64,000 bases of DNA, taken from NCBI GenBank assembly GCA_018823415.1, contig JAHJIN010000431.1:1-64000 (forward strand), given 5' to 3'. The notes below the pieces were generated by a model. That model saw nothing but the letters and a program-made list of their open reading frames with translations, did no database searches and was not told where the DNA came from. The stretch is from Chloroflexota bacterium. Lineage in GTDB: Bacteria > Chloroflexota > JAHJIN01. Below are positions 1 through 64,000 of this stretch, piece after piece; the first letter of the stretch is position 1; every line of letters starts with the position of its first letter. Both the position numbers and the translations under genes were made by a program.

Positions 1-911
1 CGTACGAGTGGACCATCTGGCTGGGGGGCTTGACGATCCACCTGCCCCAGTTCTTGGTCTGGCTCGGCCTCCAGTTGCCGCGGCACGGCGTGCTGGACGA
101 GTACTTTATGGCCCAGGATAACGGGACCGCCCAGCACCGCATCTTTGCCGTCACATTCCAAGACCCGGCCTCCACCGCGATTTGGAACATCGTCCGGGTG
201 GACCACAACGATACGGCGGCCTTCAAGCAGACGTTGCAGCAGCTGCAGCAAGTCGGCGTGCAGTTGCGGGCGACCCAGTCAGGCCTGGGCCTGGTCACCA
301 CGGATGGCTGGCCGGCGATCTTGAAAGCGGTGCGGGAAGAACTGGCGGGTACCATCCACCTGCTGTGCTACTTTCACGCCAAAAAGAACGTCTTCGAGAC
401 CCTGGAAAAGTACCGCCAGGCCCAGAAGTTGGCCGCCGACGCGCCAGAACTGGAGCAGTGGCGCCACGCTTTCTTCGCGGTATTGGAGGCGCCTACCGCC
501 AAGCTCTATCGGGCCCGCTTACGCCAACTGACCCAGCAGGTCGCTGGGGAGCCGCTCTTGTTGGCCCGCTGTCGGTCGTGGCAGAAAAAGAGCCACTACT
601 ACACCTGGCGTCTGCGTAGTCCGTTGCTGGCCGCGACCACCAGCCTGGTGGAGTTGACCTTCGAGCAACTCACCCGCAAGGTGGAGAGCCTGTATAGCTT
701 CCGGCGCTCCCAGTGCGATGCGGCCCACACATGCGCCTGCGCGCTGTGCAGGTGAAAGTCGCTCACTGTCTGGGCGCTGGTGCGGGACTTTGTCCCCTAC
801 CGGCCGGGGGCCCAGCACGCCGGCCAGAGTCCCGCCGAGTTGGCCGGGGTGGACCGCCAGGGGCTGCCCTGGTTGCAGTACCTCAACCGGCAATTGTCGG
901 CGGTGGCGTGA
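1..911 (+). pseudogene. DDE-type transposase remnant, 5' truncated by window edge, internal stop
   Basis: One reading frame is open from position 3 to a TGA at 753-755 and resumes in the same frame to a TGA at 909-911. The translated protein has the look of a DDE transposase: a first acidic site in MAQDNGT, a second in VTTDGWPAI, a CxxH-like CYFHAKKN just after it, and a basic C-terminal part with EQLTRKVESLYSFRRSQ. The start lies outside the window. The residues just before the stop (AHTCACALC) and just after it do not look like transposase, so a short foreign tract may have been inserted near 727-765, after which typical sequence (TVWALVRDFVPYRPG) returns. The element is therefore probably dead. 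The exact IS family cannot be fixed from this piece; no terminal inverted repeat was found to its right. Confidence 0.6.
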
Positions 912-1154
912 GGCCAGATGGAACGCGCACTCGCTGACCGCACCGGTCAGCCGAGTCCGCGTGGGTCCGGGCCGCCAGCAGCGCGGGCGGAGTCCCCAGC
1001 GGGGCCATTAACCGGCTACTGGCCCCCCGGTAAGCCCCGGGACCAGCTCTGGGGGGCTGGCTCGCGGGCCGCATGAGGCTGGACTACCTTACCCACCGAC
1101 TTTCAAACTATGCCGGCACGGATACACGGATGTCGCCGAATTCGTGCGTCCGTG
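912..1154. other. Intergenic stretch, no gene recognised
   Basis: GC-rich non-coding sequence between the transposase remnant and the end of the minus-strand membrane protein operon. It holds short repeats of CCGTGT / ACACGG around 1118-1172, of the kind common in intergenic DNA of these bacteria, and a G/C-rich region at 985-1070 able to fold into several hairpins. No credible start codon with ribosome binding site was seen. Confidence 0.4.
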
Positions 1155-2684
1155 TCAGAATCCGTGTCGAGCGAATATGATCGTCGTCTCGTCCTCGTAA
1201 CGACGCTCCCAGTTTGGCGAGGCCTCGGCAACCCCGATGAGAAGTGGTTGCCCGGCCCGGTCCAGCATCAGCATGTCGATGCCCCAATCGCTCAGCCGGT
1301 CTTCCCAATCATGGCAAGCAAGCGTAATGGCCAGATAGTCATCCCACACAGTTCCTGGGTATAGCTCGATACGCGTATCGACGAATACCGGCACATCGGG
1401 CGCAGCCCAAATGAGATAGCTGCCATAATCCATGAAATGGAACAGGTGGCCGGTCCAGCCACTCTGTTGGATAAAGGCGACGGCGCCCAGCGGCGTCTCC
1501 GGCGAGACCACCGGCCGTTTGGCCTCTGGCAGCGGCAGATTGACCTTGACCCACGGCAATGAGGCCACAATGGCGAGCGTGAGAAGAAACGCGAAAGCGG
1601 CATTGATCCAGGGGCGCGCCGGGGCCGGTTTACGCGGTCGAGCGAGCCACCGGTCCAGGCCCGGTAACCCATCTAGCCACGACTTGACCGCCGGCCAGAC
1701 GGCCGGGCCGTATCCGGCCACCAACGGCGCGGCCACCAGGCCCAGCCACAACTGGTTTCGCACCGCCGACACGCCCAGCCACAGAAATGCGCCATAGATG
1801 AGCAGGTCGGCAGGATCGGTCCGGCGACCACGCAGCACCAAGAGCAGGGCCACCAACCCGGCCACACCCAGAAAGGCCAGCCCGGCCGGGGTACGGATGT
1901 CGGTGGGGACCCATTCGGCCATGAGACCCTGGACGGCGGTGTTGGTCTGCAATTCGCCCACGTAACTGTAGATGAGCGGCCCCCGCGGGTTGACCAGCAT
2001 CGCCAGGAACAAGAGCACAGCCACGATGGTCAACAAACCCAGATTGCGCCACGACAGACACGTCGAACCCTGCCAGCGGACCAGGCGCTTGCCCGTTTCG
2101 CCGGCCAGCACCAGCACCGGCAGGGCAAATCCCAGCATGAACGCGCCGTGCAGGTTGACCCAGGCGACCATGAGGACCGGCAGCAGCGCGATCCCGGCCC
2201 GCTCGCCCCGGCAGTAACGCGTCAGGATGACCAGGAACACGGCAAATAACAGGATGGAGAATGTCTGCGGGCGCACGTTCCAGTTGCCAATCCCCACGAC
2301 TGCCGCCAACAGCGTCGCCAGCACCGCTAATCGCACGTGCCCGGCGATGCGCCAGCACAGCCACAGGATCAGCCCATAGGCCAGCGTGATGGCGAGGGCC
2401 TGCATGAGCACGACGAGTTCCAGCCCGCCCACGCGATAGGTGCCATAGAACAACAGCCCGGCCAGCCAGTTCTGGTAGGCGTATGGCTGCCCGGCCGCGG
2501 TGAACGAGAACAGGTCCGTGGCAGGTACTGTGCCGGTCCCGGCCACGATCTGGCCCACTCTCACGTGCCACCAAAAGTCCTGCGGCCGGATGGGGTGCGT
2601 GGAGACAAAGGCAAATATGCCACCCAGCGCTGCCAGCACCCACACCGGGTCCAACGGCGAGCGGCCGGCTCGCTCATTGCTCAT
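1155..2684 (-). CDS. Polytopic membrane protein, GT-C-like family (paralogue 2)
   Basis: 509 residues with about ten hydrophobic segments followed by a soluble C-terminal part. Near the N-terminus, after the first membrane segment, it has the motif RPQDFWWHVRVGQI, and then TDLFSFTAAGQPYAYQNWLA; an acidic/aromatic pattern in the first outer loop is typical of GT-C-fold glycosyltransferases that use lipid-linked donors. The C-terminal soluble part contains FVDTRIELYP and a final EDETTIIFARHGF. It is a clear paralogue of the gene just upstream, sharing the DFWWH motif, NWNVRPQ, AWVNLHGAF, VNPRG and VFVDTR blocks in the same order. Its ATG overlaps the stop of that gene by four bases (ATGA), so the two are translationally coupled. 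Substrate and role are unknown; a glycosyltransferase or membrane lipid/glycan function is an inference. Confidence 0.85.
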   Translation of the reverse strand: MSNERAGRSPLDPVWVLAALGGIFAFVSTHPIRPQDFWWHVRVGQIVAGTGTVPATDLFSFTAAGQPYAYQNWLAGLLFYGTYRVGGLELVVLMQALAITLAYGLILWLCWRIAGHVRLAVLATLLAAVVGIGNWNVRPQTFSILLFAVFLVILTRYCRGERAGIALLPVLMVAWVNLHGAFMLGFALPVLVLAGETGKRLVRWQGSTCLSWRNLGLLTIVAVLLFLAMLVNPRGPLIYSYVGELQTNTAVQGLMAEWVPTDIRTPAGLAFLGVAGLVALLLVLRGRRTDPADLLIYGAFLWLGVSAVRNQLWLGLVAAPLVAGYGPAVWPAVKSWLDGLPGLDRWLARPRKPAPARPWINAAFAFLLTLAIVASLPWVKVNLPLPEAKRPVVSPETPLGAVAFIQQSGWTGHLFHFMDYGSYLIWAAPDVPVFVDTRIELYPGTVWDDYLAITLACHDWEDRLSDWGIDMLMLDRAGQPLLIGVAEASPNWERRYEDETTIIFARHGF

Positions 2685-4291
2685 GGTGCGCCTCCGGTCC
2701 GGCAGTAGATGATGGTCACATCGTCCTCATAGACGTGCGCCCAGTTGGATGACGTGCTGACAACGGCGGTCAGACCGGCTAGGCCGCCCTTGTCCAGCAC
2801 CAGCGTGTCGATGGCATAGCGCGACAGCAACGCCTCCCAGTCGTGGCGGCCATAGCTCAGGGCCAGATAATCGTACCAGACGGCCGGCGGGTACAACTCC
2901 AACCGCGTGTCCACGAACACCGGCGCATACCCGTACAGCCGCCAGACGAAATAGGAACCGTAGGCTTCGGTGTGGAACATGCGAGCGCCGGGAGCCTGGG
3001 CGGCCAGATACTCGCCCGCGTCCACCGGCGTATCCGGCGAGATGAGGGCCAGGTTCCCGCGCAGGTCCGCCGGCACGATGGCCCCCAGGTCGAACCAGGG
3101 CAGGGCCACGACCGCGCCCAGCGCCAGCACGCCCAGCAGCGCCAGGTTGAGGGCCGCCGCCAGCGGTGCGGGGCGCCGGGGACCGGCCGCACGCCTGAAT
3201 CGCGCCGTGAGCCACGTCAGGTCCCACGTGTCCGAGCGCGCCGGGATCGCCGCCAGATAACCAGCCAGGATGGGGGCCATGAGCAGGCCGAACCATACGG
3301 TGCCCCGGATCGCGCTCAACCCCAGCCAGCCAAAGGCCAGCAGGAGCAGCAGGTCCGTCAGGTCGATGCGCCGGGCGCTATACACCAGCACGCCCAGGCA
3401 GAGCAGCGTGGCGGCAAAAAAAGCCATGCCGGCGAACTCGCGGGGTGACGTGGGCTGCCACTCGCGTCCCAGGGTTTGCGTGATCTCGTGGGTCTGGAAC
3501 TCGGAGAGGTACTGAACGATGCCCAGGCCCCGGGGATTGGCGAAACAGGCCAGCAAGCTCAACCCGGCGACGGCCGCCAGCTCGCCCAGTCGCCGCCAGG
3601 GCAGGGCCGACGCCGGGCGCAGGAGGCGTTTGAGCACCTCGCCGGCCAGCGTGAGGCCGATGAGGACCAGGCCCAGGGTGAAAGCGCCGTGGAGATTGAC
3701 CCACAGGGCCATAAGGACCGGCAGCGCCCAGATCCACCGCGTCCTCGCCGGCCGCGTCCCCATCTGCCGATTGCGCCAGACCCAGAGCGTGAGGCCAAAC
3801 AACGCGAACAGGGGATAAGAGAACGACTGGGGACGCACGTTCCAGTGGGCCACGGCGATGCCCACCATCAGGGCGGTGGTGAGGGCAGCCAGCCGGGCAT
3901 GATGGCTGGCGAGCCAGCCGTGCCAGCAGACCAGGGCCGTCGCCGCTGCCACCAGCACACCCTGCGCCACTGCAATCAACTCCAAACCGCCGACCGCATA
4001 GAGCATCTGGAACACGACTTCGGCCAGCCAGCTCTGATAGAGCCACGGCTGCCCATAGGCGGTAAAGGAGAACAGGTCGGTGGCCGGGATCTGGCCGGTG
4101 CCCAGGATGATCTCGCCCACTTTCATGTGCCACCAGAAATCATTAGGCCGGATGGGGTTCCGGCAGCCAAGGGCAAACGCGGCGACGACGACCAACCCCA
4201 CCCACAGCGTCTCGATGGACAGGAGCCACTGCCAACGCGAGGGAACCTGGTCAATCGTTGGGGAAAGCCGTGTCGTATTCACACTAGTCAT
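2681..4291 (-). CDS. Polytopic membrane protein, GT-C-like family (paralogue 1)
   Basis: 536 residues, about ten membrane-spanning segments and a C-terminal soluble domain. It contains the same ordered blocks as its downstream paralogue: RPNDFWWHMKVGEI, TDLFSFTAYGQPWLYQSWLAE, HWNVRPQSFSYPLFALF, ALWVNLHGAFTLG, CFANPRG and VFVDTRLELYPPAVWYDYLAL. The N-terminal 30 residues before the first membrane segment look cytoplasmic. The start overlaps the end of mutS by eight bases (ATGACTAG), and its end overlaps the next gene by four, so three genes form a tightly coupled unit. No function can be assigned; the DFWWH block may hold catalytic residues, by analogy with acidic motifs in GT-C enzymes. Confidence 0.85.
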   Translation of the reverse strand: MTSVNTTRLSPTIDQVPSRWQWLLSIETLWVGLVVVAAFALGCRNPIRPNDFWWHMKVGEIILGTGQIPATDLFSFTAYGQPWLYQSWLAEVVFQMLYAVGGLELIAVAQGVLVAAATALVCWHGWLASHHARLAALTTALMVGIAVAHWNVRPQSFSYPLFALFGLTLWVWRNRQMGTRPARTRWIWALPVLMALWVNLHGAFTLGLVLIGLTLAGEVLKRLLRPASALPWRRLGELAAVAGLSLLACFANPRGLGIVQYLSEFQTHEITQTLGREWQPTSPREFAGMAFFAATLLCLGVLVYSARRIDLTDLLLLLAFGWLGLSAIRGTVWFGLLMAPILAGYLAAIPARSDTWDLTWLTARFRRAAGPRRPAPLAAALNLALLGVLALGAVVALPWFDLGAIVPADLRGNLALISPDTPVDAGEYLAAQAPGARMFHTEAYGSYFVWRLYGYAPVFVDTRLELYPPAVWYDYLALSYGRHDWEALLSRYAIDTLVLDKGGLAGLTAVVSTSSNWAHVYEDDVTIIYCRTGGAP

Positions 4292-7200
4292 CCCGCACCT
4301 GTCGCTGCAGATCGTAGAGCTTGTTGATGGCCTCCAGGGGCGTCAATTCTTCCACCTTGAGCTCCCGGATCATGTCCACGACCGGGTGGGCCTCCGTAGG
4401 CATGAACGAAAGCTGCTGGGCGCGCAGATCCCGGCTCATGGCCTCGCGGCGGCGCTTTTCGTCGCCCAGGCTCTCCAGCTCGGCCAGCACGTCCTCGGCG
4501 CGGTGCGTCACGGCCCGGGGCACACCGGCCATGCGGGCCACATGGATGCCGTAGGACCGGTCGGCGGCGCCGGGCACTACCTGCCGCAGAAACACCACGT
4601 CGCTGCCTTCTTCCAGCACCGCCACGTTGAAATTGCGCACCCGGGGCAGCAGGCCCTCCAGCTCGGTCAGCTCGTGATAGTGCGTGGCAAAGATGGTCTT
4701 GGCTGCCACGCGGGGGTTGTTGTGCAAATACTCGACCACGGCCCGGGCGATGGCAACGCCGTCATAGGTGCTGGTGCCCCGGCCGATCTCGTCCAGGATG
4801 ATGAGGCTGCGCGGCGTGGCGTTTTGCAGGATCAGCGCCGTCTCGACCATCTCGACCATAAAGGTGCTCTGGCCGGTGGCAATGTCGTCCTGGGCGCCCA
4901 CGCGGGTAAAGATGCGGTCCATCAGGCCGATGGTGGCCGCATCGGCCGGGACAAAGCTGCCGATCTGGGCCATGAGGCAGATGAGAGCCGTTTGGCGGAG
5001 ATATGTAGAGTTATGGCTGACAAAACCATTCGCCACGTAAGCATGGTCTTTTGCAACGGAGAGGTCATACACTTCAGCTTCACCCGGGTCGACAGTTTCG
5101 ACCTCGTCATAGAAATACCGCTTTGCCTGCAAATCTTCCAATTCAGGGCATTCTACACCACTTTGGTAACAATAGGCAATCAGCTCATCCAGCTTGTCAT
5201 ACGAGATATTCCGGCCGCTAGGAATATAGGTGTAGAAAATCGAGTTGATACTCTTGTTGCGCTTCAACGCTACTGGTTTGTCCGTGGCAGCCACGATCCG
5301 TGCCTGAACTTGTTTGAGCAAGTTTGCCAGATGGGGAATACCACCAATGTTAGGCATTCGTAGATCAGATGCCAACTCGCTGCGCGCCCTTTTGCGTGGT
5401 AATCGAAATCCAACCTGTTGGTGAAAGGTAATTGCATCAGCACCATTGATCGAGACGCGATAGCTAGGTTTGGCCGTGGTCTCTTTTACTCGAAGCGGGG
5501 CGATGATGCCCAAGTTTAGTAAAAGCATCTGCACTTCTCGTGCCAGGCGGATGGAAGCGGTAGCAAGTCGGGCGTTGCCGTAGCGATTCTCTGCGTAACC
5601 ATCTGCATCGAACAATCCCTGTAAGAAAGCGGTCACGATGTGCTTGGGAGCCCTCAGAACGGACAGTGGCACGTGCTTCTCGTGCGCTCGGCCATATCCA
5701 AGGCCCAGATTAGCCAGGAAGACACGGATTTGCTTGCTGGTGACAAAGAAATCTTTGCCGTTTGCCTTGCAACCCACCTGGTAGCCAAAGAGCCGATCCA
5801 CGATGCGATGGTACTCGCCAGCGATGAAAGAATCCCCGGTAGATAACACGACACTGTTGCGATAGGTCAGGGTTCCATCACCAACTAACAGGCCCATCAT
5901 ATAAGCCAAGTCCTCGCTCAACTCATCTGGTAACCGATATCGCTTTGCCCTTTTTGACAATTCGGGAGCGGGGCAATCGATCCCCGTTGCCCGGCCCCAG
6001 AGATCGATTTGGCGTTCAATGGCGACTATGTCTCCTTCAGCGATATTTGCCAACTGTTTCCAACCTTCGCTTCCGTCGGGGTATCGCACCCAGACCTTGT
6101 GTTCAGGAGTGCCCTCCAAGTGGTATCCCCGGCGGGTAACAAGTTTAATCGTTGTTCTCTGCCCTCCCTTGTAAAAGTGGGTGGCATGGCTCTTGCCGGT
6201 CAGCCCGCGCACCCGGTTATTGATTTCGGTGAACTCGCCCTCGCGTGCATTGTTTGGCATCAAGTCCTTAATGGTTGTCAACCCGCGGTCAGTAAAGATC
6301 AACGTGTTACCAGTAACGCACTTGCCGGCCATGTTGGGGCCGGTCAGCAAGACGATCTGGCCCTCGGCGTTGCTCAGGTGCGCGTCGTTGGGGACGAACG
6401 GCTCGCCGGTGGTGAGCTCGACCACCGGATGCCGGCCGGCGGTGATGCGAATCTCGTCGCCGGCGGTGAGCGCCGGCCGCACGTAGCGGTTTCGCTCTGC
6501 CACCTCGGCCAGCGCCGCATAGACGTCCAGCTCGGCCAGGGCGTGGGCGGTGGCGGTGAGCCGGTCGGCGACAGCGGCTACCTGCTCCAGCACCTGGCGA
6601 TAGATGGCCGTCTCCAGGTCACCCATGCGTTCCTCGGCGTTGAGGATGCGGGCCTCGACTTCTTTGAGTTCCGGCGTGATGTATCGCTCGGCGTTGACGA
6701 GCGTTTGCTTGCGGATGTAATCGGCCGGGACCAGGTCCACGTTGGGCTTGGTCACCTCCAGATAGTAGCCAAAGACCTTGTTGTAGCCCACCTTTAATGA
6801 TTTGATGCCGGTGCGCTCGCGCTCGGTGCGCTCCAACCGGGCCACCCAGTCGCGGTCGCCCCGGGCCAGGGCGCGTACCCCGTCGAGTTCGGCGGAAAAG
6901 CCGGGCCGGATGGTGCCCTCCCCGGGCGTGGCCGGGGCGTCGTCGGCGATGGCCTGGGCGATGAGGCTGACGGTATCCGGGGCCGGGTCCAGGGCAGAGA
7001 TGACAGCCGACAGACGACCGCCGACCGCTGGTTTCACCGCCGAGTTCGCGGAGGACGCAGAGATATCTCGAGTAATCTCTGCGCTCTCTGCGTTCTCTGC
7101 GTTGAATTGGGAGCTTGGAGATTTCGATAGTTGTTCCAGCAAATCACGGAGGGCCGGGACCTGCTCCAGGCTTTCGCGCAGGGCGATGAGGGCACGCGGC

Positions 7201-8342
7201 CCGGCGATGCCCTGTGCCACCCGGCCGGTCAATCGCTCCAGATCCGCCACCTTGTGCAGCGCGGCGCGGACCTGGGCGCGGACGGTCACGTGGTCGTGGA
7301 GGGCGGCGACGGCGTCCTGCCGGGCCACCAGGGCGTCCAGGTCCAGGAGGGGTTGGTTGAGCCAGCGGCGCAGCAGCCGCCCGCCCATCGCCGTCTCGGT
7401 GGCGTCCAGCACCCACAGCAGCGAGCCTTTGAGCGCCCGGTCCCGGGTGGACTCGTTCAGTTCCAGGTTGCGGCGCGTGGCCGGGTCCAGCGTCATGAAC
7501 GCGGCGGTGGAATACGATTGCAGGCGGGTGAGCTGAGTCAGCGCGGCCGGCTGCGTCTCCTGGAGGTACTGAACCAGGGCGCCGGCGGCCCGGATGGCGG
7601 CCGGCCAGCCGGCGCACCCGTAGCCATCCAGCGTCGCCACGTCAAAGTGCTTGAGCAGTGCCTGCCGGGCCGTTTCCAGCTCAAAGCGCCAGGGGTCATA
7701 GGGGGTGAGGTGGGTGTGGTCAGGGAGAATCGCCCCCCACTCTCCGGCCCCGTGCGAAGCCTCCCGATGCGAAGCGAGGGTCTCCCCCTGAGAGGGGGAG
7801 GGGGGACCCTCAGCCGGCCACAGGCACTCCCGGGGCTGGAGGCGCTGGAGCTCCTGGGCGAGTTGGGCCTGGGCGTCGTCGCCGGCCCACTGGGTGGCGG
7901 CGAAATCGCCGGTGGTGATGTCGGCGTAGGCCAGGCCGGCCCGACCGCCCTGCGGGTCGAGGACCAGGGCCACCAGGTAATTATTGCGCCGCTGCTCCAG
8001 CAGGCTCTCCTCGACGACGGTGCCCGGCGTCACCACGCGCACAACCTCGCGGGGCATGAGGCCCTTGACCGCTTCGCCCACCTGCTCGCAAATCGCCACC
8101 TTGTAGCCCTTGTTGATGAGCTTGGCGATATAGCCCTCGGCGGCGTGGTAGGGGATGCCGGCCAGCGGGATGCGCTGGTTCGTGCCGATGTTGCGCGACG
8201 TAAGGACGATGTCCAACTCGCGGGCGGCGAGCTTGGCGTCCTCGTCAAAGGTCTCGTAAAAGTCGCCCAGCCGGAAAAAGAGGATGGCGTCCGGGTACTG
8301 GCGCTTGATCTGGAGGTATTGGCGACGGACGGGTGTGCTCAT
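4284..8342 (-). CDS. mutS: DNA mismatch repair protein MutS with in-frame intein
   Basis: The 1352-residue precursor becomes a MutS of 915 residues after removal of a 437-residue intein. The N-terminal mismatch-reading motif Phe28-Tyr29-Glu30 (GDFYETF) marks it as MutS1, the mispair sensor. Walker A is GPNMAGK at 668-674, where the intein interrupts before the Ser; Walker B is LIILDEIGRGTSTYDG. I start at ATG 8342, not at a longer in-frame ATG, because the longer form would overlap the upstream gene by 85 bases and the sequence TGAGGGA (stop of that gene plus ribosome site) sits just before 8342. Two stretches, near residues 178-201 and 410-447, look like repeat-derived inserts (PSPSQGETLASHREASHGAGE, and ENAESAEITRDISASSANSA) in known loop regions. 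It lies in an operon between a glutamine cyclotransferase and the membrane protein pair. Confidence 0.97.
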   Translation of the reverse strand: MSTPVRRQYLQIKRQYPDAILFFRLGDFYETFDEDAKLAARELDIVLTSRNIGTNQRIPLAGIPYHAAEGYIAKLINKGYKVAICEQVGEAVKGLMPREVVRVVTPGTVVEESLLEQRRNNYLVALVLDPQGGRAGLAYADITTGDFAATQWAGDDAQAQLAQELQRLQPRECLWPAEGPPSPSQGETLASHREASHGAGEWGAILPDHTHLTPYDPWRFELETARQALLKHFDVATLDGYGCAGWPAAIRAAGALVQYLQETQPAALTQLTRLQSYSTAAFMTLDPATRRNLELNESTRDRALKGSLLWVLDATETAMGGRLLRRWLNQPLLDLDALVARQDAVAALHDHVTVRAQVRAALHKVADLERLTGRVAQGIAGPRALIALRESLEQVPALRDLLEQLSKSPSSQFNAENAESAEITRDISASSANSAVKPAVGGRLSAVISALDPAPDTVSLIAQAIADDAPATPGEGTIRPGFSAELDGVRALARGDRDWVARLERTERERTGIKSLKVGYNKVFGYYLEVTKPNVDLVPADYIRKQTLVNAERYITPELKEVEARILNAEERMGDLETAIYRQVLEQVAAVADRLTATAHALAELDVYAALAEVAERNRYVRPALTAGDEIRITAGRHPVVELTTGEPFVPNDAHLSNAEGQIVLLTGPNMAGKCVTGNTLIFTDRGLTTIKDLMPNNAREGEFTEINNRVRGLTGKSHATHFYKGGQRTTIKLVTRRGYHLEGTPEHKVWVRYPDGSEGWKQLANIAEGDIVAIERQIDLWGRATGIDCPAPELSKRAKRYRLPDELSEDLAYMMGLLVGDGTLTYRNSVVLSTGDSFIAGEYHRIVDRLFGYQVGCKANGKDFFVTSKQIRVFLANLGLGYGRAHEKHVPLSVLRAPKHIVTAFLQGLFDADGYAENRYGNARLATASIRLAREVQMLLLNLGIIAPLRVKETTAKPSYRVSINGADAITFHQQVGFRLPRKRARSELASDLRMPNIGGIPHLANLLKQVQARIVAATDKPVALKRNKSINSIFYTYIPSGRNISYDKLDELIAYCYQSGVECPELEDLQAKRYFYDEVETVDPGEAEVYDLSVAKDHAYVANGFVSHNSTYLRQTALICLMAQIGSFVPADAATIGLMDRIFTRVGAQDDIATGQSTFMVEMVETALILQNATPRSLIILDEIGRGTSTYDGVAIARAVVEYLHNNPRVAAKTIFATHYHELTELEGLLPRVRNFNVAVLEEGSDVVFLRQVVPGAADRSYGIHVARMAGVPRAVTHRAEDVLAELESLGDEKRRREAMSRDLRAQQLSFMPTEAHPVVDMIRELKVEELTPLEAINKLYDLQRQVRDD
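5010..6320 (-). other. Intein with LAGLIDADG homing endonuclease, inserted in the MutS P-loop
   Basis: Encoded within mutS; residues 675-1111 of the precursor. The left splice point is GPNMAGK/CVTGNTLIF, with Cys as first intein residue; the right one is NGFVSHN/STYLRQ, with the His-Asn pair and Ser at +1. Block B is seen as GTPEHKVWV. Two dodecapeptide motifs of the LAGLIDADG type are present (YMMGLLVGDGT and LQGLFDADGYA), each ending in an acidic residue, so the endonuclease may be active. The penultimate block EVYDLSVAKDHAYVANGF precedes the HN. Its base composition is visibly more AT-rich than the flanking mutS exteins, as expected for a recently moved element. Insertion between Lys and Ser of Walker A would block ATP binding until splicing occurs. 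Confidence 0.95.
7004..7112. repeat. Palindromic repeat inserted in the mutS coding sequence
   Basis: A near-perfect palindrome centred on CTCGAG at 7067-7072, with arms built from CGCAGAG units, joined to a GCCGACCGC-rich tail. It is translated in frame as the odd segment ENAESAEITRDISASSANSA in MutS. Similar GCCGAC/GCGGTC material recurs in intergenic DNA at 15888-15947 and 23686-23750, which argues that this is an interspersed element rather than MutS-specific sequence. Confidence 0.65.
7741..7808. repeat. Second repeat-like insert in mutS
   Basis: Contains the inverted repeat TCCCCCTGAGAGGGGGA at about 7782-7798 and CGAAGC/GAAGCGAGG units. It translates in frame to a Ser/Pro/His-rich peptide (PSPSQGETLASHREASHGAGE) between the mismatch-binding and connector domains of MutS, where other MutS proteins have a short loop. 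This type of hairpin is common in intergenic repeats; here it seems to have been accepted as coding sequence. Confidence 0.5.
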
Positions 8343-8350
8343 CTGGTCCC

Positions 8351-9238
8351 TCAGTTTTGCGTGTAGTGATTCAACACGATCGGCAAGTGATAGGCCAGGG
8401 GCAAGACCAGCTCGATCTCGAAAAGCTTGGGCCACAGCTTGCCGGTCACGAACAGCCGGTCGTTCCCGGCGTCGTACGCGATACCGTTGAGAACGTCGGC
8501 GGTTTTGCGGTTCCCTGAATCCAGGAGCCCGATCAGATCGATCCAGCCCAGCACCTGGCCGGTCTGCGGGTCGATCCGGGCAATGCGGTCGGTTTGCCAG
8601 ACGTTGGCATAGACCTGGCCCTGGACGTATTCCAGCTCGTTGAGCCGGGTCACTGGCACCCCATTGTCGCGGACCTCCACCTGCCCGGTCTGGGCTAGGG
8701 TGTCCGGGTCCCAGAAGCGCAGCGTGGCGGTGCCGTCGCTCATGATCAGGCGGATCCCGTCGTGGGTGATGCCCCAGCCTTCCGTGGGATAGTTGAACTC
8801 GTGCAACAGTGCAAAGCTGTCCCGGTCATAGACGAAACCCTTGTAGGATTGCCAGGTCAACTGGACGATCTGGTCCTCCCAGATGACAATGCCCTCGCCA
8901 AAGTATTGATCGGGCAGCTTGTAGGACTGCAAGACCGCCCCGGTCTCCAGGTCCACCTTGCGCAGCGAGGATCTGCCCCGGAGCCCGGTGCCTTCGTACA
9001 GAAAACCGTTCTCGAACACCAACCCCTGGGTGAACGCAGCCGGGTCGTGGGGATAGGCATTGACAACGCGATAGGTATAGACGGGAACGGGGTCCTGGCG
9101 CGCCGGGGCCCCGGTGACCGTGGCAACCGCCCGGCGTTGACCCGCCCCGGCAAAGGCCGTGTACGACACGAGGGCCAGGGCGAAAAGCAGCAGACACAGG
9201 GCCGGGACAAGGCTTTTACGGAAACGGTTCGCAGCCAC
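8351..9238 (-). CDS. Glutaminyl-peptide cyclotransferase (glutamine cyclotransferase, plant type)
   Basis: 295 residues. A basic N-terminus and a hydrophobic stretch (LVPALCLLLFALALVSYTAFAGA) indicate export. The mature part is a five-bladed-propeller-type glutamine cyclotransferase, which turns N-terminal Gln into pyroglutamate: recognisable blocks are YPHDPAAFTQGLVFENGFLYEGTGL, LRKVDLETGAVL, FGEGIVIWEDQIVQLTWQ, GWGITHDG, LNELEYVQGQVYANVW and LNGIAYDAGNDRLFVTGKLWPKLFEI. The start is taken as GTG 9238, eight bases after the polX stop; a longer frame only repeats polX in another frame. The stop TGA forms part of the mutS ribosome binding site, so expression of the two is probably linked. Confidence 0.9.
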   Translation of the reverse strand: MAANRFRKSLVPALCLLLFALALVSYTAFAGAGQRRAVATVTGAPARQDPVPVYTYRVVNAYPHDPAAFTQGLVFENGFLYEGTGLRGRSSLRKVDLETGAVLQSYKLPDQYFGEGIVIWEDQIVQLTWQSYKGFVYDRDSFALLHEFNYPTEGWGITHDGIRLIMSDGTATLRFWDPDTLAQTGQVEVRDNGVPVTRLNELEYVQGQVYANVWQTDRIARIDPQTGQVLGWIDLIGLLDSGNRKTADVLNGIAYDAGNDRLFVTGKLWPKLFEIELVLPLAYHLPIVLNHYTQN

Positions 9239-9245
9239 CGGTGAC

Positions 9246-10979
9246 CTACTCTTCTTTTCGAGACAGCCCGGCCAGCAGCGCGTCAGCGTGCCGGGTGTTG
9301 AGCACGTCGGCAGCAGTGGCCCAACCGCGCCGGGCCATCGCCACGCCAAAGGGCATGGCGTCCAGCCCTTCGACCCGGTGCGCGTCGGTGCCAATGGCCA
9401 GGCGCACCCCGCGCTCGACGGCCCGGCGCACGTGCTCGCCGTCCAGGTCCAGGCGATTGGGCGTGGCATTGATCTCCAGGGCCACGCCGCATTCGGCGGC
9501 GGCGCCCAGCACCGCGTCGAAATCCAGTTCCATCGCGGCCCGCTCGCCGATGATGCGCCCGGTGGGGTGCGCGATGACGTCCACGTGCGGGTGCCGGATG
9601 GCCTGCACGGTGCGCGCCGTCACGCGCTCGGCCTCGCCGCGCAGCCCGGTGTGTACGGCGGCCACCACCACGTCCATGCCGGCCAACACCTCGTCACTCA
9701 AATCCAGGCTGCCGTCGGCACGGACCTCTACCTCGGCGCCGCTGAGGATGCGGAACGGCGCGAATCGCGCGTTGAGAGCGTCGATCTGCTGCTGGCGTTC
9801 GGCAAAGCGCGCCTCGTCGAGGCCGCCGGCCACGCCCAGGCCCTTGGTGTGGTCGGTGATGGCAATGTACTCGTAGCCCCGGGCGATAGCGGCCTGGGCC
9901 AGCTCTTCGATGGTGTTGACGCCGTCGCTCCAGCTCGAGTGGACGTGCAGGTCGCCGCGAATGGACCGGCCGGTGAACAGCTTGGGCAACCGGTTCTGGG
10001 CTGCCGCGGCGATCTCGCCCCGGTCCTCGCGCAGCTCGGGGGGAATCCAGGCCAGCCCCAGCCGCTCGTAGACCTCCTCTTCCGTGGCGCAGGGAACCGG
10101 CTCGCCGCTCTCAATGGGCGCAAAGCCGCGCTCGGAGAGGCTGAGGCCCTGCTCGCGGGCCCGGCCGCGCAGGGCCACGTTGTGGTCCTTGCTGCCGGTG
10201 AAATGTTGGAGCAGCGAGCCATAGTGGGCCGGGGGTAGCGCCATGAGGTCCACCTGGAGGCCGTTGTGCAAGATGACCGTGGCCTTGGCCTCGCCGGCCG
10301 AGACCACCTCAGCCACTTCTGGGAACTGGGTAAAGGCCGGGACGACGAGGGCCGGCTTGTCCGTCGCAGCCAGCAGGTCGATGTCGCCCACGGTGGGAGT
10401 CAGGCGCCGCAGCGAGCCGGCGGTCTCGGCGGCGACCACGGTGGGCAGCGCGCGCAGCGATTTGCGCAGGTATTGGGCCATTGGCAGGGCCGCCGCCAGC
10501 AGCACCCGGTCCGATAGCCGGTTCAGCAGCTCGATGCCTTTGAGGATGCGGGCCTCGCTCTTGGCGCCCAGGCCCTTGAGCGCGCGGATCTGCCCGGACC
10601 GCGCGGCTTGCTCGGCTTCCACGATGGAGGTGATGCCTAGCTCATCGTAGAGGCGAAAGGCGGTGCGCGGCCCCACGTCGGGGATGCGGCGCAGGGTGAG
10701 GACGCCGGGGGGAATCTCGTCGCGGAGCCGGTCCAGCGCGTCGATGTGGCCGGTCTGGAGGAACTGGGTCACCTTCTGGTCGATGGCCTGGCCCACGCCG
10801 GGGATCTCGCGCAGGCGGCCGGCCTGGGCCAGGGCGCGCAGGTCGTCGGGCCACTCGGCCAGGGTATCAGCGGCCCGGCGATAGGCCCGGACCGCAAAAG
10901 GGTTATCGCCGGTCATCTCGGCATAGTCGGCCAGCTCGCGGAGCACGGCGGCGACGGATTGGTTGGTCTGCACTGTCAT
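9246..10979 (-). CDS. polX: DNA polymerase X family protein with PHP domain
   Basis: 577 residues, the usual length for bacterial PolX. In order: an N-terminal helix-hairpin-helix/8-kDa region (SVAAVLRELADYAEMTGDNPFAVRAYRRAA), HhH sequences GVGQAIDQKV and VGPRTAFRLY, the nucleotidyltransferase core with GSLRRLTPTVGDIDLL carrying the metal-binding acidic pair, and a C-terminal PHP phosphoesterase domain starting RGDLHVHSSWSDG with further His residues (AITDHTKG, AHPTG, GTDAHR). Role: gap filling in base excision repair, with 3'-5' exonuclease from the PHP domain. The start is MTVQTNQS at 10979; the longer frame upstream overlaps the propeller gene's intergenic DNA without a ribosome site. A truncated copy of its first 36 codons is found at 13014-13123. 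Confidence 0.95.
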   Translation of the reverse strand: MTVQTNQSVAAVLRELADYAEMTGDNPFAVRAYRRAADTLAEWPDDLRALAQAGRLREIPGVGQAIDQKVTQFLQTGHIDALDRLRDEIPPGVLTLRRIPDVGPRTAFRLYDELGITSIVEAEQAARSGQIRALKGLGAKSEARILKGIELLNRLSDRVLLAAALPMAQYLRKSLRALPTVVAAETAGSLRRLTPTVGDIDLLAATDKPALVVPAFTQFPEVAEVVSAGEAKATVILHNGLQVDLMALPPAHYGSLLQHFTGSKDHNVALRGRAREQGLSLSERGFAPIESGEPVPCATEEEVYERLGLAWIPPELREDRGEIAAAAQNRLPKLFTGRSIRGDLHVHSSWSDGVNTIEELAQAAIARGYEYIAITDHTKGLGVAGGLDEARFAERQQQIDALNARFAPFRILSGAEVEVRADGSLDLSDEVLAGMDVVVAAVHTGLRGEAERVTARTVQAIRHPHVDVIAHPTGRIIGERAAMELDFDAVLGAAAECGVALEINATPNRLDLDGEHVRRAVERGVRLAIGTDAHRVEGLDAMPFGVAMARRGWATAADVLNTRHADALLAGLSRKEE

Positions 10980-11013
10980 AGGACCCTGCCATCCATTGGA
11001 GTTTTGGTGCGAT

Positions 11014-11969
11014 TCACGGGAATGCGGTACCCAACACCGCAGCCACATCCATCACATAGATGTCGCTATTACGGTACCCACTCACTGAGAAGGCGATTCG
11101 TTTGTTGTCTGGAGACCAGGCGAATTCTCCGCAGAACGTTCGTGTCAGAAGAATCTGTACCTTTCCAGTACGGGGGTCTAGCAATCTGACACCATAGTCC
11201 CCTTCTGGATCCGCAGAAGAGTAGTAAAAGACGATCCAACGACCATCCGGCGACCACACTGGATCGCGATATTCGTCTGGGCCATCCGTCAGCGGACGCT
11301 CGTCCGATCCATCGGCGTTCATGATGTAGAGGTGCGCAGCGTCTTTGTAGTTGATCGAACCATCTCCATTCGTGTCTTGCCGCGTTGAGGAGAAAACGAT
11401 CTGCCGCCCATCTGGAGACCAGGTAGGAGAATAGTCGTCGTAGGCATTCTTCGTCAAGCGCGTCACCTGGCCTGGCTCCCAGACAAAGATGTCGGTCCAT
11501 TCGCCATTCCTGTCACAAAACGCGATTTTCTCTCCATCTGGAGACCAAGATGGAATGCCGCCTTCCACAAGCCGCACCACATTAGTCCCGTCAGGATGCA
11601 TGGTGTAGATTGCATAAGGACCGTCCCGGTTCGATACGAACGCAATGCGATCGCCCGTTGGCGACCAGGTTGGCTCCTGATCATCGGCAGAATTGTCTGT
11701 CAGGCGTATCCGGTTTCCCCCCTGCGCGTCCATGATATAGATCTCGGGGGGAGGGCCATCCCGATCCGGAGCACTACTGAAAACCAGGTGAGCACCATCC
11801 GGTGACCACGACGGATATTCATGCAGCCCAGATCTGGAGTGAGAAGCTTGACGCCGGGGTGTTCGATAAACCCCGGATGAGCTGGCGGGTGGCATTGTGT
11901 CCCCAGCAGGCCAAAAAGCACCAGGGACAAAACGAACAACGTGATTGGTGACAGCTTTCGTATGGTCAT
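11014..11969 (-). pseudogene. TolB/WD40-like beta-propeller secreted protein, frameshifted copy A
   Basis: The N-terminus MTIRKLSPITLF with a hydrophobic export signal starts at 11969; the propeller continues in another frame from about 11830. Compared with the intact copy B (13158-14081), one base is missing between 11826 and 11827 (ATGCAG-CCCAGATC against ATGCAGACCCAGATC), which breaks the frame after LLTPDLG. Six blades follow, each with a WSPDG-type motif (PSWSPDGAHLVF, PTWSPTGDRIAF, PSWSPDGEKIAF, PTWSPDGRQIVF, PVWSPDGRWIVF, FAWSPDNKRIAF). Between blades four and five sits DTNGDGSINYKDA, which matches a dockerin/EF-hand calcium loop and is absent from copy B. The remaining frame from 11895 has no good start. 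Either a real null allele or a sequencing error. Confidence 0.75.
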
Positions 11970-12040
11970 GAATCTACCCCCATCCCGCTATCAAACACGG
12001 CTCGTTGTTGCCGCAGCCAAGGTTCCACACGCACAGGCCC

Positions 12041-12069
12041 ATTGTATCACGCCGCGCGGCCTTGGTCAA
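12041..12069 (-). promoter_or_regulatory. Promoter of propeller copy A / polX-mutS operon
   Basis: On the minus strand TTGACC (12064-12069), 17 bases, then TACAAT (12041-12046). It lies about 70 bases before the propeller start and is the best candidate for the promoter of the polX-cyclotransferase-mutS operon. The same promoter is present in copy B. Confidence 0.65.
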
Positions 12070-12083
12070 TGTCCGCAGGCGCG

Positions 12084-12115
12084 AAAAAGGGTCAGCAGGT
12101 ACACCGCTGACCCTT
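12084..12115 (-). terminator. Intrinsic terminator after the PIN-domain toxin gene
   Basis: Ten-pair stem AAGGGTCAGC/GCTGACCCTT (12087-12096 with 12106-12115), nine-base loop, followed on the minus strand by a run of five T (12084-12088, overlapping the stem foot). It lies just downstream of the toxin gene and just upstream of the copy A promoter. Confidence 0.8.
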
Positions 12116-12135
12116 CCTCCAATGTGATGACGCGC

Positions 12136-12600
12136 TTACGGATGCAAATTCGGGTTCTCGGTCCCCAGCCCTTCTGCCTGAGCCGCGCTCAAGAGATCGG
12201 CATCGGCAGCAACCAGCACAAGCGATGGCAGGTTGTTCGCCACGAGTGCCTGGTTGAGACGCAGGGCGCAGGCCAGGTGGATGGCGTCATAGCCGCGCAA
12301 CCGCTGCCGACGGGTGAGTTCGATAGCCTGGTCCACCACGTGCTGATCCACATCCAACAGCACGTACTGGAGAGCAGCGTCGGCTTGGAGATCGCCCAGA
12401 ATCGCGTCACTCGTGGCCTGTTCCATGAGCCCGCCCCGACGTTTGCCAGCCACCGCCGCTGCAACCTCGACGAGGCCAATGAGTGCTACGGCAATGACGA
12501 CATCAGGCTGTTCACACAACGCCTGCACCCATCCAGTGCCGATCTCGATCACGTACCTTTTGACCAACGCGCTGCTGTCGAGATAGAATGTGGTGCTCAT
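12136..12600 (-). CDS. VapC-type PIN-domain toxin
   Basis: 154 residues. PIN-domain nuclease signature: LDSSALVKRY near the N-terminus with the first metal-binding Asp, Glu in GLVEVAAAV, Asp in GYDAIHLACAL and Asp in AADADLLSAA. These four acidic residues are those expected for a VapC ribonuclease that cuts tRNA or rRNA. The ATG at 12600 overlaps the antitoxin stop in ATGA, so toxin synthesis depends on translation of the upstream gene. A longer in-frame start five codons earlier would lie inside the antitoxin gene. The pair sits between the two copies of the duplicated propeller/polX segment, directly after the truncated polX fragment. Confidence 0.88.
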   Translation of the reverse strand: MSTTFYLDSSALVKRYVIEIGTGWVQALCEQPDVVIAVALIGLVEVAAAVAGKRRGGLMEQATSDAILGDLQADAALQYVLLDVDQHVVDQAIELTRRQRLRGYDAIHLACALRLNQALVANNLPSLVLVAADADLLSAAQAEGLGTENPNLHP

Positions 12601-12941
12601 TGGCTGTCGGCCCATTGTCGGTGGCGTTCCTCGACGATCATGTCGCTGAGCGGCTTGCCTTTGACGGGGACGGGCGTGTGTCGCGGCTGGTCCGCGTGGG
12701 TTCGGTACCGGGCAGCGATGGCCGGGTCCAATGCCACCACGATGCCGGTGGAGCGCAGCGCGGCGAGCACCCGATCACGCGGGGGAGGCTCGGTCAGCCC
12801 GGCCGTGTGCGGAGACTTGACCTGTTCCAGGTACCACAGTCCCCATTCCAGGATCTGGGGCAGTTCGTCGTGGTGTGGACGCAGCCGCTTCACCAATTCC
12901 GTGGGTACCTGGATCTGAATCGTTTCCACTGGTTGTGCCAT
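12597..12941 (-). CDS. Antitoxin-like partner of the PIN-domain toxin
   Basis: 114 residues. The first 45 (MAQPVETIQIQVPTELVKRL...) resemble a short DNA-binding/antitoxin N-terminus, followed by a Pro-rich linker and a C-terminal segment (KGKPLSDMIVEERHRQWADSQ) that could wrap the toxin. It lies immediately upstream of the PIN gene with a four-base overlap, the usual antitoxin-toxin order. I recognise it by position rather than by a strong family motif. The upstream DNA joins the truncated polX copy, so it may be read from the copy B promoter. Confidence 0.7.
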   Translation of the reverse strand: MAQPVETIQIQVPTELVKRLRPHHDELPQILEWGLWYLEQVKSPHTAGLTEPPPRDRVLAALRSTGIVVALDPAIAARYRTHADQPRHTPVPVKGKPLSDMIVEERHRQWADSQ

Positions 12942-13013
12942 CTGGTTTGCTCCTCATGCTGCTGATCCGAGCAGCCTTATTTTACACCATCGGGCAGTCT
13001 TGCACAACCCCTG

Positions 13014-13123
13014 AGCGGCCCGGTGATAACTCCGAACTGCGTAGGGGTTATCGCCGTCATCTCGGCATAGTCGGCCAGCTCGCGGAGCACGGCGGCGACG
13101 GATTGGTTGGTCTGCACTGTCAT
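13014..13123 (-). pseudogene. Truncated duplicate of the polX 5' end
   Basis: From ATG 13123 it encodes MTVQTNQSVAAVLRELADYAEM, identical to the start of polX, then loses the frame by a one-base deletion (ATCGCCGTCATC here, ATCGCCGGTCATC in polX, around 13055) and ends in unrelated sequence at about 13014. It is a remnant of the tandem duplication and cannot make a polymerase. Confidence 0.85.
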
Positions 13124-13157
13124 AAGACCCTGCCATCCATTGGGATTTTGGTACGGC

Positions 13158-14081
13158 TCACGGGAACGAAGCACCCAACACCGTAGCCACATCTATGACA
13201 TAGATATCACTGGCGTCCCCGAAGCGAGTAAGAGCTAGTTGCCTGCCATCTGGAGACCAAGCAAAGTTTTGACACAATGGTTCGTTCAGGAGAACGCGCG
13301 TTTGCCCGGCCTGTATATCCAGCAGTTCCACACTCACACCGCGACCAGAGTCAAGGGGTGGTTCACGCCTGAAGACGATCCACCGACCATCCGGGGACCA
13401 GGCCGGTTCAACGCACCTATCGGGGCCGCTCGTCAGAGGCTGTTGCTCCGAGCCATCCGCGTTCATGACGTAGAGTTGATACCAACCTTCTTTCTTCGAG
13501 GTAAAGACGATCTGCCGCCCGTCCGGGGACCAACATGGATAGGCATCGTAGTACTTGTTCGATGTCAGTTGTGTCACGCGACCTTGTTCCCAGACGAAAA
13601 TCTCCGCTTTGTCCTCGTCTCCTACCATGAAAGCGATTTTCTCTCCATCTGGGGACCAGGCTGGGGAATCGCCTTCAACCAGTCGAACCACGTCATTTCC
13701 ATCCGTGTCCATCGTATAAATAGCAAGAGTACTATCTAGCGTTGACACGAATGCGATGCGGTTCCCATTTGGTGACCATGCGGGGTCATAGTCCCCGTAC
13801 GAGTTGTCTGTCAGGCGTATCCGGTTGCTTCCCTGCGTATCCATCGTGTAGATCTCTGGAAGGTCGCTACCTCGAGGTAATGGGGCGCTACAGAAGGCGA
13901 GACGGGTGCCATCCGGTGACCATGGTGGACAGCCATGCAGACCCAGATCCGGGGTGAGCAGCCGGATCCCGGGTCCTTGGGGGAACAATGGGTGCATGGG
14001 TATACAGTCCACCCCGGACAGGCAGAAAAGCGCCAGAAACAAGGCGAATAAAGTGATCGGTGACAACTTTCGTATGGTCAC
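13158..14081 (-). CDS. TolB/WD40-like beta-propeller secreted protein, intact copy B
   Basis: 307 residues. N-terminal export signal MTIRKLSPITLFALFLALFCLSG with a Cys soon after, though the residues before the Cys do not fit a canonical lipobox. Six blades carry WSPDG-type motifs (PPWSPDGTRLAF, PAWSPNGNRIAF, PAWSPDGEKIAF, PCWSPDGRQIVF, PAWSPDGRWIVF, FAWSPDGRQLAL) alternating with MDTQG/MNADGS turns, as in the C-terminal half of TolB and in PD40 repeats. Probable extracytoplasmic binding or scaffold protein; partner unknown. It is the intact paralogue of the frameshifted copy at 11014-11969 and heads a transcript that runs into the polX fragment and the toxin-antitoxin pair. Confidence 0.85.
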   Translation of the reverse strand: MTIRKLSPITLFALFLALFCLSGVDCIPMHPLFPQGPGIRLLTPDLGLHGCPPWSPDGTRLAFCSAPLPRGSDLPEIYTMDTQGSNRIRLTDNSYGDYDPAWSPNGNRIAFVSTLDSTLAIYTMDTDGNDVVRLVEGDSPAWSPDGEKIAFMVGDEDKAEIFVWEQGRVTQLTSNKYYDAYPCWSPDGRQIVFTSKKEGWYQLYVMNADGSEQQPLTSGPDRCVEPAWSPDGRWIVFRREPPLDSGRGVSVELLDIQAGQTRVLLNEPLCQNFAWSPDGRQLALTRFGDASDIYVIDVATVLGASFP

Positions 14082-14152
14082 GAATCTACCCTCATCCCGC
14101 TATCAAACACGGCTCGTTGTTGCCGCAGCCAAGGTTCCACACGCACAAGTCC

Positions 14153-14181
14153 ATTGTATCACGCCGCGTGGCCTTGGTCAA
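14153..14181 (-). promoter_or_regulatory. Promoter of propeller copy B
   Basis: Minus-strand TTGACC (14176-14181), 17 bases, TACAAT (14153-14158); duplicate of the promoter at 12041-12069. It is likely to drive the intact propeller gene and, through it, the vapBC-type pair. Confidence 0.65.
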
Positions 14182-14195
14182 TGTCCGCAGGCACG

Positions 14196-14227
14196 AAAAC
14201 GGGCCAGCCGTCGAAGCGGACTGGCCC
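14196..14227 (-). terminator. Intrinsic terminator after the activator/Cys-protein genes
   Basis: Stem GGGCCAG...CTGGCCC (14201-14207 with 14221-14227), extended inward by CCG/CGG, then on the minus strand a G and four T. It ends the ndk-activator-small protein transcript before the copy B promoter region. Confidence 0.7.
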
Positions 14228-14264
14228 TTGTGCCCGGGTGAGACCTGGCTCGGACGGCCTTGGG

Positions 14265-14552
14265 CTATGGAAACCGTAGGTCTGACGGAAACGCGATGGG
14301 GTGCCGGCCCATCACGCCATCCCGGCACTTGGTGCAATACAAACCCTGCTCGGTTCCGTCGTGCGTGCCACGGTGAACGTGGTCGACGACAAAGTCGGGC
14401 AGGGAAAACCACTCTCGACACGCGGCCAGGTCGAGGACGCAGTCAAAGTACACCCACTCGTTCACCTTTTCCCAGGCCTGACCACGATATGTGATCTCCA
14501 TCCCCGCTTCGATCAACGCCTGCTCGAGTGCCCGCAGATGCTCACAGGTCAT
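14265..14552 (-). CDS. Small conserved-looking hypothetical protein with CxxC pair
   Basis: 95 residues, function not recognised. It has Cys in EHLRALEQAL region's MTCEH start, FDCVLDL, AACREWF, and a YCTKCRDG pair near the C-terminus, plus HVHRGTHDG, so metal binding is possible. The start overlaps the stop of the activator ATPase by four bases (ATGA), which shows that it is co-translated with that gene and is a real gene despite its size. It may serve the activator or its unknown client enzyme; this is inference from coupling only. Confidence 0.7.
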   Translation of the reverse strand: MTCEHLRALEQALIEAGMEITYRGQAWEKVNEWVYFDCVLDLAACREWFSLPDFVVDHVHRGTHDGTEQGLYCTKCRDGVMGRHPIAFPSDLRFP

Positions 14553-15340
14553 CGCCGCACCCCTTCGGTTGCCCGGTCCAGCGCGATGAGGGCGGCGCCC
14601 AGCGCGCCCACCACCTGCGGCCCCGGCGGCACGACCACCACCATGCCCAGTTGGGCCTCCATGGCCCGGACCACGCCGGCATTGAGGGCCACGCCGCCGC
14701 TCATGGCGACCGGCGGCGTCACGCCCACCTGGTGCAGCAGGCCCATGAGCCGCTCGGCGATGGCGGCGTGCAGCCCGGCGGCAATGTCGGCCGGGTGCCG
14801 GCCCGCGCCCACCAGCCCCACCACCTCGGACTCGGCAAACACGGTGCAGGTGGAGCTAATGCGCGCCGGGTCGCGGGCCTGGGCGGCCAGCGCGCCCAGG
14901 TCGGCCACGTCTATTTCCAAGGCCCGGGCCATCACCTCCAGGAACCGGCCGGTGCCGGCGGCGCACTTGTCGTTCATGGCAAAATCGGCCACCCGGCCGT
15001 TCGGCCCCAGGCGAATGGCCTTGCTGTCCTGACCGCCCACGTCCAGCAGGGTGCGCGTGTCGGGCAGCAGGTGCGCGATGCCCCGGGCGTGACAGGTGAT
15101 CTCGGTCACCTGATCGTGGGCCAGGGGCACGCGCGCCCGGCCATAGCCGGTGGCAAGGATGTAGCCTAGTTCCGCCGGGGTCAAACCCGCGTCGGCCAGC
15201 GCGCCGTCCAGGGCCGCCTGTGCCGCGTCCGCGGCCCGTGCCCCGGTGCCCAGCACCCGCTGCCCCAGCACGCGCCGCGAATCATCCAGTATCAACGCCT
15301 TGGCCGTGAGCGAGCCCACGTCCACGCCGGCCACGATCAT
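14549..15340 (-). CDS. BadF/BadG/BcrA/BcrD-type ATPase (2-hydroxyacyl-CoA dehydratase activator-like)
   Basis: 263 residues, the size of HgdC-type activators. ASKHA-fold ATPase motifs: GVDVGSLTAKALILDD at the N-terminus, LLDVGGQDSKAI in the middle and AMSGGVALNAG near the end. The two cysteines that bind the intersubunit [4Fe-4S] cluster are in NDKCAAGTGRF and STCTVFAESE, exactly the pattern of 2-hydroxyglutaryl-CoA dehydratase activators. These proteins use ATP to push one electron into a partner (4Fe-4S) dehydratase or reductase. No dehydratase subunit is found in the window. Start: ATG 15340 has GGGGG seven bases ahead; an in-frame ATG at 15367 lacks such a site. Confidence 0.9.
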   Translation of the reverse strand: MIVAGVDVGSLTAKALILDDSRRVLGQRVLGTGARAADAAQAALDGALADAGLTPAELGYILATGYGRARVPLAHDQVTEITCHARGIAHLLPDTRTLLDVGGQDSKAIRLGPNGRVADFAMNDKCAAGTGRFLEVMARALEIDVADLGALAAQARDPARISSTCTVFAESEVVGLVGAGRHPADIAAGLHAAIAERLMGLLHQVGVTPPVAMSGGVALNAGVVRAMEAQLGMVVVVPPGPQVVGALGAALIALDRATEGVRR

Positions 15341-15384
15341 GTTAGCCCCCTGCCTTTCGTCACTCATCCGCGAACCCGCACCAT

Positions 15385-15846
15385 CTACTCGTACACCCAG
15401 CGGTCGATCTCGCGGGGCAGGTCCACCACCTCGCCCGGTTGGAACCACAGGGCAATCTCGGCCTGGGCGGTTTCCGGTGCGTCCGAGGCGTGGATGAGGT
15501 TGCGCAGCCCGGCCAGCGCCAGGTCGCCGCGAATGGTGCCAGCGGCCGCCTCGTAGGGCCGGGTGCTCCCCACCATCGCCCGCACCACGCTGATGGCGTG
15601 CGGCCCCTCGACGACGCAGGCCACCACCGGGCTGGACGAGATATAGCTCACCAGGTCCTCGTAAAAGAACTTGCCCTTGTGGACGGCGTAATGCGCCTCG
15701 GCGTGCTCGCGGCTCACGGACATCATCTTGAGGGCCACGATTTTGAGGCCCCGGCGCTCAAAGCGGCCCAGGATTTCACCTACCAGGCCGCGCTGTACCC
15801 CATCGGGTTTGACGATCACGAGCGTGCGTTCTGCGTTAGCATCCAT
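15385..15846 (-). CDS. ndk: Nucleoside diphosphate kinase
   Basis: 153 residues, the usual length. N-terminal RTLVIVKPDGVQRGLVGEI with the nucleotide-binding Lys, then SSPVVACVVEGPHAI, STRPYEAAAGTIRGDLA and the active-site block RNLIHASDAPETAQ with the phosphohistidine H119. The residue after this His is Ala where Gly is usual (HGSD), a small change. Transfers phosphate from ATP to other nucleoside diphosphates. It is followed 44 bases later by the activator ATPase. Confidence 0.97.
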   Translation of the reverse strand: MDANAERTLVIVKPDGVQRGLVGEILGRFERRGLKIVALKMMSVSREHAEAHYAVHKGKFFYEDLVSYISSSPVVACVVEGPHAISVVRAMVGSTRPYEAAAGTIRGDLALAGLRNLIHASDAPETAQAEIALWFQPGEVVDLPREIDRWVYE

Positions 15847-15887
15847 GTGGTTTTCCAGTCCTCCTATTTGGGTGTGGTGTATGCAAA

Positions 15888-15947
15888 CCGACCGCAGACG
15901 GCCGACCGCCGTGAAGCGCGGTCGGCTGTCGGTGGTCGGCGGTCAAA
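15888..15947. repeat. Interspersed GCCGAC/GCGGTC palindromic repeat
   Basis: An imperfect inverted repeat (GACCGCAGACGGCCGACCGC against GCGGTCGGCTGTCGGTGGTC, seven bases between) in the gap between ndk and the propeller-phosphatase gene. The same motif family occurs at 23686-23750 and inside mutS near 7004-7035. Confidence 0.6.
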
Positions 15948-18104
15948 TCACTCGCTGGGGGGCAATTCCAGCGGCTCGCCGGCCGCGGGCATGGGAAAGA
16001 CCATCAGCCGGTTGCCGGCCAGCACATAGATGCGGGCCAATGTCTCGCCCTCAGTCACACTGACGTCCCGGAGGTCGGCAAACAGGTCGGGGTCTTCTTG
16101 CCCATCGTAGCGGAACTGACGCTGAAAGGTGCCTTCTTTGCTAAACTGGACGATGCGCTGCTCGCCGGCGTCGGCCACATAGACCGATTGCACGGCCTCG
16201 GTGCAATAGATGGCCCGGGGGTCCTTGAGGGGCATATCCAGGCCGGTCATGGCAAAAGGTTCAGGCTCGCCGGTGAGAAACTTTTTAATATCGCCGGTGG
16301 CCGACAGGATATAGATGTGCCCGTCGATGTCCATGTCCACGCCGGCGCTCAAGTCCACGGTGGTCTGCAAATAGTCGATAGAGGGACCGGGATAGCCACC
16401 GCCGCCCGGTGCGTATTTGTGGATTTGCCCCTTGCCGGTATCCAACAGATACAGGTTGCCGGCATAGCCGCCCCCGGCCACGACGCGTCCCCAGTTCTGG
16501 CTGTCGCCCACGTCATAGGCCACCACGTTGTCTGGCCCGGCCTCGCCAAAGAGATGCGCGTTCAGGTCCAGGGCCAAGATGCCCTGCTGGCGGTCGCCGC
16601 CGGCGGGCATCCAAAAGATAAACTGCAAGCTCTCGATCACCCGGTCGCCTACGGTCTCCCCCATACGCAGCAGCACCGGGTCATCCTGGGCGATCAGGTC
16701 GTCGCGATTGTCGTTCAGGAAATAGCGATACACGATGCCCCGGCCCGCGTCCAGCACATAGACCCGCTGGTCCTGCACCCAGAGCTGCGACACACGACTG
16801 CCATCGGCCGCAAAGTCGTGGAGCAGGATCGCGCCATAGAGCGGCGTGACCAGGCTGGCCTGGTTGAGGTCCCTCTGGATGGTCTGGCGCAACTCGGCGG
16901 CTGTCTTGTCGTTGGGTTTGAGGCTCAGGGCCTGGTCCACCAGGTCACGAGCCTGGCGCAGAGTCTGGATGCGCAACTCGCGGTCCACCTGGGTTTGCGC
17001 CTCGGTGCGCAGTTGCTCGGCCTGGACGAGCAGGTTGGCGAAATAGGCCTCTTGGGCTTGATTCCCTTGCCACTGGGACAGGGCCATCCAACCCAGGCCA
17101 AAGACGGCCAGGAGCACCAGTACCACCGGAATCAGCACCAAGAGCAGGGGCTTGACCGGCAACCGCACGGCCGTGCGCGTCCGGGCCGGCTTGGCGACCG
17201 GCGGGCTGAGGATGGGACGATCGACCACGGCCGGGGTGTCGCTGACGGGCGCGGGCCGGCTGGCGCGCTCGACCGGCCGGGGTGGGCGTTCTGGTCGGGG
17301 TACAGCAGGCTGACGGCGCGTGGTGGCGGCCGGCTGGCGGCGCGACCGCAGGCCCTTGAGCGAACCCAATAGGCCCAGCCCTGAGCCCGCGGGCTGGGTG
17401 CTGGCCGACCGGGCCGAGACCTCTTTGATGCGGATCATGAGCACCGAGAGATCGCCGCTGCCGACCACCTGGATGAGTTGGGCCCGAATGGCGGCCAGGG
17501 AACCCAGGCCCAGCAGTCCCTGCAACTGACCGGGCGTCGCCACCCGGTCCAGGTCTGACGAACCCAGGATCACCATGTCGCCGGGGGCCACCTCGCTGTG
17601 AAATAGCCGGGCCTCGACGCTGTCGTTCAGGCCCAGGCAGTTGACGTCGTCGCTGGGTTCAGAGCGCGCCGGGACGCGCTGGATGGCGCCGTCGTGGAGC
17701 AGGTACAGTGGGGCCCGGCCGGCCCAGCCCACGTACACGTCCTGTTCGCGGATGACGACACACAAGATGCTCGCCGTCACCCGGCTGGCCAATACCGTTT
17801 CCAGATTCTCCTGGTAAAGGACAGCATTGGCCGCCTTGATGGCGCTGATCAGCGCCGACGTGATGCTGCGCGATGGATGATTGGCGTATTCTTCTTCCAC
17901 CACGCTGATCACATCTTGAGCCAGGTCCGAGCGCCCCCCACCGGTCACATTGACCAGGGTATAGATCGGGTCACGCGCCGGTCGCCGCCCCAGGCGCGTG
18001 GTAGGCTGGTACATGCTGGCGTGCGGCACCCGATCGCGCATCTGGCCGCCAGAGATGCTGAGGATCTCGTAGGACACGTTGCCAAATTCGACCGCCATTG
18101 CCAT
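15948..18104 (-). CDS. PP2C-like phosphatase domain / membrane segment / extracellular NHL-type propeller protein
   Basis: 718 residues. Residues ~1-235 resemble a PP2C/SpoIIE-type domain: VSYEILSISGGQMRDRVPHASM, FGNVS, DVYVGWAGRAPLYLLHDG, NCLGLNDSVEARLF and a late GDMVILGSSDLDRV, which matches the GD...SDG-like metal motif imperfectly. A basic Pro/Arg-rich linker precedes one membrane helix (LPVKPLLLVLIPVVLVLLAVFGLGWMA), then a coiled-coil-like helix with TPR-like DLVDQALSLKPNDKTAAEL, and a C-terminal propeller (VYVLDAGRG, NLYLLDTGKGQIHKY, DGHIYILSATGDIKKF, VYVADAGEQRIVQFS). Probably a membrane signalling protein linking an outer propeller to an inner phosphatase. Start chosen at 18104 after AGGGGG; ATG 18098 is an equal alternative. 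Confidence 0.75.
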   Translation of the reverse strand: MAMAVEFGNVSYEILSISGGQMRDRVPHASMYQPTTRLGRRPARDPIYTLVNVTGGGRSDLAQDVISVVEEEYANHPSRSITSALISAIKAANAVLYQENLETVLASRVTASILCVVIREQDVYVGWAGRAPLYLLHDGAIQRVPARSEPSDDVNCLGLNDSVEARLFHSEVAPGDMVILGSSDLDRVATPGQLQGLLGLGSLAAIRAQLIQVVGSGDLSVLMIRIKEVSARSASTQPAGSGLGLLGSLKGLRSRRQPAATTRRQPAVPRPERPPRPVERASRPAPVSDTPAVVDRPILSPPVAKPARTRTAVRLPVKPLLLVLIPVVLVLLAVFGLGWMALSQWQGNQAQEAYFANLLVQAEQLRTEAQTQVDRELRIQTLRQARDLVDQALSLKPNDKTAAELRQTIQRDLNQASLVTPLYGAILLHDFAADGSRVSQLWVQDQRVYVLDAGRGIVYRYFLNDNRDDLIAQDDPVLLRMGETVGDRVIESLQFIFWMPAGGDRQQGILALDLNAHLFGEAGPDNVVAYDVGDSQNWGRVVAGGGYAGNLYLLDTGKGQIHKYAPGGGGYPGPSIDYLQTTVDLSAGVDMDIDGHIYILSATGDIKKFLTGEPEPFAMTGLDMPLKDPRAIYCTEAVQSVYVADAGEQRIVQFSKEGTFQRQFRYDGQEDPDLFADLRDVSVTEGETLARIYVLAGNRLMVFPMPAAGEPLELPPSE

Positions 18105-18317
18105 GCTCCCCCTGCGTGACATAGCCAGAAGGCCAAAGGACGCCTGCTGGGATACCAAATTGTCTGGATGTAGTATAACAAAAAGCGACCGGTTTGGCAA
18201 CACCGAATCAATGCGCGCGTGCGCCGGGATTCGGCGGCTTCAATCTGGTGTGCCGAAAAACCGAGGCACGAAAAAGCGCCTGGCAGCCAGCCAAGCGCAA
18301 CCGGATCGCTGCGGCGA

Positions 18318-18617
18318 TCAACCACGCTGGAACCGGGTCCACAGGTGCAGGGTTTCGCGCAGGCGCGTGGCTTCCTGCTGGCTGGTGTCGGATGGGGGCA
18401 AACAGCGGTGCATCTGGTTTTCCAGCAGGATCAGGCCCACCTGGTCGACGGCGCTGCGGATGGCAGTCAGTTGCACAATGATGTCTTGGCAGCCACGACC
18501 GTCTTGCACCATGCGCTGGACACCGCGCACCTGGCCTTCCAGGCGCCGCAAGCGGTGCATCAATCCAGCCTCGATTTCCGGGTCCAGATTCACCACAGGA
18601 TCAGTTTGTTCACTCAT
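18318..18617 (-). CDS. CsoR/FrmR/CstR-family transcriptional repressor
   Basis: 99 residues, all-helical DUF156 family that forms disc-like tetramers and represses metal- or sulfur-responsive operons. The family core is LMHRLRRLEGQVRGVQRMVQDGRGCQDII...QLTAIRSAVDQVGLILLENQMHRCL. The two conserved cysteines are C43 and C72, 29 apart as in CsoR and CstR. The histidine that binds Cu(I) in CsoR lies four before the second Cys; here that position is Q68, while a His occurs at 70. The ligand set thus looks more like the dithiol CstR type (persulfide sensing) than copper-sensing CsoR. It is the last gene of an operon whose promoter carries a CsoR-type operator at 20082-20102, so autoregulation is likely. 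Confidence 0.88.
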   Translation of the reverse strand: MSEQTDPVVNLDPEIEAGLMHRLRRLEGQVRGVQRMVQDGRGCQDIIVQLTAIRSAVDQVGLILLENQMHRCLPPSDTSQQEATRLRETLHLWTRFQRG

Positions 18618-18628
18618 GATTTACTCCA

Positions 18629-19228
18629 TCAACACGGCACAGCTTCTATGCACTGGAACACGCCCAGGGTGTGCCGCTGGGCGCGCTGGATGCAGAAACC
18701 CGCCGCGGTCACGGTACGCGCCGTCTCACGGTTGAGGTGGCACACACGGTTCCAGGCATACCAGGGGATGTTGAGCAGTTCGGTGGCCCAGGACAAGAGC
18801 GGGCTTGGGCCACGCACGTGCTCGAGCAATATCAGCCGACCATGAGGTTGCAACACGCGCCGCACCTCAACCAGGGCCAGCAGTGGGTCAGGAACACTGC
18901 AAAACACCAACGACGCCGTCACGTAATCGAATACAGCATCGGCAAAAGGCAACGACTGGGCATCAGCCAGCGACCAGCGCACGGTGGCCCGGGTGCCCCG
19001 GTGGCGCGCGGTCCTCAACATCTCGCTGCTGGCATCAGTGGCAATGACCTGCGTGCCGGCCTGGTAGAGCGGCAGATTGGCCCCGGTGCCCACGCCCAGT
19101 TCCAGCACCCGGCCCTGAGCCTGAGGGAACAAGCGGTAGCGCAGCCGGGCCAGCGCGAACCGTTCCAGGGGCCACATGCCCCGGTCATACGCGTTGTTGG
19201 TGGCCAGATCGTCAAAGACTGTGCTCAT
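18629..19228 (-). CDS. Class I SAM-dependent methyltransferase (UbiE/type 11 domain)
   Basis: 199 residues. The SAM-binding motif VLELGVGTGANLPLY, the acidic motif IATDASSEML, then SLADAQSLPFADAVFDYVTASLVFCSV and LQPHGRLILLEHV are the classical methyltransferase 11 series. The C-terminal half contains LNIPWYAWNRVCHLNRETARTVTAAGF, similar to small methyltransferases often placed next to thioredoxin or copper/arsenic genes. The ATG lies inside the end of the 59-codon gene upstream (17-base overlap) and the stop is 11 bases before the repressor gene, which places it in the CsoR-family operon. Substrate unknown. Confidence 0.85.
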   Translation of the reverse strand: MSTVFDDLATNNAYDRGMWPLERFALARLRYRLFPQAQGRVLELGVGTGANLPLYQAGTQVIATDASSEMLRTARHRGTRATVRWSLADAQSLPFADAVFDYVTASLVFCSVPDPLLALVEVRRVLQPHGRLILLEHVRGPSPLLSWATELLNIPWYAWNRVCHLNRETARTVTAAGFCIQRAQRHTLGVFQCIEAVPC

Positions 19229-19391
19229 GTTCGGCGTTATCCACCGCCTGTTGGGCGCGGCGCGCGGCCAGCTCGTCTTCCAGTTCTTCGATCTCGATGA
19301 GCATGGCCATGGGCACCGAATGCCGGGGCAACCGGGCTTGCAGATCGCTCAGGCGTTGCTCTAGCTCACGAATGTGGTCCTGTCGGTTCAT
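19212..19391 (-). CDS. Small coiled-coil protein
   Basis: 59 residues starting MNRQDHIRELEQRLSDLQ and continuing with IEIEELEDELAARRAQQ, that is two charged heptad-like stretches separated by RLPRHSVPMAM. The ATG at 19391 has AGGTG six bases before it, just after the TlpA-like gene, and the stop overlaps the methyltransferase start by 17 bases. Composition and tight packing support a real gene. No family was recognised; a small adaptor or an oligomerising partner of the redox proteins is possible. Confidence 0.7.
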   Translation of the reverse strand: MNRQDHIRELEQRLSDLQARLPRHSVPMAMLIEIEELEDELAARRAQQAVDNAEHEHSL

Positions 19392-19400
19392 GGTGTCACC

Positions 19401-19994
19401 TCACAAGATGGCAGCCGCGCGCTGTTCCATTTCAGCCAGGCTCATGGCCCCCACGCGGGTATCCACGATACGCCCTTCTCGGTCGATGAAAAACGTGGTG
19501 GGAATGCCGCGCACCCGGTACGGGTAGGCCACGGCTTCAGCCGTGGTGTCCAACAGCACCGGCAGCGTATAGCCTTGCTCCTGGATAAACGCGGCCACCT
19601 GTTCCTGCGATTCGCCCACGTTCACGGCCAACACCACCAGTCCCCGGTCGGCGTATGTGACCGACAACTTTTCCAGATCGGGCATTTCGGCGCGACAGGG
19701 ACCGCACCAGGTAGCCCAGGTATTGAGCACCACGGCCTGCCCGCGATAGTCGCTCAAATGCACCGTCTTGCCGGCCAAATCTTGAAGCGCAAAGTCGGGC
19801 GCCATTTCGGGTTCTGCACCGGCGCTGGGGGCCGGTACGATCGCCGGTGCCGCCAGGGCCGGCTGCCACACAAAGTACCACAACCCGCCAAGCACGCCCA
19901 CGGCCACCACCAGCCCCACGATGATCAGGATCTCGACCGGCACACGCCGCCTGGCAGGACGGGCCTTGCGGGTGCTCGTTCGACTGTTACTCAT
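19401..19994 (-). CDS. Membrane-anchored TlpA/ResA-like thiol-disulfide oxidoreductase
   Basis: 197 residues. A basic N-terminus (SRTSTRKARPARRRVP), one membrane helix (EILIIVGLVVAVGVLGGLWYFV), a short linker and an outward thioredoxin domain with VVLNTWATWCGPCRAEMPDLEKL (active site C97-G-P-C100) and the cis-Pro region RGIPTTFFID. In the TlpA/ResA/DsbE group such proteins keep cysteines of cytochromes or metalloproteins reduced, or take part in copper or cytochrome c assembly. First gene of the operon under a consensus promoter (20111-20139) with the CsoR-type operator, which suggests induction by copper, reactive sulfur species or thiol stress. Confidence 0.92.
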   Translation of the reverse strand: MSNSRTSTRKARPARRRVPVEILIIVGLVVAVGVLGGLWYFVWQPALAAPAIVPAPSAGAEPEMAPDFALQDLAGKTVHLSDYRGQAVVLNTWATWCGPCRAEMPDLEKLSVTYADRGLVVLAVNVGESQEQVAAFIQEQGYTLPVLLDTTAEAVAYPYRVRGIPTTFFIDREGRIVDTRVGAMSLAEMEQRAAAIL

Positions 19995-20045
19995 GTTTGC
20001 CTCCCCCAGAGGGCCGCGGTAACCTGCGGTCGCAGTACCCTGCGC

Positions 20046-20074
20046 TTGACAGTCCCCTGGATGTATGATACACT
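20046..20074 (+). promoter_or_regulatory. Promoter of the ferredoxin gene
   Basis: TTGACA (20046-20051), 17 bases, TACACT (20069-20074). The predicted start near 20081 abuts the operator at 20082-20102. Confidence 0.7.
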
Positions 20075-20081
20075 AGAGTCA

Positions 20082-20102
20082 ATATACCCCCTATGGGTAT
20101 AT
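20082..20102. promoter_or_regulatory. CsoR-type operator
   Basis: Perfect eight-base inverted repeat ATATACCC-CCTAT-GGGTATAT. The core ATACCCCCTATGGGTAT has the layout of the known Bacillus subtilis CsoR site (ATACCCTACGGGGGTAT). It lies between the start points of two promoters that face each other, so binding should repress both the thioredoxin-repressor operon and the ferredoxin gene. Confidence 0.85.
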
Positions 20103-20110
20103 CTGGGCAG

Positions 20111-20139
20111 ATTATACCGGCTTTTGGGCGCCATGTCAA
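20111..20139 (-). promoter_or_regulatory. Consensus promoter of the TlpA-like/CsoR operon
   Basis: On the minus strand TTGACA (20134-20139), 17 bases, TATAAT (20111-20116): both hexamers are perfect consensus. Predicted start about 20104, beside the operator. Confidence 0.85.
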
Positions 20140-20158
20140 GCCCGTCGGCAGGTTGCAT

Positions 20159-20377
20159 ATGTTCAATTTCGCCAAAACCCAGGCCACGGCGGTCCCGTAT
20201 GTGCTGGAAGAGCGCTGCGCCAGTTGCCGCAAATGTATCGCGAGAAAATCGTGCAAGAGCAAGGCCATCATCCAACTGGACCCGAGCGAGCCGCCCACTA
20301 TCGACGCCAGTCGGTGCTATGGCTGCCACGCCTGCATCCCCGCCTGTCCCAATGAAGCCATCGTGCTGCCACACTAG
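20159..20377 (+). CDS. Small 2[4Fe-4S]-type ferredoxin
   Basis: 72 residues from ATG 20159 (MFNFAKTQATAVPYV), with AGGTTG ahead. Two cysteine clusters: CASCRKCIARKSC and CYGCHACIPACP. The second is a regular CxxCxxCxxxCP motif; the first has an atypical CxxCxxC then four residues to the fourth Cys and no Pro, so the first cluster could be altered. Small electron carrier. An in-frame ATG at 20093 lies inside the operator and cannot be the start. It stands opposite the TlpA-like operon and shares its operator, so its electrons may serve the same redox or sulfur stress response. Confidence 0.85.
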   Translation: MFNFAKTQATAVPYVLEERCASCRKCIARKSCKSKAIIQLDPSEPPTIDASRCYGCHACIPACPNEAIVLPH

Positions 20378-20443
20378 GCCCGGATCGAGCGGCAGGGGAA
20401 CCGTTCGGCGCCTAGCACCGTCTTGATACCGGGCCGGGCACAT

Positions 20444-20472
20444 TTGCCATTTGCCCCTCGATCTGTTAGAAT
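20444..20472 (+). promoter_or_regulatory. Promoter of the S41 protease gene
   Basis: TTGCCA (20444-20449), 17 bases, TAGAAT (20467-20472), about 33 bases before the ATG at 20506. Confidence 0.65.
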
Positions 20473-20505
20473 AGCGCCGCGCACAGCAAGATTGGAGGAC
20501 AACAC

Positions 20506-21720
20506 ATGAAATTAATGATCAAGGTGCTGGTCGTATCTGTGGTGATGGCCGGCGTCATCAGCCTCTCGTTTCTCGCCGGGTTTGGCACCGGTCAGGTGAT
20601 AGACCTGACCAACTGGCCCCAGGGCTTTGCCTCGTTGGCACCGACGCCCAACCCGGTGGCCGGTCTGGACGAGCAGTTCCAGGTGTTTTGGGATGTCTGG
20701 CGCCTTGTAGACGGCGAGTTCTATGGCGACCAGCCCACCGTCGACAAGAAGATCTATGGTGCGATCCGGGGCATGCTGGGCACGCTGGGCGACCCCAATA
20801 CCATATTCTCCGACCCGGTGCATACCGAGATCGAACAGAGCAATATGGAAGGCCACTTTGGTGGCGTGGGCGTCGAGATCCGTATGGTGGATGGCGATCT
20901 CACGGTGATCCGGCCCATGGAGGGCACGCCGGGCGAACGGGCCGGCCTGCTGCCCGGCGACATTATCACACACGTGGACGGCACAGCCATCAAGGGGATG
21001 GACATCATCGACGCGATGGTCCTGATTCGCGGGCCAGAGGGCAGTACGGTCGTTTTGACCATCAAGCGTGAGGGCAAAGAGCCCTTTGACGTGAGCATTG
21101 TCCGCGAACGGATCCAGATTCGCACCGTCCAATATGAAATGCTGGACAATGGCGTGGCCTATATCCTGCTGCGCCAGTTCGACGGCAACGCCACGAGCGA
21201 ATTCCAGCGGGCCTATCAAGAGCTGGAAAAGCAAAACCCCAAGGCCCTGATCCTGGATCTGCGCGGCAACCCCGGCGGCCTGTTGAGCGAGGCCATCAGC
21301 ATCTCGAACCAGTTCTTGCCCAAGGGTGCACTGATTGCGACCGAGCGCTCGCGCACGGGCGAAGAAAAGTTTGTGGCCCCGGGCGGGGGTGTGGCGACCC
21401 AGATTCCCCTGATAGTGTTGGTCAACCAGGGCTCGGCCAGTGCCTCCGAGATCGTAGCCGGGGCCTTGCAGGACCACGGCCGGGCCAAGCTCCTTGGCGA
21501 AACCACCTATGGCAAGGGCTCGGTGCAAAACGTGCATGACCTGCGCGACGGGTCCAGCGTGCGCGTCACCATCGCCCATTGGTACACGCCGCACGGCCGG
21601 CTCATCCACGAAAAAGGGCTGGACCCAGACATTGTGGTCGAGTTCACCGAGGACGACATGAAAGCCGGCAAAGACCCACAACTGGACCGGGCCATAGAGT
21701 ACGTGACCACCGGGCAATAG
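20506..21720 (+). CDS. C-terminal processing peptidase (CtpA/Prc, family S41)
   Basis: 404 residues. N-terminal signal anchor (VLVVSVVMAGVISLSFLAGFGTG), an N-terminal helical part with MLGTLGDPNTIFSDP, a PDZ domain (FGGVGVEIRMVDGDLTVIRPM...GDIITHVDGTAIKGMD), then the S41 protease core. The catalytic dyad is Ser in GSASASE (S312) and Lys in TTYGKGS (K337), 25 residues apart as in this family. It cuts proteins near their C-terminus outside the membrane, in processing or quality control. GGAGG lies seven bases before the ATG. A bidirectional terminator follows. Confidence 0.95.
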   Translation: MKLMIKVLVVSVVMAGVISLSFLAGFGTGQVIDLTNWPQGFASLAPTPNPVAGLDEQFQVFWDVWRLVDGEFYGDQPTVDKKIYGAIRGMLGTLGDPNTIFSDPVHTEIEQSNMEGHFGGVGVEIRMVDGDLTVIRPMEGTPGERAGLLPGDIITHVDGTAIKGMDIIDAMVLIRGPEGSTVVLTIKREGKEPFDVSIVRERIQIRTVQYEMLDNGVAYILLRQFDGNATSEFQRAYQELEKQNPKALILDLRGNPGGLLSEAISISNQFLPKGALIATERSRTGEEKFVAPGGGVATQIPLIVLVNQGSASASEIVAGALQDHGRAKLLGETTYGKGSVQNVHDLRDGSSVRVTIAHWYTPHGRLIHEKGLDPDIVVEFTEDDMKAGKDPQLDRAIEYVTTGQ

Positions 21721-21756
21721 CACATCGGACGCTTGGCGCGGGAAGGCAATGGATAG

Positions 21757-21790
21757 AAAAGGACCCCGTTTTCTCAAACGGGGTCCTTTT
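21757..21790. terminator. Bidirectional intrinsic terminator
   Basis: Eleven-pair stem GGACCCCGTTT/AAACGGGGTCC (21761-21771 with 21776-21786), loop TCTC, with AAAA before and TTTT after. It serves the protease gene on the plus strand and thrS, which ends 23 bases away, on the minus strand. Confidence 0.9.
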
Positions 21791-21812
21791 GTTTTACGCC
21801 TAACGTGTCATG

Positions 21813-23570
21813 TCAATCGTCATTCGCCAGCGTGAGCTTGTGGGGCTCCTTGGACTCGATCAGAGCCTCAACCATCACCATGAAATCCGCCAGGGTCTTG
21901 GCGCCCAGGTTCTTTTCAGAGCGCAAGCGCACCGAGACTGTGCTGTTTTCCGCTTCGCGGTCGCCCACCACGAGCATATAGGGCACCTTTTGCAGTTGGG
22001 CATTGCGGATCTTGGCCTGCATGCGGTCGCCCGAATCGTCCACATCGGCGCGGATGCCTTCTTGACGCAGTTTGGCCTGCACCTCGCGGGCATAGGCCAC
22101 GTGCCGGTCAGCGATGGGGATAACCATGGCCTGTACCGGCGAGAGCCACACCGGGAAGGCGCCCCCATAGTGCTCGATGAGTGTGCCGAAAAAGCGTTCC
22201 AGGCTGCCCAGGAGCGCGCGATGCACCATATAGGGCCGGTGCTCTTGCCCGTCTTCCCCGATGTAGGTCATGTCAAAGCGGTCTGGCAAGTTAAAGTCGA
22301 ACTGGATCGTCGTGCACTGCCAGGCCCGGCCCAGTGCATCCTTGACCTTGATGTCGATCTTGGGGCCATAGAACGCGCCGCCGCCTTCGTCCACCGCGTA
22401 AGGCAAGCCGCGGGCATCCAGCGCCCGACGCAGTGCGGCCTGGGCCTGCTCCCAGCGAGCCGGCTCGCCCACGGCCTTGCCCTCACGGGGCCGCGTCGCC
22501 AAATAGATGTCAAACTCCTGAAAGCCAAACGCCTCTAGCATGTCCATTGAAAAGTTGTACACGCCCAGGATCTCGTCATCTACCTGGTCCGGCATACAGA
22601 TGATGTGCGCGTCGTCAATGGTAAAGCCGCGCACCCGCAGCAGCCCGTGGAGCACGCCGGACCGCTCGTAGCGATAGACCGTGCCCAGCTCCGCCCAACG
22701 CAGCGGCAGTTCGCGATACGAATGCAGCCGCGTCTTGTAAATGAGGATCTGGTACGGGCAGTTCATGGGCTTGATGTAATAGGGCACCCCGTCAATGTCC
22801 ATCGACGAGTACATATTCTCGCGATAAAAGTCCAGGTGCCCGCTGACAGCCCACAGGTCGCCCTTGCCGATATGTGGCGTGGAGACGATCTCGTAGCCGC
22901 CACGCTCGTGCTCCTGATACCAGAACTCTTCGATGAGGCGCTTGATACGCGCGCCCTTGGGGTGCCAGCAGACCAGCCCGGCCCCGCCCACTTCGTGGAT
23001 ACTGAACAGGTCCAGTTCTTTGCCCAGCTTGCGGTGGTCCCGGCGAGCCGCTTCTTCCTGGCGCCACAAATAGTCGTCTAGCTGCGCCTGGTCCTCCCAG
23101 GCGGTGCCATAGATGCGCTGGAGCATGGGCCGGTGCTCGTCGCCGCGCCAGTAGGCCCCGGCCACGTTCAGCAGCTTGAACGCGCCGACCTGGCCGGTGC
23201 TATCCAGGTGGGGACCAGCGCACAGGTCCGTGAATCCGCCGTGCGTATAGATCGAGATCGGCGCGTCCTCGGGCAGGTCCTGGATAAGCTCTACCTTGTA
23301 GGGCTGATCGGCGAACAACTCGAGTGCCTCGGCGCGGGGCATCTCGCGCCGGGCAAAGGCCAGATCATCGGCGATGCGCTCCTGCATCCGGGCCTCGATC
23401 TGGGCCAAGTCTTCCAGCGTCAGTGGGCGCGGCAAGTCAAAGTCATAGTAAAAGCCGTCCTCGATGGCCGGGCCAATGGCCGTCTTGCCATCTGGAAACA
23501 TCTCGAGTACCGCCTCGGCCATCACGTGCGACGCCGAGTGTCGCATCCGGTGCAATGATTCCTCGCTCAT
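21813..23570 (-). CDS. thrS: Threonyl-tRNA synthetase lacking the N-terminal TGS domain
   Basis: 585 residues; bacterial ThrRS with TGS domain is about 640. It begins at the editing domain: HSASHVMAEAV (HxxxH) and DLCAGPHL (CxxxH) form the editing site. The class II core has KPMNCPYQILIYK with the zinc-binding Cys, VRGFTIDDAHIIC with a zinc His, and MVHRALLGSLERF with the other zinc His. The C-terminal anticodon-binding domain runs from SPVQAMVIPIADRHV. After NCP the usual GH is replaced by YQ. ATG 23570 has GAGGTG ahead. Expression is controlled by a T-box leader (23751-24002). Confidence 0.96.
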   Translation of the reverse strand: MSEESLHRMRHSASHVMAEAVLEMFPDGKTAIGPAIEDGFYYDFDLPRPLTLEDLAQIEARMQERIADDLAFARREMPRAEALELFADQPYKVELIQDLPEDAPISIYTHGGFTDLCAGPHLDSTGQVGAFKLLNVAGAYWRGDEHRPMLQRIYGTAWEDQAQLDDYLWRQEEAARRDHRKLGKELDLFSIHEVGGAGLVCWHPKGARIKRLIEEFWYQEHERGGYEIVSTPHIGKGDLWAVSGHLDFYRENMYSSMDIDGVPYYIKPMNCPYQILIYKTRLHSYRELPLRWAELGTVYRYERSGVLHGLLRVRGFTIDDAHIICMPDQVDDEILGVYNFSMDMLEAFGFQEFDIYLATRPREGKAVGEPARWEQAQAALRRALDARGLPYAVDEGGGAFYGPKIDIKVKDALGRAWQCTTIQFDFNLPDRFDMTYIGEDGQEHRPYMVHRALLGSLERFFGTLIEHYGGAFPVWLSPVQAMVIPIADRHVAYAREVQAKLRQEGIRADVDDSGDRMQAKIRNAQLQKVPYMLVVGDREAENSTVSVRLRSEKNLGAKTLADFMVMVEALIESKEPHKLTLANDD

Positions 23571-23750
23571 GATGTCACCTCACTTTCAGTAGGTTGGGGA
23601 TTGGTAAATCGGGCTTTGAGCTTCGGGTAGTGTCATCCTCGGTATCGGTTCCGAGCATCATGGGCACCACCTCCTTCCTTTGCAACTGCCGACGACAGAC
23701 CGCCGACCGCTAAATTGATCTGCGATCCGCCGTCAGTGGTCAGCGGTCGA
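23571..23750. repeat. Leader spacer with interspersed GCCGAC/GCGGTC repeat
   Basis: Between the T-box terminator and thrS. Positions about 23686-23750 hold CCGCCGACCGC ... GTCAGTGGTCAGCGGTC, arms of the same repeat family seen at 15888-15947 and within mutS. No separate gene is seen in this stretch. Confidence 0.5.
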
Positions 23751-24002
23751 AACAAAAACGCCTCCCGTCCGTTGGGACGAGAGGCGTGCCTCACGTGGTT
23801 CCACCCAGCTTTGGTTGGCGAACTTGCCAACCCTCGTGGTGACCGGTAACGGGGTCTACCGGGCCGCCATACTTACCCTGTGGGTACTACCCCGTGGGGT
23901 TCCGGCGACCGGCTCGGCGGTGGTTTTCACAGGTGTTGGGGCCAGCAGGGCTTGCAGCCGATGACCCTGCCTCTCTGGTGCCGTTTACCCGGTACTCGTC
24001 CG
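23751..24002 (-). promoter_or_regulatory. T-box riboswitch controlling thrS
   Basis: On the minus strand the leader contains the stem I features AGAGAGGCAGGG...GCTGCAAGCCCTG, a candidate specifier ACC (Thr) in GTGAAAACCACC, and the conserved T-box core GGGTGGAACCACG (23793-23806). Immediately after it comes a terminator hairpin (23759-23786, CGCCTCTCGTCC paired with GGACGGGAGGCG) followed by GTTTTTGTTT. Uncharged tRNA-Thr would pair with the specifier and the UGGAACC bulge to favour the antiterminator and thus thrS expression. The exact stem I pairing and specifier were read by eye. Confidence 0.9.
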
Positions 24003-24026
24003 CGTCCAGGCTGTTCGAGATGTAAT

Positions 24027-24103
24027 TGGTGGGCGAGATAGGACTCGAACCTACGACCTCAGCGATGTCAACGCTGCGCTCTAACCATCTGAGCTACCCG
24101 CCC
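24027..24103 (-). tRNA. tRNA-Val(GAC)
   Basis: Full cloverleaf on the minus strand: acceptor GGGCGGG/CTCGCCC, D arm GCTC...GAGC, anticodon stem CAGCG/CGCTG with loop TTGACAT (anticodon GAC), T arm GTAGG-TTCGAGT-CCTAT, discriminator A and encoded CCA (24027-24029). It reads directly into the thrS T-box leader 24 bases later. Confidence 0.97.
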
Positions 24104-24111
24104 GTGCCTTG

Positions 24112-24141
24112 ATTATACCACACAGAGGGGCTGATGCGCAA
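24112..24141 (-). promoter_or_regulatory. Promoter of tRNA-Val (and possibly thrS)
   Basis: Minus strand TTGCGC (24136-24141), 18 bases, TATAAT (24112-24117), eight bases before the tRNA 5' end. Confidence 0.65.
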
Positions 24142-24158
24142 CCCCTCATCGTCACTGG

Positions 24159-24287
24159 TCACTCGGCAACCAGCACCATAGGCTCGCCGCAGCACACCAA
24201 TTCGCCGCCGCCAACCTCCTGAACCACAACCACATTACCGCAAATCTCACAGCGATATACCTCGCCAACAGCCTTGACCTGAGACAT
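24159..24287 (-). CDS. Desulforedoxin-like protein (Fe(Cys)4 domain)
   Basis: 42 residues: [28 protein letters not shown] and [14 protein letters not shown]. This is the desulforedoxin domain, as in the N-terminal part of desulfoferrodoxin, with the four iron ligands from CxxC and a CC pair. It stands alone here, without the superoxide reductase domain. GGAGGG lies before the ATG at 24287; a longer frame has no support. Likely a small redox or oxidative-stress protein. Confidence 0.9.
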
Positions 24288-24327
24288 GGGACCCTCCTTT
24301 TGCTTAAAGCTACCTCTGTCATCGGAC

Positions 24328-25845
24328 CTAATACGCCCCGGCCGCGGTAAGCACGGCTGGCAGCGTGCGCAGGATAATGGTAAAGTCCAACCGCAATGAC
24401 CAGTTCTCAATATAGTAAATATCCAGCATCACCATCTCGTCAAAGGGGACGTCGCTGCGGCCGCTCACGGCCCACAGGCTGGTCATCCCCGGCAATACCT
24501 CGAGCCGCTTCTTGTGCCACTCTTCATACTGGGCCACCTCGTGCGGCAGCGGGGGTCGCGGACCGACCAGGCTCATCTGCCCCAGCAGCACGTTGATCAC
24601 CTGCGGGATTTCGTCGATGCTGAATCGACGGACCCATCTGCCAACCCGGGTCACGCGGGGGTCATCGCGAACCTTGAACAACGGTCCGGTGGCTTCGTTG
24701 AGTTCGGTCAGCAGCGCGAGTTCGGCCTCTGCGCCCTGGCGCATGGTGCGATATTTGAACACGTTAAAGGGCCGGCCGTCTTTGCCGATGCGAACCTGGC
24801 GAAACAGGGCCGGCCCCGGCGAATCGATCTTGATGAGCAGGCCAATGGTCACCAGGATGGGCGACAGCAGCAGCAGCCCCAGGCTGGATACCAGGATGTC
24901 GATCAACCGCTTGACCGCCAGACCCCACCAGGGAATGGTCGCATCTTTGACGGCGATCAGGGGGATGCCGTCGATATCGTCCACCCCTACCTGGCTCAGG
25001 CTCATCTGGAATATGTCGGGCACCAACTTGAAGCGCACGCGCTCGCGTTCGCACGCCTGCATGATGGTCATGATCTTGCGGTGCGAGATCCAGGGCAGCG
25101 TGACAATGACCATGTCAATGCCTTGCTCCTGCACCACGCGGGCGGTATCATAGGTGGAACCCAGAGCACGGAACCGGCCCAGGTCGGTGGTAAACTTTTC
25201 CGGGTCATCGTCCACAAAGCCAATGACCTGGTAGCCCAGGTCTGGCCGGGCGATGGCGGTGCGCATCACGGCCCGGCCCACTTCGCCGGCCCCCACTACC
25301 AGCGTGCGCGTCATGCCCACGCCGCGCCGGCGGAGCTGGCCCCGAATCACCGCGCCGATGAGACGCGCTCCGGCCAATAAGATCACCGTGAGCACGCCGG
25401 TATAGACAAAGATCAGCCGCGAGTAGAAAAAGGGTTGGGCCATAAAGACCACAATGACCATCACGGCAATGGCAAAAAAGGTGCCTTTGGCGATGGTGTA
25501 CACGTCTTCAAACCACGAATTGGGCCGGCGGCGGTCATAGAGGCCCTCCAGGCCAAACACGATGAGCAGGATGGCCGTGAGGGATACTTCTTGCAGCGGG
25601 TACGCACTGAAGGGGATATAGTTCTCGGCGGCCATCTCGCGGATGAGGTGCAGTTCGTAACGCGCATAATAGGCCACAGCAAAGGCGACGTTGATGAGCA
25701 CCGCATCGGCGATGATCAGTGACGTGGTAGCCAGCCAGGGATAGGAGCGCCGTATCGCCCGCAGGATGCCGCCCGTGGCTGGGGCTGGCGGAGATGGTGC
25801 AAGGCCGAGGGCAGCAGGATTGTGGTCGGCTGGGGCTTCGCCCAT
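24328..25845 (-). CDS. Undecaprenyl-phosphate sugar phosphotransferase (polyisoprenyl-phosphate hexose-1-phosphate transferase)
   Basis: 505 residues. Four N-terminal membrane helices, a Rossmann-like CoA-binding-type domain ([29 protein letters not shown]), a further hydrophobic re-entrant helix and the bacterial sugar transferase domain: [74 protein letters not shown] and [17 protein letters not shown]. It starts glycan synthesis by moving a sugar-1-phosphate to undecaprenyl phosphate; Asp-Glu of SIDEIPQ is the catalytic pair. Start ATG 25845 has TGGAG ahead; a longer TTG form is less likely. Confidence 0.93.
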
Positions 25846-25934
25846 GACGCTTCTCCAGGACTGACCGGCGTGGGCCAACCACGCCGACGGATCCGTATAC
25901 CGATTTCAATCTTACTCTATTTCGCCGGCTTTGT

Positions 25935-27056
25935 CTAGGGGTTGGCGGGCGCACCGGCGATAGCGCGATAAACGTCCACCGTTGCGGCGGCCACGCGGGC
26001 CTGGGTATAGTGGACCAGCACACGCTGGCGACCGGCTCGGCCCAACGCAGCGCACAAGGCCGGGTCGGCGGCCAATCGCGCCAACTGGTCGCGCCAGGCA
26101 CTAGCGTCTCCTTCAGGGGCGATGAGGCCGCCATCGCCGATGACGTGGGGGATCTCGCCGGAATCGGAGCCCAGCACTGGCACCCCGCAACTCATGGCTT
26201 CGATGAGGATGCGCCCGAATTGCTCTTTCCAATTGGGCCGGGTGAGGCTGGGCAGCACCACCACGTCCATCTGGCGCAGGTACACCGGCATCTGCGCCGA
26301 GGGCACGCCGCGATTGAACGTGACCCGGTCTGCCCACCCGGCCTGGGCCACGCGAGCCTCCAGCGTGAGGCGCAGCGGCCCATCGCCCACCAGGTGCAGG
26401 TGCCAGGGTGCCTCCAGCCCGGCCAGCGCGTCCAGCAGCACCAGCAGCCCTTTTTGCTCCACCAACCGGCCAAAAAAGCCGATCAGAACCCCGTTTTCTC
26501 GGAGAAAACGGGGTTCTTCTCCTGGACAGAACACGGCCGGGTCCACGCCCATCTGGGCAAACACGGCCACCGGCCCGGCATAGCCCTTGGCGCGCAGCAC
26601 CTCGACCGATTCGGCATTGGCGGCCAGGGCATAGGCCGCCTGGCGGTAGACGACCTGCTCGAACCAGCGAAACGGCGCCGGGTAGACCCGGTGAATGTTC
26701 TGCCAGGTGACAAAGAGGGGCCGGGCGCCCACGCGGTGCCCGGCCCGCAGCGCCAGCCAGGTCGCCAGGTTGTACGCTTCTTCGTCGATGTGCAGCACAT
26801 CGGGCTGTAAGGCCCGCAGGCGCGCGCCCAGGCCCCGATAAAAGTAGGTATGAAAGTGCCCGTTGCGGGCGATGGGCAGCACGTCCAGGCGATAGCCCTG
26901 GGTGTGGCTACGTTCCAGGTCCAGCCGGCGCACCTCTTCTTGCCAATATGGCGGCACGATCACGGTGAGGTCCACGTCGGGATGCGCGGCAATCTCTTCC
27001 AGCTTGCGCTGGTAGGCGCCCACGACGACCATTTTGGAGAGCATGACGACGCGCAT
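25935..27056 (-). CDS. Glycosyltransferase, GT4-type
   Basis: 373 residues. N-terminal MRVVMLSKMVVVGAYQRKLEEIAAHPDV, then the GT-B C-terminal domain with IGFFGRLVEQKGLLVLLDAL, LHLVGDGPLR and FGRILIEAMSCGVPVLGSDSGEIPHVIGDGGLI, the last containing the nucleotide-sugar-binding ExxxxG pattern (EAMSCG). Just before IGFFGRL lies PGEEPRFLRENGVL, encoded by a perfect palindrome at 26487-26517, which looks like an inserted repeat. Start ATG 27056. Acts downstream of the neighbouring phosphotransferase in glycan assembly, or in glycolipid synthesis; acceptor unknown. Confidence 0.9.
   Translation of the reverse strand: MRVVMLSKMVVVGAYQRKLEEIAAHPDVDLTVIVPPYWQEEVRRLDLERSHTQGYRLDVLPIARNGHFHTYFYRGLGARLRALQPDVLHIDEEAYNLATWLALRAGHRVGARPLFVTWQNIHRVYPAPFRWFEQVVYRQAAYALAANAESVEVLRAKGYAGPVAVFAQMGVDPAVFCPGEEPRFLRENGVLIGFFGRLVEQKGLLVLLDALAGLEAPWHLHLVGDGPLRLTLEARVAQAGWADRVTFNRGVPSAQMPVYLRQMDVVVLPSLTRPNWKEQFGRILIEAMSCGVPVLGSDSGEIPHVIGDGGLIAPEGDASAWRDQLARLAADPALCAALGRAGRQRVLVHYTQARVAAATVDVYRAIAGAPANP
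26487..26517. repeat. Palindromic repeat inside the GT4 gene
   Basis: GAACCCCGTTTTCTC, a G, then GAGAAAACGGGGTTC: a 15-base perfect inverted repeat with a one-base centre. It is translated in frame as GEEPRFLRENGVL. Its arms resemble the terminator hairpin at 21757-21790. Confidence 0.75.
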
Positions 27057-27075
27057 GACAGGAGCCTCGCGGTCA

Positions 27076-27112
27076 CATACAACCCGGCGCCACAGCGGCG
27101 CCGGGTTGTATG
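27076..27112. repeat. Long perfect palindrome between acyl-CoA dehydrogenase and GT4 genes
   Basis: Arms of 16 bases (CATACAACCCGGCGCC and its complement) with a five-base loop ACAGC. There is no T run on either side, so it is a REP-like hairpin or transcript stabiliser rather than a clear terminator. Confidence 0.75.
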
Positions 27113-27130
27113 CATTCGACTGACAGGGGC

Positions 27131-28270
27131 TTATCGCAACAACTGCCCGGCGATGACCAGGCGCTGCACTTCGCTGGTGCCTTCGTACAGTTCGGTGATC
27201 TTGGCGTCGCGGTAGTAACGCTCCAGCGGGTATTCCTTCATATAGCCATAGCCACCGTGGATCTGGATGCCCCGGTTCGTCACCCACACCGCCGTCTCGG
27301 ATGCGAACAATTTGGCCATGCTGGCCTCCTTGCTGTAGCGCTCGCCGCTGTCCTTTTTGAGGGCCGCGCTGTAGGTGAGAAGTCGTGCCGCCTCGATCTG
27401 GGTAGCCATGTCCGCCAGCATCCACTGGATGGCCTGGAACTGGCCGATGGGCTTGCCAAACTGTTCGCGGGTCTTGGCGTATTCGACGGAGGCATCCAGC
27501 GCCGCCTGCGCGATGCCGACGGCCTGGGCCGCGACACCGATGCGCCCAGCGTCCAGCACAGTCATGGCGATCTTGAAGCCCTGGCCTTCTTCGCCCAGGC
27601 GATTCGCTACCGGCACCCGGCAGTCCTCAAAGATGAGCTCGCAGGTGTTTGACGCCCGGATGCCCATCTTGTGCTCTTCTTTGCCCACCGAAAAGCCCGG
27701 CGTGCCCTTTTCCACAATAAAGGCGGTGATCCCCCGGGTACCTTTTTCCTTGTCGGTCATGGCAAACAAGATGACCACATCGGCAAAGCCGCCACTGGTG
27801 ATAAAGTGTTTGGAGCCGGTGATGACATAGTCGTCGCCGTCCCGAACGGCCACGGTACGCTGGGCGGCGGAATCGGACCCGGCGCCGGGCTCGGTCAGGG
27901 CAAAGGCCCCGATCCACTCACCAGACGTCAGGCGGGGCAGATACTTTTGCCGCTGCTCTTCCGTGCCGAATTTCTGTGGGCCATAGTTCACCAGGCTGTT
28001 TTGCACGGCCATCACTATGGCGGTGGACGCGCAGGCCCTGGAGATCTCTTCCAGGGCGATGACATAGCTCACCGTGTCAGCCCCCACGCCGCCGTATTCT
28101 TCTGGCGCAGTCAGTCCCAAAAAGCCCAACTCGGCCATACGCCGGATGTTGTCGAACGGGACCTCGCCCTTTTCGTCCATCTCGGCTGCCACGGGTGCCA
28201 CGTACTTGACCGCAAAGTCCCGGGCCATCTTCTGGATCATTTTCTGTTCTTCGGTCAGTTGCAGATTCAT
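27131..28270 (-). CDS. Acyl-CoA dehydrogenase
   Basis: 379 residues, standard length. MNLQLTEEQKMIQKMARDFAVKYVAP at the N-terminus, FAD-binding ALTEPGAGSDSAAQRTVA and ITGSKHFITSGGFADVVILFA, RIGVAAQAVGIAQAALDASVEYAKTREQFGKPI, and C-terminal IQIHGGYGYMKEYPLERYYRDAKITELYEGTSEVQR with the catalytic Glu of YEGTSE. Oxidises short- or medium-chain acyl-CoA to enoyl-CoA, passing electrons to ETF. GGAGG precedes the ATG at 28270. It lies directly downstream of the 3-hydroxyacyl-CoA dehydrogenase, so the pair forms part of a beta-oxidation or butyrate-type pathway. Confidence 0.96.
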   Translation of the reverse strand: MNLQLTEEQKMIQKMARDFAVKYVAPVAAEMDEKGEVPFDNIRRMAELGFLGLTAPEEYGGVGADTVSYVIALEEISRACASTAIVMAVQNSLVNYGPQKFGTEEQRQKYLPRLTSGEWIGAFALTEPGAGSDSAAQRTVAVRDGDDYVITGSKHFITSGGFADVVILFAMTDKEKGTRGITAFIVEKGTPGFSVGKEEHKMGIRASNTCELIFEDCRVPVANRLGEEGQGFKIAMTVLDAGRIGVAAQAVGIAQAALDASVEYAKTREQFGKPIGQFQAIQWMLADMATQIEAARLLTYSAALKKDSGERYSKEASMAKLFASETAVWVTNRGIQIHGGYGYMKEYPLERYYRDAKITELYEGTSEVQRLVIAGQLLR

Positions 28271-28304
28271 GTATGCCTCCTTGTGTCCCACAGATTGCAA
28301 ATGG

Positions 28305-29159
28305 CTATTTGCCGTAATCGTAAAATCCGCGACCGCTCTTGCGGCCCAAATAACCGGCCAGCACCATGCGGCGCAGCAACGGCGGCGCGGCGAATTTGGG
28401 GTCCTTGAACTCGTCGAACATGGCATCAGCGATGAACAGGGTCGTGTCCAGCCCCACAAAATCCAGCAGCGTAAGCGGTCCCATGGGATGATTTAGCCCC
28501 AGCTTGATGGCCGTGTCGATGTCCTCTTTGGTCGCCAAATCGTTCTCTACCATGCGCACGGCGTCCAGGATATAGGGGATGAGCAACAAGTTCACGATAA
28601 ACCCCGGCGTATCCTTGGCCGTTACCATGGTCTTGCCCAGCGACGCGCCGAACTCGCGGGCGGTGGTCATCGTCTCGTCACTGGTGAGGATGGTGCGCAC
28701 GAATTCGAGCAGGGGCATAACCGGGACCGGGTTGAAAAAGTGCATCCCCAGCATCTTGTCACCCCGTTTCGTGACCGAGGCCATCTCGGTGACGCACAGC
28801 GACGAGGTGTTGGACGCGAGTATGGCATGGGGCGCCAGCAGCCCATCCAGTTCGGCAAAGATTTGCTTTTTCAGGTCCATGTTCTCGATGGCGGCTTCGA
28901 TGACCAGGTCACAACCGGCCAGGTCCTTGATGTCCGTGGTGCCGTGGATGCGCGCCCACGCAGCGTCACGCTCCTCGGCCGGCATCTTGCCCTTGTCTAC
29001 CGCCCGGCCCATCGATTTTTGGATGCGCGCCAGGCCTCCGTTCAGAAATTCCTGGTTGATCTCGCGCACGGTGACGTCATAGCCGGCCCGGGCGCACGTT
29101 TCCACAATGCCCGACCCCATCAGGCCACAACCCACCACGCCCACCTTGCGAATCTCCAT
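28305..29159 (-). CDS. 3-hydroxyacyl-CoA (3-hydroxybutyryl-CoA) dehydrogenase
   Basis: 284 residues, the size of single-function HBD enzymes. N-terminal NAD-binding VGVVGCGLMGSGIVETCARAGYDVTV, then LVIEAAIENMDLKKQIFAELD, ASNTSSLCVTEMASVT, GMHFFNPVPVMPLLEFV with the catalytic His, DTPGFIVNLLLIPYILDA, and C-terminal GLNHPMGPLTLLDFVGLDT and GRKSGRGFYDYGK. Interconverts 3-hydroxyacyl-CoA and 3-ketoacyl-CoA with NAD(H). GGAGG precedes the ATG at 29159. First gene of the two-gene acyl-CoA unit. Confidence 0.96.
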   Translation of the reverse strand: MEIRKVGVVGCGLMGSGIVETCARAGYDVTVREINQEFLNGGLARIQKSMGRAVDKGKMPAEERDAAWARIHGTTDIKDLAGCDLVIEAAIENMDLKKQIFAELDGLLAPHAILASNTSSLCVTEMASVTKRGDKMLGMHFFNPVPVMPLLEFVRTILTSDETMTTAREFGASLGKTMVTAKDTPGFIVNLLLIPYILDAVRMVENDLATKEDIDTAIKLGLNHPMGPLTLLDFVGLDTTLFIADAMFDEFKDPKFAAPPLLRRMVLAGYLGRKSGRGFYDYGK

Positions 29160-29268
29160 TGCGTACCTCCTCCACGAGTGTTATAGTGTCCATCCATTGG
29201 ACGCACGCCCATTATACACTACGGATGCCCGGGCTGACAAGTCCCGTTTATCGGCGCGGGCGCGGTGA

Positions 29269-29297
29269 TTGCCAAACCCCCGGCCCTGTGTTAAAAT
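29269..29297 (+). promoter_or_regulatory. Promoter of the DegT-fold gene
   Basis: TTGCCA (29269-29274), 17 bases, TAAAAT (29292-29297). It places transcription start near 29304 and so supports the downstream TTG start codon at 29335 for this gene. Confidence 0.65.
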
Positions 29298-29334
29298 ACA
29301 CCCGGCGAAGGACCTTGGAAACAGGAGCAAGACC

Positions 29335-30543
29335 TTGGGCAAGATCGGGGTGGGCACGGTGAGCGTGGGGCCAGAGGCAAAACGACTCATCAACGAGGCG
29401 TTGGACAAGAACCGCATCTCGCAGGGCCGGCTGGTGCGGCGGTTTGAGCGGCTTTTTGCGGCATATCACGGCCCGACGACGCACGCTGTGGCCGTCGGGA
29501 CCGGCACAGCCGCCGACACGCTGGCCCTGGCCGCACTGTATGACCGGGGCGCACAGCGCGGCGACGAGGTCGTCGTGCCGGCGCTCACGTTCATCGCCAC
29601 CGTCAACGCCGTGGTCCACGCCGGATTTGTACCCCGGTTCGTGGACGCCGACCCGCTGACCTGGCAGATAGACCCGGCGCAAGTGGCAGCGGTCATCACC
29701 GGGCGCACCCGGGCCATCCTGCCGGTGCATCTCTTTGGCAAGCCGGCCCCCATGGACGAACTGGTGGCCCTGGCCGCGCAACACGATCTGGCCGTGGTAG
29801 AAGACGCCGCCGAGGCCCACGGCGCGCGCTACCGGGGGCGCATTGTGGGCACGCTGGGCCTGATGGGCGCCTTTAGCTTTTACTCGGCCCACATCATCAC
29901 CACCGGCGAAGGCGGCGCCGTGATCACCACCGACGAGGACCTGGCCGGCATTTTGCGCAGCCTGCGCGCCCACGGCCGGGCCTGCAAGTGCGAGGTCTGT
30001 CGTCTCAACGTCTCGTCGGCCTATTGTCCGCTCCGCTTCCAGTACGGCGACGACGTGGACACGCGGTTCTTTTTCGAGCGGCTGGGCTATTCAGAAAAGA
30101 TGAACGAGCTGGAAGCGGCCCTGGGCATCGAGCAGATGGCCCGGCTGGACGACATCGTAGAAGCCCGGCGCGCCAACCTGTTCTACCTGAACGAGCAACT
30201 GGCCGAATGGGCCGAGTTCTTCCAGTTCTTGACCGAGGCCCCGCACGAGCGCCTCAGCCCGCTGGTCTATCCCCTGGTCATCCGGCCCGACGCGCCGTTT
30301 ACCAAGCGCCAGATCACCCAATACCTGGAGCACCACGACATTGACACGCGCCCCATGTTTGGCTCTATTCCCACGCAGCAGCCGGCCTATGCGTTCATGG
30401 GGCACCGGCTGGGCGATTTTCCCCACGCCGAGGCCGTGGGCGACCGGGGATTCTATGTGGGTGTGCACCAGGACCTGACCCGGGCCGACCTGGATACCAT
30501 CGTGGAGCGCATCAGCGAGTTTATCCGGCAATCGCTACGCTGA
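29335..30543 (+). CDS. DegT/DnrJ/EryC1-fold enzyme with His in place of the PLP Lys (3-dehydrase-like)
   Basis: 402 residues. Typical DegT blocks: GPEAKRLINEALDKNRISQG, VGTGTAADTLALAAL, DEVVVPALTFIATVNAVVHAGFVPRFVD, RAILPVHLFGKPAPMDEL, VVEDAAEAHGARYRGRIVGTLG. In the PLP loop the sequence is SFYSAHIITTGEGGAV, so residue 186, usually Lys, is His. This substitution is the mark of PMP-dependent sugar 3-dehydrases (ColD, and E1/RfbH). Cys217, Cys219, Cys222 and Cys231 lie close together, similar to the [2Fe-2S] ligands of E1 though with other spacing. It should then remove the 3-hydroxyl of a nucleotide-linked 4-keto-sugar rather than transaminate. Start: TTG 29335 with AGGAG eight bases before. 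Confidence 0.88.
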   Translation: MGKIGVGTVSVGPEAKRLINEALDKNRISQGRLVRRFERLFAAYHGPTTHAVAVGTGTAADTLALAALYDRGAQRGDEVVVPALTFIATVNAVVHAGFVPRFVDADPLTWQIDPAQVAAVITGRTRAILPVHLFGKPAPMDELVALAAQHDLAVVEDAAEAHGARYRGRIVGTLGLMGAFSFYSAHIITTGEGGAVITTDEDLAGILRSLRAHGRACKCEVCRLNVSSAYCPLRFQYGDDVDTRFFFERLGYSEKMNELEAALGIEQMARLDDIVEARRANLFYLNEQLAEWAEFFQFLTEAPHERLSPLVYPLVIRPDAPFTKRQITQYLEHHDIDTRPMFGSIPTQQPAYAFMGHRLGDFPHAEAVGDRGFYVGVHQDLTRADLDTIVERISEFIRQSLR

Positions 30544-30548
30544 GGCCA

Positions 30549-30581
30549 AGAAACCAGGTTTTTCCCAAAAACCTGGTTTCT
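30549..30581. repeat. Palindromic repeat (hairpin) between DegT and GT2 genes
   Basis: GAAACCAGGTTTTT, CCC, AAAAACCTGGTTTC: 14-base perfect arms. Such AAACCAGG-type hairpins recur in intergenic DNA of several filamentous bacteria. No T run follows, and the two genes may still be co-transcribed. Confidence 0.7.
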
Positions 30582-30599
30582 CCAACGAAAGGTAGCTAC

Positions 30600-31301
30600 A
30601 TGACCATCGCCATTGTGGTTCCGACGTACAACGAGCGCGATAATATCGGCCGGCTGGTGGAGGCGCTGCTGGGGCTGGGCCGAGACCTGCGCGTGATTAT
30701 CGTGGACGACAACTCGCCAGATGGCACCGGCCCGGCCGCCGACGAACTCGCCGCGCAGCACTCGGAGGTCCACGTCATCCACCGCGCCGGCAAGGGCGGC
30801 CGCGGCGCGGCGGTGCTGGCCGGCTTTCGCGAGGCATTGTCCACCAATGCCGACCTGTTCGTAGAGATGGACGCCGATTTCAGCCACGACCCGGCCGAGC
30901 TGTATCGCCTGCTGGACGCCGCCGCCGAGTACGACATGGTCATCGGCTCGCGGGACCTGCCGGGGAGCCGCATCGTCAACTGGCCCTGGCGCCGCACCGT
31001 CTTTCACTTTCTCGCCAACATCTATGCCCGGTTGGTGCTAGGCATCCCGGTGCGCGATTACACCAACGGCTACCGGCTCTACCATCGCCGGGTGCTGGAG
31101 GCGCTGGATTTCGACGCCATCCAGGCCACCGGGTACATTGTCCTCAGCGAGGTGCTGGTGCAGGTGCACCGGGCCGGGTTCCGCATCGGCGAGGTGCCCA
31201 CCACGTTTGTGAACCGGCGGCGCGGCGTCTCCAACGTCACGCCGGCCGAGATCACCGAGGCGTTCACCGGTGTGCTCAAGCTGCGGCGCCGGTACCGATG
31301 A
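30600..31301 (+). CDS. Dolichol-phosphate mannosyltransferase-like GT2 glycosyltransferase
   Basis: 233 residues, one GT-A domain without membrane helices. IAIVVPTYNERDNIGRLVEALL, VIIVDDNSPDGTG, HRAGKGGRGAAVLAGF, LFVEMDADFSHDPAELYRLL (DxD region), DMVIGSRDLPGSRIVNWPWRR, and RDYTNGYRLYHRRVLEAL match polyprenol-phosphate mannosyltransferases. It would make a polyprenyl-phosphate sugar, a donor for GT-C membrane enzymes such as those elsewhere in the window. The stop overlaps the next ATG by four bases. Confidence 0.93.
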   Translation: MTIAIVVPTYNERDNIGRLVEALLGLGRDLRVIIVDDNSPDGTGPAADELAAQHSEVHVIHRAGKGGRGAAVLAGFREALSTNADLFVEMDADFSHDPAELYRLLDAAAEYDMVIGSRDLPGSRIVNWPWRRTVFHFLANIYARLVLGIPVRDYTNGYRLYHRRVLEALDFDAIQATGYIVLSEVLVQVHRAGFRIGEVPTTFVNRRRGVSNVTPAEITEAFTGVLKLRRRYR

Positions 31302-31510
31302 GCGAGCCGGTGCAGGTAGAGTGCTACTCGGGCCACACGTATGCCCAGGAGCCCCGGGCCTTTGCCTGGCAGGGGCAGCGGCACGAGGTGGAAACCATCG
31401 AACGGGCCTGGCGCGAGCCGCGCGGGCCTGTTTTTTACGTGCGCACCGCCGATGGTCACCGGTTCACGCTGGCGTATGACGAGGCCGGGGACCGGTGGGT
31501 GATGATATAG
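31298..31510 (+). CDS. Small hypothetical protein coupled to the GT2 gene
   Basis: 70 residues: MSEPVQVECYSGHTYAQEPRAF and FAWQGQRHEVETIERAWREP, ending in TLAYDEAGDRWVMI. It looks like a compact beta-rich domain. The ATGA overlap with the upstream gene indicates coupled translation. No function recognised. Confidence 0.75.
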   Translation: MSEPVQVECYSGHTYAQEPRAFAWQGQRHEVETIERAWREPRGPVFYVRTADGHRFTLAYDEAGDRWVMI

Positions 31511-31546
31511 CCCGATGTCGTGCGATGGAATGGAGGTATGTCACAC

Positions 31547-31939
31547 ATGGAACGAGAAGTTACCTTCTATCTGGCCTCGGCGGACTCCAGTCCGGCTCTT
31601 GCACCAAGAAGATGCTTCTTTGAGGAAAGGCATGCTGCCATCGAAGAACGTGACGATTACCTTCGCATCCGAATCGAGCCACCAATCGTCGGTCAACCCT
31701 ATGGGTTAGGGGAGCACAATATAAACGATGTCATCCTGGCTACGCGGCACGCCGGCACAACGCTGCACCCGGTCAGCGAATGGCCGATGATGGTCTTTGT
31801 CTGCCGCATCATCAACGAGCAGATCAGGCATTCAGGCAAAGCATCAGCCAATGATCTGGAGATGATTCTTATAGGTGAACTTTACCGGACCTGGAACGAG
31901 GCCAACGAGAGTATAAGCCACGAGGAGAGGCATATATAG
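31547..31939 (+). CDS. Hypothetical protein
   Basis: 130 residues, no recognised family. Start chosen at ATG 31547 (MEREVTFYLASADSS) because GGAGG lies ten bases ahead; ATG 31538 would leave a one-base gap to the same site. The middle contains IRIEPPIVGQPYGLGEHNINDVILATRH and the C-terminus is acidic and helical (NDLEMILIGELYRTWNEANESIS). Codon use is less GC-rich than neighbours, suggesting later acquisition. Confidence 0.65.
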   Translation: MEREVTFYLASADSSPALAPRRCFFEERHAAIEERDDYLRIRIEPPIVGQPYGLGEHNINDVILATRHAGTTLHPVSEWPMMVFVCRIINEQIRHSGKASANDLEMILIGELYRTWNEANESISHEERHI

Positions 31940-31978
31940 CAGGTTGTTACTGGTGTTCGATGGAATTGAGGAGGATGT

Positions 31979-32488
31979 ATGACTGACTTTCGATCCGACT
32001 CGTACTGTGGGTTGTACTGCGGCGCTTGCGAAATCATGACCGTCTATCGTCAAAGCCTGGAAACGGGCGTGCCGGCCCGGTGGGAGGATTTGCCGCAGCC
32101 GCTCCAGCAACACCTCTCCCGGGCCGAGGTCCAGTGCACCGGCTGCAAGACCGACGTGCTGTTTGCCGGGTGCCGGCGGTGCTCGATACGGCAATGCGCC
32201 GGGGAAAAAGGCGTGGCGGCGTGCGTGGAATGCGCCGAATACCCCTGCGCGCACGTTCAGAACCGGGTGGCGGCCATCGCCCGGATCGGCGACGTGCTGC
32301 CCCATACCCGGGTTTTCTTTCGGGATGCGGACATGGCCCTGATCCGGGACCAGGGCATGGCCTGCTGGGTACAGGATCAGGAAACAAGGTGGTGCTGTCC
32401 CCACTGTGAAACGCCGTTCACGTGGTATCAAGAACAGTGTGCGGAATGCGGCCTGGAACTGGAGAGCATCAAGGTCCACAACCAATAG
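31979..32488 (+). CDS. Cys-rich DUF3795-type protein
   Basis: 169 residues with about 18 cysteines. N-terminal YCGLYCGACEIM, then VQCTGCKTDVLFAGCRRCSIRQC, VAACVECAEYPCAHV, and C-terminal WCCPHCETPFTWYQEQCAECG, a rubredoxin/zinc-ribbon-like ending. The CGLYCGAC start and the CxEC-YPC middle are typical of DUF3795. Metal (zinc or iron-sulfur) binding is likely; the role is unknown. A strong hairpin follows. Confidence 0.88.
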   Translation: MTDFRSDSYCGLYCGACEIMTVYRQSLETGVPARWEDLPQPLQQHLSRAEVQCTGCKTDVLFAGCRRCSIRQCAGEKGVAACVECAEYPCAHVQNRVAAIARIGDVLPHTRVFFRDADMALIRDQGMACWVQDQETRWCCPHCETPFTWYQEQCAECGLELESIKVHNQ

Positions 32489-32515
32489 AGACAGGCGCAT
32501 CACCGCGCCGACTCG

Positions 32516-32552
32516 CGACGGCCCCGGGACGGAATCCCGGGGCCGTCGTTGT
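32516..32552 (+). terminator. Terminator-like hairpin
   Basis: Fourteen-pair stem CGACGGCCCCGGGA / TCCCGGGGCCGTCG with loop CGGAA, followed by TTGTTC. The T run is weak, but position between two transcription units supports termination. Confidence 0.65.
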
Positions 32553-32576
32553 TCAGTTTGGGAAAGCAACCGGCTC

Positions 32577-32605
32577 TTGACAAAAACAGCTCTGTATGGT
32601 ATCAT
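32577..32605 (+). promoter_or_regulatory. Promoter of the ABC exporter/GntR operon
   Basis: TTGACA (32577-32582), 17 bases, TATCAT (32600-32605). Confidence 0.8.
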
Positions 32606-32640
32606 ATTGTATGAATTGAGTTGGTACAAAAGGTACAATT
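32606..32640. promoter_or_regulatory. Candidate GntR (YtrA-type) operator
   Basis: Just after the -10 box: TTGTA at 32608-32612 paired with TACAA at 32625-32629, and a direct repeat GGTACAA at 32623-32629 and 32632-32638. The operon encodes its own GntR/YtrA-type regulator, so autoregulation at this site is likely. Inferred by eye. Confidence 0.45.
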
Positions 32641-32662
32641 TTCCGACAAGAACAGGAGCACC

Positions 32663-33598
<936 letters not shown>

Positions 33599-33599
33599 T

Positions 33600-34394
33600 A
33601 TGGACAAGGTATTGGCGATCGTGGAAAAAGAGTGGGTCGAGGTATTGCGCAACAAGCTGATCCTCATAACCATGGCCCTGCTGCCCCTGCTGTTCGTGGC
33701 GATGGTGCTGGGCACCATCTGGATGATGCAGAATCTCCCGGCTGAAGAGATGAACGACGCGCCGGAGACCATGATGTACCTGACCCAACTGCCAGAATAC
33801 CAGGGGATGACGCTGAGCGAGATCTTTGTCACGCTGCTCCTGGATCAATACCTGGTCTACTTTTTAATGATCCCGCTGTTCGTGCCCATGTTCATCGCCA
33901 CGTACAGCATCATCGGGGAAAAGCAGGCCCGGAGCCTGGAACCGCTCCTGGCGACGCCGGTGCAGGTCTGGGAGTTGCTGGTGGGCAAGGTACTGGCCGC
34001 TACCATCCCGGCCGTGCTCGTCACCTGGCTGGCCTACGCCATCAGCGTGGTCGGGGCATTTCTCATCACCAGCCCGGCCCTGGCCGGCCGAATGATCACG
34101 CCCGTCTGGCTGCTGTCCATCCTGGTGCTGGTGCCGCTCATCACCCTCTTTGCCGTGAGCCTGGCGGTCATCATCTCGTCGCGGGTAAACGACATCCGCC
34201 TGGCTGAACAGTTGGGCGGGATGACCGTAATCCCGTTCGTGGGAGTGAGCATCGCCATCATGATGGGCGTGGTCTTGTTGAACTGGCAGACGTTCCTCAT
34301 CGCGCTGGCGGTAGTGGCCGTGCTGGATGTGGCGACGGTATACCTGGGCGCCAAGCTCTTTCGGCGCGAAACGATATTGACCCGATGGCGATAG
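33600..34394 (+). CDS. ABC-2 type permease
   Basis: 264 residues, six membrane segments. MDKVLAIVEKEWVEVLRNKLILITMALLPLLFV is the usual N-terminus of exporter permeases with a cytoplasmic helix, then a long first outer loop, LVYFLMIPLFVPMFIATYSIIGEKQARSLEPLLATPVQVWELLVGKVLA, the conserved block around EKQARSLEPLLATP, and three further helices. Exports an unknown substrate with the ATPase. Starts two bases after the ATPase stop. Confidence 0.93.
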   Translation: MDKVLAIVEKEWVEVLRNKLILITMALLPLLFVAMVLGTIWMMQNLPAEEMNDAPETMMYLTQLPEYQGMTLSEIFVTLLLDQYLVYFLMIPLFVPMFIATYSIIGEKQARSLEPLLATPVQVWELLVGKVLAATIPAVLVTWLAYAISVVGAFLITSPALAGRMITPVWLLSILVLVPLITLFAVSLAVIISSRVNDIRLAEQLGGMTVIPFVGVSIAIMMGVVLLNWQTFLIALAVVAVLDVATVYLGAKLFRRETILTRWR

Positions 34395-34409
34395 AAAGCG
34401 AGGTACCGC

Positions 34410-34811
34410 ATGCCCCTACACCTGGAATTCACCGGCGGCGCGCCCATCTATGCCCAGATCGTGGAGCAGATCAAGCACCAGGTAGCTACCGGCAAGCTAA
34501 TGCCCGGTGAGCAACTGCCCACCATCCGGCATCTGGCGGTAGAGTTGCGGATCAACCCCAGCACGGTGGCCCGGGCCTACACCGAACTGGAACACGCCGG
34601 CGTGCTGGACACCCAACAGGGCCGGGGCACCTACATCGCCGAGCAGCCCGACGAAAAGCATCTGGCCCGGGTCCGTCGGGATCGATTGAACACCATCATG
34701 CGGACGGCGGTGCTGGAGGCGTTGAGCCTGGGGTATAGCCAGGCCGCCGTACGCGAGACATTCGAAGTCGAGATCCAGAGTTGGCAGCGAAATAATGGAT
34801 ATGCCGCCTGA
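34410..34811 (+). CDS. GntR-family regulator, YtrA type
   Basis: 133 residues: winged helix-turn-helix GAPIYAQIVEQIKHQVATGKLMPGEQLPTIRHLAVELRINPSTVARAYTELEHAGVLDTQQGRGTYIAE is the GntR DNA-binding domain, followed only by a short helical dimerisation tail, as in YtrA regulators that sit with ABC exporters. It probably represses its own operon. Confidence 0.93.
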   Translation: MPLHLEFTGGAPIYAQIVEQIKHQVATGKLMPGEQLPTIRHLAVELRINPSTVARAYTELEHAGVLDTQQGRGTYIAEQPDEKHLARVRRDRLNTIMRTAVLEALSLGYSQAAVRETFEVEIQSWQRNNGYAA

Positions 34812-34838
34812 CAGGCGGCAAGTATCATCAAGGTAGGG

Positions 34839-35852
34839 ATGGGAGGGATGGAAATGGCATTCATGCGTAGCAAGCGAGACAATACAGAGGAACAGCAAGA
34901 CAAGCAGCAGGACAAGCAGCAAGCCAAACAACAGGCCAAGATGACAAACCCGGTTTCCTGGACCCTGTTCACCATCGTGCTGACGATCACGATCGTGCTG
35001 GCAGTGGGTCTGAGCATCTGGGTAGATGATCCGTGGGTTTTGGTGGGAGCGATCATCGGGGGATCGCTGGTGGCGCTCTACCTGCTCTTCGCACTCAAGA
35101 TCGCCGATCAGTGGGAGAAAGCCATCGTGCTACGGTTCGGCCGGTTCCGGGGCTTGCGTGGGCCAGGTTTGTTCTGGATCGTGCCCATCGTGGACGCGAT
35201 CCCGGACTGGATCGATCACCGGGTAATGGTGACGCCATTCAACGCGGAAAAGACACTGACCAAGGACACGGTGCCGGTGGACGTGGACGCCGTGCTCTTT
35301 TGGCTGGTGTGGGACGCGGAAAAAGCCGCCCTGGAGGTGGAAGACTATCGCACGGCCATCGCCTGGGCGGCGCAGACGGCCCTGCGCGACCTCATCGGCA
35401 AGATGCAGCTGGCAGACATCCTGGTGGGTCGGGACAAGATGGACCAGGCCCTGCAAGTGATCATCGACGAGCGAACGGAGCCCTGGGGAGTTTCGGTGCA
35501 ATCTGTCGAGATCCGGGACATCGTGATCCCGGCCGGGCTGGAGGACGCCATGAGCCGCCAGGCCCAGGCCGAGCGCGAACGCCAGGCCCGGGTCATCCTG
35601 GGCGAGAGCGAGGAGCAGATCGCCGATAGCTTTCGCAAGGCCTCGTTGGCCTATCGGGACAACCCCACGGCCCTGCACTTGCGGGCCATGAACATGCTCT
35701 TCGAGGGGCTCAAGGAAAGAGGCGCGCTGGTCATCGTGCCGTCCAGCGCCGTGGACACCATGAACCTGGGCGGGATGATGGGCATGGCGGCCCTGGCGCA
35801 GCCCCAGGGCGGGCTCATACCCGCTCCACCAACGACGCAAAAGGAGGAGTAA
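34839..35852 (+). CDS. SPFH/band 7 (slipin-like) membrane protein
   Basis: 337 residues. A Gln/Lys-rich N-terminus (EEQQDKQQDKQQAKQQAK), two membrane helices, then the band 7 domain: WEKAIVLRFGRFRGLRGPGLFWIVPIVDAIPDWIDHRVMVTPF, TLTKDTVPVDVDAVLFWLVWDAEKA, YRTAIAWAAQTALRDLIGKMQLADIL and VQSVEIRDIVIPAGLEDAMSRQAQAERERQARVI. Forms oligomers in membranes, often linked to proteases. Start is uncertain: ATG 34839, 34848 and 34854 are in frame, the last with GGAGGG six bases ahead. C-terminus Pro/Gln rich. Confidence 0.92.
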   Translation: MGGMEMAFMRSKRDNTEEQQDKQQDKQQAKQQAKMTNPVSWTLFTIVLTITIVLAVGLSIWVDDPWVLVGAIIGGSLVALYLLFALKIADQWEKAIVLRFGRFRGLRGPGLFWIVPIVDAIPDWIDHRVMVTPFNAEKTLTKDTVPVDVDAVLFWLVWDAEKAALEVEDYRTAIAWAAQTALRDLIGKMQLADILVGRDKMDQALQVIIDERTEPWGVSVQSVEIRDIVIPAGLEDAMSRQAQAERERQARVILGESEEQIADSFRKASLAYRDNPTALHLRAMNMLFEGLKERGALVIVPSSAVDTMNLGGMMGMAALAQPQGGLIPAPPTTQKEE

Positions 35853-35853
35853 C

Positions 35854-36318
35854 ATGAGCGAAAATCTTCAATACACCCAGGACGAGCGGGTAGCCGCGGC
35901 CCTGGCCCACGGCAGCGTCCTGCTGGGCCTGTTCACCAACGGGCTGGGAGGCTTTATCGGCGCGGCGCTGGTCTGGCTGACCCAGAAGGAAAAATCCGAG
36001 TACGTGGCCTTCCAGTCTCTCCAGGCCATCGTCTACCAGTCGGTGATGCTGGTGGTGAGCGGCATCGGGCTGGCCTGCTACCTGTGCGCGGTCTTTGCCC
36101 CCATGATCCTGCTGGTGGACGAGCAACTCATCGAGAGCGCCCCGCCGGCGATATTCATCTGCCCCAGCATCTGCCCGCTGCCGGTGATGTTCCTGGTCAG
36201 CGGTGCATTCGTGCTCTATGGTCTGTACGGGGCCTGGCGCACGCTGGAGGGGGACGATTTTCGGTACGCTGTCATTGGGCGCATGATCGAACGAAAGCTA
36301 AAAGGCAGCGCAGAATAG
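35854..36318 (+). CDS. DUF4870-like small membrane protein
   Basis: 154 residues. ERVAAALAHGSVLLGLFTNGLGGFIGAALVWLTQKEKSEYVAFQSLQAIVYQ matches the Tic20/DUF4870 pattern, with three to four membrane helices. GGAGGAG lies before the ATG. Likely co-transcribed with the band 7 gene. Function unknown. Confidence 0.85.
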   Translation: MSENLQYTQDERVAAALAHGSVLLGLFTNGLGGFIGAALVWLTQKEKSEYVAFQSLQAIVYQSVMLVVSGIGLACYLCAVFAPMILLVDEQLIESAPPAIFICPSICPLPVMFLVSGAFVLYGLYGAWRTLEGDDFRYAVIGRMIERKLKGSAE

Positions 36319-36337
36319 CCGCGTCGACGGAACGACG

Positions 36338-36367
36338 ACAGCCCCGGGGCCTCAACCCCAGGGCTGT
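36338..36367. terminator. Terminator-like hairpin between convergent genes
   Basis: ACAGCCC with GGGCTGT and an inner GGGG/CCCC pairing, between the plus-strand DUF4870 gene and the minus-strand esterase gene. The T run is short. Confidence 0.5.
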
Positions 36368-36396
36368 TGCATGATCGAGCCAACCTTGCTCTCCGA

Positions 36397-37392
36397 TCAA
36401 TGAACAGGACCAGTATCAAGGGTGTACATCTGGAAGAAACGCCACATCTCTGCCGTAGCGTCAATGTCGCGGCTGGTCTTGCCCACGCCCGGGATCGGCG
36501 CGCCGCCGGGCCAGGTGTGTCCGCCGCCCTCGATGGTGTACAGGATCACGTCGGCGCCCTGGTCACAGCCGGAGTAGCGCACGCCCTTCACGTCACCTTG
36601 TGGCAGGATGGGCTGCGCTGTGGGGTTGCAGCCGTTGCCCGCGGCCCAGTGGGTGGTCCACGCTTCCGCGCCGACAAAGTAGGTCGGCGCCAGGGTCAGA
36701 TCAGCCCCCTGGCGCAGCGGGCGGCCCTGCATGTCGCCACCCTCGTAGGGCACGATGGGGTCAGCGGTGCCGTGAAAAGCTATTACCGGCACCGGGCGGG
36801 CAGGGGCACAGTCCTGGAGGTCGACGACGGCGGCGGCCACCGTGCCGATGGCGGCCACCTGGTCGGCGGCCTCGCAGGCGATGCGGACCGTCATGCCGCC
36901 GCCGTTGGAAAAGCCGTTGACGTACACCCGCGAGCGGTCCACCGCGGCTATGCCGGCCACATCGTCCAGCAGATCGCGAAAGAACTGCACGTCATCCACG
37001 CCGGCATTCCAGGTCGCACCCGCGTTCCAGCGCTGGGGCCACGAGGTGCCCTGGGGGTAGGCGACCAAGAACCCCTCCCGCGCGGCGAGTTCGTGCCAGC
37101 CGCTAACCCAGGCCTGGCTGTCGGGGTTGGACAAAAAGCCGTGCAAGCTGACCACCAGCGGGACCGGGTGGGCCGGATCATAGCCGGGTGGGACGTAGAG
37201 GTGGTAGCAGCGCTGGCTGCCGCCCGAGACCACGGTCCGGGCCGACCAGCCCGGTTGGACCGGACCGTGAGCCGGCACCACGCACTGTAGCGAGGGGCCG
37301 GTGCCCCAGTAGACGCCGGCGACAACCACGCACCCCAGCAACAGCATCGCCACCAGGGCAATGAAAACCACGTATCTGCGCTTGATAGCCAT
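36397..37392 (-). CDS. Secreted esterase, LpqC/PHB-depolymerase-like alpha/beta hydrolase
   Basis: 331 residues. N-terminal membrane/signal helix with a Cys (FIALVAMLLLGCVVVAG). Alpha/beta hydrolase core: PVPLVVSLHGFLSN (oxyanion region), RVYVNGFSNGGGMTVR (nucleophile in GFSNGG), VIAFHGTADPIVPY (Asp) and GGGHTWPGG (His). This is the LpqC/feruloyl-esterase group of poly(3-hydroxybutyrate) depolymerase relatives. A consensus-like promoter lies at 37432-37460, and GGAG precedes the ATG. Confidence 0.92.
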   Translation of the reverse strand: MAIKRRYVVFIALVAMLLLGCVVVAGVYWGTGPSLQCVVPAHGPVQPGWSARTVVSGGSQRCYHLYVPPGYDPAHPVPLVVSLHGFLSNPDSQAWVSGWHELAAREGFLVAYPQGTSWPQRWNAGATWNAGVDDVQFFRDLLDDVAGIAAVDRSRVYVNGFSNGGGMTVRIACEAADQVAAIGTVAAAVVDLQDCAPARPVPVIAFHGTADPIVPYEGGDMQGRPLRQGADLTLAPTYFVGAEAWTTHWAAGNGCNPTAQPILPQGDVKGVRYSGCDQGADVILYTIEGGGHTWPGGAPIPGVGKTSRDIDATAEMWRFFQMYTLDTGPVH

Positions 37393-37431
37393 GATACTCC
37401 GTGATAATGAGAATACCTACTCGACTTGCCG

Positions 37432-37460
37432 AGTATGACGCAGGCCAGCGCGGCTGTCAA
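37432..37460 (-). promoter_or_regulatory. Promoter of the esterase gene
   Basis: Minus strand TTGACA (37455-37460), 17 bases, CATACT (37432-37437). A small inverted repeat CTCGGCAAGTCGAG overlaps the start region. Confidence 0.6.
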
Positions 37461-37588
37461 TGACGCCGGAATCGGTCCTCACCCTGCCGGCCCTGGTCGT
37501 CACCGGCTATGACAAGAGCGCCAGCGAGCAGCAGGCTGGCAGCAGCCGTGCGGCGAGCCTTGGACGACCGGGCGGCTGGGGTCGCCGG

Positions 37589-38374
37589 CTAGCCGAGTTC
37601 TTCCAAAAAGCTCACCAGCAGGTCCCGAAACTCGTCTCCCTGAGCCGTGAAAAAGATGTCGGTGCCGTGAGCCGTGCCGGGGAACACCTGGAGTTGCTTG
37701 GGCTCCAGCGAGATCCGATACAGGTCTTTGACGGCCGCGGCGATGCCGGTATACTCGTCGTTCTCGGTGGTGACAAAGAGCTTGGGGATGGCAAGCCGGG
37801 CGACATCCTCGCGGCTCACACTCAGCCCGCCCCCGGTCACCCGAGGGCTCGAGATCACCACGACCCCTGCCAGTTCCGTGTCTGTGGCCACTACGAGACT
37901 GGCCGTCCCCCCCATGCTGGCGCCCATGCAGACGATGCGCTTGTAACCCATGTCGTGCATAAACCCGACCGCCGCGCGCACATCCCGGTCCAGCAGACTC
38001 TCTTCGGCGCGAAAATCAAAGGCCAGGGCACCAAACCCGCGCTGGGCGATATATTTGGCAAAACTAGTCCAACTGCTTTGATTCGCCCCATGCGCGCCCA
38101 TGTGCGCCAACACCACACCGATGTCCTTTTCGCCCTCGCCGATGAACACGGTGCCGGCCAGCTTCACGCCATCCTCGGCGACAAAATTGACCTTGCCGGC
38201 CCGGACCTGCTGCGGCGTGGGTGTGGGGGTGGGCACCGGCGTATTCGTCGGTGCAATGGTAGCCGTGGGCAGAACGGGCGCTGTGGGCGTGGGGGTATCG
38301 ACCGGCGTGCTGCACCCACTCACGAACAGCGCCAGCATCGTCATCAACAACGTAAAGTCAACAAGCTTGATCAT
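37589..38374 (-). CDS. Lipoprotein alpha/beta hydrolase
   Basis: 261 residues. Signal with lipobox-like LALFVSGC, a Thr/Pro-rich linker (TPTPTAPVLPTATIAPTNTPVPTP), then a hydrolase domain with VVLAHMGAHGANQSSW, GFGALAFDFR, VCMGASMGGTASL (nucleophile in GASMGG), FVTTENDEYT (acid) and PGTAHGTDIF (His). A membrane-tethered extracytoplasmic esterase or peptidase. The ATG at 38374 overlaps the stop of the aminotransferase gene in ATGA. Confidence 0.9.
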   Translation of the reverse strand: MIKLVDFTLLMTMLALFVSGCSTPVDTPTPTAPVLPTATIAPTNTPVPTPTPTPQQVRAGKVNFVAEDGVKLAGTVFIGEGEKDIGVVLAHMGAHGANQSSWTSFAKYIAQRGFGALAFDFRAEESLLDRDVRAAVGFMHDMGYKRIVCMGASMGGTASLVVATDTELAGVVVISSPRVTGGGLSVSREDVARLAIPKLFVTTENDEYTGIAAAVKDLYRISLEPKQLQVFPGTAHGTDIFFTAQGDEFRDLLVSFLEELG

Positions 38375-39513
38375 GCTCCCTCTTTTCTCAATATCTGCCC
38401 CATGCGATCCAGGGCCGCCGCCAGATTCCGCCGGCCCAGTCCCAATCGAAAATGCTCCCCTGGCAGGTCGAACAGATGACCCGGCACCATCAGCACGCCC
38501 TGCTCGTCCAGTGTCATCTGGCAGAATGCCGCCACAGACCCGCCGCCGGTCCACTCGGGGAACGCCACCGAGCCGGCCCGCGGCGGCCGCCAGGTGAACT
38601 GGGCCGCGTGCTCGGCAAAGAACCGCGCCGCTGTCGCCAGGTTGACCTGGATGATGGCCCGGTTGCGGGCCAGGATCGTGTCGCCGGCCCGCAGCGCCAT
38701 CACCGCCAGCGCCTCGCTGGGCGCACTGTTGCAAATGGTGGTATAGTCCTTCAAGGCCGCGCACCGGGTCAGCACCGCCCGGTCCGGCGTGACCAGCCAG
38801 CCGATGCGCAGGCCCGGCAGGCCAAAGGACTTGGAGAGCCCGCTGAGCGAGATGCCCCGCTCGTACACGTCACAGGCGGCCGGGAGCCGGTCGGCCGGGT
38901 CGTACTCGAGCAGGCGGTACATCTCGTCAGAGAAAACGTACAACTCGTGCTGGCGCGCCAGGTCCAGGATGGCGGTCCATTCCGCGGGCGTGGGCTGGTA
39001 GCCGGTGGGGTTGTGGGGAAAGTTGAGCACCAGCAGGCGGGTCTGGGGCGTCAGGTGACGGGCCAGTTGGTCCAGGTCCAGGTGCCAGCCGGTGGGCGTG
39101 GGCGTCAGCGACCACTGCGTCACCGGGCAGCCCAGGAATCGCGCCACCTCGTAGAGAGACTGGTACGCCGGAAACAGGGCCACCACGTGGTCGCCCGGCG
39201 ACAGCAGGGCGTGCATGGCGATCCAGATGCCTTCGGCCGGCGCCAAGATCAGCACATCGTCCGCCCGGCGCGTCTCGTACAGCCCGGCCACGGCAGCGCG
39301 CAGCGCCGGATGGCCGGCCGATTCGGTGTAGCCCAGGCCCAGGTCTTCCCACCCGGCGCGGCTGGCCGGGTCGGCCAAAGCCAGCAACTCGCGCAGGGTC
39401 AGGCTCTCGCAGTCCGAGGCGCTGAGGAAATAGCGCGCCTGGAACTCGTGCTGGGCCAGGTAGCGTTCCAGCTTGAACGGCGGCGGCGAGTATGTCTCGG
39501 CATCGGCGTACAT
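38371..39513 (-). CDS. PLP-dependent aminotransferase, class I/II
   Basis: 380 residues. TLRELLALADPASRAGWEDLGLGYTESAGHPALRAAVAGLY, VLILAPAEGIWIAMHALL, LLVLNFPHNPTGYQPTPAEW, YVFSDEMYRLLEY and the PLP lysine in SLSGLSKSFGLPGLRIGWLV are the classical fold-type I blocks; the C-terminal Arg is in HFRLGLGR. Substrate unknown, probably an amino acid. Start chosen at ATG 39513; a longer TTG/GTG form with GTGAGG is possible. Confidence 0.92.
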   Translation of the reverse strand: MYADAETYSPPPFKLERYLAQHEFQARYFLSASDCESLTLRELLALADPASRAGWEDLGLGYTESAGHPALRAAVAGLYETRRADDVLILAPAEGIWIAMHALLSPGDHVVALFPAYQSLYEVARFLGCPVTQWSLTPTPTGWHLDLDQLARHLTPQTRLLVLNFPHNPTGYQPTPAEWTAILDLARQHELYVFSDEMYRLLEYDPADRLPAACDVYERGISLSGLSKSFGLPGLRIGWLVTPDRAVLTRCAALKDYTTICNSAPSEALAVMALRAGDTILARNRAIIQVNLATAARFFAEHAAQFTWRPPRAGSVAFPEWTGGGSVAAFCQMTLDEQGVLMVPGHLFDLPGEHFRLGLGRRNLAAALDRMGQILRKEGA

Positions 39514-39555
39514 GTTCGGCGGTTCCTCACCTGGCACCAACGACCCTGTCGAGGG

Positions 39556-40848
39556 TCAGCGTGCCCGCATCCGCTGGGTGCGCCAGCGGATGTATGAGCG
39601 TATCTCGGTGAACAGGTCGCCCAGGCCGTCGTACCAGACGATGTGCAGGGCGCGCCGGGGTAGTGCGGTCCAGTGCGAGGCGCCTTCACGCGGGATGCCT
39701 GGGCGCGGGTTGAACAGCGACCCGTAGCGAGCGTACACGTCTTCCAGGCCGGGTTGCGGGATGGCGGGCAGGTCGGCCTCTTTTTGGCCGATGAGGGTGA
39801 CGTATTCCACGTCTTGCGGGCACGTCTCTTGCAAGGCGTTGAGCAAAATGCCCACGGTTTCCCGGGCATGCTGGGCGGCCACGGCGTCGCGCCCGGACTT
39901 TAAATAGTACACATCGCCAAAAATGTCCAGAAACACATAGCGAAAGTGGATATGGCGGATGTGGAACGCGCGATGGATGGCCGGCAAGATCTCACCCTGG
40001 CCCAGGTCCTCGTGCGTCGAGGCGCCGGGCGGTAGCTCGCAATCGGCCGGCAGCGTCCCCTGGTAGGCCGGAAGTACCTCGGCGTCGACCCAGCGCATGA
40101 GGGCGGCCCGGAACTCGCCGGGCAGGCGCGGGCTCTGCACGTGCTCGTCGATGGCGATGCACCCGCCGGGGCGCAGCAACTCGCGAATCTCGCGGATGCG
40201 GGTCGGCATATCGGGAGCATGGTGTAGCGCGTGAAAGGCAAACACGGTGTCGAAACTCTCGGGGCGAAACCGCACGTACCCCGGTGCCGTGGCTAGATAT
40301 TCCACAAACACGCCCTGCTCAATCGCATGACGCTTGGCCATCTGCACGCAGCCCAGGCTGGGGTCGATAGCCACCACGTCAAAGCCGCGCCGGCCCAGGT
40401 ACAGCGACGTCCACCCGGTGCCGCAGCCGATATCCAGCACCCGGCGGCTGTCGCGAATCAGGGGATGGTCGGCCAGCGTGGCGTGGATGCCGCCGCGTTC
40501 CGGTCCCTCAAAGGGCATCGACTCGACCACCTTTTGCGGCAAAAAGGGCCAAGATTCGCAGCGCAGGTCCAGGAATCCATAACAGCCCTGATCCACAAAC
40601 CAACGAAAATAGTCGCCCCAGTATTCGCCATCGCGGTGAATGCCGGCCGGCAGCACATCCAGGAACGATAGCACATAGTCCTGAATGGGCAAGGTGGTGC
40701 CGCAGTCAGCGCAGACGACGCGGCCGGCGCGTACCTCTTCGGTGGGCACGCCGCCATAGTCCAGGACCTCGACCTGGGCATCTTGAAGATTCAGTCGCTC
40801 CTGTCCGCAACTGGGGCACAGGAGAATGTCCAGCAAACTGGGTTTCAT
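39556..40848 (-). CDS. SAM-dependent methyltransferase with N-terminal zinc-ribbon (Trm112-like) domain
   Basis: 430 residues. N-terminal MKPSLLDILLCPSCGQERL...VVCADCGTTLP is a CPxC/CxxC zinc ribbon of the Trm112p type, frequent before methyltransferases. SAM-binding RVLDIGCGTGWTSLYLGRRGFDVVAIDPSLGCVQMAK, then FDTVFAFHALHHAPDMPTRIREIRELLRPGGCIAIDEHVQ. The C-terminal 170 residues are specific and unassigned (ends in YIRWRTQRMRAR). Substrate unknown; possibly a glycan or lipid linked to the cell surface, given similar genes near polysaccharide loci. Confidence 0.9.
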   Translation of the reverse strand: MKPSLLDILLCPSCGQERLNLQDAQVEVLDYGGVPTEEVRAGRVVCADCGTTLPIQDYVLSFLDVLPAGIHRDGEYWGDYFRWFVDQGCYGFLDLRCESWPFLPQKVVESMPFEGPERGGIHATLADHPLIRDSRRVLDIGCGTGWTSLYLGRRGFDVVAIDPSLGCVQMAKRHAIEQGVFVEYLATAPGYVRFRPESFDTVFAFHALHHAPDMPTRIREIRELLRPGGCIAIDEHVQSPRLPGEFRAALMRWVDAEVLPAYQGTLPADCELPPGASTHEDLGQGEILPAIHRAFHIRHIHFRYVFLDIFGDVYYLKSGRDAVAAQHARETVGILLNALQETCPQDVEYVTLIGQKEADLPAIPQPGLEDVYARYGSLFNPRPGIPREGASHWTALPRRALHIVWYDGLGDLFTEIRSYIRWRTQRMRAR

Positions 40849-41087
40849 GTCCTACCTCGTAAATGTCACACCTGCACGTGCGTGCGGTGCACGTGTTGCG
40901 AGGGCGCGCAGCGCGCAAAGCAATCCGACCTGCATGTTCATGTTTCGCGCCGCCCAATGGGGGTGCATCAGGTGCGGTGCTCTACTTCGCTATGCGCCGC
41001 ACCTGATCGTGGGTTAGTCCGGCCCCTCATTGTGAATGCTCGTTTGCGGCAGAGCGTGTGATCCTGGTATGCCGTTTGGTCCAGGCC
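40849..41087. other. Intergenic stretch with one inverted repeat
   Basis: No credible gene. It contains a stem CATCAGGTGCGG ... CCGCACCTGATC (about 40968-41009) and a CACGTGC-rich patch at 40870-40895. The upstream signal for the methyltransferase gene was not recognised. Confidence 0.4.
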
Positions 41088-41262
41088 TTATGGGTTGCGC
41101 AGGACCAGCGGCAGGTAAATCCGATATGGCAGTTCCACTTGCTGAATGGCAAATACGCCGCTGCCCTGTGTCCCCGCATAGAGGATAGTCGGCGTCACCG
41201 GGTCAACCGCCAGGGCCTGAACCATGCCACTTTTGCTCTGCGGTCCAGGTGCCGGGATATTG
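41088..41262 (-). pseudogene. C-terminal fragment of a secreted repeat (BNR/sialidase-like) protein
   Basis: Minus-strand frame ending at TAA 41088-41090 reads GMVQALAVDPVTPTILYAGTQGSG followed by a tail ending IYLPLVLRNP. DPVTPTILYAGT is the typical Asp-box/BNR turn of outer propeller proteins, and YLPLVLRN is a common C-terminal tail in secreted proteins of Chloroflexota. The rest of the gene is missing; upstream there are only short repeats (GTCCTTCAAAC at 41321-41331 and 41341-41351) and then the IS5-type element. Confidence 0.65.
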
Positions 41263-41381
41263 GGGTTTAGGACCAGGCAAGCTGTAACCCCTGGTCCCCA
41301 TATTCAAACCCCGCGACCTGGTCCTTCAAACCAGGCCTGGTCCTTCAAACAGGACCGAATTTATGCGACACTGTGCTAATA

Positions 41382-42404
41382 GACTTTATCGGAAATAAGG
41401 TTCAGCCGCTCTTTGCTTCGCACGCTTGGCGCGACGGCGGGCAGTTCTGAAGTTGTGCAACCCACAGGCGATCTCCATCACCCGGTCCGCGAATCCCTCG
41501 GTGGTATTGCGCAACACGTCTTTGACAATCCGACAGCGCTTGACCCCAGCCAGCACATGCTCCACGATGATCCGCACTCGCGAGATCCGCTGGTTGCGGC
41601 GTTTGTCCTGCGCGGACAAGGCTTGGCCCCGGGGCTTCTTTTTCGGTTGCCACGTGGTGACGCCCGCTGGAGCATAGCCTTGGAATCCGGTATCCTGGTA
41701 GAGACTGCACCCGGGCGGAAAGGTGGGTTGTTCCTCATCGCAGATCTTTTTGTCGTGCTTTTTGCCTTCGTGAGTCCGACTCAAGTACTGGACCTGCCGA
41801 CTTTTGAGGGTAACAACCACGTTGTTCTTGACGGTATGGGTGCGCTTTTTGCCACTGTAATACTCGATCTGCTTGGTGACATTGCGCGGGCGCTGGATCC
41901 GCCGTTCGACGCCGTCAATTCCGAACTTGGTCTCGCCGCTCGCGCTGAGCTTCACCGCCAGCCGCGCAGCCTCCCGCTCGGGCAAGACGTTCAGGGTCGC
42001 CAGGGTAGCTTTCAGCACGGGAGCTAGAAGATGCACCCATTCACAGGCCCGCGGCTGGCTCAGGCCAAACTCGGCCCCAAGTACCTCCTGTAAGGGGTAG
42101 CACTTGAAATAGTACAAGATGAACAGCAACTTGTCTTCAATCGTGCGTAACACAGGCTTGCGCCCGCCACCCGACTGGCGTTGCCGGTCGGCCTCGGGCA
42201 GGGCCGTCTGACGTACCTGGACGGCCCACGCGGCCCGAAACGGGTCCACCAGTTCCTCAAACTCTGAGCGATCCAAGCTGGTCATTGCGCGCAATAACTG
42301 GGGCTTGTTCTTGACCTTGGCGTAAGTGAACATCGCTACTCCCAGGGGACAATCTCGTACCAGGAGCAGCTATTTTACCTCGAATCTTATTTCCGATAAA
42401 GTCT
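41382..42404 (-). mobile_element. IS5-family insertion sequence (ISL2-like)
   Basis: 1023 bases with perfect 19-base terminal inverted repeats, AGACTTTATCGGAAATAAG at the left and its complement at 42386-42404. The flanking trinucleotide AAT is repeated (41379-41381 and 42405-42407), fitting the ANT target duplication of the ISL2 subgroup. One transposase gene on the minus strand. Both ends and the gene are intact, so it may be active. Confidence 0.9.
41386..42333 (-). CDS. IS5-family transposase (DDE_4 type)
   Basis: 315 residues. N-terminal helix-turn-helix part (LLFILYYFKCYPLQEVLGAEFGLSQPRACEWVH), then the DDE domain: first Asp in FGIDGVERRIQRP, second in CSLYQDTGFQGYAP, Glu in RVRIIVEHVLAGVKRCRIV, spaced as in IS5/DDE_Tnp_4 enzymes. 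Fills nearly the whole element between the inverted repeats. No frame break. Confidence 0.95.
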   Translation of the reverse strand: MFTYAKVKNKPQLLRAMTSLDRSEFEELVDPFRAAWAVQVRQTALPEADRQRQSGGGRKPVLRTIEDKLLFILYYFKCYPLQEVLGAEFGLSQPRACEWVHLLAPVLKATLATLNVLPEREAARLAVKLSASGETKFGIDGVERRIQRPRNVTKQIEYYSGKKRTHTVKNNVVVTLKSRQVQYLSRTHEGKKHDKKICDEEQPTFPPGCSLYQDTGFQGYAPAGVTTWQPKKKPRGQALSAQDKRRNQRISRVRIIVEHVLAGVKRCRIVKDVLRNTTEGFADRVMEIACGLHNFRTARRRAKRAKQRAAEPYFR

Positions 42405-42867
42405 AATGTACCTTGACGGCAAAGGGAAACGTCTCCGCAGCAGCCTGCCCCCCCTTGTAACGCACACCTGCCACTATCGACAGTGGCGCTACACCTTCAG
42501 GCCAGCAAGCTCCAGGCTCGGGCCAATCGCACACTGCTGCCAAGTCGGTGGTTGGATTCTTGCCTGTTATCGTCAAGTGTAGCAGAGCCGAGGTGTCTTG
42601 GGTTACCCTGTCACTATCATGCCAAAAAACCGCACGCCCCGGATAATATGCATCGCGCATTGCCATAGCCAAGACAAAGGGTTCGTCACTCGTGATGAGG
42701 ATGTCAAAGGTGTACGATTCTCCCACGGCCAATTCGAGAAGCCCAGATGGTGGGGGATTTAGCAGTGTGATGGTGGCAGTAGGGGCGGCTGTGGCCGGCG
42801 AAGCAGGAATACTCGTCAGCAACACACCAACGATCATAATACCAAGTAGAGCCAAGCGCTTTTTCAT
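42403..42867 (-). CDS. Secreted hypothetical protein
   Basis: 154 residues from ATG 42867 (MKKRLALLGIMIVGVLLTSIPASPATA), with AGGAGGT ahead; clear signal peptide. The mature part (ATITLLNPPPSGLLELAVGESYTFDILI...) suggests an Ig-like beta sandwich with two or three Cys (AAVCDWPEPGACWPEG). The stop codon TAG is made at the exact junction with the IS5 element; removing the element and one AAT would still give TAG, so the protein end seems unchanged. It is trapped between two insertion sequences. Confidence 0.7.
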   Translation of the reverse strand: MKKRLALLGIMIVGVLLTSIPASPATAAPTATITLLNPPPSGLLELAVGESYTFDILITSDEPFVLAMAMRDAYYPGRAVFWHDSDRVTQDTSALLHLTITGKNPTTDLAAVCDWPEPGACWPEGVAPLSIVAGVRYKGGQAAAETFPFAVKVH

Positions 42868-42942
42868 TCTCGACCTCCTGATGACAGACAGCAGATTACC
42901 CAAGTTGTCCTGAAAACTGCCAGCACTGAATGGAAATATAGG

Positions 42943-44641
42943 CTAGCAGCCTGTCGGAGTGAAAATAATGATATGCGGTAGTGCCTGGTTCTCGCCAGGT
43001 CAATTAGCAAATCGGCGGACACGACCCGGTTTGGACGCCCGCGAGGGGCGTGGATCACCACTGCCTGCGGCTACGCTGGCGGTTTTATGCCCGCATGGGG
43101 CTTGCTGCACCCTGCTCCGGGGCTCCTTTCGGCTCGTAGACGCAGTGATCCCCCGATCACTACGCCCCCATCAGCGTGTGGAGCCGCTTCAAGTTCCAGG
43201 CCAGGCACACCAGGCCCCACTCGCCCGCCGCGGCCACCAGGCCCCGCAGCGAGAACTGGCGAAAGCCCAACACCTCCTTGATAATGCCAATGACCGGTTC
43301 CACGGTGCACTTGCGCAGCCGATAGATGGCTTTACCGATGTCCGTGCGCAGCTTGTAGGCCATCTTGACTATCGGACTGGCATCGGCGGCGGGAGGCTCG
43401 GGGCTGGCCGCAAAGAACTCTGTCCAGTTGCGCTGGTGCGGTTCGCGCCCCGTGGCAATATAAGGGTCAATGCCGCGCGATTCCAAGCCCTGGATGTTGG
43501 TGGGGCTGAAATAGCCGTGGTCCAGGGCCGCCGCAGGGGGACGACCCAAGGCCGCGGGGATGGCGTCCACCGTGGGCAGAGCTTCGGCCGTGTCCACGGG
43601 ATGGTTCGACAGGGTGTGGGCCACAACGTCCGGGACCTTGCGGGCGATGAACAAGCTGTCCTGATCCACCGCCGCTTGGACATTGTAATGCTGATCAAAG
43701 CCCCCGTTGGTGCTGTTCTTCATGATGCGCGAATCGGGGTCGGTAAAGTTGTACTGATCTTTATCTCGCGGGCCGGGCTCCGGCGGTTGCGGCGCGCGAC
43801 CGCCGGGTTTACGTCCCGTCCGCTGCGCTTTTTCCTCACGCTCGCGCACTTTGGCCTCATACGCGGCTTGCTCCGCTTCATCCCGCTCCTGCGCTCGGGC
43901 TTCCAGGACCGCGCGCGCCTGAGCCAGGTTGAGCAGCCGTTCCTGGCGGAAGGCCAGCTCCGCCTCAATATCCAACCCGGCCGGCCGGTCATGCTGGTCC
44001 GCTTGCTCGCCCAAAGCCAACAGCGCGGCGACTTCCGTCTGCAGGCGTTGCTCCAGTTTGGGCAGATAGCCATAGCTCACGGCCTTGCTCTTGGAGGCAT
44101 CGGCATGGATCTTGCTGCCGTCCAGGCTAATGCGCCCCAGGTGCAGATAGCCCAACTCGTGGGCCACGACCAACACCTGCACGAACAACTCCTGGATCTC
44201 GGCCAGAAAGTCCTTCCGAAACTGGGCGATGGTCGAATGATCTGGATGCCAGCCGCCCGCGAGGAAGCGCATGGGAATGACCTCGTACGTCGCTTTCTCG
44301 ATCCGGCGCGAACTGAACGTGCCCGTTGCATAGCCGTAGAGCAGCAACGCCAACAGCATCGCGGGCGCGTAGGCCTCGCCGCCCACCGGCGCGTATTGCG
44401 CCTCGATGGCGCTCAAATCCAGCAGCGCGATGATCGCGACCACAAAGCGGGCCAGGTGGTCGGCGGGCACACACTCGTCGATCGTCAGGGTTTGCTGCCC
44501 CGAGCGCTCATAATCTACCGTCTTGAACCTGCGGGCCATGAACAGTTCTCCTCACTACCGATGTCTTGGCTGTTCTCGATACCCGCACATTGTAGCGCAT
44601 ATTGCCTGCGGAGGGAAGCCCCCTCTCCGACAGGCTGCTAG
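42943..44641 (-). mobile_element. IS1182-family insertion sequence
   Basis: 1699 bases with perfect 17-base terminal inverted repeats CTAGCAGCCTGTCGGAG (42943-42959) and its complement (44625-44641). One intact transposase gene. The TAGCAGCCTGTC ends are characteristic of IS1182-type elements. Confidence 0.9.
43160..44539 (-). CDS. IS1182-family transposase
   Basis: 459 residues. N-terminal QQTLTIDECVPADHLARFVVAIIALLDLS, then YAPAMLLALLLYGYATGTFSSRRIEKATYEVIPMRFLAGG, HPDHSTIAQFRKDFL and the DDE domain with ISLDGSKIHADASKSKAVSY (first Asp), a long charged coiled-coil insertion, LDHGYFSPTNIQGLESRGIDPYIATGRE and the C-terminal RLRKCTVEPVIGIIKEVLGFRQFSLRG containing the Glu. Full length, no frameshift. 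Confidence 0.95.
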   Translation of the reverse strand: MARRFKTVDYERSGQQTLTIDECVPADHLARFVVAIIALLDLSAIEAQYAPVGGEAYAPAMLLALLLYGYATGTFSSRRIEKATYEVIPMRFLAGGWHPDHSTIAQFRKDFLAEIQELFVQVLVVAHELGYLHLGRISLDGSKIHADASKSKAVSYGYLPKLEQRLQTEVAALLALGEQADQHDRPAGLDIEAELAFRQERLLNLAQARAVLEARAQERDEAEQAAYEAKVREREEKAQRTGRKPGGRAPQPPEPGPRDKDQYNFTDPDSRIMKNSTNGGFDQHYNVQAAVDQDSLFIARKVPDVVAHTLSNHPVDTAEALPTVDAIPAALGRPPAAALDHGYFSPTNIQGLESRGIDPYIATGREPHQRNWTEFFAASPEPPAADASPIVKMAYKLRTDIGKAIYRLRKCTVEPVIGIIKEVLGFRQFSLRGLVAAAGEWGLVCLAWNLKRLHTLMGA

Positions 44642-44712
44642 ACCATGTATCCGATAAGCATCCTCCTTCCCTGCGAGGTCTCGCTCGCCGGGCGAGTTTC
44701 GCAATGGCCGGA

Positions 44713-46107
44713 TCAACCGGACAACTGCCAGCGGACAAAGCCCTTGACCTCGGTCCACAGCGCGCCGGGGCCTTGCTGGCGCGCCAGCTGCCAGCCCCGG
44801 GCCAGGCGTTGGCCCCAGGTAGCCGGGCGCACCGGCGGCGGCTGGCCCGGGGCAACCAGCGGCGGCTGGTAGATCGGCTCGCCCTGGGGCGAGCGGTCGG
44901 CGGCCAGACGGGACGACTGGCAAAAGCGCAGCAGAGGCCGCGTCACCATGGGCCAGGTGAGCTGCCGGGTGGCGGCCTGGAACCGGGGCCGCAGGTCAGC
45001 CTTGAGGTCCGGGCGGTCCAGCATCTCGACCAACGCCTCGCGCACGGCGGCCACGTCCCCGGGCGCCACCACCTGCCCCAGCCCGTGCTCATGGATGAGG
45101 TCGGCCATAGCGTCGCCCCGCGTGGCGATGGTGGGCAGGCCGGCCCACAGATAATCCAGGATGCGGGTGCGGAACGAAAAGCGCGTTTCCAGGTGGTCCA
45201 TGTGCAGGCTCACGCCCACATCGGCCTCCAGGAGATAGTTCACGCGCTCGTCATAGGCCACCCAATCGTTGAAAAACACCTGCCGCTGGTACACGTGCAG
45301 GTCCTGGCTCAGGGCAATGGCCTGCTCGATCATCTCGAACCCACGCACAAAGGGGTTGGGATGGCGAATGCCCATAAAGAATAGCTTGACGTCCGGGCGC
45401 GTGGGGGCCAATTCGGCGATGGCCCGGATCAGCGTGAGCGGGTCGAACCAGTTATAGACGCCGCCGCCCCACAGGATCACCCGGTCCGTGGGGCCGATGC
45501 CGGGGTACACGCCCTTGAGCACGGGCCGGGCCTGCACGGGCGGTGCGTCGGGCACGCCAAAAGGCACCACGTCGATGAGCCGGCGCAAGGTGCTGTCGTC
45601 GGCATACGTGAGGGGATTGACGCGGTTCAGGGCCGACAGCAAGCCCAGCCAATAATCGCGCTGCTTTTCGCTGGCGCACAGAAAAAAATCGGCGTGCAAA
45701 AGCTGGTGGGTGAGCAGCGCCAGCACATGGTTGTGGTCGGCGCCCCGGGACTCGGCCTCGCGGTAGCTGAGGAACTGCAGGTTCTCCAGGTTGAACGGGT
45801 CGTACACATCCAGCACGATGGGGATATTCATGGTCGCCAGGAACGGGTACGAGCTGAGGGTGAGGCCCGACAGCACCAGCACGTCCTGGTTTTCGGCCGC
45901 CTCGCGGACGCCGGGGCCGCTGTACTCGTATTTGCGAAATGCCACGCCGTCGGGCAGCGGGCCATCGGGCTGGTTGGGGGCGGCGAGCGTGACCTGGCAG
46001 TGGGGCTGCAGGGCGCGGGCAAACTCCCAGCAGCGAATGGCCGGGCCGGCCATTCGCTGCCCGACAACGTCATGGCTGACTACCAGGACGCGGCTAGGGT
46101 CGGTCAT
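44713..46107 (-). CDS. Glycosyltransferase, GT4-like
   Basis: 464 residues. RVLVVSHDVVGQRMAGPAIRCWEFARALQPHCQVTLAAP is the usual N-terminus of GT-B enzymes; RVILWGGGVYNWFDPLTLIRAIAEL, LFFMGIRHPNPF, and FRTRILDYLWAGLPTIATRGDAMADLIHEHGLGQVV form the donor-binding half. The C-terminal ~80 residues (QGEPIYQPPLVAPGQPPPVRPATWG...) are an extra tail. It starts inside the end of the upstream GT2 gene (14-base overlap). Last gene of the polysaccharide operon before the IS1182 element. Confidence 0.9.
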   Translation of the reverse strand: MTDPSRVLVVSHDVVGQRMAGPAIRCWEFARALQPHCQVTLAAPNQPDGPLPDGVAFRKYEYSGPGVREAAENQDVLVLSGLTLSSYPFLATMNIPIVLDVYDPFNLENLQFLSYREAESRGADHNHVLALLTHQLLHADFFLCASEKQRDYWLGLLSALNRVNPLTYADDSTLRRLIDVVPFGVPDAPPVQARPVLKGVYPGIGPTDRVILWGGGVYNWFDPLTLIRAIAELAPTRPDVKLFFMGIRHPNPFVRGFEMIEQAIALSQDLHVYQRQVFFNDWVAYDERVNYLLEADVGVSLHMDHLETRFSFRTRILDYLWAGLPTIATRGDAMADLIHEHGLGQVVAPGDVAAVREALVEMLDRPDLKADLRPRFQAATRQLTWPMVTRPLLRFCQSSRLAADRSPQGEPIYQPPLVAPGQPPPVRPATWGQRLARGWQLARQQGPGALWTEVKGFVRWQLSG

Positions 46108-47446
46108 CGGACTGCTCGAACAGGGTATCGATGCCAAACAATCGGACCAGGTAATGCTGCATGGCGGCATATTCGGTCGTAAAGTAGCTCACCTCCAGGG
46201 GCAGGCCAAACAACTGGAACAGCTCTCGGTCTGACCGCCGCCGGTGGGCCTGGATCCAGGCGCGTTTCTCCAGCATGCGTGCCTGCAGCACGGCGACGTC
46301 GTGAGCAGCCACCAGATAGGCCAGGGCCTGGGCGGGGACGTTGACGGTGCCATCTTTTTGGGCCTGGGCGCGGGGAGCGCGGAACAATCGCCGCCACGAG
46401 CGTCCCTCGGTGCGGCGCCGCACCTCATCGCGGGACCTGCGCGCCAGGGTCACCGGGCCGTCCCGGCGCAGGGTGGCGAGGGTCTGGCCCAGGTAGTAGC
46501 GCGCGTCGTAGCGCGGCGGGGCCGGCGGAGCGCCGGGTGCGGCCTCGGCCGGGGGGCTGACCAGATCCGGGGGCAGGTCGGGCGCCGGGCACGACCGATA
46601 GAGCCGCTCGTCGATCCCGGCGCTGAGATAGGCGCGCTCCAGGAGCAACTGGTAGGCCACCGGCAGCAGCTGCTGGAGATACGCCTCTTCATAGTTCTTG
46701 ATCATGGTGAGCATGGCGTTGCGCTCATACAGCACGCGCTTTTTCTCGTTGGCGACCTGGCCCCAGTAGCCGTGGTGCCGGTGGTAGGTGATGGAGCGCG
46801 GCGCCAGCACGAGCCGGTGGCCCAACACCCACAGCCGCCAACCCAGGTCCAGGTCCTCGTAATACGCGAAAAAGTCCTCGTCAAAGCCGCCGGCGTCCAG
46901 GAACTCCTGGCGGCGCACCAGCATGGCCCCGCCGCAGACGAACAGCAGCGGCTGCACTGCGTCAAACTCGTCCACCTTGTCGCTGAGCCAGCCCAACTGA
47001 TAGCCAAAGCCATAAAAGTTCATGCCGCCGCCGGCAAAATCGATGGCCTGACCGTCCCAGGTGAGGATCTTGCTGCCGGAACCGACCACCATCGGGTCAT
47101 CCAGCAACGGCCGCACCAGCTCGATGATCCAGCGCGGGTGCACACGCATGTCATTGTTCAAAAAGGCCACGCATTCGCCGCTGGCCTGCGCCGCTGCCAG
47201 GTTGTTGCCCTTGCTAAAGCCATAGTTGCATTCGGCCTGGACAACGTGGACCTCGGGGAACTGGGCACGCACGAACTCGACGGACCCGTCGGTGGAGGCA
47301 TTGTCCATGAGCATCAGCTCCAGCCGGTCCGCCGGGTAGTTCAACTCGCGCAGGGACCGAAAGCATGGTTCCAGGTGCTCCAGCCCGTTATAGTTGAGCA
47401 CGATCACGCTGACCGACGGTAGTTCGTGGTCGCTGTCTTTTCTCAT
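46094..47446 (-). CDS. GT2-family glycosyltransferase (rhamnosyltransferase-like) with C-terminal extension
   Basis: 450 residues. GT-A domain: VSVIVLNYNGLEHLEPCFRSLRELNY, LMLMDNASTDGSVEFV, NYGFSKGNNLAAAQASGECVAFLNNDMRVHP (DxD-like NND), LFVCGGAMLVRRQEFLDAGGFDEDFFAYYEDLDLGWRLWVLGHRLV with the catalytic ED motif. Residues ~300-450 form a separate, unassigned C-terminal region with a helix-rich end. Part of the polysaccharide operon. Confidence 0.92.
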   Translation of the reverse strand: MRKDSDHELPSVSVIVLNYNGLEHLEPCFRSLRELNYPADRLELMLMDNASTDGSVEFVRAQFPEVHVVQAECNYGFSKGNNLAAAQASGECVAFLNNDMRVHPRWIIELVRPLLDDPMVVGSGSKILTWDGQAIDFAGGGMNFYGFGYQLGWLSDKVDEFDAVQPLLFVCGGAMLVRRQEFLDAGGFDEDFFAYYEDLDLGWRLWVLGHRLVLAPRSITYHRHHGYWGQVANEKKRVLYERNAMLTMIKNYEEAYLQQLLPVAYQLLLERAYLSAGIDERLYRSCPAPDLPPDLVSPPAEAAPGAPPAPPRYDARYYLGQTLATLRRDGPVTLARRSRDEVRRRTEGRSWRRLFRAPRAQAQKDGTVNVPAQALAYLVAAHDVAVLQARMLEKRAWIQAHRRRSDRELFQLFGLPLEVSYFTTEYAAMQHYLVRLFGIDTLFEQSDDRP

Positions 47447-47482
47447 GAATACACCGGTATTGGTAGATTGGTGGATGGTTGT

Positions 47483-48340
47483 TCAGCGGGCCTGGCGTTC
47501 GGCCAGGTAGGCGGCCAGCGCCTCTTGCCAGGGGCGCATGTCGTCCAGGCCGATGCGCGCCAGGGCAGCGTTTTCCAGCACCGAATGCGGGGGCCGGGTG
47601 GCGGCGGCGCCAAAGGCCCCGGTGGTGGTGGGCGACAGGTTGGGCGAGACGCCGGCCAGTTCGAATATCTGCCCGGCGAACTGGAACCAGGAGCAGGCCC
47701 CGGCGCTGGTGATGTGATAGAGCCCATAGTGCTCGGTCTGGATGAGCCGGGCGATGGCCCGGGCCAGGTCCACGGTATAGGTGGGGGTGAGCACCTGGTC
47801 GTCCACCACGCGAATGTCCTTGCCCTCGCGCGCCAGGCGCAGCATCAGCTCCACAAAGTTGCCGCCCTTGCCGCTGCTCCCGGCCACGCCGTACAGCCCC
47901 GAGCTGCGGACCACAAAATGCTGCGGGCACAGATAGCGGACCAGGTATTCGCCGGCCAGCTTGGATACGCCATACACGTTGATGGGGTGCGGCGCGTCGT
48001 CCTCGGTGTACGGCCGGCCCTTGTGCCCGTCAAATACGTAATCGGTGCTCAGGTGCACGAGCGTGGCCCCGTGCTCGCGACAGGCCAGGGCCACGCTTCG
48101 CACGCCCAGGGCATTGACGGCAAAAGACCGGTCGGGGTTGCCTTCGCACTCGTCTACCTTGTGATAGGCCGCCAGGTTGATCACTGCCTGGGGCCGGTGC
48201 TGCGCCATCATGGCCTGGACCGACTCGGCCTCGCAGATCTCGACGTCGGCGTGGGCGAGGGGTATCACTTGCTCATCGGTCAGGGCCTTGACCAGGTCAT
48301 GGCCCAGTTGGCCAGTGGCGCCAATGACGGCAATCTTCAT
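47483..48340 (-). CDS. rmlD: dTDP-4-dehydrorhamnose reductase-like short-chain dehydrogenase
   Basis: 285 residues. MKIAVIGATGQLGHDLVKAL Rossmann motif, VINLAAYHKVDECEGNPDRSFAVNALG, LVHLSTDYVFDGHKGRPYTEDDAPHPINVYGVSKLAGE with the STDYVFDG block and the Tyr-x3-Lys catalytic pair, and RSSGLYG. Reduces the 4-keto group of a nucleotide sugar, probably making dTDP-rhamnose or a related 6-deoxyhexose. RmlA and RmlB are not in the window. The start overlaps the epimerase stop by four bases. Confidence 0.88.
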   Translation of the reverse strand: MKIAVIGATGQLGHDLVKALTDEQVIPLAHADVEICEAESVQAMMAQHRPQAVINLAAYHKVDECEGNPDRSFAVNALGVRSVALACREHGATLVHLSTDYVFDGHKGRPYTEDDAPHPINVYGVSKLAGEYLVRYLCPQHFVVRSSGLYGVAGSSGKGGNFVELMLRLAREGKDIRVVDDQVLTPTYTVDLARAIARLIQTEHYGLYHITSAGACSWFQFAGQIFELAGVSPNLSPTTTGAFGAAATRPPHSVLENAALARIGLDDMRPWQEALAAYLAERQAR

Positions 48341-49401
48341 GCTCGTGCCTCCGATGGCCCGGCCTCGAACACCGAGCCGGTGATGCCAATGATTTGCTGG
48401 GCCTCTTCGAGCAAGCGCATCCAGCGGATGTTGTAATAGCGCGGGTTGTCGAAATCGGTGTACCCATAGCGCCGTATTTTTTCCACCAGGTCTTCTACCG
48501 ATTCCTGAACCGATACCACCGGCCGGAACCCCAAGACACGGGTGATCTTGGCGGTGCTGACACGATAGCTACGCACGCCGCGATAGCCGAAATCTGGCTG
48601 AATCTGCACGGGCACGCCCACGTCGGCCAGGGCGCTTTGCACGCGCAGGGCCAACTCCGAGATGCGCATATTGCGATAGGACACGTTGAATATCTGGCCC
48701 TTGACCTTGTCTTCCGGGGCTTCCAGGCAGGCGATATAGGCCCGGGCCACGTCACGCACATCAACCAGCGGGCGCCACATCTCGCCGCCCAGGTGCAGGG
48801 TCAGCGTGCCCTGGGTAAAGGCGCTCTTGACAAAGGTGTTCACAACCAGGTCATAACGCATGCGCGGCGAAAAGCCATAGATGGTTCCTTTACGCAGGAT
48901 CACCGGGCAAAAGTCGTCGTTGTTCATCTGCAACAAGATGCGCTCGGCCTCGTACTTGGAGCTGGCATACGCCGCGCGCGGCTGGACCACGGATTCTTCG
49001 TCCAGCAGCACGTCCTTTTCTTCGTTGCCCACGCCCTGGTCATAGATCGAGCACGATGAGGCAAAGATATAGCGCCGCACACCCTCGCGCTTGCAGATCT
49101 CGGCCAGGCGCTGCGTGGCAATGGTGTTCATCTCGTAATTGGCCTTGGGGTTGTATTCGGCAGTGGGGTCGTTGGACAGGCCGCCGATGTTGAACACTGC
49201 ATCCACGTCTTGCATGACGCCGGCCGGGGGCACGCGCATGTCGGCCACAATGAGCTCTACCCGGTCGCGGATGTCGCGCAGGCCCTCCTCGCCATAGTAC
49301 AGGCGATCCAGCACCTTGACGGCATAGCCGCGTTCCAGGAGCTCTTCGGCCAGAATGGCACCCACATAGCCAGCCCCACCTACCAGCAATACCTTGCGCA
49401 T
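48337..49401 (-). CDS. NAD-dependent sugar epimerase/dehydratase (extended SDR)
   Basis: 354 residues. VLLVGGAGYVGAILAEELLERGY, VKVLDRLYYGEEGL, DAVFNIGGLSNDPTAEYNP, RRYIFASSCSIYDQGV, YASSKYEAERI (Tyr-x3-Lys), ILRKGTIYGFSPRMRYDLVVNTFV and RPLVDVRDVARAYIA. Extended SDR acting on a nucleotide-sugar, substrate not known. Lies between the RmlC-like and RmlD-like genes, so it belongs to synthesis of the polysaccharide's unusual sugar. Confidence 0.9.
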   Translation of the reverse strand: MRKVLLVGGAGYVGAILAEELLERGYAVKVLDRLYYGEEGLRDIRDRVELIVADMRVPPAGVMQDVDAVFNIGGLSNDPTAEYNPKANYEMNTIATQRLAEICKREGVRRYIFASSCSIYDQGVGNEEKDVLLDEESVVQPRAAYASSKYEAERILLQMNNDDFCPVILRKGTIYGFSPRMRYDLVVNTFVKSAFTQGTLTLHLGGEMWRPLVDVRDVARAYIACLEAPEDKVKGQIFNVSYRNMRISELALRVQSALADVGVPVQIQPDFGYRGVRSYRVSTAKITRVLGFRPVVSVQESVEDLVEKIRRYGYTDFDNPRYYNIRWMRLLEEAQQIIGITGSVFEAGPSEARA

Positions 49402-49404
49402 GGC

Positions 49405-49869
49405 TTATTTTCCCTTCACGGTCCACACATCGCCAAAGGCATCCGGCGGGATCCGCACTTCGTCTGGATTGGCGCGGTTGTAAGAGTGGCTGGCGGTGCT
49501 GATCATCTGGGTATCGTCTTCCAGCGACATCCAGCCATGATAGACGCCCGGCGGCACCACGATGAGACGCGGATTGCGTTCGCCGGCGATAATGGTCATC
49601 ATCTCGCCATAGGTGGGACTGTCCGCACGGTCATCGCGCAGCACAAACTTGGCGCTGCCGTGGCTGATAAAAAACCAGTCCCACAGCTCGTGGTGCTTGT
49701 GGAACGCGCGAATGATGCCGCGCACCATGTCGCCCACCAGGTACACCTGACCAAAGCGATGTACCACGGCGTGGGGTTCTTCGCCACCGGCCTGGCGGAC
49801 GATCTCGACGAGATAGCCGCGGTCGTCCATGTGTGCCGTCAAGGGGATTACCTGAACATCCTGAATCAT
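49405..49869 (-). CDS. dTDP-4-dehydrorhamnose 3,5-epimerase-like cupin (RmlC family)
   Basis: 154 residues from ATG 49869 with TAGGAGG ahead. Jelly-roll blocks MDDRGYLVEIVRQAGG, FGQVYLVGDMVRGIIRAFHKHHELWDWFFISHGSAKFVLRDDR, IVVPPGVYHGWMSLEDDTQMISTASHSYNRANPDEVRIPPDAFGDVW. His of the RAFHKH block and VYHGW match the RmlC active site region; the RG.HYQ motif is changed to RAFHKH, so the reaction may be a single epimerisation or isomerisation. Confidence 0.88.
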   Translation of the reverse strand: MIQDVQVIPLTAHMDDRGYLVEIVRQAGGEEPHAVVHRFGQVYLVGDMVRGIIRAFHKHHELWDWFFISHGSAKFVLRDDRADSPTYGEMMTIIAGERNPRLIVVPPGVYHGWMSLEDDTQMISTASHSYNRANPDEVRIPPDAFGDVWTVKGK

Positions 49870-49877
49870 GAGTCCTC

Positions 49878-50756
49878 CTATGTGTTGATTGCGCCCCCCA
49901 CCGGGGGCTTGATAGCCAGGGCATAGCACTCTACGGGTGCATCCAGCTGGCGAAACATGCCGTCGATCTGGACCAGTTGCCGGTCCAGTTCGGACAGTCG
50001 AACATTCATCTGATGGGTCAGTTGGGCATTGATCTGCGGGACGATCTGGTGCAAATAAGGCCAGACCAGAGTTTGCGCCAGGTACATCTTGCAGCGCCGG
50101 GTCAGGCGGCGCCAGGCGGTATCGTGCCGGGCCGGCAGCTCGAACTCGATGTCCAGGGGCACAAAGGCCCCTTTGGTCACACCCAGCGGCGGCCGGTCGC
50201 GCCACAAGGGCATGGCCGTTTCGGGGTTGGTGCCGGTCTGCACGTCGGTCAGGCCGGCGTGCAGCAAGAAAAAGCGCAATAGCTCCGGGTGGTAGAACGA
50301 TACGTGCCCAAAGTGCAGGTAAAAACTGTCCAGGTGCGCGTACAAGCTGCGGACGTTGGGCGTGACCAGCAGGATCCGGCCGCCGGGTCGCAATGCCGCA
50401 CAGGCCAGTTGCAGCAATTCTGCCACGGCCTGGTAATGCAGATGTTCCATCAGGTGCGCGCTAAAGATACCGTCCAGGCTGTCGGGCTCGCATTCGCGCA
50501 AATAGTCAAACACGTCCTGGCAGCGCACCGGGATACCCCGGGCCTGGGCCGCTGCGCAGCACGATTCGTCCAGGTCTATACCCAGCGCGTCGATGCCTTG
50601 CTCGCCCAACAGCGCCACAAAGTCGCCGTCGCCGCAAGCCAAGTCTACCACCCGCTGGCAGCCGGCAAAAAAAGGCACGTAAAAGCCCTGGATGCGCCGT
50701 TGGTTCTCTGGCAGCACGCCAATAAAGCGCAGAAACTCGTAATCCAGGCTGGACAT
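49878..50756 (-). CDS. SAM-dependent methyltransferase of the polysaccharide locus
   Basis: 292 residues. VVDLACGDGDFVALLGEQGIDALGIDLDESCCAAAQARGI, CQDVFDYL, LDGIFSAHLMEHLHYQAVAELLQLACAALRPGGRILLVTPN. The C-terminus ends in a helical segment (LTHQMNVRLSELDRQLVQIDGMFRQLDAP). Resembles methyltransferases found next to Wzt in O-polysaccharide loci, where terminal methylation sets chain length. It is directly followed upstream by the Wzt-like gene, which fits that role. Confidence 0.88.
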   Translation of the reverse strand: MSSLDYEFLRFIGVLPENQRRIQGFYVPFFAGCQRVVDLACGDGDFVALLGEQGIDALGIDLDESCCAAAQARGIPVRCQDVFDYLRECEPDSLDGIFSAHLMEHLHYQAVAELLQLACAALRPGGRILLVTPNVRSLYAHLDSFYLHFGHVSFYHPELLRFFLLHAGLTDVQTGTNPETAMPLWRDRPPLGVTKGAFVPLDIEFELPARHDTAWRRLTRRCKMYLAQTLVWPYLHQIVPQINAQLTHQMNVRLSELDRQLVQIDGMFRQLDAPVECYALAIKPPVGGAINT

Positions 50757-50765
50757 GTTTGGTCC

Positions 50766-51995
50766 TTACTCTGCCCCGATGTGTTCCCACTGGCAGGGAA
50801 TGTAAAAGGCGCCATATCGATCGGGGACCAGGTCGCCGGCGCGCACGCGAAAGGGAAACACGCCGTCCAGGTGGTCATAGGGCCGCGTGCAGGTTTCGTC
50901 ATACACGGCTGCAGAAAGGCGATAGCTGCCTTCCAGTAGCGGCAGCATCTCGAACGTGCAGTGAACCTCACCTTCGCCCTGGATGGCGGGGATGTCATAG
51001 TGGCTCAATTTCGTGTTGGGGCCGTTAACGTGCAGGCCATCGGTCCGGTGAATCGCCACGCCAAACACCGGGCGCTCTACCTGGCCCGACGCGGTGTATT
51101 GAATGCGCGCCTGCATCCACTCACCGGCGTCAAAGACGTGCCGCTCCTGGCCGGCGCGGTCGTAAAAGCGAACCCCGGTGATGCGCACCTGGCCCTGGCC
51201 CCAGCGGTGTTCGTCCATCTCTTGCGCCCCCTGCTGGAACAGGCGCTCTTCTTCCTGGGCCATGACCTGGTCCAAGTATTGCGCAATCACGTGGCCGGTG
51301 TCGCCCTGGGCGTGTACCTGACCGCCTTCCAGCCAGACAGCCCGCCCGCACAGGCGCCGCACGTGTTCCAGGTCGTGCGAGACAAAGAGGATGGTGACAC
51401 CCTGGGCACGCAGATTGGCGATGCGGTCATAGCATTTGAACTGAAAGCGCTGGTCGCCCACCGCCAGCACCTCGTCAACTAGTAGGATGTTGGGATCTAC
51501 GTGGACCGCCACCGCAAAGCCCAGGCGCATGTACATACCCGACGAGTAGTGCTTGACCGGCGCATCGATAAATGGCCCCAACTCGGCAAAGTCGATAATG
51601 TCGCCCAGACGCTCGTTGATCTGGCGGCGAGTGAGGCCCAGCACCGAGCCGTTGAGATAAATGTTCTCGCGGCCGGTCAGATCCGGGTGAAAGCCGGCCC
51701 CCAGCTCGAGCAGTGACGAGACCTGACCGTGGATATGAACCTGGCCGGTGGTGGGCACCAGGATGCGACTGACCAGCTTGAGCACGGTGCTCTTGCCCGA
51801 GCCATTGGCCCCAATGAAACCCAGTGCCTCGCCAGCCTGCACCTCGAAACTCACATCGCGCAAGGCCCAGAAATCTTGCGCCCGATAGCGCCGCCCCCGA
51901 AATAGGCCCACAAAGGTATCCTGGAACGAGCGGGGGCCGCCGGCATGCAGGATAAAGCGCTTGGAGACTTGATCAAGTCGAATGACTGGCTCCAT
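50766..51995 (-). CDS. wzt: Polysaccharide ABC transporter ATP-binding protein with C-terminal substrate-binding domain (Wzt)
   Basis: 409 residues. Walker A GFIGANGSGKSTVLKL, signature VKHYSSGMYMRLGFAVAVHVDP, Walker B NILLVDEVLAVGD, H-loop ILFVSHDLEHV. Residues ~270-409 form a beta-sandwich Wzt C-terminal domain (VRITGVRFYDRAG..., DGLHVNGPNTKLSHYDI, AAVYDETCTRPYDHLDGVFPFRV), which reads the chain end before export. Works with the Wzm permease encoded at 59667-60518 in the same operon. Start ATG 51995 follows GGAGGAG. Confidence 0.95.
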   Translation of the reverse strand: MEPVIRLDQVSKRFILHAGGPRSFQDTFVGLFRGRRYRAQDFWALRDVSFEVQAGEALGFIGANGSGKSTVLKLVSRILVPTTGQVHIHGQVSSLLELGAGFHPDLTGRENIYLNGSVLGLTRRQINERLGDIIDFAELGPFIDAPVKHYSSGMYMRLGFAVAVHVDPNILLVDEVLAVGDQRFQFKCYDRIANLRAQGVTILFVSHDLEHVRRLCGRAVWLEGGQVHAQGDTGHVIAQYLDQVMAQEEERLFQQGAQEMDEHRWGQGQVRITGVRFYDRAGQERHVFDAGEWMQARIQYTASGQVERPVFGVAIHRTDGLHVNGPNTKLSHYDIPAIQGEGEVHCTFEMLPLLEGSYRLSAAVYDETCTRPYDHLDGVFPFRVRAGDLVPDRYGAFYIPCQWEHIGAE

Positions 51996-52740
51996 CCTGC
52001 TCCTCCAATATGGTACTCGCCATCGCGCGGGTCTGGGTCCAATAACCAACGGCCATTAACAAAGCCGTGGTCAGGATCAGGTTAATGGCCCCCAGGACCA
52101 CATAGAACCAACGCTCGCCGAGCCAGCCGGGTTTGTCCCGCGTCAACCGGTTCATGATCGTGTTGCCCTGGGCCAGCGGCGTCTCTTGATAATATACCAG
52201 GAACGTCAAATCGCCCACGGCCGGCTGGTCGTTCAGATAGGCCTGACCGGCCGCGTAATTGTCTGTGGTGCGACCGTACACGGTCACAGCGTCATCGGGT
52301 GTGGACGTGGGCGAGGTCAGGAAAAAATAGTACGTACGCTGGTCTGAATCTGAGATGGGCGCAAATTCGAAACGCTGCCAGCTATTGTCGGCAATGTCCC
52401 GGGCATTGACGACCACGGTTGCCAGGTCCACGGTGGTGGTGGGGCTGGCGCGCAGGGTAAAAACAACATCCTGCGTGTTGACCCGGGCATAGGTAGCCAT
52501 GGTCACGTCGATGCGATACAGGCCGGCGAACTCGGACTGAAACACCTGACCCATGGTGGTGGGGCCATAGAGCGGGCCGGCGGTGGTATCGTTGAGCACC
52601 TGGCCGGTGGGGTGCGCGCGCGCGTGCTCTACCAGGCGCCATCCAATGAGCGCGCAGATCAGCAGATATACCCCGCCCAGCAGCAGGGGCACCATCCAAT
52701 GCCGCTGCCGGGTCCACCACACACGCACAGTCTGGAACAT
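51973..52740 (-). CDS. Membrane-anchored protein with extracytoplasmic domain, unassigned
   Basis: 255 residues with one N-terminal (WMVPLLLGGVYLLICALIGWRLV) and one C-terminal (WFYVVLGAINLILTTALLMAVGYW) membrane helix. Between them lies a beta-rich outer domain (GQVFQSEFAGLYRIDVTMATYAR...VVFTLRASPTTTVDLATVV...). It resembles the jelly-roll insertion seen in some membrane glycosyltransferase-associated proteins. AAGGA precedes the ATG at 52740. Ends inside the Wzt gene start (23-base overlap). Role unknown; by position it may work at the export site. Confidence 0.7.
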   Translation of the reverse strand: MFQTVRVWWTRQRHWMVPLLLGGVYLLICALIGWRLVEHARAHPTGQVLNDTTAGPLYGPTTMGQVFQSEFAGLYRIDVTMATYARVNTQDVVFTLRASPTTTVDLATVVVNARDIADNSWQRFEFAPISDSDQRTYYFFLTSPTSTPDDAVTVYGRTTDNYAAGQAYLNDQPAVGDLTFLVYYQETPLAQGNTIMNRLTRDKPGWLGERWFYVVLGAINLILTTALLMAVGYWTQTRAMASTILEEQDGASHST

Positions 52741-52756
52741 GAGTAGATCCTTATCT

Positions 52757-54256
52757 CTATGGATACGCTGCGACATAGATGGGTTCTGGGCCAATCCAGA
52801 TGACCACTTCGCTGTTCACCATGCCATCCAGGTCGCCCGAACCGCCGTCGTAGACGATATGCTGGATGCCGGTAGGTTGCCCGTTGACATCGTAGGCGAT
52901 TTTGGGCACCCAGCGGATGGCGCCCCCAGGCGCGCTTACGGGAAAGCGCATGGGATACGAGGTATCTGGCACGGTATTGGTCCACAACACGCCCTGGCGC
53001 TTGCCGGTGACCGGGTTCTCGAATTCATAGCCTTCGATGTTGTCGTTGCCGGTGTCACTGATGGACAGCTTGCGCACAAAACGCGCATGGTGTACTTCAG
53101 TGGTAAGGGTCTGATACGCGCGATACGCCAGCTTGCGCGACAGGTCCTGGTTCAACAAGCCATACAGATACTGCGTGTCATAATCTGCCATACAATACCA
53201 GATAATCACGTCCAGGTCAGCGGCCAGGCCCCGGGCGAATGTCTGCGGCACGTAGCGACTCTGAAAGATCTCGCCATCGACGCCGTCACTCAGCATGCTG
53301 GTCTCCGTGCAGATAAAGGGCTTGGTCACGCCATAGCCGGCGAGCCGGGCCCGCAAATAGTTGGCCTTGGCAATGATGCCTTTTTCGCCGGGGCGCTCGG
53401 CCTCCCAGACATAGGCATAATCGTGATAGTAGTGAAAGTTCATCACGTCGAAATAATTGGCGCCCCCGGCCGCGAGCACCGTATCCAGGAATTGACGCTC
53501 AAAGGGGCCGCCGGTCTCGGTAAAGTTGTCATAGGCCAGACCACCCAGTGTGACTTGGGCTTGCGGATTGGCCGCCTTGACCACCGGGTACATGGCCTGG
53601 AGCATGGCAACATACTCGGCGCCGTGACCACCCCAGCACCCGGCCAGCCACGCATAGTTCACCGGGTCGGTGTTATCAGGCTCGTTGTAGAACTCCCAAT
53701 AGGTCACGCGATAAGGATACTGGCTATACCTGGCGACCAGAGCGCCAACGAACTCTTGGAAATCTACCACGTGAGTAGGTGAAATGGGGCCACATGTGGT
53801 GCTGGCCGCCCAACCGGGGTTTCCCGAGATGGTGATGATGGGCCGCAGGCCGGCGTTGACCAGCGTGAGCAGCGTGCTGTCATAAGCCGACCAGTTGTAC
53901 GCGGCCGGCGATACGTTTGTCGGCTCGATATACTGCCACTGCACCAGCACCCGGGTCCACTGTATCCCGGCCTGGTGTGCACGGTCGGCAGACGTGCTCA
54001 ACGGGCTGCCAATTATCTGCACGCCATAGTGCATCACGCTGCCGTCATAGTAACGGTGTATCAGCGGCAAAGAGAGGGTGTACGCAGCGGCAGAGCCCAC
54101 TGGTGACTGATTAGGCGCAAGCGCAGTCGCCTGCGATTGGCCAGGTCGGCCGGTCAGCACCGCCCCGGCCACCATCAGTGCCAGCACCATCAATGTCAAC
54201 CCCGGCACCGGGCTGCGTGCGCCACGGCGCTGCGCAATCGAGATTTTCTTGTTCAT
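52757..54256 (-). CDS. Secreted glycoside-hydrolase-like (beta/alpha)8-barrel protein
   Basis: 499 residues. Signal peptide (PVPGLTLMVLALMVAGAVLTG) then YTLSLPLIHRYYDG. Clan GH-A-type barrel: GIQWTRVLVQWQYIEPT, RPIITISGNPGWAAS, VTYWEFYNEPDN (general acid Glu in NEP), VTLGGLAYDNFTETG, NYFDVMNFHYYHDYAYVW and KPFICTETSML (nucleophile-like Glu). Resembles GH39/GH5-like proteins in exopolysaccharide operons. It may trim or release the exported glycan. ATG 54256 chosen as the third of three ATGs after GGGAGG. Confidence 0.85.
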   Translation of the reverse strand: MNKKISIAQRRGARSPVPGLTLMVLALMVAGAVLTGRPGQSQATALAPNQSPVGSAAAYTLSLPLIHRYYDGSVMHYGVQIIGSPLSTSADRAHQAGIQWTRVLVQWQYIEPTNVSPAAYNWSAYDSTLLTLVNAGLRPIITISGNPGWAASTTCGPISPTHVVDFQEFVGALVARYSQYPYRVTYWEFYNEPDNTDPVNYAWLAGCWGGHGAEYVAMLQAMYPVVKAANPQAQVTLGGLAYDNFTETGGPFERQFLDTVLAAGGANYFDVMNFHYYHDYAYVWEAERPGEKGIIAKANYLRARLAGYGVTKPFICTETSMLSDGVDGEIFQSRYVPQTFARGLAADLDVIIWYCMADYDTQYLYGLLNQDLSRKLAYRAYQTLTTEVHHARFVRKLSISDTGNDNIEGYEFENPVTGKRQGVLWTNTVPDTSYPMRFPVSAPGGAIRWVPKIAYDVNGQPTGIQHIVYDGGSGDLDGMVNSEVVIWIGPEPIYVAAYP

Positions 54257-54301
54257 CATCATGCCTCCCTTGGGCAAGAGCCCGGGGATAACGGGTCCTC
54301 A

Positions 54302-55681
54302 TCACAGGTAAAAGAACGGTACAGCGTAATTCCACAGGCACAAGGCATCGAACAGCATCACGGCGCCCAGAAACAGTGGCAGCGCCGGCCGATGCCAGCG
54401 GACCGGCACCCATTGGTACAACCCCACGACGAGCAGAATGACCACCGGCACCAGCACCGGAAACAAAAACCGGCCTTGCGGCAATCCGCCCGCCAGAAAA
54501 GTCTGCATGCGAAGCTGCTTGACGACGACGATGACCAGTTGCAGCAGCATCGCCAGGGCCAATAGCAGCAAGGCCTTGGCCTGGTTCCGGTCCAGCGGCG
54601 ACCGCTTGCGCCAGGCGCGCCAGGCCAACAGGCCCCACCCGCCGGCCGCCGCCGCAACCACCACTGTCAACAGATAATACCAGGCCATCTCCAGACTGGC
54701 GGCGGTCCAGCCAAAGGCGCCCCAAAAGGTGATAAACAGGTTTTGGGCATAGGCCGCATACACGGCCGGGTCCGTCAGTTGATAGGCATCCGGGTTTTGG
54801 AACAGATCGGTGGCAAAGCCCAGGTCCCACAGGATCCGCGCCAGGACCGGGTGGCTGGGGGCCGCCACCACCAACGCCACTGTGCCCAGTCCAGCAGCAG
54901 CCATTCCCACCACTCCCACGAGCCAGCCCCACCGCCCGCGTCCCCACAGATACAGTGGCACCGCCACCATCACAAGCGGCCAGACGAACAAGGTTGTTCG
55001 CTTGGTGACAATGCCCACCAGCAGCAGCCCCACGATCACCAGGGCCTGCCATACGCGAAATCCGCGCATGTACCAGCGCACCAGCAGCCAGACCACCCAG
55101 GCCATCAAGAGATTGGCCAACACGTCATTGTTCACCGATGCGCTGATGTGCGTGAACATGGGCTGCCACAAGACGCCGGCCGTGATGGCGATGCTCAGGC
55201 CCCGGTTGGCCGGAAACAGGTCGCGAGCCGTGAGCCAGGCCGCCAGCACTGTTCCGGCAAACAGCACCACCGACAGCAAACGCAACACGTACATCTGGGT
55301 GAGCACGTCATCAGCCCGCCACGGCCAGATGACCATCGCACACAGGGCATAGTACAAAGGTTGCTGGTGGATCTCGTGGGCCTCTACCCAGACCTGGTTG
55401 AACGCTTGGGGCAGGTTGGCCGGGTCGTAGGGATAAGAATAGTATCCCAGGTCCCAGTATCGAAAGCGCACCATCGAGTCGATAACCTGCTGCTGCAAGG
55501 AAACCGACAGGTCCTTGCCCGTGAGCGTCAGCCGACCCGTGTCGGCGATCAGGCGCGCGTATTCAAGATGCCGGGGCTCGTCTGGCGTCTGCCAGGGCGG
55601 AACGACCGCCGTGTACAACACGCCACGCAGCAGCGCCAGGGCCAGAAACGCAAGCAGGATCAGCATCGACCGAGCTGACAT
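54302..55681 (-). CDS. Polytopic membrane protein, DUF2142/GT-C-like
   Basis: 459 residues, about eleven membrane helices. After the first helix it has VVPPWQTPDEPRHLEYARLI, the acidic DEP..H motif of DUF2142-like proteins. Later VWVEAHEIHQQPLYYALCAMV (E.HQPP-like loop), PMFTHISASVNNDVLANLLMAW with NND, and hydrophobic C-terminal half ending in NYAVPFFYL. Likely a membrane glycosyltransferase using polyprenyl-linked sugar in this locus. Start ATG 55681, five bases after the phosphotransferase stop. Confidence 0.85.
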   Translation of the reverse strand: MSARSMLILLAFLALALLRGVLYTAVVPPWQTPDEPRHLEYARLIADTGRLTLTGKDLSVSLQQQVIDSMVRFRYWDLGYYSYPYDPANLPQAFNQVWVEAHEIHQQPLYYALCAMVIWPWRADDVLTQMYVLRLLSVVLFAGTVLAAWLTARDLFPANRGLSIAITAGVLWQPMFTHISASVNNDVLANLLMAWVVWLLVRWYMRGFRVWQALVIVGLLLVGIVTKRTTLFVWPLVMVAVPLYLWGRGRWGWLVGVVGMAAAGLGTVALVVAAPSHPVLARILWDLGFATDLFQNPDAYQLTDPAVYAAYAQNLFITFWGAFGWTAASLEMAWYYLLTVVVAAAAGGWGLLAWRAWRKRSPLDRNQAKALLLLALAMLLQLVIVVVKQLRMQTFLAGGLPQGRFLFPVLVPVVILLVVGLYQWVPVRWHRPALPLFLGAVMLFDALCLWNYAVPFFYL

Positions 55682-55685
55682 GGCG

Positions 55686-56258
55686 TTAGATGGCCCCCCT
55701 GCCGCTGATGACGGCACCGATGGTCCGCACCAGGATCGTCATATCTAGTTGCAACGAGCCGTGTTCCACATAATAGATGTCATAATCAATATGATCGGCC
55801 ATGGGCTGAGGGCGACCGTTGACCTGCCACCAGCCGGTAAGCCCCGGCTTGACCGCCAGGCGCCGCCGCTGCCAGGTTTGATACCGTTCCACCAGAAACG
55901 GCTGCTCTGGTCGCGGCCCCACCATGCTCATTTCGCCCCGGAGCACGTTGATAAACTGCGGCCATTCGTCCAGGCTGGTGCGCCGCAACCAGCGCCCCAC
56001 TCGCGTGATGCGGTCGTCGTGATTGGTCAATGGCTTGGCCGCATAAGACGCGGCATCTGTGTGCATGGTGCGAAACTTCAAGACCTCGAACAGGCGGCCA
56101 TGCTGGCCCACCCGGTTCTGGCGAAACATCACCGGCCCCGGCGAATCCAGCTTGATGGCAATAGCCAGGGGGACATACAGGACCGGCAGCAGCAGTGCCC
56201 CCAGGCCCCCGCAGACCACGTCTATGGCGCGCTTGACCTGCGGATACAGGCTGCTCAT
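55686..56258 (-). CDS. Short polyprenyl-phosphate sugar-1-phosphate transferase
   Basis: 190 residues, just the catalytic bacterial sugar transferase domain with one re-entrant helix: KRAIDVVCGGLGALLLPVLYVPLAIAIKLDSPGPVMFRQNRVGQHGRLFEVLKFRTM, RRTSLDEWPQFINVLRGEMSMVGPRPEQPFLV, LAVKPGLTGWWQVNGR. It starts glycan repeat synthesis on undecaprenyl phosphate. It is the second such enzyme in the window, without the membrane domain of that at 24328-25845. The ATG overlaps the GT4 stop by four bases. Confidence 0.93.
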   Translation of the reverse strand: MSSLYPQVKRAIDVVCGGLGALLLPVLYVPLAIAIKLDSPGPVMFRQNRVGQHGRLFEVLKFRTMHTDAASYAAKPLTNHDDRITRVGRWLRRTSLDEWPQFINVLRGEMSMVGPRPEQPFLVERYQTWQRRRLAVKPGLTGWWQVNGRPQPMADHIDYDIYYVEHGSLQLDMTILVRTIGAVISGRGAI

Positions 56259-57385
56259 GCTCGGCTCCCAGCGGCGGTTTCGTACAGCGACTCGACACGC
56301 TGCACCTGCTGGGCCAGCGAAAACCGCTCGAACACCCGCTGGCGACCGGCCTGGCCCAATGCCTGGGCGCGCGCGCGGTCCTGAAGCAAGGTCGCGAGCG
56401 CGCCCGCCAGGGCCGCCGGCTGCGGCGGCACCAGTTCGCTGACCCCGGCGATGCCATGCAACTCTGGCAGGTCATAGGCCATCACGGGCCGGCCCCAGGC
56501 CAGGGCCTCCAGCACCACATAGGGCACGCCGGCCTCGTAATGCGCCGTCAAGACCAACACATCGGCCTGGGCCATGATCTGCCGCGCATCCGTGCGGTAG
56601 CCCAGAAACGTGACGGCCGGCCCCAATCCCAGGCGCGCCGCGCGATCCGCCAGCGCGTCGTGCTCCTCGCCTTCGCCCACTAGCAGCAGGCGCGCGTCGG
56701 GCACGCTGGTCCGCACAATGGCCAAGGCGTCCAACAGATCGCCCACGTTCTTTTGGGCGCACAGTCGCCCCACAAAGACCACCAGCGGCCCGGGCGGCAG
56801 ACCCAGGTCCAGCGAGGCCGGCGGCGTGGCGAAATCGCCCGGCTCGATGCCATTCTCGATCACGACGGTCCGGCTGGCCGGGGCCAACCGATACCGGATG
56901 GCGGATTGACGCTCGGCCTCGGACACACACAGCAGCGTGCCGCCCAGCCGGCCCAGGCACCATTCCACCACCACGTAAAAACCGCGTTTGGCCGGGGCAT
57001 GATCGCCCAAGAAAAAAAATGCGTGCGGCGAATAGATGGCCGGCACGCCGGCCCAGCGCGCCGCAACCCGGCCCACCAGCCCGGCCTTGGAGCTGTGCGC
57101 GTGCACCAGGTCAAAAGACTGGTCACGCAAGAGCCGCCGTACGGCCCTGATCGCCTGCCAATCGGCCCCTGGCGCTGGCTCACGGGTCATGGGGACCGGG
57201 TACACCGTCAGGCCGGCCTGCCGCGCCTCGTCTACAAACGACGTGTCCCCATAAGCACAGGCACGGACCGGCGGGCACACCACCGTCACGTGGAACCGGG
57301 CCGGGTCCAGCCGGGGCAGCACCGAGAGCAGGTGCTGCTTGACACCACCGACCGTGGCTTCTACCACTTCTAGCACTCGGATCAT
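56255..57385 (-). CDS. Glycosyltransferase, GT4 family
   Basis: 376 residues. IRVLEVVEATVGGVKQHLLSVLPRLDPARFHVTVVCPP, DLVHAHSSKAGLVGRVAARWAGVPAIYSPHAFFF, PLVVFVGRLCAQKNVGDLLDALAIV, ARLLLVGEGEEHDALADRA and GVPYVVLEALAWGRPVMAYDLPELHGI (E-x7-E-like donor site). Starts at ATG 57385, overlapping the upstream gene by four bases. One of the assembly transferases for the exported glycan. Confidence 0.93.
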   Translation of the reverse strand: MIRVLEVVEATVGGVKQHLLSVLPRLDPARFHVTVVCPPVRACAYGDTSFVDEARQAGLTVYPVPMTREPAPGADWQAIRAVRRLLRDQSFDLVHAHSSKAGLVGRVAARWAGVPAIYSPHAFFFLGDHAPAKRGFYVVVEWCLGRLGGTLLCVSEAERQSAIRYRLAPASRTVVIENGIEPGDFATPPASLDLGLPPGPLVVFVGRLCAQKNVGDLLDALAIVRTSVPDARLLLVGEGEEHDALADRAARLGLGPAVTFLGYRTDARQIMAQADVLVLTAHYEAGVPYVVLEALAWGRPVMAYDLPELHGIAGVSELVPPQPAALAGALATLLQDRARAQALGQAGRQRVFERFSLAQQVQRVESLYETAAGSRA

Positions 57386-58371
57386 GCCGAATCGCCCTTG
57401 GCCCAGCGCCAGGCGCGCCAGTCGTAACCTTGATGCCACAGATAAAAAACGGCGGCTATGCTGGGCGGGAAAAAGATGAGCACATGCAACACCAGGGCAT
57501 AGCTCAACGCCAGGCTCTCGTTCACGCCAAACAGGCCCAGGGCCACGATAGTCATATAGTGAAACACGCCAATGCTGGCTGGCAACGACGGCACCCGCAC
57601 CCCCACCTGCACAAACACGTTGAGCAGCCAGGCTGCCGTGAGCGGCACGTGAATCCCCATCGCCAGAAGCAGCCAGTAATCCATGAGCACGGTGAGCACC
57701 CAGATGAGCGCCGACCACAGCCCCAGTTCCAGCAGCATGCGCGGCTGCCGGGCCACATCCAGCGTCTCCAGGGCCGTGGAGAGAGGGTCGATGAATGCCC
57801 GGCTCCACCGCCAGCGATCTGCCCACCGCAGGATGCGCTGCCGCTGGCCGGCCACCAGGATCACGGCCGCCAGGATCAGCGCAAACAATGCCGCGCTGGT
57901 CAATACCTCCGGCCACAACCAGTCGGATGATTGGAGGGCCGGCACGGCGAGCAGAAAAGCGGCGAGCAGCGTCAGGGCTTCCAGGGCTTTTTCCAACACC
58001 ACGGTGCAGAGAGACGCTGTCTTGCCCATGGACTCGCCGATTAGTAAGATGCGCGCCACCGGTCCCATCCGGCCCGGAAAGACCGTATTGGCCAGTTGGC
58101 TGGCTGTGAGCGCCCAAAAGAACCGCCATACGCCCGGCGTAGGGCGTGGCGCAAACATGCGTCGCCAGCGCGCGGCCGTAGCCAGCAAGACCAGGACATA
58201 GGTGCCAGCCGACAGCAACAGCAATCCCGGCTGGATGCGCCCCAGAGCCACCAGTACCTGGCCCCAATCCACACCTTGCAGGGCGAGCGCCAGGGCACCC
58301 ACGCTGATCAGCGCGGCTACCACCTGACGCAGCCAGCGGTTCGAGGCCCAGCGACGCAGTTGCTCAACCAT
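57382..58371 (-). CDS. Lysylphosphatidylglycerol synthase transmembrane-region-like (AglD/flippase-like) protein
   Basis: 329 residues, eight or so membrane helices. Family blocks: LVALGRIQPGLLLLSAGTYVLVLLATAARWRRMFAP, TASQLANTVFPGRMGPVARILLI, TVVLEKALEALTLLAAFL, VQVGVRVPSLPASIGVFHYMTIVALGLFGVNES. These match the LPG_synthase_TM family, members of which act in lipid-linked glycan transport or synthesis. Overlaps the O-antigen ligase gene end by eight bases. Confidence 0.88.
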   Translation of the reverse strand: MVEQLRRWASNRWLRQVVAALISVGALALALQGVDWGQVLVALGRIQPGLLLLSAGTYVLVLLATAARWRRMFAPRPTPGVWRFFWALTASQLANTVFPGRMGPVARILLIGESMGKTASLCTVVLEKALEALTLLAAFLLAVPALQSSDWLWPEVLTSAALFALILAAVILVAGQRQRILRWADRWRWSRAFIDPLSTALETLDVARQPRMLLELGLWSALIWVLTVLMDYWLLLAMGIHVPLTAAWLLNVFVQVGVRVPSLPASIGVFHYMTIVALGLFGVNESLALSYALVLHVLIFFPPSIAAVFYLWHQGYDWRAWRWAKGDSA

Positions 58372-59599
58372 CGGTTGCCTGCGAGCGGCGTACCAGGAAC
58401 AGCCACAGGGCCATGAGCGCGCCCAGCACGCCCCAGACCACGATCCCGGCCCGGGCAAATGACGAAACGCTGTCGGTGAGCCCGTGCACCAGGTACACGA
58501 TGACCGAGCCAAAAAAACCAACGGCCAACGCCTGCCATAGACCCTGGGGCGCTCGGCGCATGGCCTGCACGCTCACGACCAGGGCCAGCAGCCACAGGCC
58601 AACAAAGGCCACCAATCCCGGCAAGCCGCCATCGATAGCCGCCTGCAAATAGACGTTATGCACGTGCGGCAACTGCTCATACGAGCTGATGGTGAACAAG
58701 GGGTACAACAGGTCGCCCACGATGGAGAACATGCCCAGGCCCACACCGGTAAAGGGAAAATCCTGGATCATGTACACACCGCGCTGCCAGATCTCCCACC
58801 GCCCCTGGGCCGAGTTGGTAACGTCCAGGGCCAGCACCATGTCGGCCATCTGGCTTGGCCCCACATACCAGGTCGCGAGCGCCAATACCGCCACGATCAC
58901 CGGGATCAGCCAGGCAAATCGGCGATTGTACCACACGGCCATGGCCAGGACCGCCACCAGCACGCCCACCCAGGCCCCCCTGGTCTGTGCCAGCAAGAGC
59001 GAGCCGCCCACCACCAGCGTGCCCAGCGCCGACAAGGCCCACAGCCACCGGCCCAACGCCCGTCGTCCAAAGAGCGTCAGCGCCAGGGGTATGGGTAGAA
59101 GCAATCCCAGGACCCCGCCCATGATATTGCGTTTGGGCACGCCCAATGGCCCTTTGCCAGCCAAGGCTTGCTCGGACAAGAGCCGTTCGCCCAGCAAGAA
59201 CATCTCGGCCAGGTTGAACACGGCCACGGCCACGCCCAGCAACACCAGGCCAGCGGCCAACCACACAAACCAGCGGTCCGAATCTACCGTGTTTACCAGG
59301 GCATAGAACAAACCCACCTGGGCCACGACCTGGTACACCACCGGCCAGCTTGCGCTCAGGTCAGCCGAGGCCCACAGGCCCACCGGCACGGTGAGCAGCA
59401 AGAGCAAGATAGGCAGATCCACCGGTGTGCGCAGGGTGATCCGGCCCCGGCCGGCCCACCGCAGCAGCCACAGTCCCACCACACCCACCACGGCCCACGG
59501 GCTGAACCGGCTGGGCAGGATCAACAAGACCGCCAGAGGTAGCATCAGCCACAGTTCCTGGCATGCCAGCCAGCGCACGACGGATTTCATGGTGTTCAT
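58364..59599 (-). CDS. O-antigen ligase/polymerase-like membrane protein
   Basis: 411 residues, about twelve membrane helices, and the large outer loop with MIQDFPFTGVGLGMFS...HVHNVYLQAAIDGGLPGLVAFVGLWLLAL, the Wzy_C motif with PHVHN (His-Asn) used by O-antigen ligases. QTRGAWVGVLVAVL contains the conserved Arg. It either joins glycan to a lipid or polymer acceptor or polymerises units. Within the ABC-export polysaccharide operon. Confidence 0.9.
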   Translation of the reverse strand: MNTMKSVVRWLACQELWLMLPLAVLLILPSRFSPWAVVGVVGLWLLRWAGRGRITLRTPVDLPILLLLLTVPVGLWASADLSASWPVVYQVVAQVGLFYALVNTVDSDRWFVWLAAGLVLLGVAVAVFNLAEMFLLGERLLSEQALAGKGPLGVPKRNIMGGVLGLLLPIPLALTLFGRRALGRWLWALSALGTLVVGGSLLLAQTRGAWVGVLVAVLAMAVWYNRRFAWLIPVIVAVLALATWYVGPSQMADMVLALDVTNSAQGRWEIWQRGVYMIQDFPFTGVGLGMFSIVGDLLYPLFTISSYEQLPHVHNVYLQAAIDGGLPGLVAFVGLWLLALVVSVQAMRRAPQGLWQALAVGFFGSVIVYLVHGLTDSVSSFARAGIVVWGVLGALMALWLFLVRRSQATDG

Positions 59600-59666
59600 G
59601 GTTCACGTGTCGCCGTCGGACTCAACTGGAGGAATGGCATGTGTATTTCCCAACCAGCATTGTCGA

Positions 59667-60518
59667 TCATACCTCTTCGCCAAACGCCGACGCATAACGG
59701 ATAAAGAATAGATAGCCCAGCACCAACACCACCAGCGCGGTCACGGTCGTCCGTGAGAAAAAGTCCAGCCCCGGGGGTACCCCATAGTACAGCAAACTGC
59801 GATATGTGGCAATGATGGACGCCATCGGATTGACGATGTACATGACCCGCTGGATATCGAACGCCATGCCCATGAATATATACGACTGGGGCAGGCGTTG
59901 CATGGGATAGAACACCGGTGTGAGGAAAAACCAGGCAAACAACACCACATCCATGATCACGCCGGTATCGCGAAAGAACACGTTGAGACAGGCCAGAAAG
60001 AACGCCACGCCCAGGGTAAACGCCAACTGGACGGCCATCACCACCGGCAGCAGCAACAAATAACCGGTTATCGGGCCTTGAAACAGGACCATGAGAGCAA
60101 ATAAAGGGATCAGCGCCAGCAGAAAATTGACCAGATTCGCCAACACCGTAGACAGTGGCAATATCTCGCGGGGAAAATAGATCTTGTTGATCAGGTGCGA
60201 GTTGCCCACAATGCTCCCCACGCTGCCCATAGCCGAGCCGGAAAAAAAGTTCCACGGTAACAGGGCGCACAGGATAAACAGGGGATAGTTGGGGATGTTG
60301 GCATCGCCGGCCAGCACGGTAAAGACCACCGTGAACACCGCCATCATGAGCAGGGGGTTCACCAGCGACCATAAAAACCCCAATACCGAGTTGCGGTAGC
60401 GTACCTTGAGATCGCGCGTCACCAGGTTGCGTACCAACTCGCGGTAATGGAATAACTCGCGCAATTGGCCCATCAGGTTCGATAGCATATTGACTCGCCG
60501 AGTTCCAGCATCAGACAT
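59667..60518 (-). CDS. wzm: Polysaccharide ABC transporter permease (Wzm)
   Basis: 283 residues, six membrane helices. YRELVRNLVTRDLKVRYRNSVLGFLWSLVNPLLMMAVFTVVFT is the N-terminal signature of O-antigen/teichoic acid export permeases; NKIYFPREILPLSTVLANLVNFLLALI and VFFRDTGVIMDVVLFAWFFLTPVFYP follow. It pairs with Wzt. The ATG at 60518 lies at the predicted transcription start (promoter 60526-60555), so either the mRNA is leaderless or translation starts at the in-frame ATG 60488 (MLSNLMGQLREL). Confidence 0.94.
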   Translation of the reverse strand: MSDAGTRRVNMLSNLMGQLRELFHYRELVRNLVTRDLKVRYRNSVLGFLWSLVNPLLMMAVFTVVFTVLAGDANIPNYPLFILCALLPWNFFSGSAMGSVGSIVGNSHLINKIYFPREILPLSTVLANLVNFLLALIPLFALMVLFQGPITGYLLLLPVVMAVQLAFTLGVAFFLACLNVFFRDTGVIMDVVLFAWFFLTPVFYPMQRLPQSYIFMGMAFDIQRVMYIVNPMASIIATYRSLLYYGVPPGLDFFSRTTVTALVVLVLGYLFFIRYASAFGEEV

Positions 60519-60525
60519 GGCTGGT

Positions 60526-60555
60526 ATTATACCACACCGGGGCCTACACTGACAA
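60526..60555 (-). promoter_or_regulatory. Promoter of the polysaccharide operon
   Basis: Minus strand TTGTCA (60550-60555), 18 bases, TATAAT (60526-60531). It would start transcription near 60519 and drive genes from wzm down to about 44713. Confidence 0.7.
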
Positions 60556-60584
60556 CCAAGCCCGCGCGCTCATCAAACTCTGCC

Positions 60585-60613
60585 TTGTCGACGCGCCCCA
60601 ACTGTGCTATAAT
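60585..60613 (+). promoter_or_regulatory. Promoter of the phosphohexomutase gene
   Basis: TTGTCG (60585-60590), 17 bases, TATAAT (60608-60613); divergent from the polysaccharide operon promoter. Predicted start near 60620. Confidence 0.75.
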
Positions 60614-60629
60614 CACCACCGAATCATGC

Positions 60630-60664
60630 AAGCCGGGCAGTGCTGCTCTTTGCCCGGCTTTTTT
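60630..60664 (+). terminator. Intrinsic terminator inside the leader (attenuator candidate)
   Basis: Perfect ten-pair stem AAGCCGGGCA/TGCCCGGCTT (60630-60639 with 60651-60660), eleven-base loop, six T ending at 60664. It lies about ten bases after the predicted start of transcription and 38 bases before the mutase ATG. Confidence 0.8.
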
Positions 60665-60702
60665 CCTCCGGTGAACCGCTATCCAAACACAGGAGTGCTC
60701 TC

Positions 60703-62109
60703 ATGTCCATTCATTTTGGCACTGATGGCTGGCGCGCTGTCATCAGTGACGAGTTTACATTTGCGAACGTGCGCCTGGTGGCCCAGGCCTTGGCCGACTG
60801 CGTCCTGGCAGACGGGCTGGCCGATCAGGGTGTGGTGATCGGCTATGACACGCGCTTTCTCTCGGACCGCTATGCCATGACCGTGGCCCGGGTGCTGGCC
60901 GGCAATGGCATCCCCGTTCGACTGGCCAAGTCCGACTGCCCAACGCCGGCCCTGTCATTTGCGGTCCGCGACCAGGGCGCGGCCGGCGGCGTCATGATCA
61001 CGGCCAGCCATAACCCGCCGCGCTACAATGGCATCAAGCTCAAGGCCCATCATGGCGGCTCGGCGCCGCGCGACTATATCCTGCGTGTCGAACAGCAACT
61101 GGCCCACAACGAGCGCACCGGCCGTGAGCCACGCCTGGCCCCCGACGAGGCCGGCATCCAGCGCTTTGACCCGCTGCCTTTGTATCTGGCGCACATCCAA
61201 TCCCTGGTCAACCTGAACAGCATCGGCCAATCGGGACTGCGCGTGCTCATTGACCCCATGTATGGCGCCGGGCGCGGCTATTTGCGCCGCTTTCTCACCG
61301 ACGTAGGTTGTCCGGTGCTCGAAATCCACGGCGATTTGAACCCCGGCTTTGGCGGCCTGCACCCCGAACCCATCGGCCGGCACCTGAACGCCCTGCGCGA
61401 TGCCATCCAGCAAACCCACTATGACGTGGGCCTGGCCACCGACGGTGACGCCGATCGCATTGGCGCAATGGATAGCCAGGGCCAGTTTGTAGACCCGCAC
61501 AGCATCCTCACCATCCTGCTGCGGCACCTGGTGGAAACCAGGCATCAGTGTGGCGCCGTGGTCAAGACCATCAGCACCACGGCCCGGCTCAACGTGCTAG
61601 CGCAGCGCTATGGTCTGGCCCTGCACGAAACACCCGTGGGCTTTGATCACATCTGTCAGTTGATGCTCACGGAGGACGTGCTCATTGGGGGAGAAGAAAG
61701 CGGGGGCATGAGCATCAAGGGGCATATCCCCGAGGGCGACGGACTCTTGGCCGGCCTGCTGCTCCTTGAAGCCCTGGCCTCGGCCGGCGTGTCCTTGTCT
61801 GAACTGCTGGACCAAATCGCCAATGAGGTGGGGCGCTTTTACTATCGCCGCCACGATGCGCCCAGCAACGGCGTGCCCAAGCTCAAGTTGGTGGAGCATC
61901 TCCTGAACCAACCCCCGACCACACTGGCCGGCCAGAGCGTCGTGCACATCAACAGTCGCGACGGGGTCAAGTACATCCTGGCCGACGATAGCTGGCTGCT
62001 GATCCGGCCTTCGGGCACCGAACCGGTATTGCGTCTCTATGCCGAGGCCCGGTCCCCTGACATGGTAGAAGCCTTACTGCGCGAGAGCACCCGGCTGGCT
62101 GGGGTCTAA
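60703..62109 (+). CDS. Phosphoglucomutase/phosphomannomutase
   Basis: 468 residues. Four domains of the alpha-D-phosphohexomutase family: IHFGTDGWRAVISDEFTFANV, active-site Ser in VMITASHNPPRYNGIKLK, metal loop GLATDGDADRIGAMD, sugar loop GGEESGGMSIKGHIPEGDG and phosphate loop LIRPSGTEPVLRLYAEA. Interconverts hexose-1- and 6-phosphates, feeding nucleotide-sugar synthesis for the divergent polysaccharide operon. Start ATG 60703 with CAGGAG ahead. Preceded by a leader terminator. Confidence 0.95.
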   Translation: MSIHFGTDGWRAVISDEFTFANVRLVAQALADCVLADGLADQGVVIGYDTRFLSDRYAMTVARVLAGNGIPVRLAKSDCPTPALSFAVRDQGAAGGVMITASHNPPRYNGIKLKAHHGGSAPRDYILRVEQQLAHNERTGREPRLAPDEAGIQRFDPLPLYLAHIQSLVNLNSIGQSGLRVLIDPMYGAGRGYLRRFLTDVGCPVLEIHGDLNPGFGGLHPEPIGRHLNALRDAIQQTHYDVGLATDGDADRIGAMDSQGQFVDPHSILTILLRHLVETRHQCGAVVKTISTTARLNVLAQRYGLALHETPVGFDHICQLMLTEDVLIGGEESGGMSIKGHIPEGDGLLAGLLLLEALASAGVSLSELLDQIANEVGRFYYRRHDAPSNGVPKLKLVEHLLNQPPTTLAGQSVVHINSRDGVKYILADDSWLLIRPSGTEPVLRLYAEARSPDMVEALLRESTRLAGV

Positions 62110-62117
62110 ATGCCAGG

Positions 62118-62151
62118 TGCCCGCCACACCTTTCAGGTGACGGGCATTTTT
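62118..62151 (+). terminator. Intrinsic terminator after the phosphohexomutase gene
   Basis: Stem TGCCCG...CGGGCA with inner CACCT/AGGTG pairing (62118-62146), followed by TTTTT. Lies between convergent genes. Confidence 0.85.
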
Positions 62152-62155
62152 CGGT

Positions 62156-62881
62156 TCAGGGTGCCTCCAGGCCGTGCGCCAGAAGCAACGCCTCGTCGGC
62201 CATCAGGTCTATGGTGGGGCCATCTGCCATCACCTGGCCCCGGTCCAGGATCACCATGCGGGAACATAGCTCCTTGACCAGCCGCATATCGTGAGTGCTA
62301 GCGATGAGGGTCTGGGGCATGGTCTGCAACAGTTGAATAAGTTGTCGCCTGGCGCGCGGGTCCAGCCCAGCCGTGGGTTCGTCCAGGACCAGCAGCGCCG
62401 GCTCCATCGACAGAACCGTGGCGATGGCGACGCGCTTTTTCTCGCCAATGCTCAGGTGATGCGAGGCCCGATCGATATACGCGCTCATGCCCACCTGGTC
62501 CAGCGCCGCCTCCACTCGCTGATGGATCTCGGCGGCGGACAGGCCCATATACAATGGCCCAAAGGCCACGTCATCCCGAACCCGCGGCGAAAAGAGCTGG
62601 TCGTCCGGGTCCTGGAACACCAGTCCCACCCAGGCCCGAATGCGTTTCAGGTGTGGCTCGCGCACATCCATCCCCTGCACCTGCACCATACTGCCATCGG
62701 CCGCGCGCAACGTACCGTTCAGATGCAGCATCAGCGTAGACTTGCCAGCACCATTCGGTCCCACCAGAGCCACCCGCTCGCCCGGCGCGATGCACAGGTT
62801 CACGTCCCGCAGGGCCACCTGTCCATCGGGGTATTGAAAGCTCAGATCGCAGATCTCGACCGCCAGATTGTTGTTCGTCAT
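62156..62881 (-). CDS. ECF/cobalt-type ABC transporter ATP-binding protein
   Basis: 241 residues. Walker A LVGPNGAGKSTLMLHL, Q-loop LVFQDPDDQLFSPRVRDDVAFGPLYMGL (the DDQLF block is typical of EcfA/CbiO), signature HHLSIGEKKRVAIATVL (LSGGQ changed to LSIGE), Walker B LLVLDEPTAGLDPRARR and ASTHDMRLV. Drives import with the T component. Start ATG 62881. Confidence 0.94.
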   Translation of the reverse strand: MTNNNLAVEICDLSFQYPDGQVALRDVNLCIAPGERVALVGPNGAGKSTLMLHLNGTLRAADGSMVQVQGMDVREPHLKRIRAWVGLVFQDPDDQLFSPRVRDDVAFGPLYMGLSAAEIHQRVEAALDQVGMSAYIDRASHHLSIGEKKRVAIATVLSMEPALLVLDEPTAGLDPRARRQLIQLLQTMPQTLIASTHDMRLVKELCSRMVILDRGQVMADGPTIDLMADEALLLAHGLEAP

Positions 62882-62923
62882 CTTCTCACCAATAGCGGTA
62901 GGACAAATTGCCAATTTGTCCTA

Positions 62924-63715
62924 CTACACCAGATAGCCAAGGATCACCAAGCTAGATAGCAGCGCCAGCCCCAGTCCCACTGTCAACCAGTGTACCAGTG
63001 CCAGCGGCGGGCGCGGCAGCGACCGCATCTCGCCATCATAACCCCGGGCCAACATGGCCGCGTAAATACGCTCGCCCCGCTCATAACCCCGCACGAACAG
63101 ATTCCCCACCATATAGCCGGTAACTTGGGCCCGCCAGACCAGGCTGCCGCCGCCCCGCCCGCTAAGGCTGCCACTACGCGCGGCCCGGGCCCGGTTCAGC
63201 CGGCCTGCCTCGTCGGCCAGCACCGCCAGATAGCGCCACATCAACGCCACAATCGCCACCAGCAAGCGCGGAATGCGCAAGGCACGCATGGCCGCCAGCA
63301 AGTCGGGGAAATCCGTCGTCGCCACGAGCAGAATTGCGGCCTGCACCGACACCCACGACTTGAACACGATGCTCAACAAGCGCTCGGCGCCGGTGGTCGT
63401 CACCACCACTGTCCAGGGGCCCACCGCCAGGTCAAACAGCGGCGGTCCTTTGGCCGTGAACAGCAGCGGCACCGCGGCCAGGGCAAAAGGCACGGCCACC
63501 AGGCCCCGGCGCATGGCAAAGGCCACGCCCAATTCCGACGCCACCGCAGCCGCCACCGCCAGGGTCAGGAACAACACGTAAATCGGCCACGCGCCTATGG
63601 GCGTGGCCGATACGGACAGAATGAACGCCAGCGTCAACACCAGCTTGACCCGAGGGTCAGCCTGGTGTAGCACACTGGCGCCGCGATGGTAGGGGTCCAG
63701 GAAGTGAAAGTGCAT
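62924..63715 (-). CDS. ECF transporter T component (CbiQ-like)
   Basis: 263 residues, about five membrane helices: DPRVKLVLTLAFILSVSATPIGAWPIYVLFL, VQAAILLVATTDFPDLLAAMRALRIPRLLVAIVALMWRYLAVLADEAGRLNRARAAR, and NLFVRGYERGERIYAAMLARGYDGEM, the Ala-Arg-Gly helix that couples to the ATPase. Part of a cobalt or nickel import system with the neighbouring genes. Confidence 0.93.
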   Translation of the reverse strand: MHFHFLDPYHRGASVLHQADPRVKLVLTLAFILSVSATPIGAWPIYVLFLTLAVAAAVASELGVAFAMRRGLVAVPFALAAVPLLFTAKGPPLFDLAVGPWTVVVTTTGAERLLSIVFKSWVSVQAAILLVATTDFPDLLAAMRALRIPRLLVAIVALMWRYLAVLADEAGRLNRARAARSGSLSGRGGGSLVWRAQVTGYMVGNLFVRGYERGERIYAAMLARGYDGEMRSLPRPPLALVHWLTVGLGLALLSSLVILGYLV

Positions 63716-63718
63716 ACG

Positions 63719-64000
63719 TCAGGCGTCACGCGAAACGGGCAAGCGGCGCGACCGGCGGACATAAGCCAGGGCGACGGCGACCGTGAACACGATGATCACA
63801 CCCATCAGACCGGCCGCGACGGTGGCCAGGGCCTCGTTGGGGATGCCGGGGAACACATAGTCCGGGATGATACTATACGGCGCGTCGGCGGCTTGTCCGA
63901 TAAAGGCCGGCTGCGTGGTTTCGGCCACCCATTCCAGCCCATCGGGATACGCCGAGGCCAGCGGCGACAGCAGCACCAGCAACCCGGCAATGATCAGGCC
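63719..64000 (-). CDS. PDGLE-domain protein of the cobalt/nickel importer, partial
   Basis: Open to the right edge (reading [27 protein letters not shown] in that frame), ends at 63719. The YPDGLEW block and one membrane helix near the C-terminus ([25 protein letters not shown]) define the PDGLE domain that is fused to or follows CbiM. The rest lies outside the window. Followed four bases later by the T component gene. Confidence 0.88.

Follow-up and report, generated by a model that had tools for sequence, protein, structure and literature searches.

Loss of the lysine that holds pyridoxal phosphate (PLP) as a Schiff base raises the question of what chemistry remains to a DegT-fold protein, and the question is posed by a gene at 29335 in a 64,000-nucleotide stretch of a Chloroflexota genome (the window), whose product carries a histidine at the lysine position and four neighbouring cysteines. 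Well-characterised sugar 3-dehydrases are, to our knowledge, limited to three kinds: E1, ColD and SpnQ. In all three the catalytic lysine is replaced by a histidine which takes a proton from pyridoxamine phosphate (PMP) while the C3 hydroxyl leaves; E1 and SpnQ bind a [2Fe-2S] cluster and use outside electrons whereas ColD uses glutamate (PMC8987622). The protein studied here (the query) likely acts as a 3-dehydrase of nucleotide sugars that depends on PMP and carries an Fe-S cluster in its four-cysteine loop, and its substrate is probably GDP-linked. Its clade would offer a fourth kind of sugar 3-dehydrase with a different predicted cluster site.

A histidine and a four-cysteine loop in a DegT fold

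The query belongs to the DegT/DnrJ/EryC1/StrS family (Pfam PF01041 DegT_DnrJ_EryC1, E=3e-101). TTG 29335 is a plausible start, backed by an AGGAG at 29323-29327, 7 nt 5' of it, by the N-termini of relatives and by the promoter-like site (Table 1), and the reading frame stays open upstream as far as TTG 29269. Residues 181-194 of the translation (SFYSAHIITTGEGG) have His186 at the position of the DegT aminotransferase lysine, in agreement with the initial annotation, which had described the Schiff-base lysine as absent; membership of the lysine-dependent DegT sugar aminotransferases is rejected on the same residue. The query has four cysteines in total, C217, C219, C222 and C231, which lie in one loop (CxCx2Cx8C). 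The initial annotation was likewise right that they are close together and spaced unlike those of E1, yet C217-x-C219 aligns with C251-x-C253 of E1. The AlphaFold2 model (pLDDT 92.9, pTM 0.91) is weak solely in the cysteine loop (block means 59-72), and full-length Foldseek comparisons gave TM 0.89/0.85 for E1 (3bcx) and 0.85-0.87 for ColD (2gms/3b8x).

Like the query, E1/RfbH (AscC), the CDP-4-keto-6-deoxy-D-glucose 3-dehydrase of Yersinia pseudotuberculosis (PDB 3BCX, 3BB8), has a DegT fold, a histidine for the lysine and a GR-x-C-x-C motif, and the use of PMP plus an Fe-S cluster is a further likeness predicted for the query. In an alignment to the 3BCX chain H186 falls on H220 of E1 and C217 and C219 on C251 and C253, in a shared G-R-x-C-x-C context after the active-site helix. 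The cysteine ligands of E1 are reportedly C193, C251, C253 and C261, an assignment attributed to Agnihotri 2004 (cited in PMC8987622), and these cysteine positions were confirmed on the 3BCX sequence. The equivalent of C193 is Ala159, which is invariant in the four-cysteine group, so the ligand set differs and coordination of a cluster as in E1 is impossible; the group is predicted to combine two E1-like ligands with two that E1 lacks, the four lying together in a single loop. E1 and the query are about 29-36% identical, space their third and fourth cysteines differently and belong to separate clades, and unlike E1 the query has neither E3 nor CDP-sugar genes nearby. Its best NCBIfam model is that of RfbH (NF011936) with 287 bits against a cut-off of 423, and this score, the ligand set and the phylogeny all reject membership of RfbH/E1.

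SpnQ, the dTDP-4-keto-2,6-dideoxyglucose 3-dehydrase of the spinosyn pathway, uses PMP and [2Fe-2S] as is predicted for the query, but has the E1-type cysteine set and a dTDP substrate. ColD, the GDP-4-keto-6-deoxymannose 3-dehydratase (PDB 2GMS), also has a histidine at the lysine position (H188); unlike the query it has no cysteine loop, regenerates PMP with glutamate and groups with E1, and the query, with its four-cysteine loop and no grouping with ColD, falls outside the ColD class. A GDP-sugar and a 4,6-dehydratase at an earlier step of the pathway are likely features in common between the query, ColD and the heptose enzymes of C. jejuni (PMC10440746).

Table 1. Features of the window around the DegT-type gene, and relatives with the complete histidine and four-cysteine signature (DegT-His, the histidine-bearing DegT gene)
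Feature	Location	Strand	Basis or gene content
Sigma-70-like promoter, TTGCCA-17 nt-TAAAAT, directly 5' of the DegT-type gene	29269..29297	+	Consensus match only, 10/12
CDS, 402-aa DegT-fold protein, predicted PMP-dependent nucleotide-sugar 3-dehydrase with four-Cys loop	29335..30543	+	Translation, Pfam, relatives' N-termini
His186 codon, replaces Schiff-base lysine (E1 His220, ColD His188)	29890..29892	+	Translation and alignment
Four-Cys loop C217-x-C219-x2-C222-x8-C231, predicted Fe-S (less likely Zn) ligands	29983..30027	+	Invariant in nine proteins
Perfect 15-bp hairpin, 3-nt loop, between DegT-type and GT2 genes	30549..30581	.	AGAAACCAGGTTTTT-CCC-AAAAACCTGGTTTCT
Family-2 glycosyltransferase (GT2), next gene, 56 bp 3' of the DegT-type gene	30600..31301	+	Possible user of the product
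Relative L021	Desulfobacteraceae Eth-SRB1		GMD-like SDR, PDH-type E1 alpha + beta, HddA-like kinase, DegT-His, HddC-like nucleotidyltransferase
Relative L024	Genome G056		GmhA, GmhB, Fcl-like SDR, GalE-like SDR, HddA-like kinase, split transketolase, B12 radical-SAM, DegT-His
Relative L073	Solidesulfovibrio magneticus plasmid pDMC1, WP_148208558.1		Radical SAM, NUDIX, kinase, ThDP alpha + beta, Fcl-like, DegT-His, SDR, nucleotidyltransferase; SIS protein further on
Relative L095	Genome G500		Similar to L073
Relative L096	Genome G422		GMD-like and DegT-His overlap, one operon
Relative L035	Viral contig		Split transketolase beside kinase + DegT-His
Relative L036	Viral contig		PDH-type ThDP genes beside kinase + DegT-His
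Relative L037	Viral contig

Relatives and phylogenetic placement

The complete signature of histidine and four cysteines recurs in eight relatives that are 42-51% identical to the query. H186, C217, C219 and C222 are invariant in all nine aligned proteins and C231 is kept in 9/9, with a shift of two residues in L096, while most loop positions between the conserved cysteines are variable. Judged from this alignment, the pattern is that of ligands rather than of a decaying loop, and the histidine and the four cysteines are not chance, because they are kept in eight relatives while most other loop positions vary. The group is rare, with two strict members in 400 genomes of the phylum (a draw that gave one relative) and three four-cysteine members among the 393 genomes of the class of G056; when 84,980 genomes were scanned for the pattern of the query protein alone, only two close relatives emerged. 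A search of phage GenBank records gave nothing beyond distant matches, and a literature search for a description of the four-cysteine subfamily found none.

Two IQ-TREE analyses, in which the trait columns were removed from the alignment, place all histidine enzymes (E1/RfbH, SpnQ-like, ColD and the query group) in one clade apart from the lysine aminotransferases (100/99 and 100/98). Within it the E1/SpnQ-type and ColD-type enzymes form a group that leaves out the query (100/100 and 100/99); ColD is the sister of E1, with which a Streptomyces homologue of the SpnQ type also groups. The query clade is separate with a support of 100/99, or 95/90 when the divergent L096 protein, its deepest branch, is included. 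The comparison with RfbH and ColD that the initial annotation had proposed thus sets the query in the histidine clade but apart from both, and its suggestion of a new subtype of PMP-dependent 3-dehydrases is supported at the level of sequence by this subclade. On these sequences the group is a small, previously unseparated branch of predicted sugar 3-dehydrases with a four-cysteine loop of its own. A further histidine-bearing DegT lineage (L005:1495-2676, YMAHLVTTGVGG; L027:1492-2652, YVAHLLSTGIGG) is basal in the histidine clade and has an acidic insert and no cysteines; the L005 gene adjoins an Fcl-like gene.

AU tests reject a single clade of the four-cysteine proteins and E1 (p-AU 1.25e-6; 4.5e-77 in the second analysis) and likewise a four-cysteine clade without the cysteine-free L022 and L050 (p-AU 6.9e-5). 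The latter result argues that the loop was probably lost within the query clade, as it is also absent from ColD in the sister clade. Both L022:9995-11119 and L050:8001-9128 lie in the same clade, keep the histidine, lack the cysteine loop and have similar gene clusters, and the Fe-S cluster is therefore not needed by every member. Having lost the whole loop while the histidine and similar neighbours were kept, they offer a natural comparison with and without a cluster, which makes it testable whether the presence of an Fe-S cluster determines if catalysis is reductive as in E1 or relies on glutamate as in ColD.

Gene clusters of the relatives

A set of orthologues recurs among the clusters of the relatives in differing gene order, with kinases that share 54-66% identity among the bacterial clusters. 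Matches to the HddA and HddC models are below their cut-offs (157 against 600 and 161 against 300), and the reading of these clusters as heptose clusters is likely, helped by GmhA and GmhB in L024. GDP-4-keto sugars are probably favoured over CDP-linked ones as substrates, since the neighbouring genes are GMD-like and heptose-kinase/guanylyltransferase-like. Split transketolase genes also lie about 2 kb upstream of the operon of the GMD-like and four-cysteine DegT genes in G422 (L096:13501-15411), where they may be housekeeping genes.

We know of no product structure for such branched deoxy-heptose clusters. Genes for thiamine diphosphate (ThDP) enzymes accompany the histidine-bearing DegT gene in six relatives, and of the ThDP enzymes that add a carbon branch to 4-keto sugars YerE is known, while PDH-type alpha/beta and transketolase-type enzymes are proposed or known (PMC12247030, PMC4753412). 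For these two reasons the clusters most likely make 4-C-branched 3-deoxy sugars. The yersiniose, erwiniose and AviB1-AviB2-type pathways similarly pair a 3-dehydrase (yersiniose) with a ThDP carboligase whose substrate is a 4-keto sugar (PMC12247030, PMC4753412); unlike them, the relatives' clusters have a PDH-type alpha/beta enzyme or a split transketolase, a heptose-type kinase plus nucleotidyltransferase, and a B12 radical-SAM protein. Unusual branched deoxy-heptoses are thereby predicted in sulfate reducers, other bacteria and phages.

L036 and L037 look like phage-borne branched-sugar pathways, to judge from their gene content. Both viral contigs, which have the kinase and the four-cysteine DegT gene (L036 also ThDP alpha/beta), encode a PhuZ-like tubulin, and L037 in addition encodes endonuclease VII-like and DNA ligase proteins (loci L036:1762-2778, L037:1013-1762, L037:1762-2775 and L037:9194-9622). 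A wider and more tentative proposal, which we hold to be possible but somewhat doubtful, is that the group is a third lineage of Fe-S-dependent 3-dehydrases whose cluster site evolved anew, with every ligand in a single loop, and that its relatives follow an undescribed pathway, also on PhuZ-encoding phages, in which a GDP-heptose-type sugar would be C3-deoxygenated by PMP/Fe-S chemistry, would then gain a carbon branch from a ThDP enzyme of the PDH or transketolase type and would be further modified by the B12 radical-SAM protein.

Predicted reaction and genomic surroundings

From its anatomy the query is expected to follow the E1/SpnQ route. PMP would condense with a nucleotide-linked 4-keto(-6-deoxy) sugar at its C4 ketone, the candidate substrates being GDP-4-keto-6-deoxymannose or a GDP-4-keto-heptose, and His186, unable to hold PLP as a Schiff base, would deprotonate the methylene group of PMP and expel the C3 hydroxyl. 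The resulting glucoseen-type intermediate would be reduced in two one-electron steps via an Fe-S cluster held by C217, C219, C222 and C231, after which PMP would be restored and a 4-keto-3-deoxy sugar released. The initial annotation had noted that no E3-type reductase is adjacent and had asked where the electrons come from. No such reductase was found near the gene in the window, and a Fer2 search of the genome gave hits whose open frames span 593-677 or 156-206 aa and do not match the length of E3, roughly 330 aa. The absence thus stands, but it is not a strong paradox: SpnQ accepts electrons from general ferredoxin/flavodoxin reductase pairs, so that there is no need for an E3 of its own (PMC8987622), and general ferredoxin or flavodoxin systems may serve the query in the same way. 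At 20093-20377, 9 kb upstream of the DegT-type gene, is a ferredoxin-like ORF containing two 4Fe-4S motifs; a role as electron donor is speculative.

The missing reductase would also suit a ColD-like 3-dehydrase that regenerates PMP from glutamate, needs no electrons and uses its four cysteines to bind zinc or for structure. Cluster-free chemistry appears feasible from the nested L022 and L050, and ColD-type C3-dehydratases of C. jejuni have been proved to act on GDP-6-deoxy-4-keto-heptose with glutamate (PMC10440746). We nevertheless regard this as unlikely, given that the four cysteines are invariant in nine divergent proteins, that C217 and C219 share the position and sequence context of two E1 cysteines, and that ColD itself lacks such a loop. 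Much less probable still is a 4-aminotransferase of the GDP-perosamine synthase kind, working through another residue or stoichiometrically with PMP. Such synthases, which are lysine aminotransferases, are the top single solved-structure matches by sequence and by fold (Foldseek), and SpnQ shows aminotransferase activity when its reductase is absent (PMC8987622); against this, none of the nine members retains the lysine, nor do L022 and L050, the histidine enzymes split from the lysine enzymes with full support, and the H220K variant of E1 transaminates only non-catalytically (PMC8987622).

In this genome the DegT-type gene is isolated, with no 4,6-dehydratase or reductase beside it. The window is without the branched-sugar genes of the relatives' clusters, a search for which gave nothing except distant SDR and GT2 matches, and across the genome the closest match to the cluster kinase is weak (57 bits) and the sole transketolase match is an ordinary 669-aa enzyme. 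With no close kinase and no split transketolase, the same branched-sugar cluster was rejected for this genome, from which it appears to be absent (assembly about 93% complete). That the query is a decayed or non-enzymatic DegT protein (a pseudoenzyme or cluster sensor) left over from a lost cluster would fit this isolation but is the least probable reading, with very little in its favour, as the frame is intact, the pocket residues D157, H186 and E192-G194 and the four cysteines are kept, the gene has its own promoter-like and Shine-Dalgarno-like sites, and at such completeness a missing cluster is no proof.

The 4,6-dehydratase-like genes of this genome, three of them GMD-like, are on other contigs. 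On contig C487 (L099, G000) two GMD-like SDRs, a sugar nucleotidyltransferase with a repeat-type C-terminus and a phosphomannomutase-like protein stand in a row, which is the likely GDP-sugar supply. For the query as an Fe-S-dependent 3-dehydrase, the simplest reading here is conversion of GDP-4-keto-6-deoxymannose to a GDP-4-keto-3,6-dideoxy sugar, which fits the two-gene operon of L096, and the adjacent glycosyltransferase is a possible user of the product. Upstream and divergent are two genes with no connection to sugars, one for a 3-hydroxyacyl-CoA dehydrogenase and one for an acyl-CoA dehydrogenase, and beyond them a glycosyltransferase and a polyprenyl glycosylphosphotransferase. The hairpin between the DegT-type and glycosyltransferase genes has one other copy in the genome, with a different loop, on contig C283, and is therefore probably a dispersed element.
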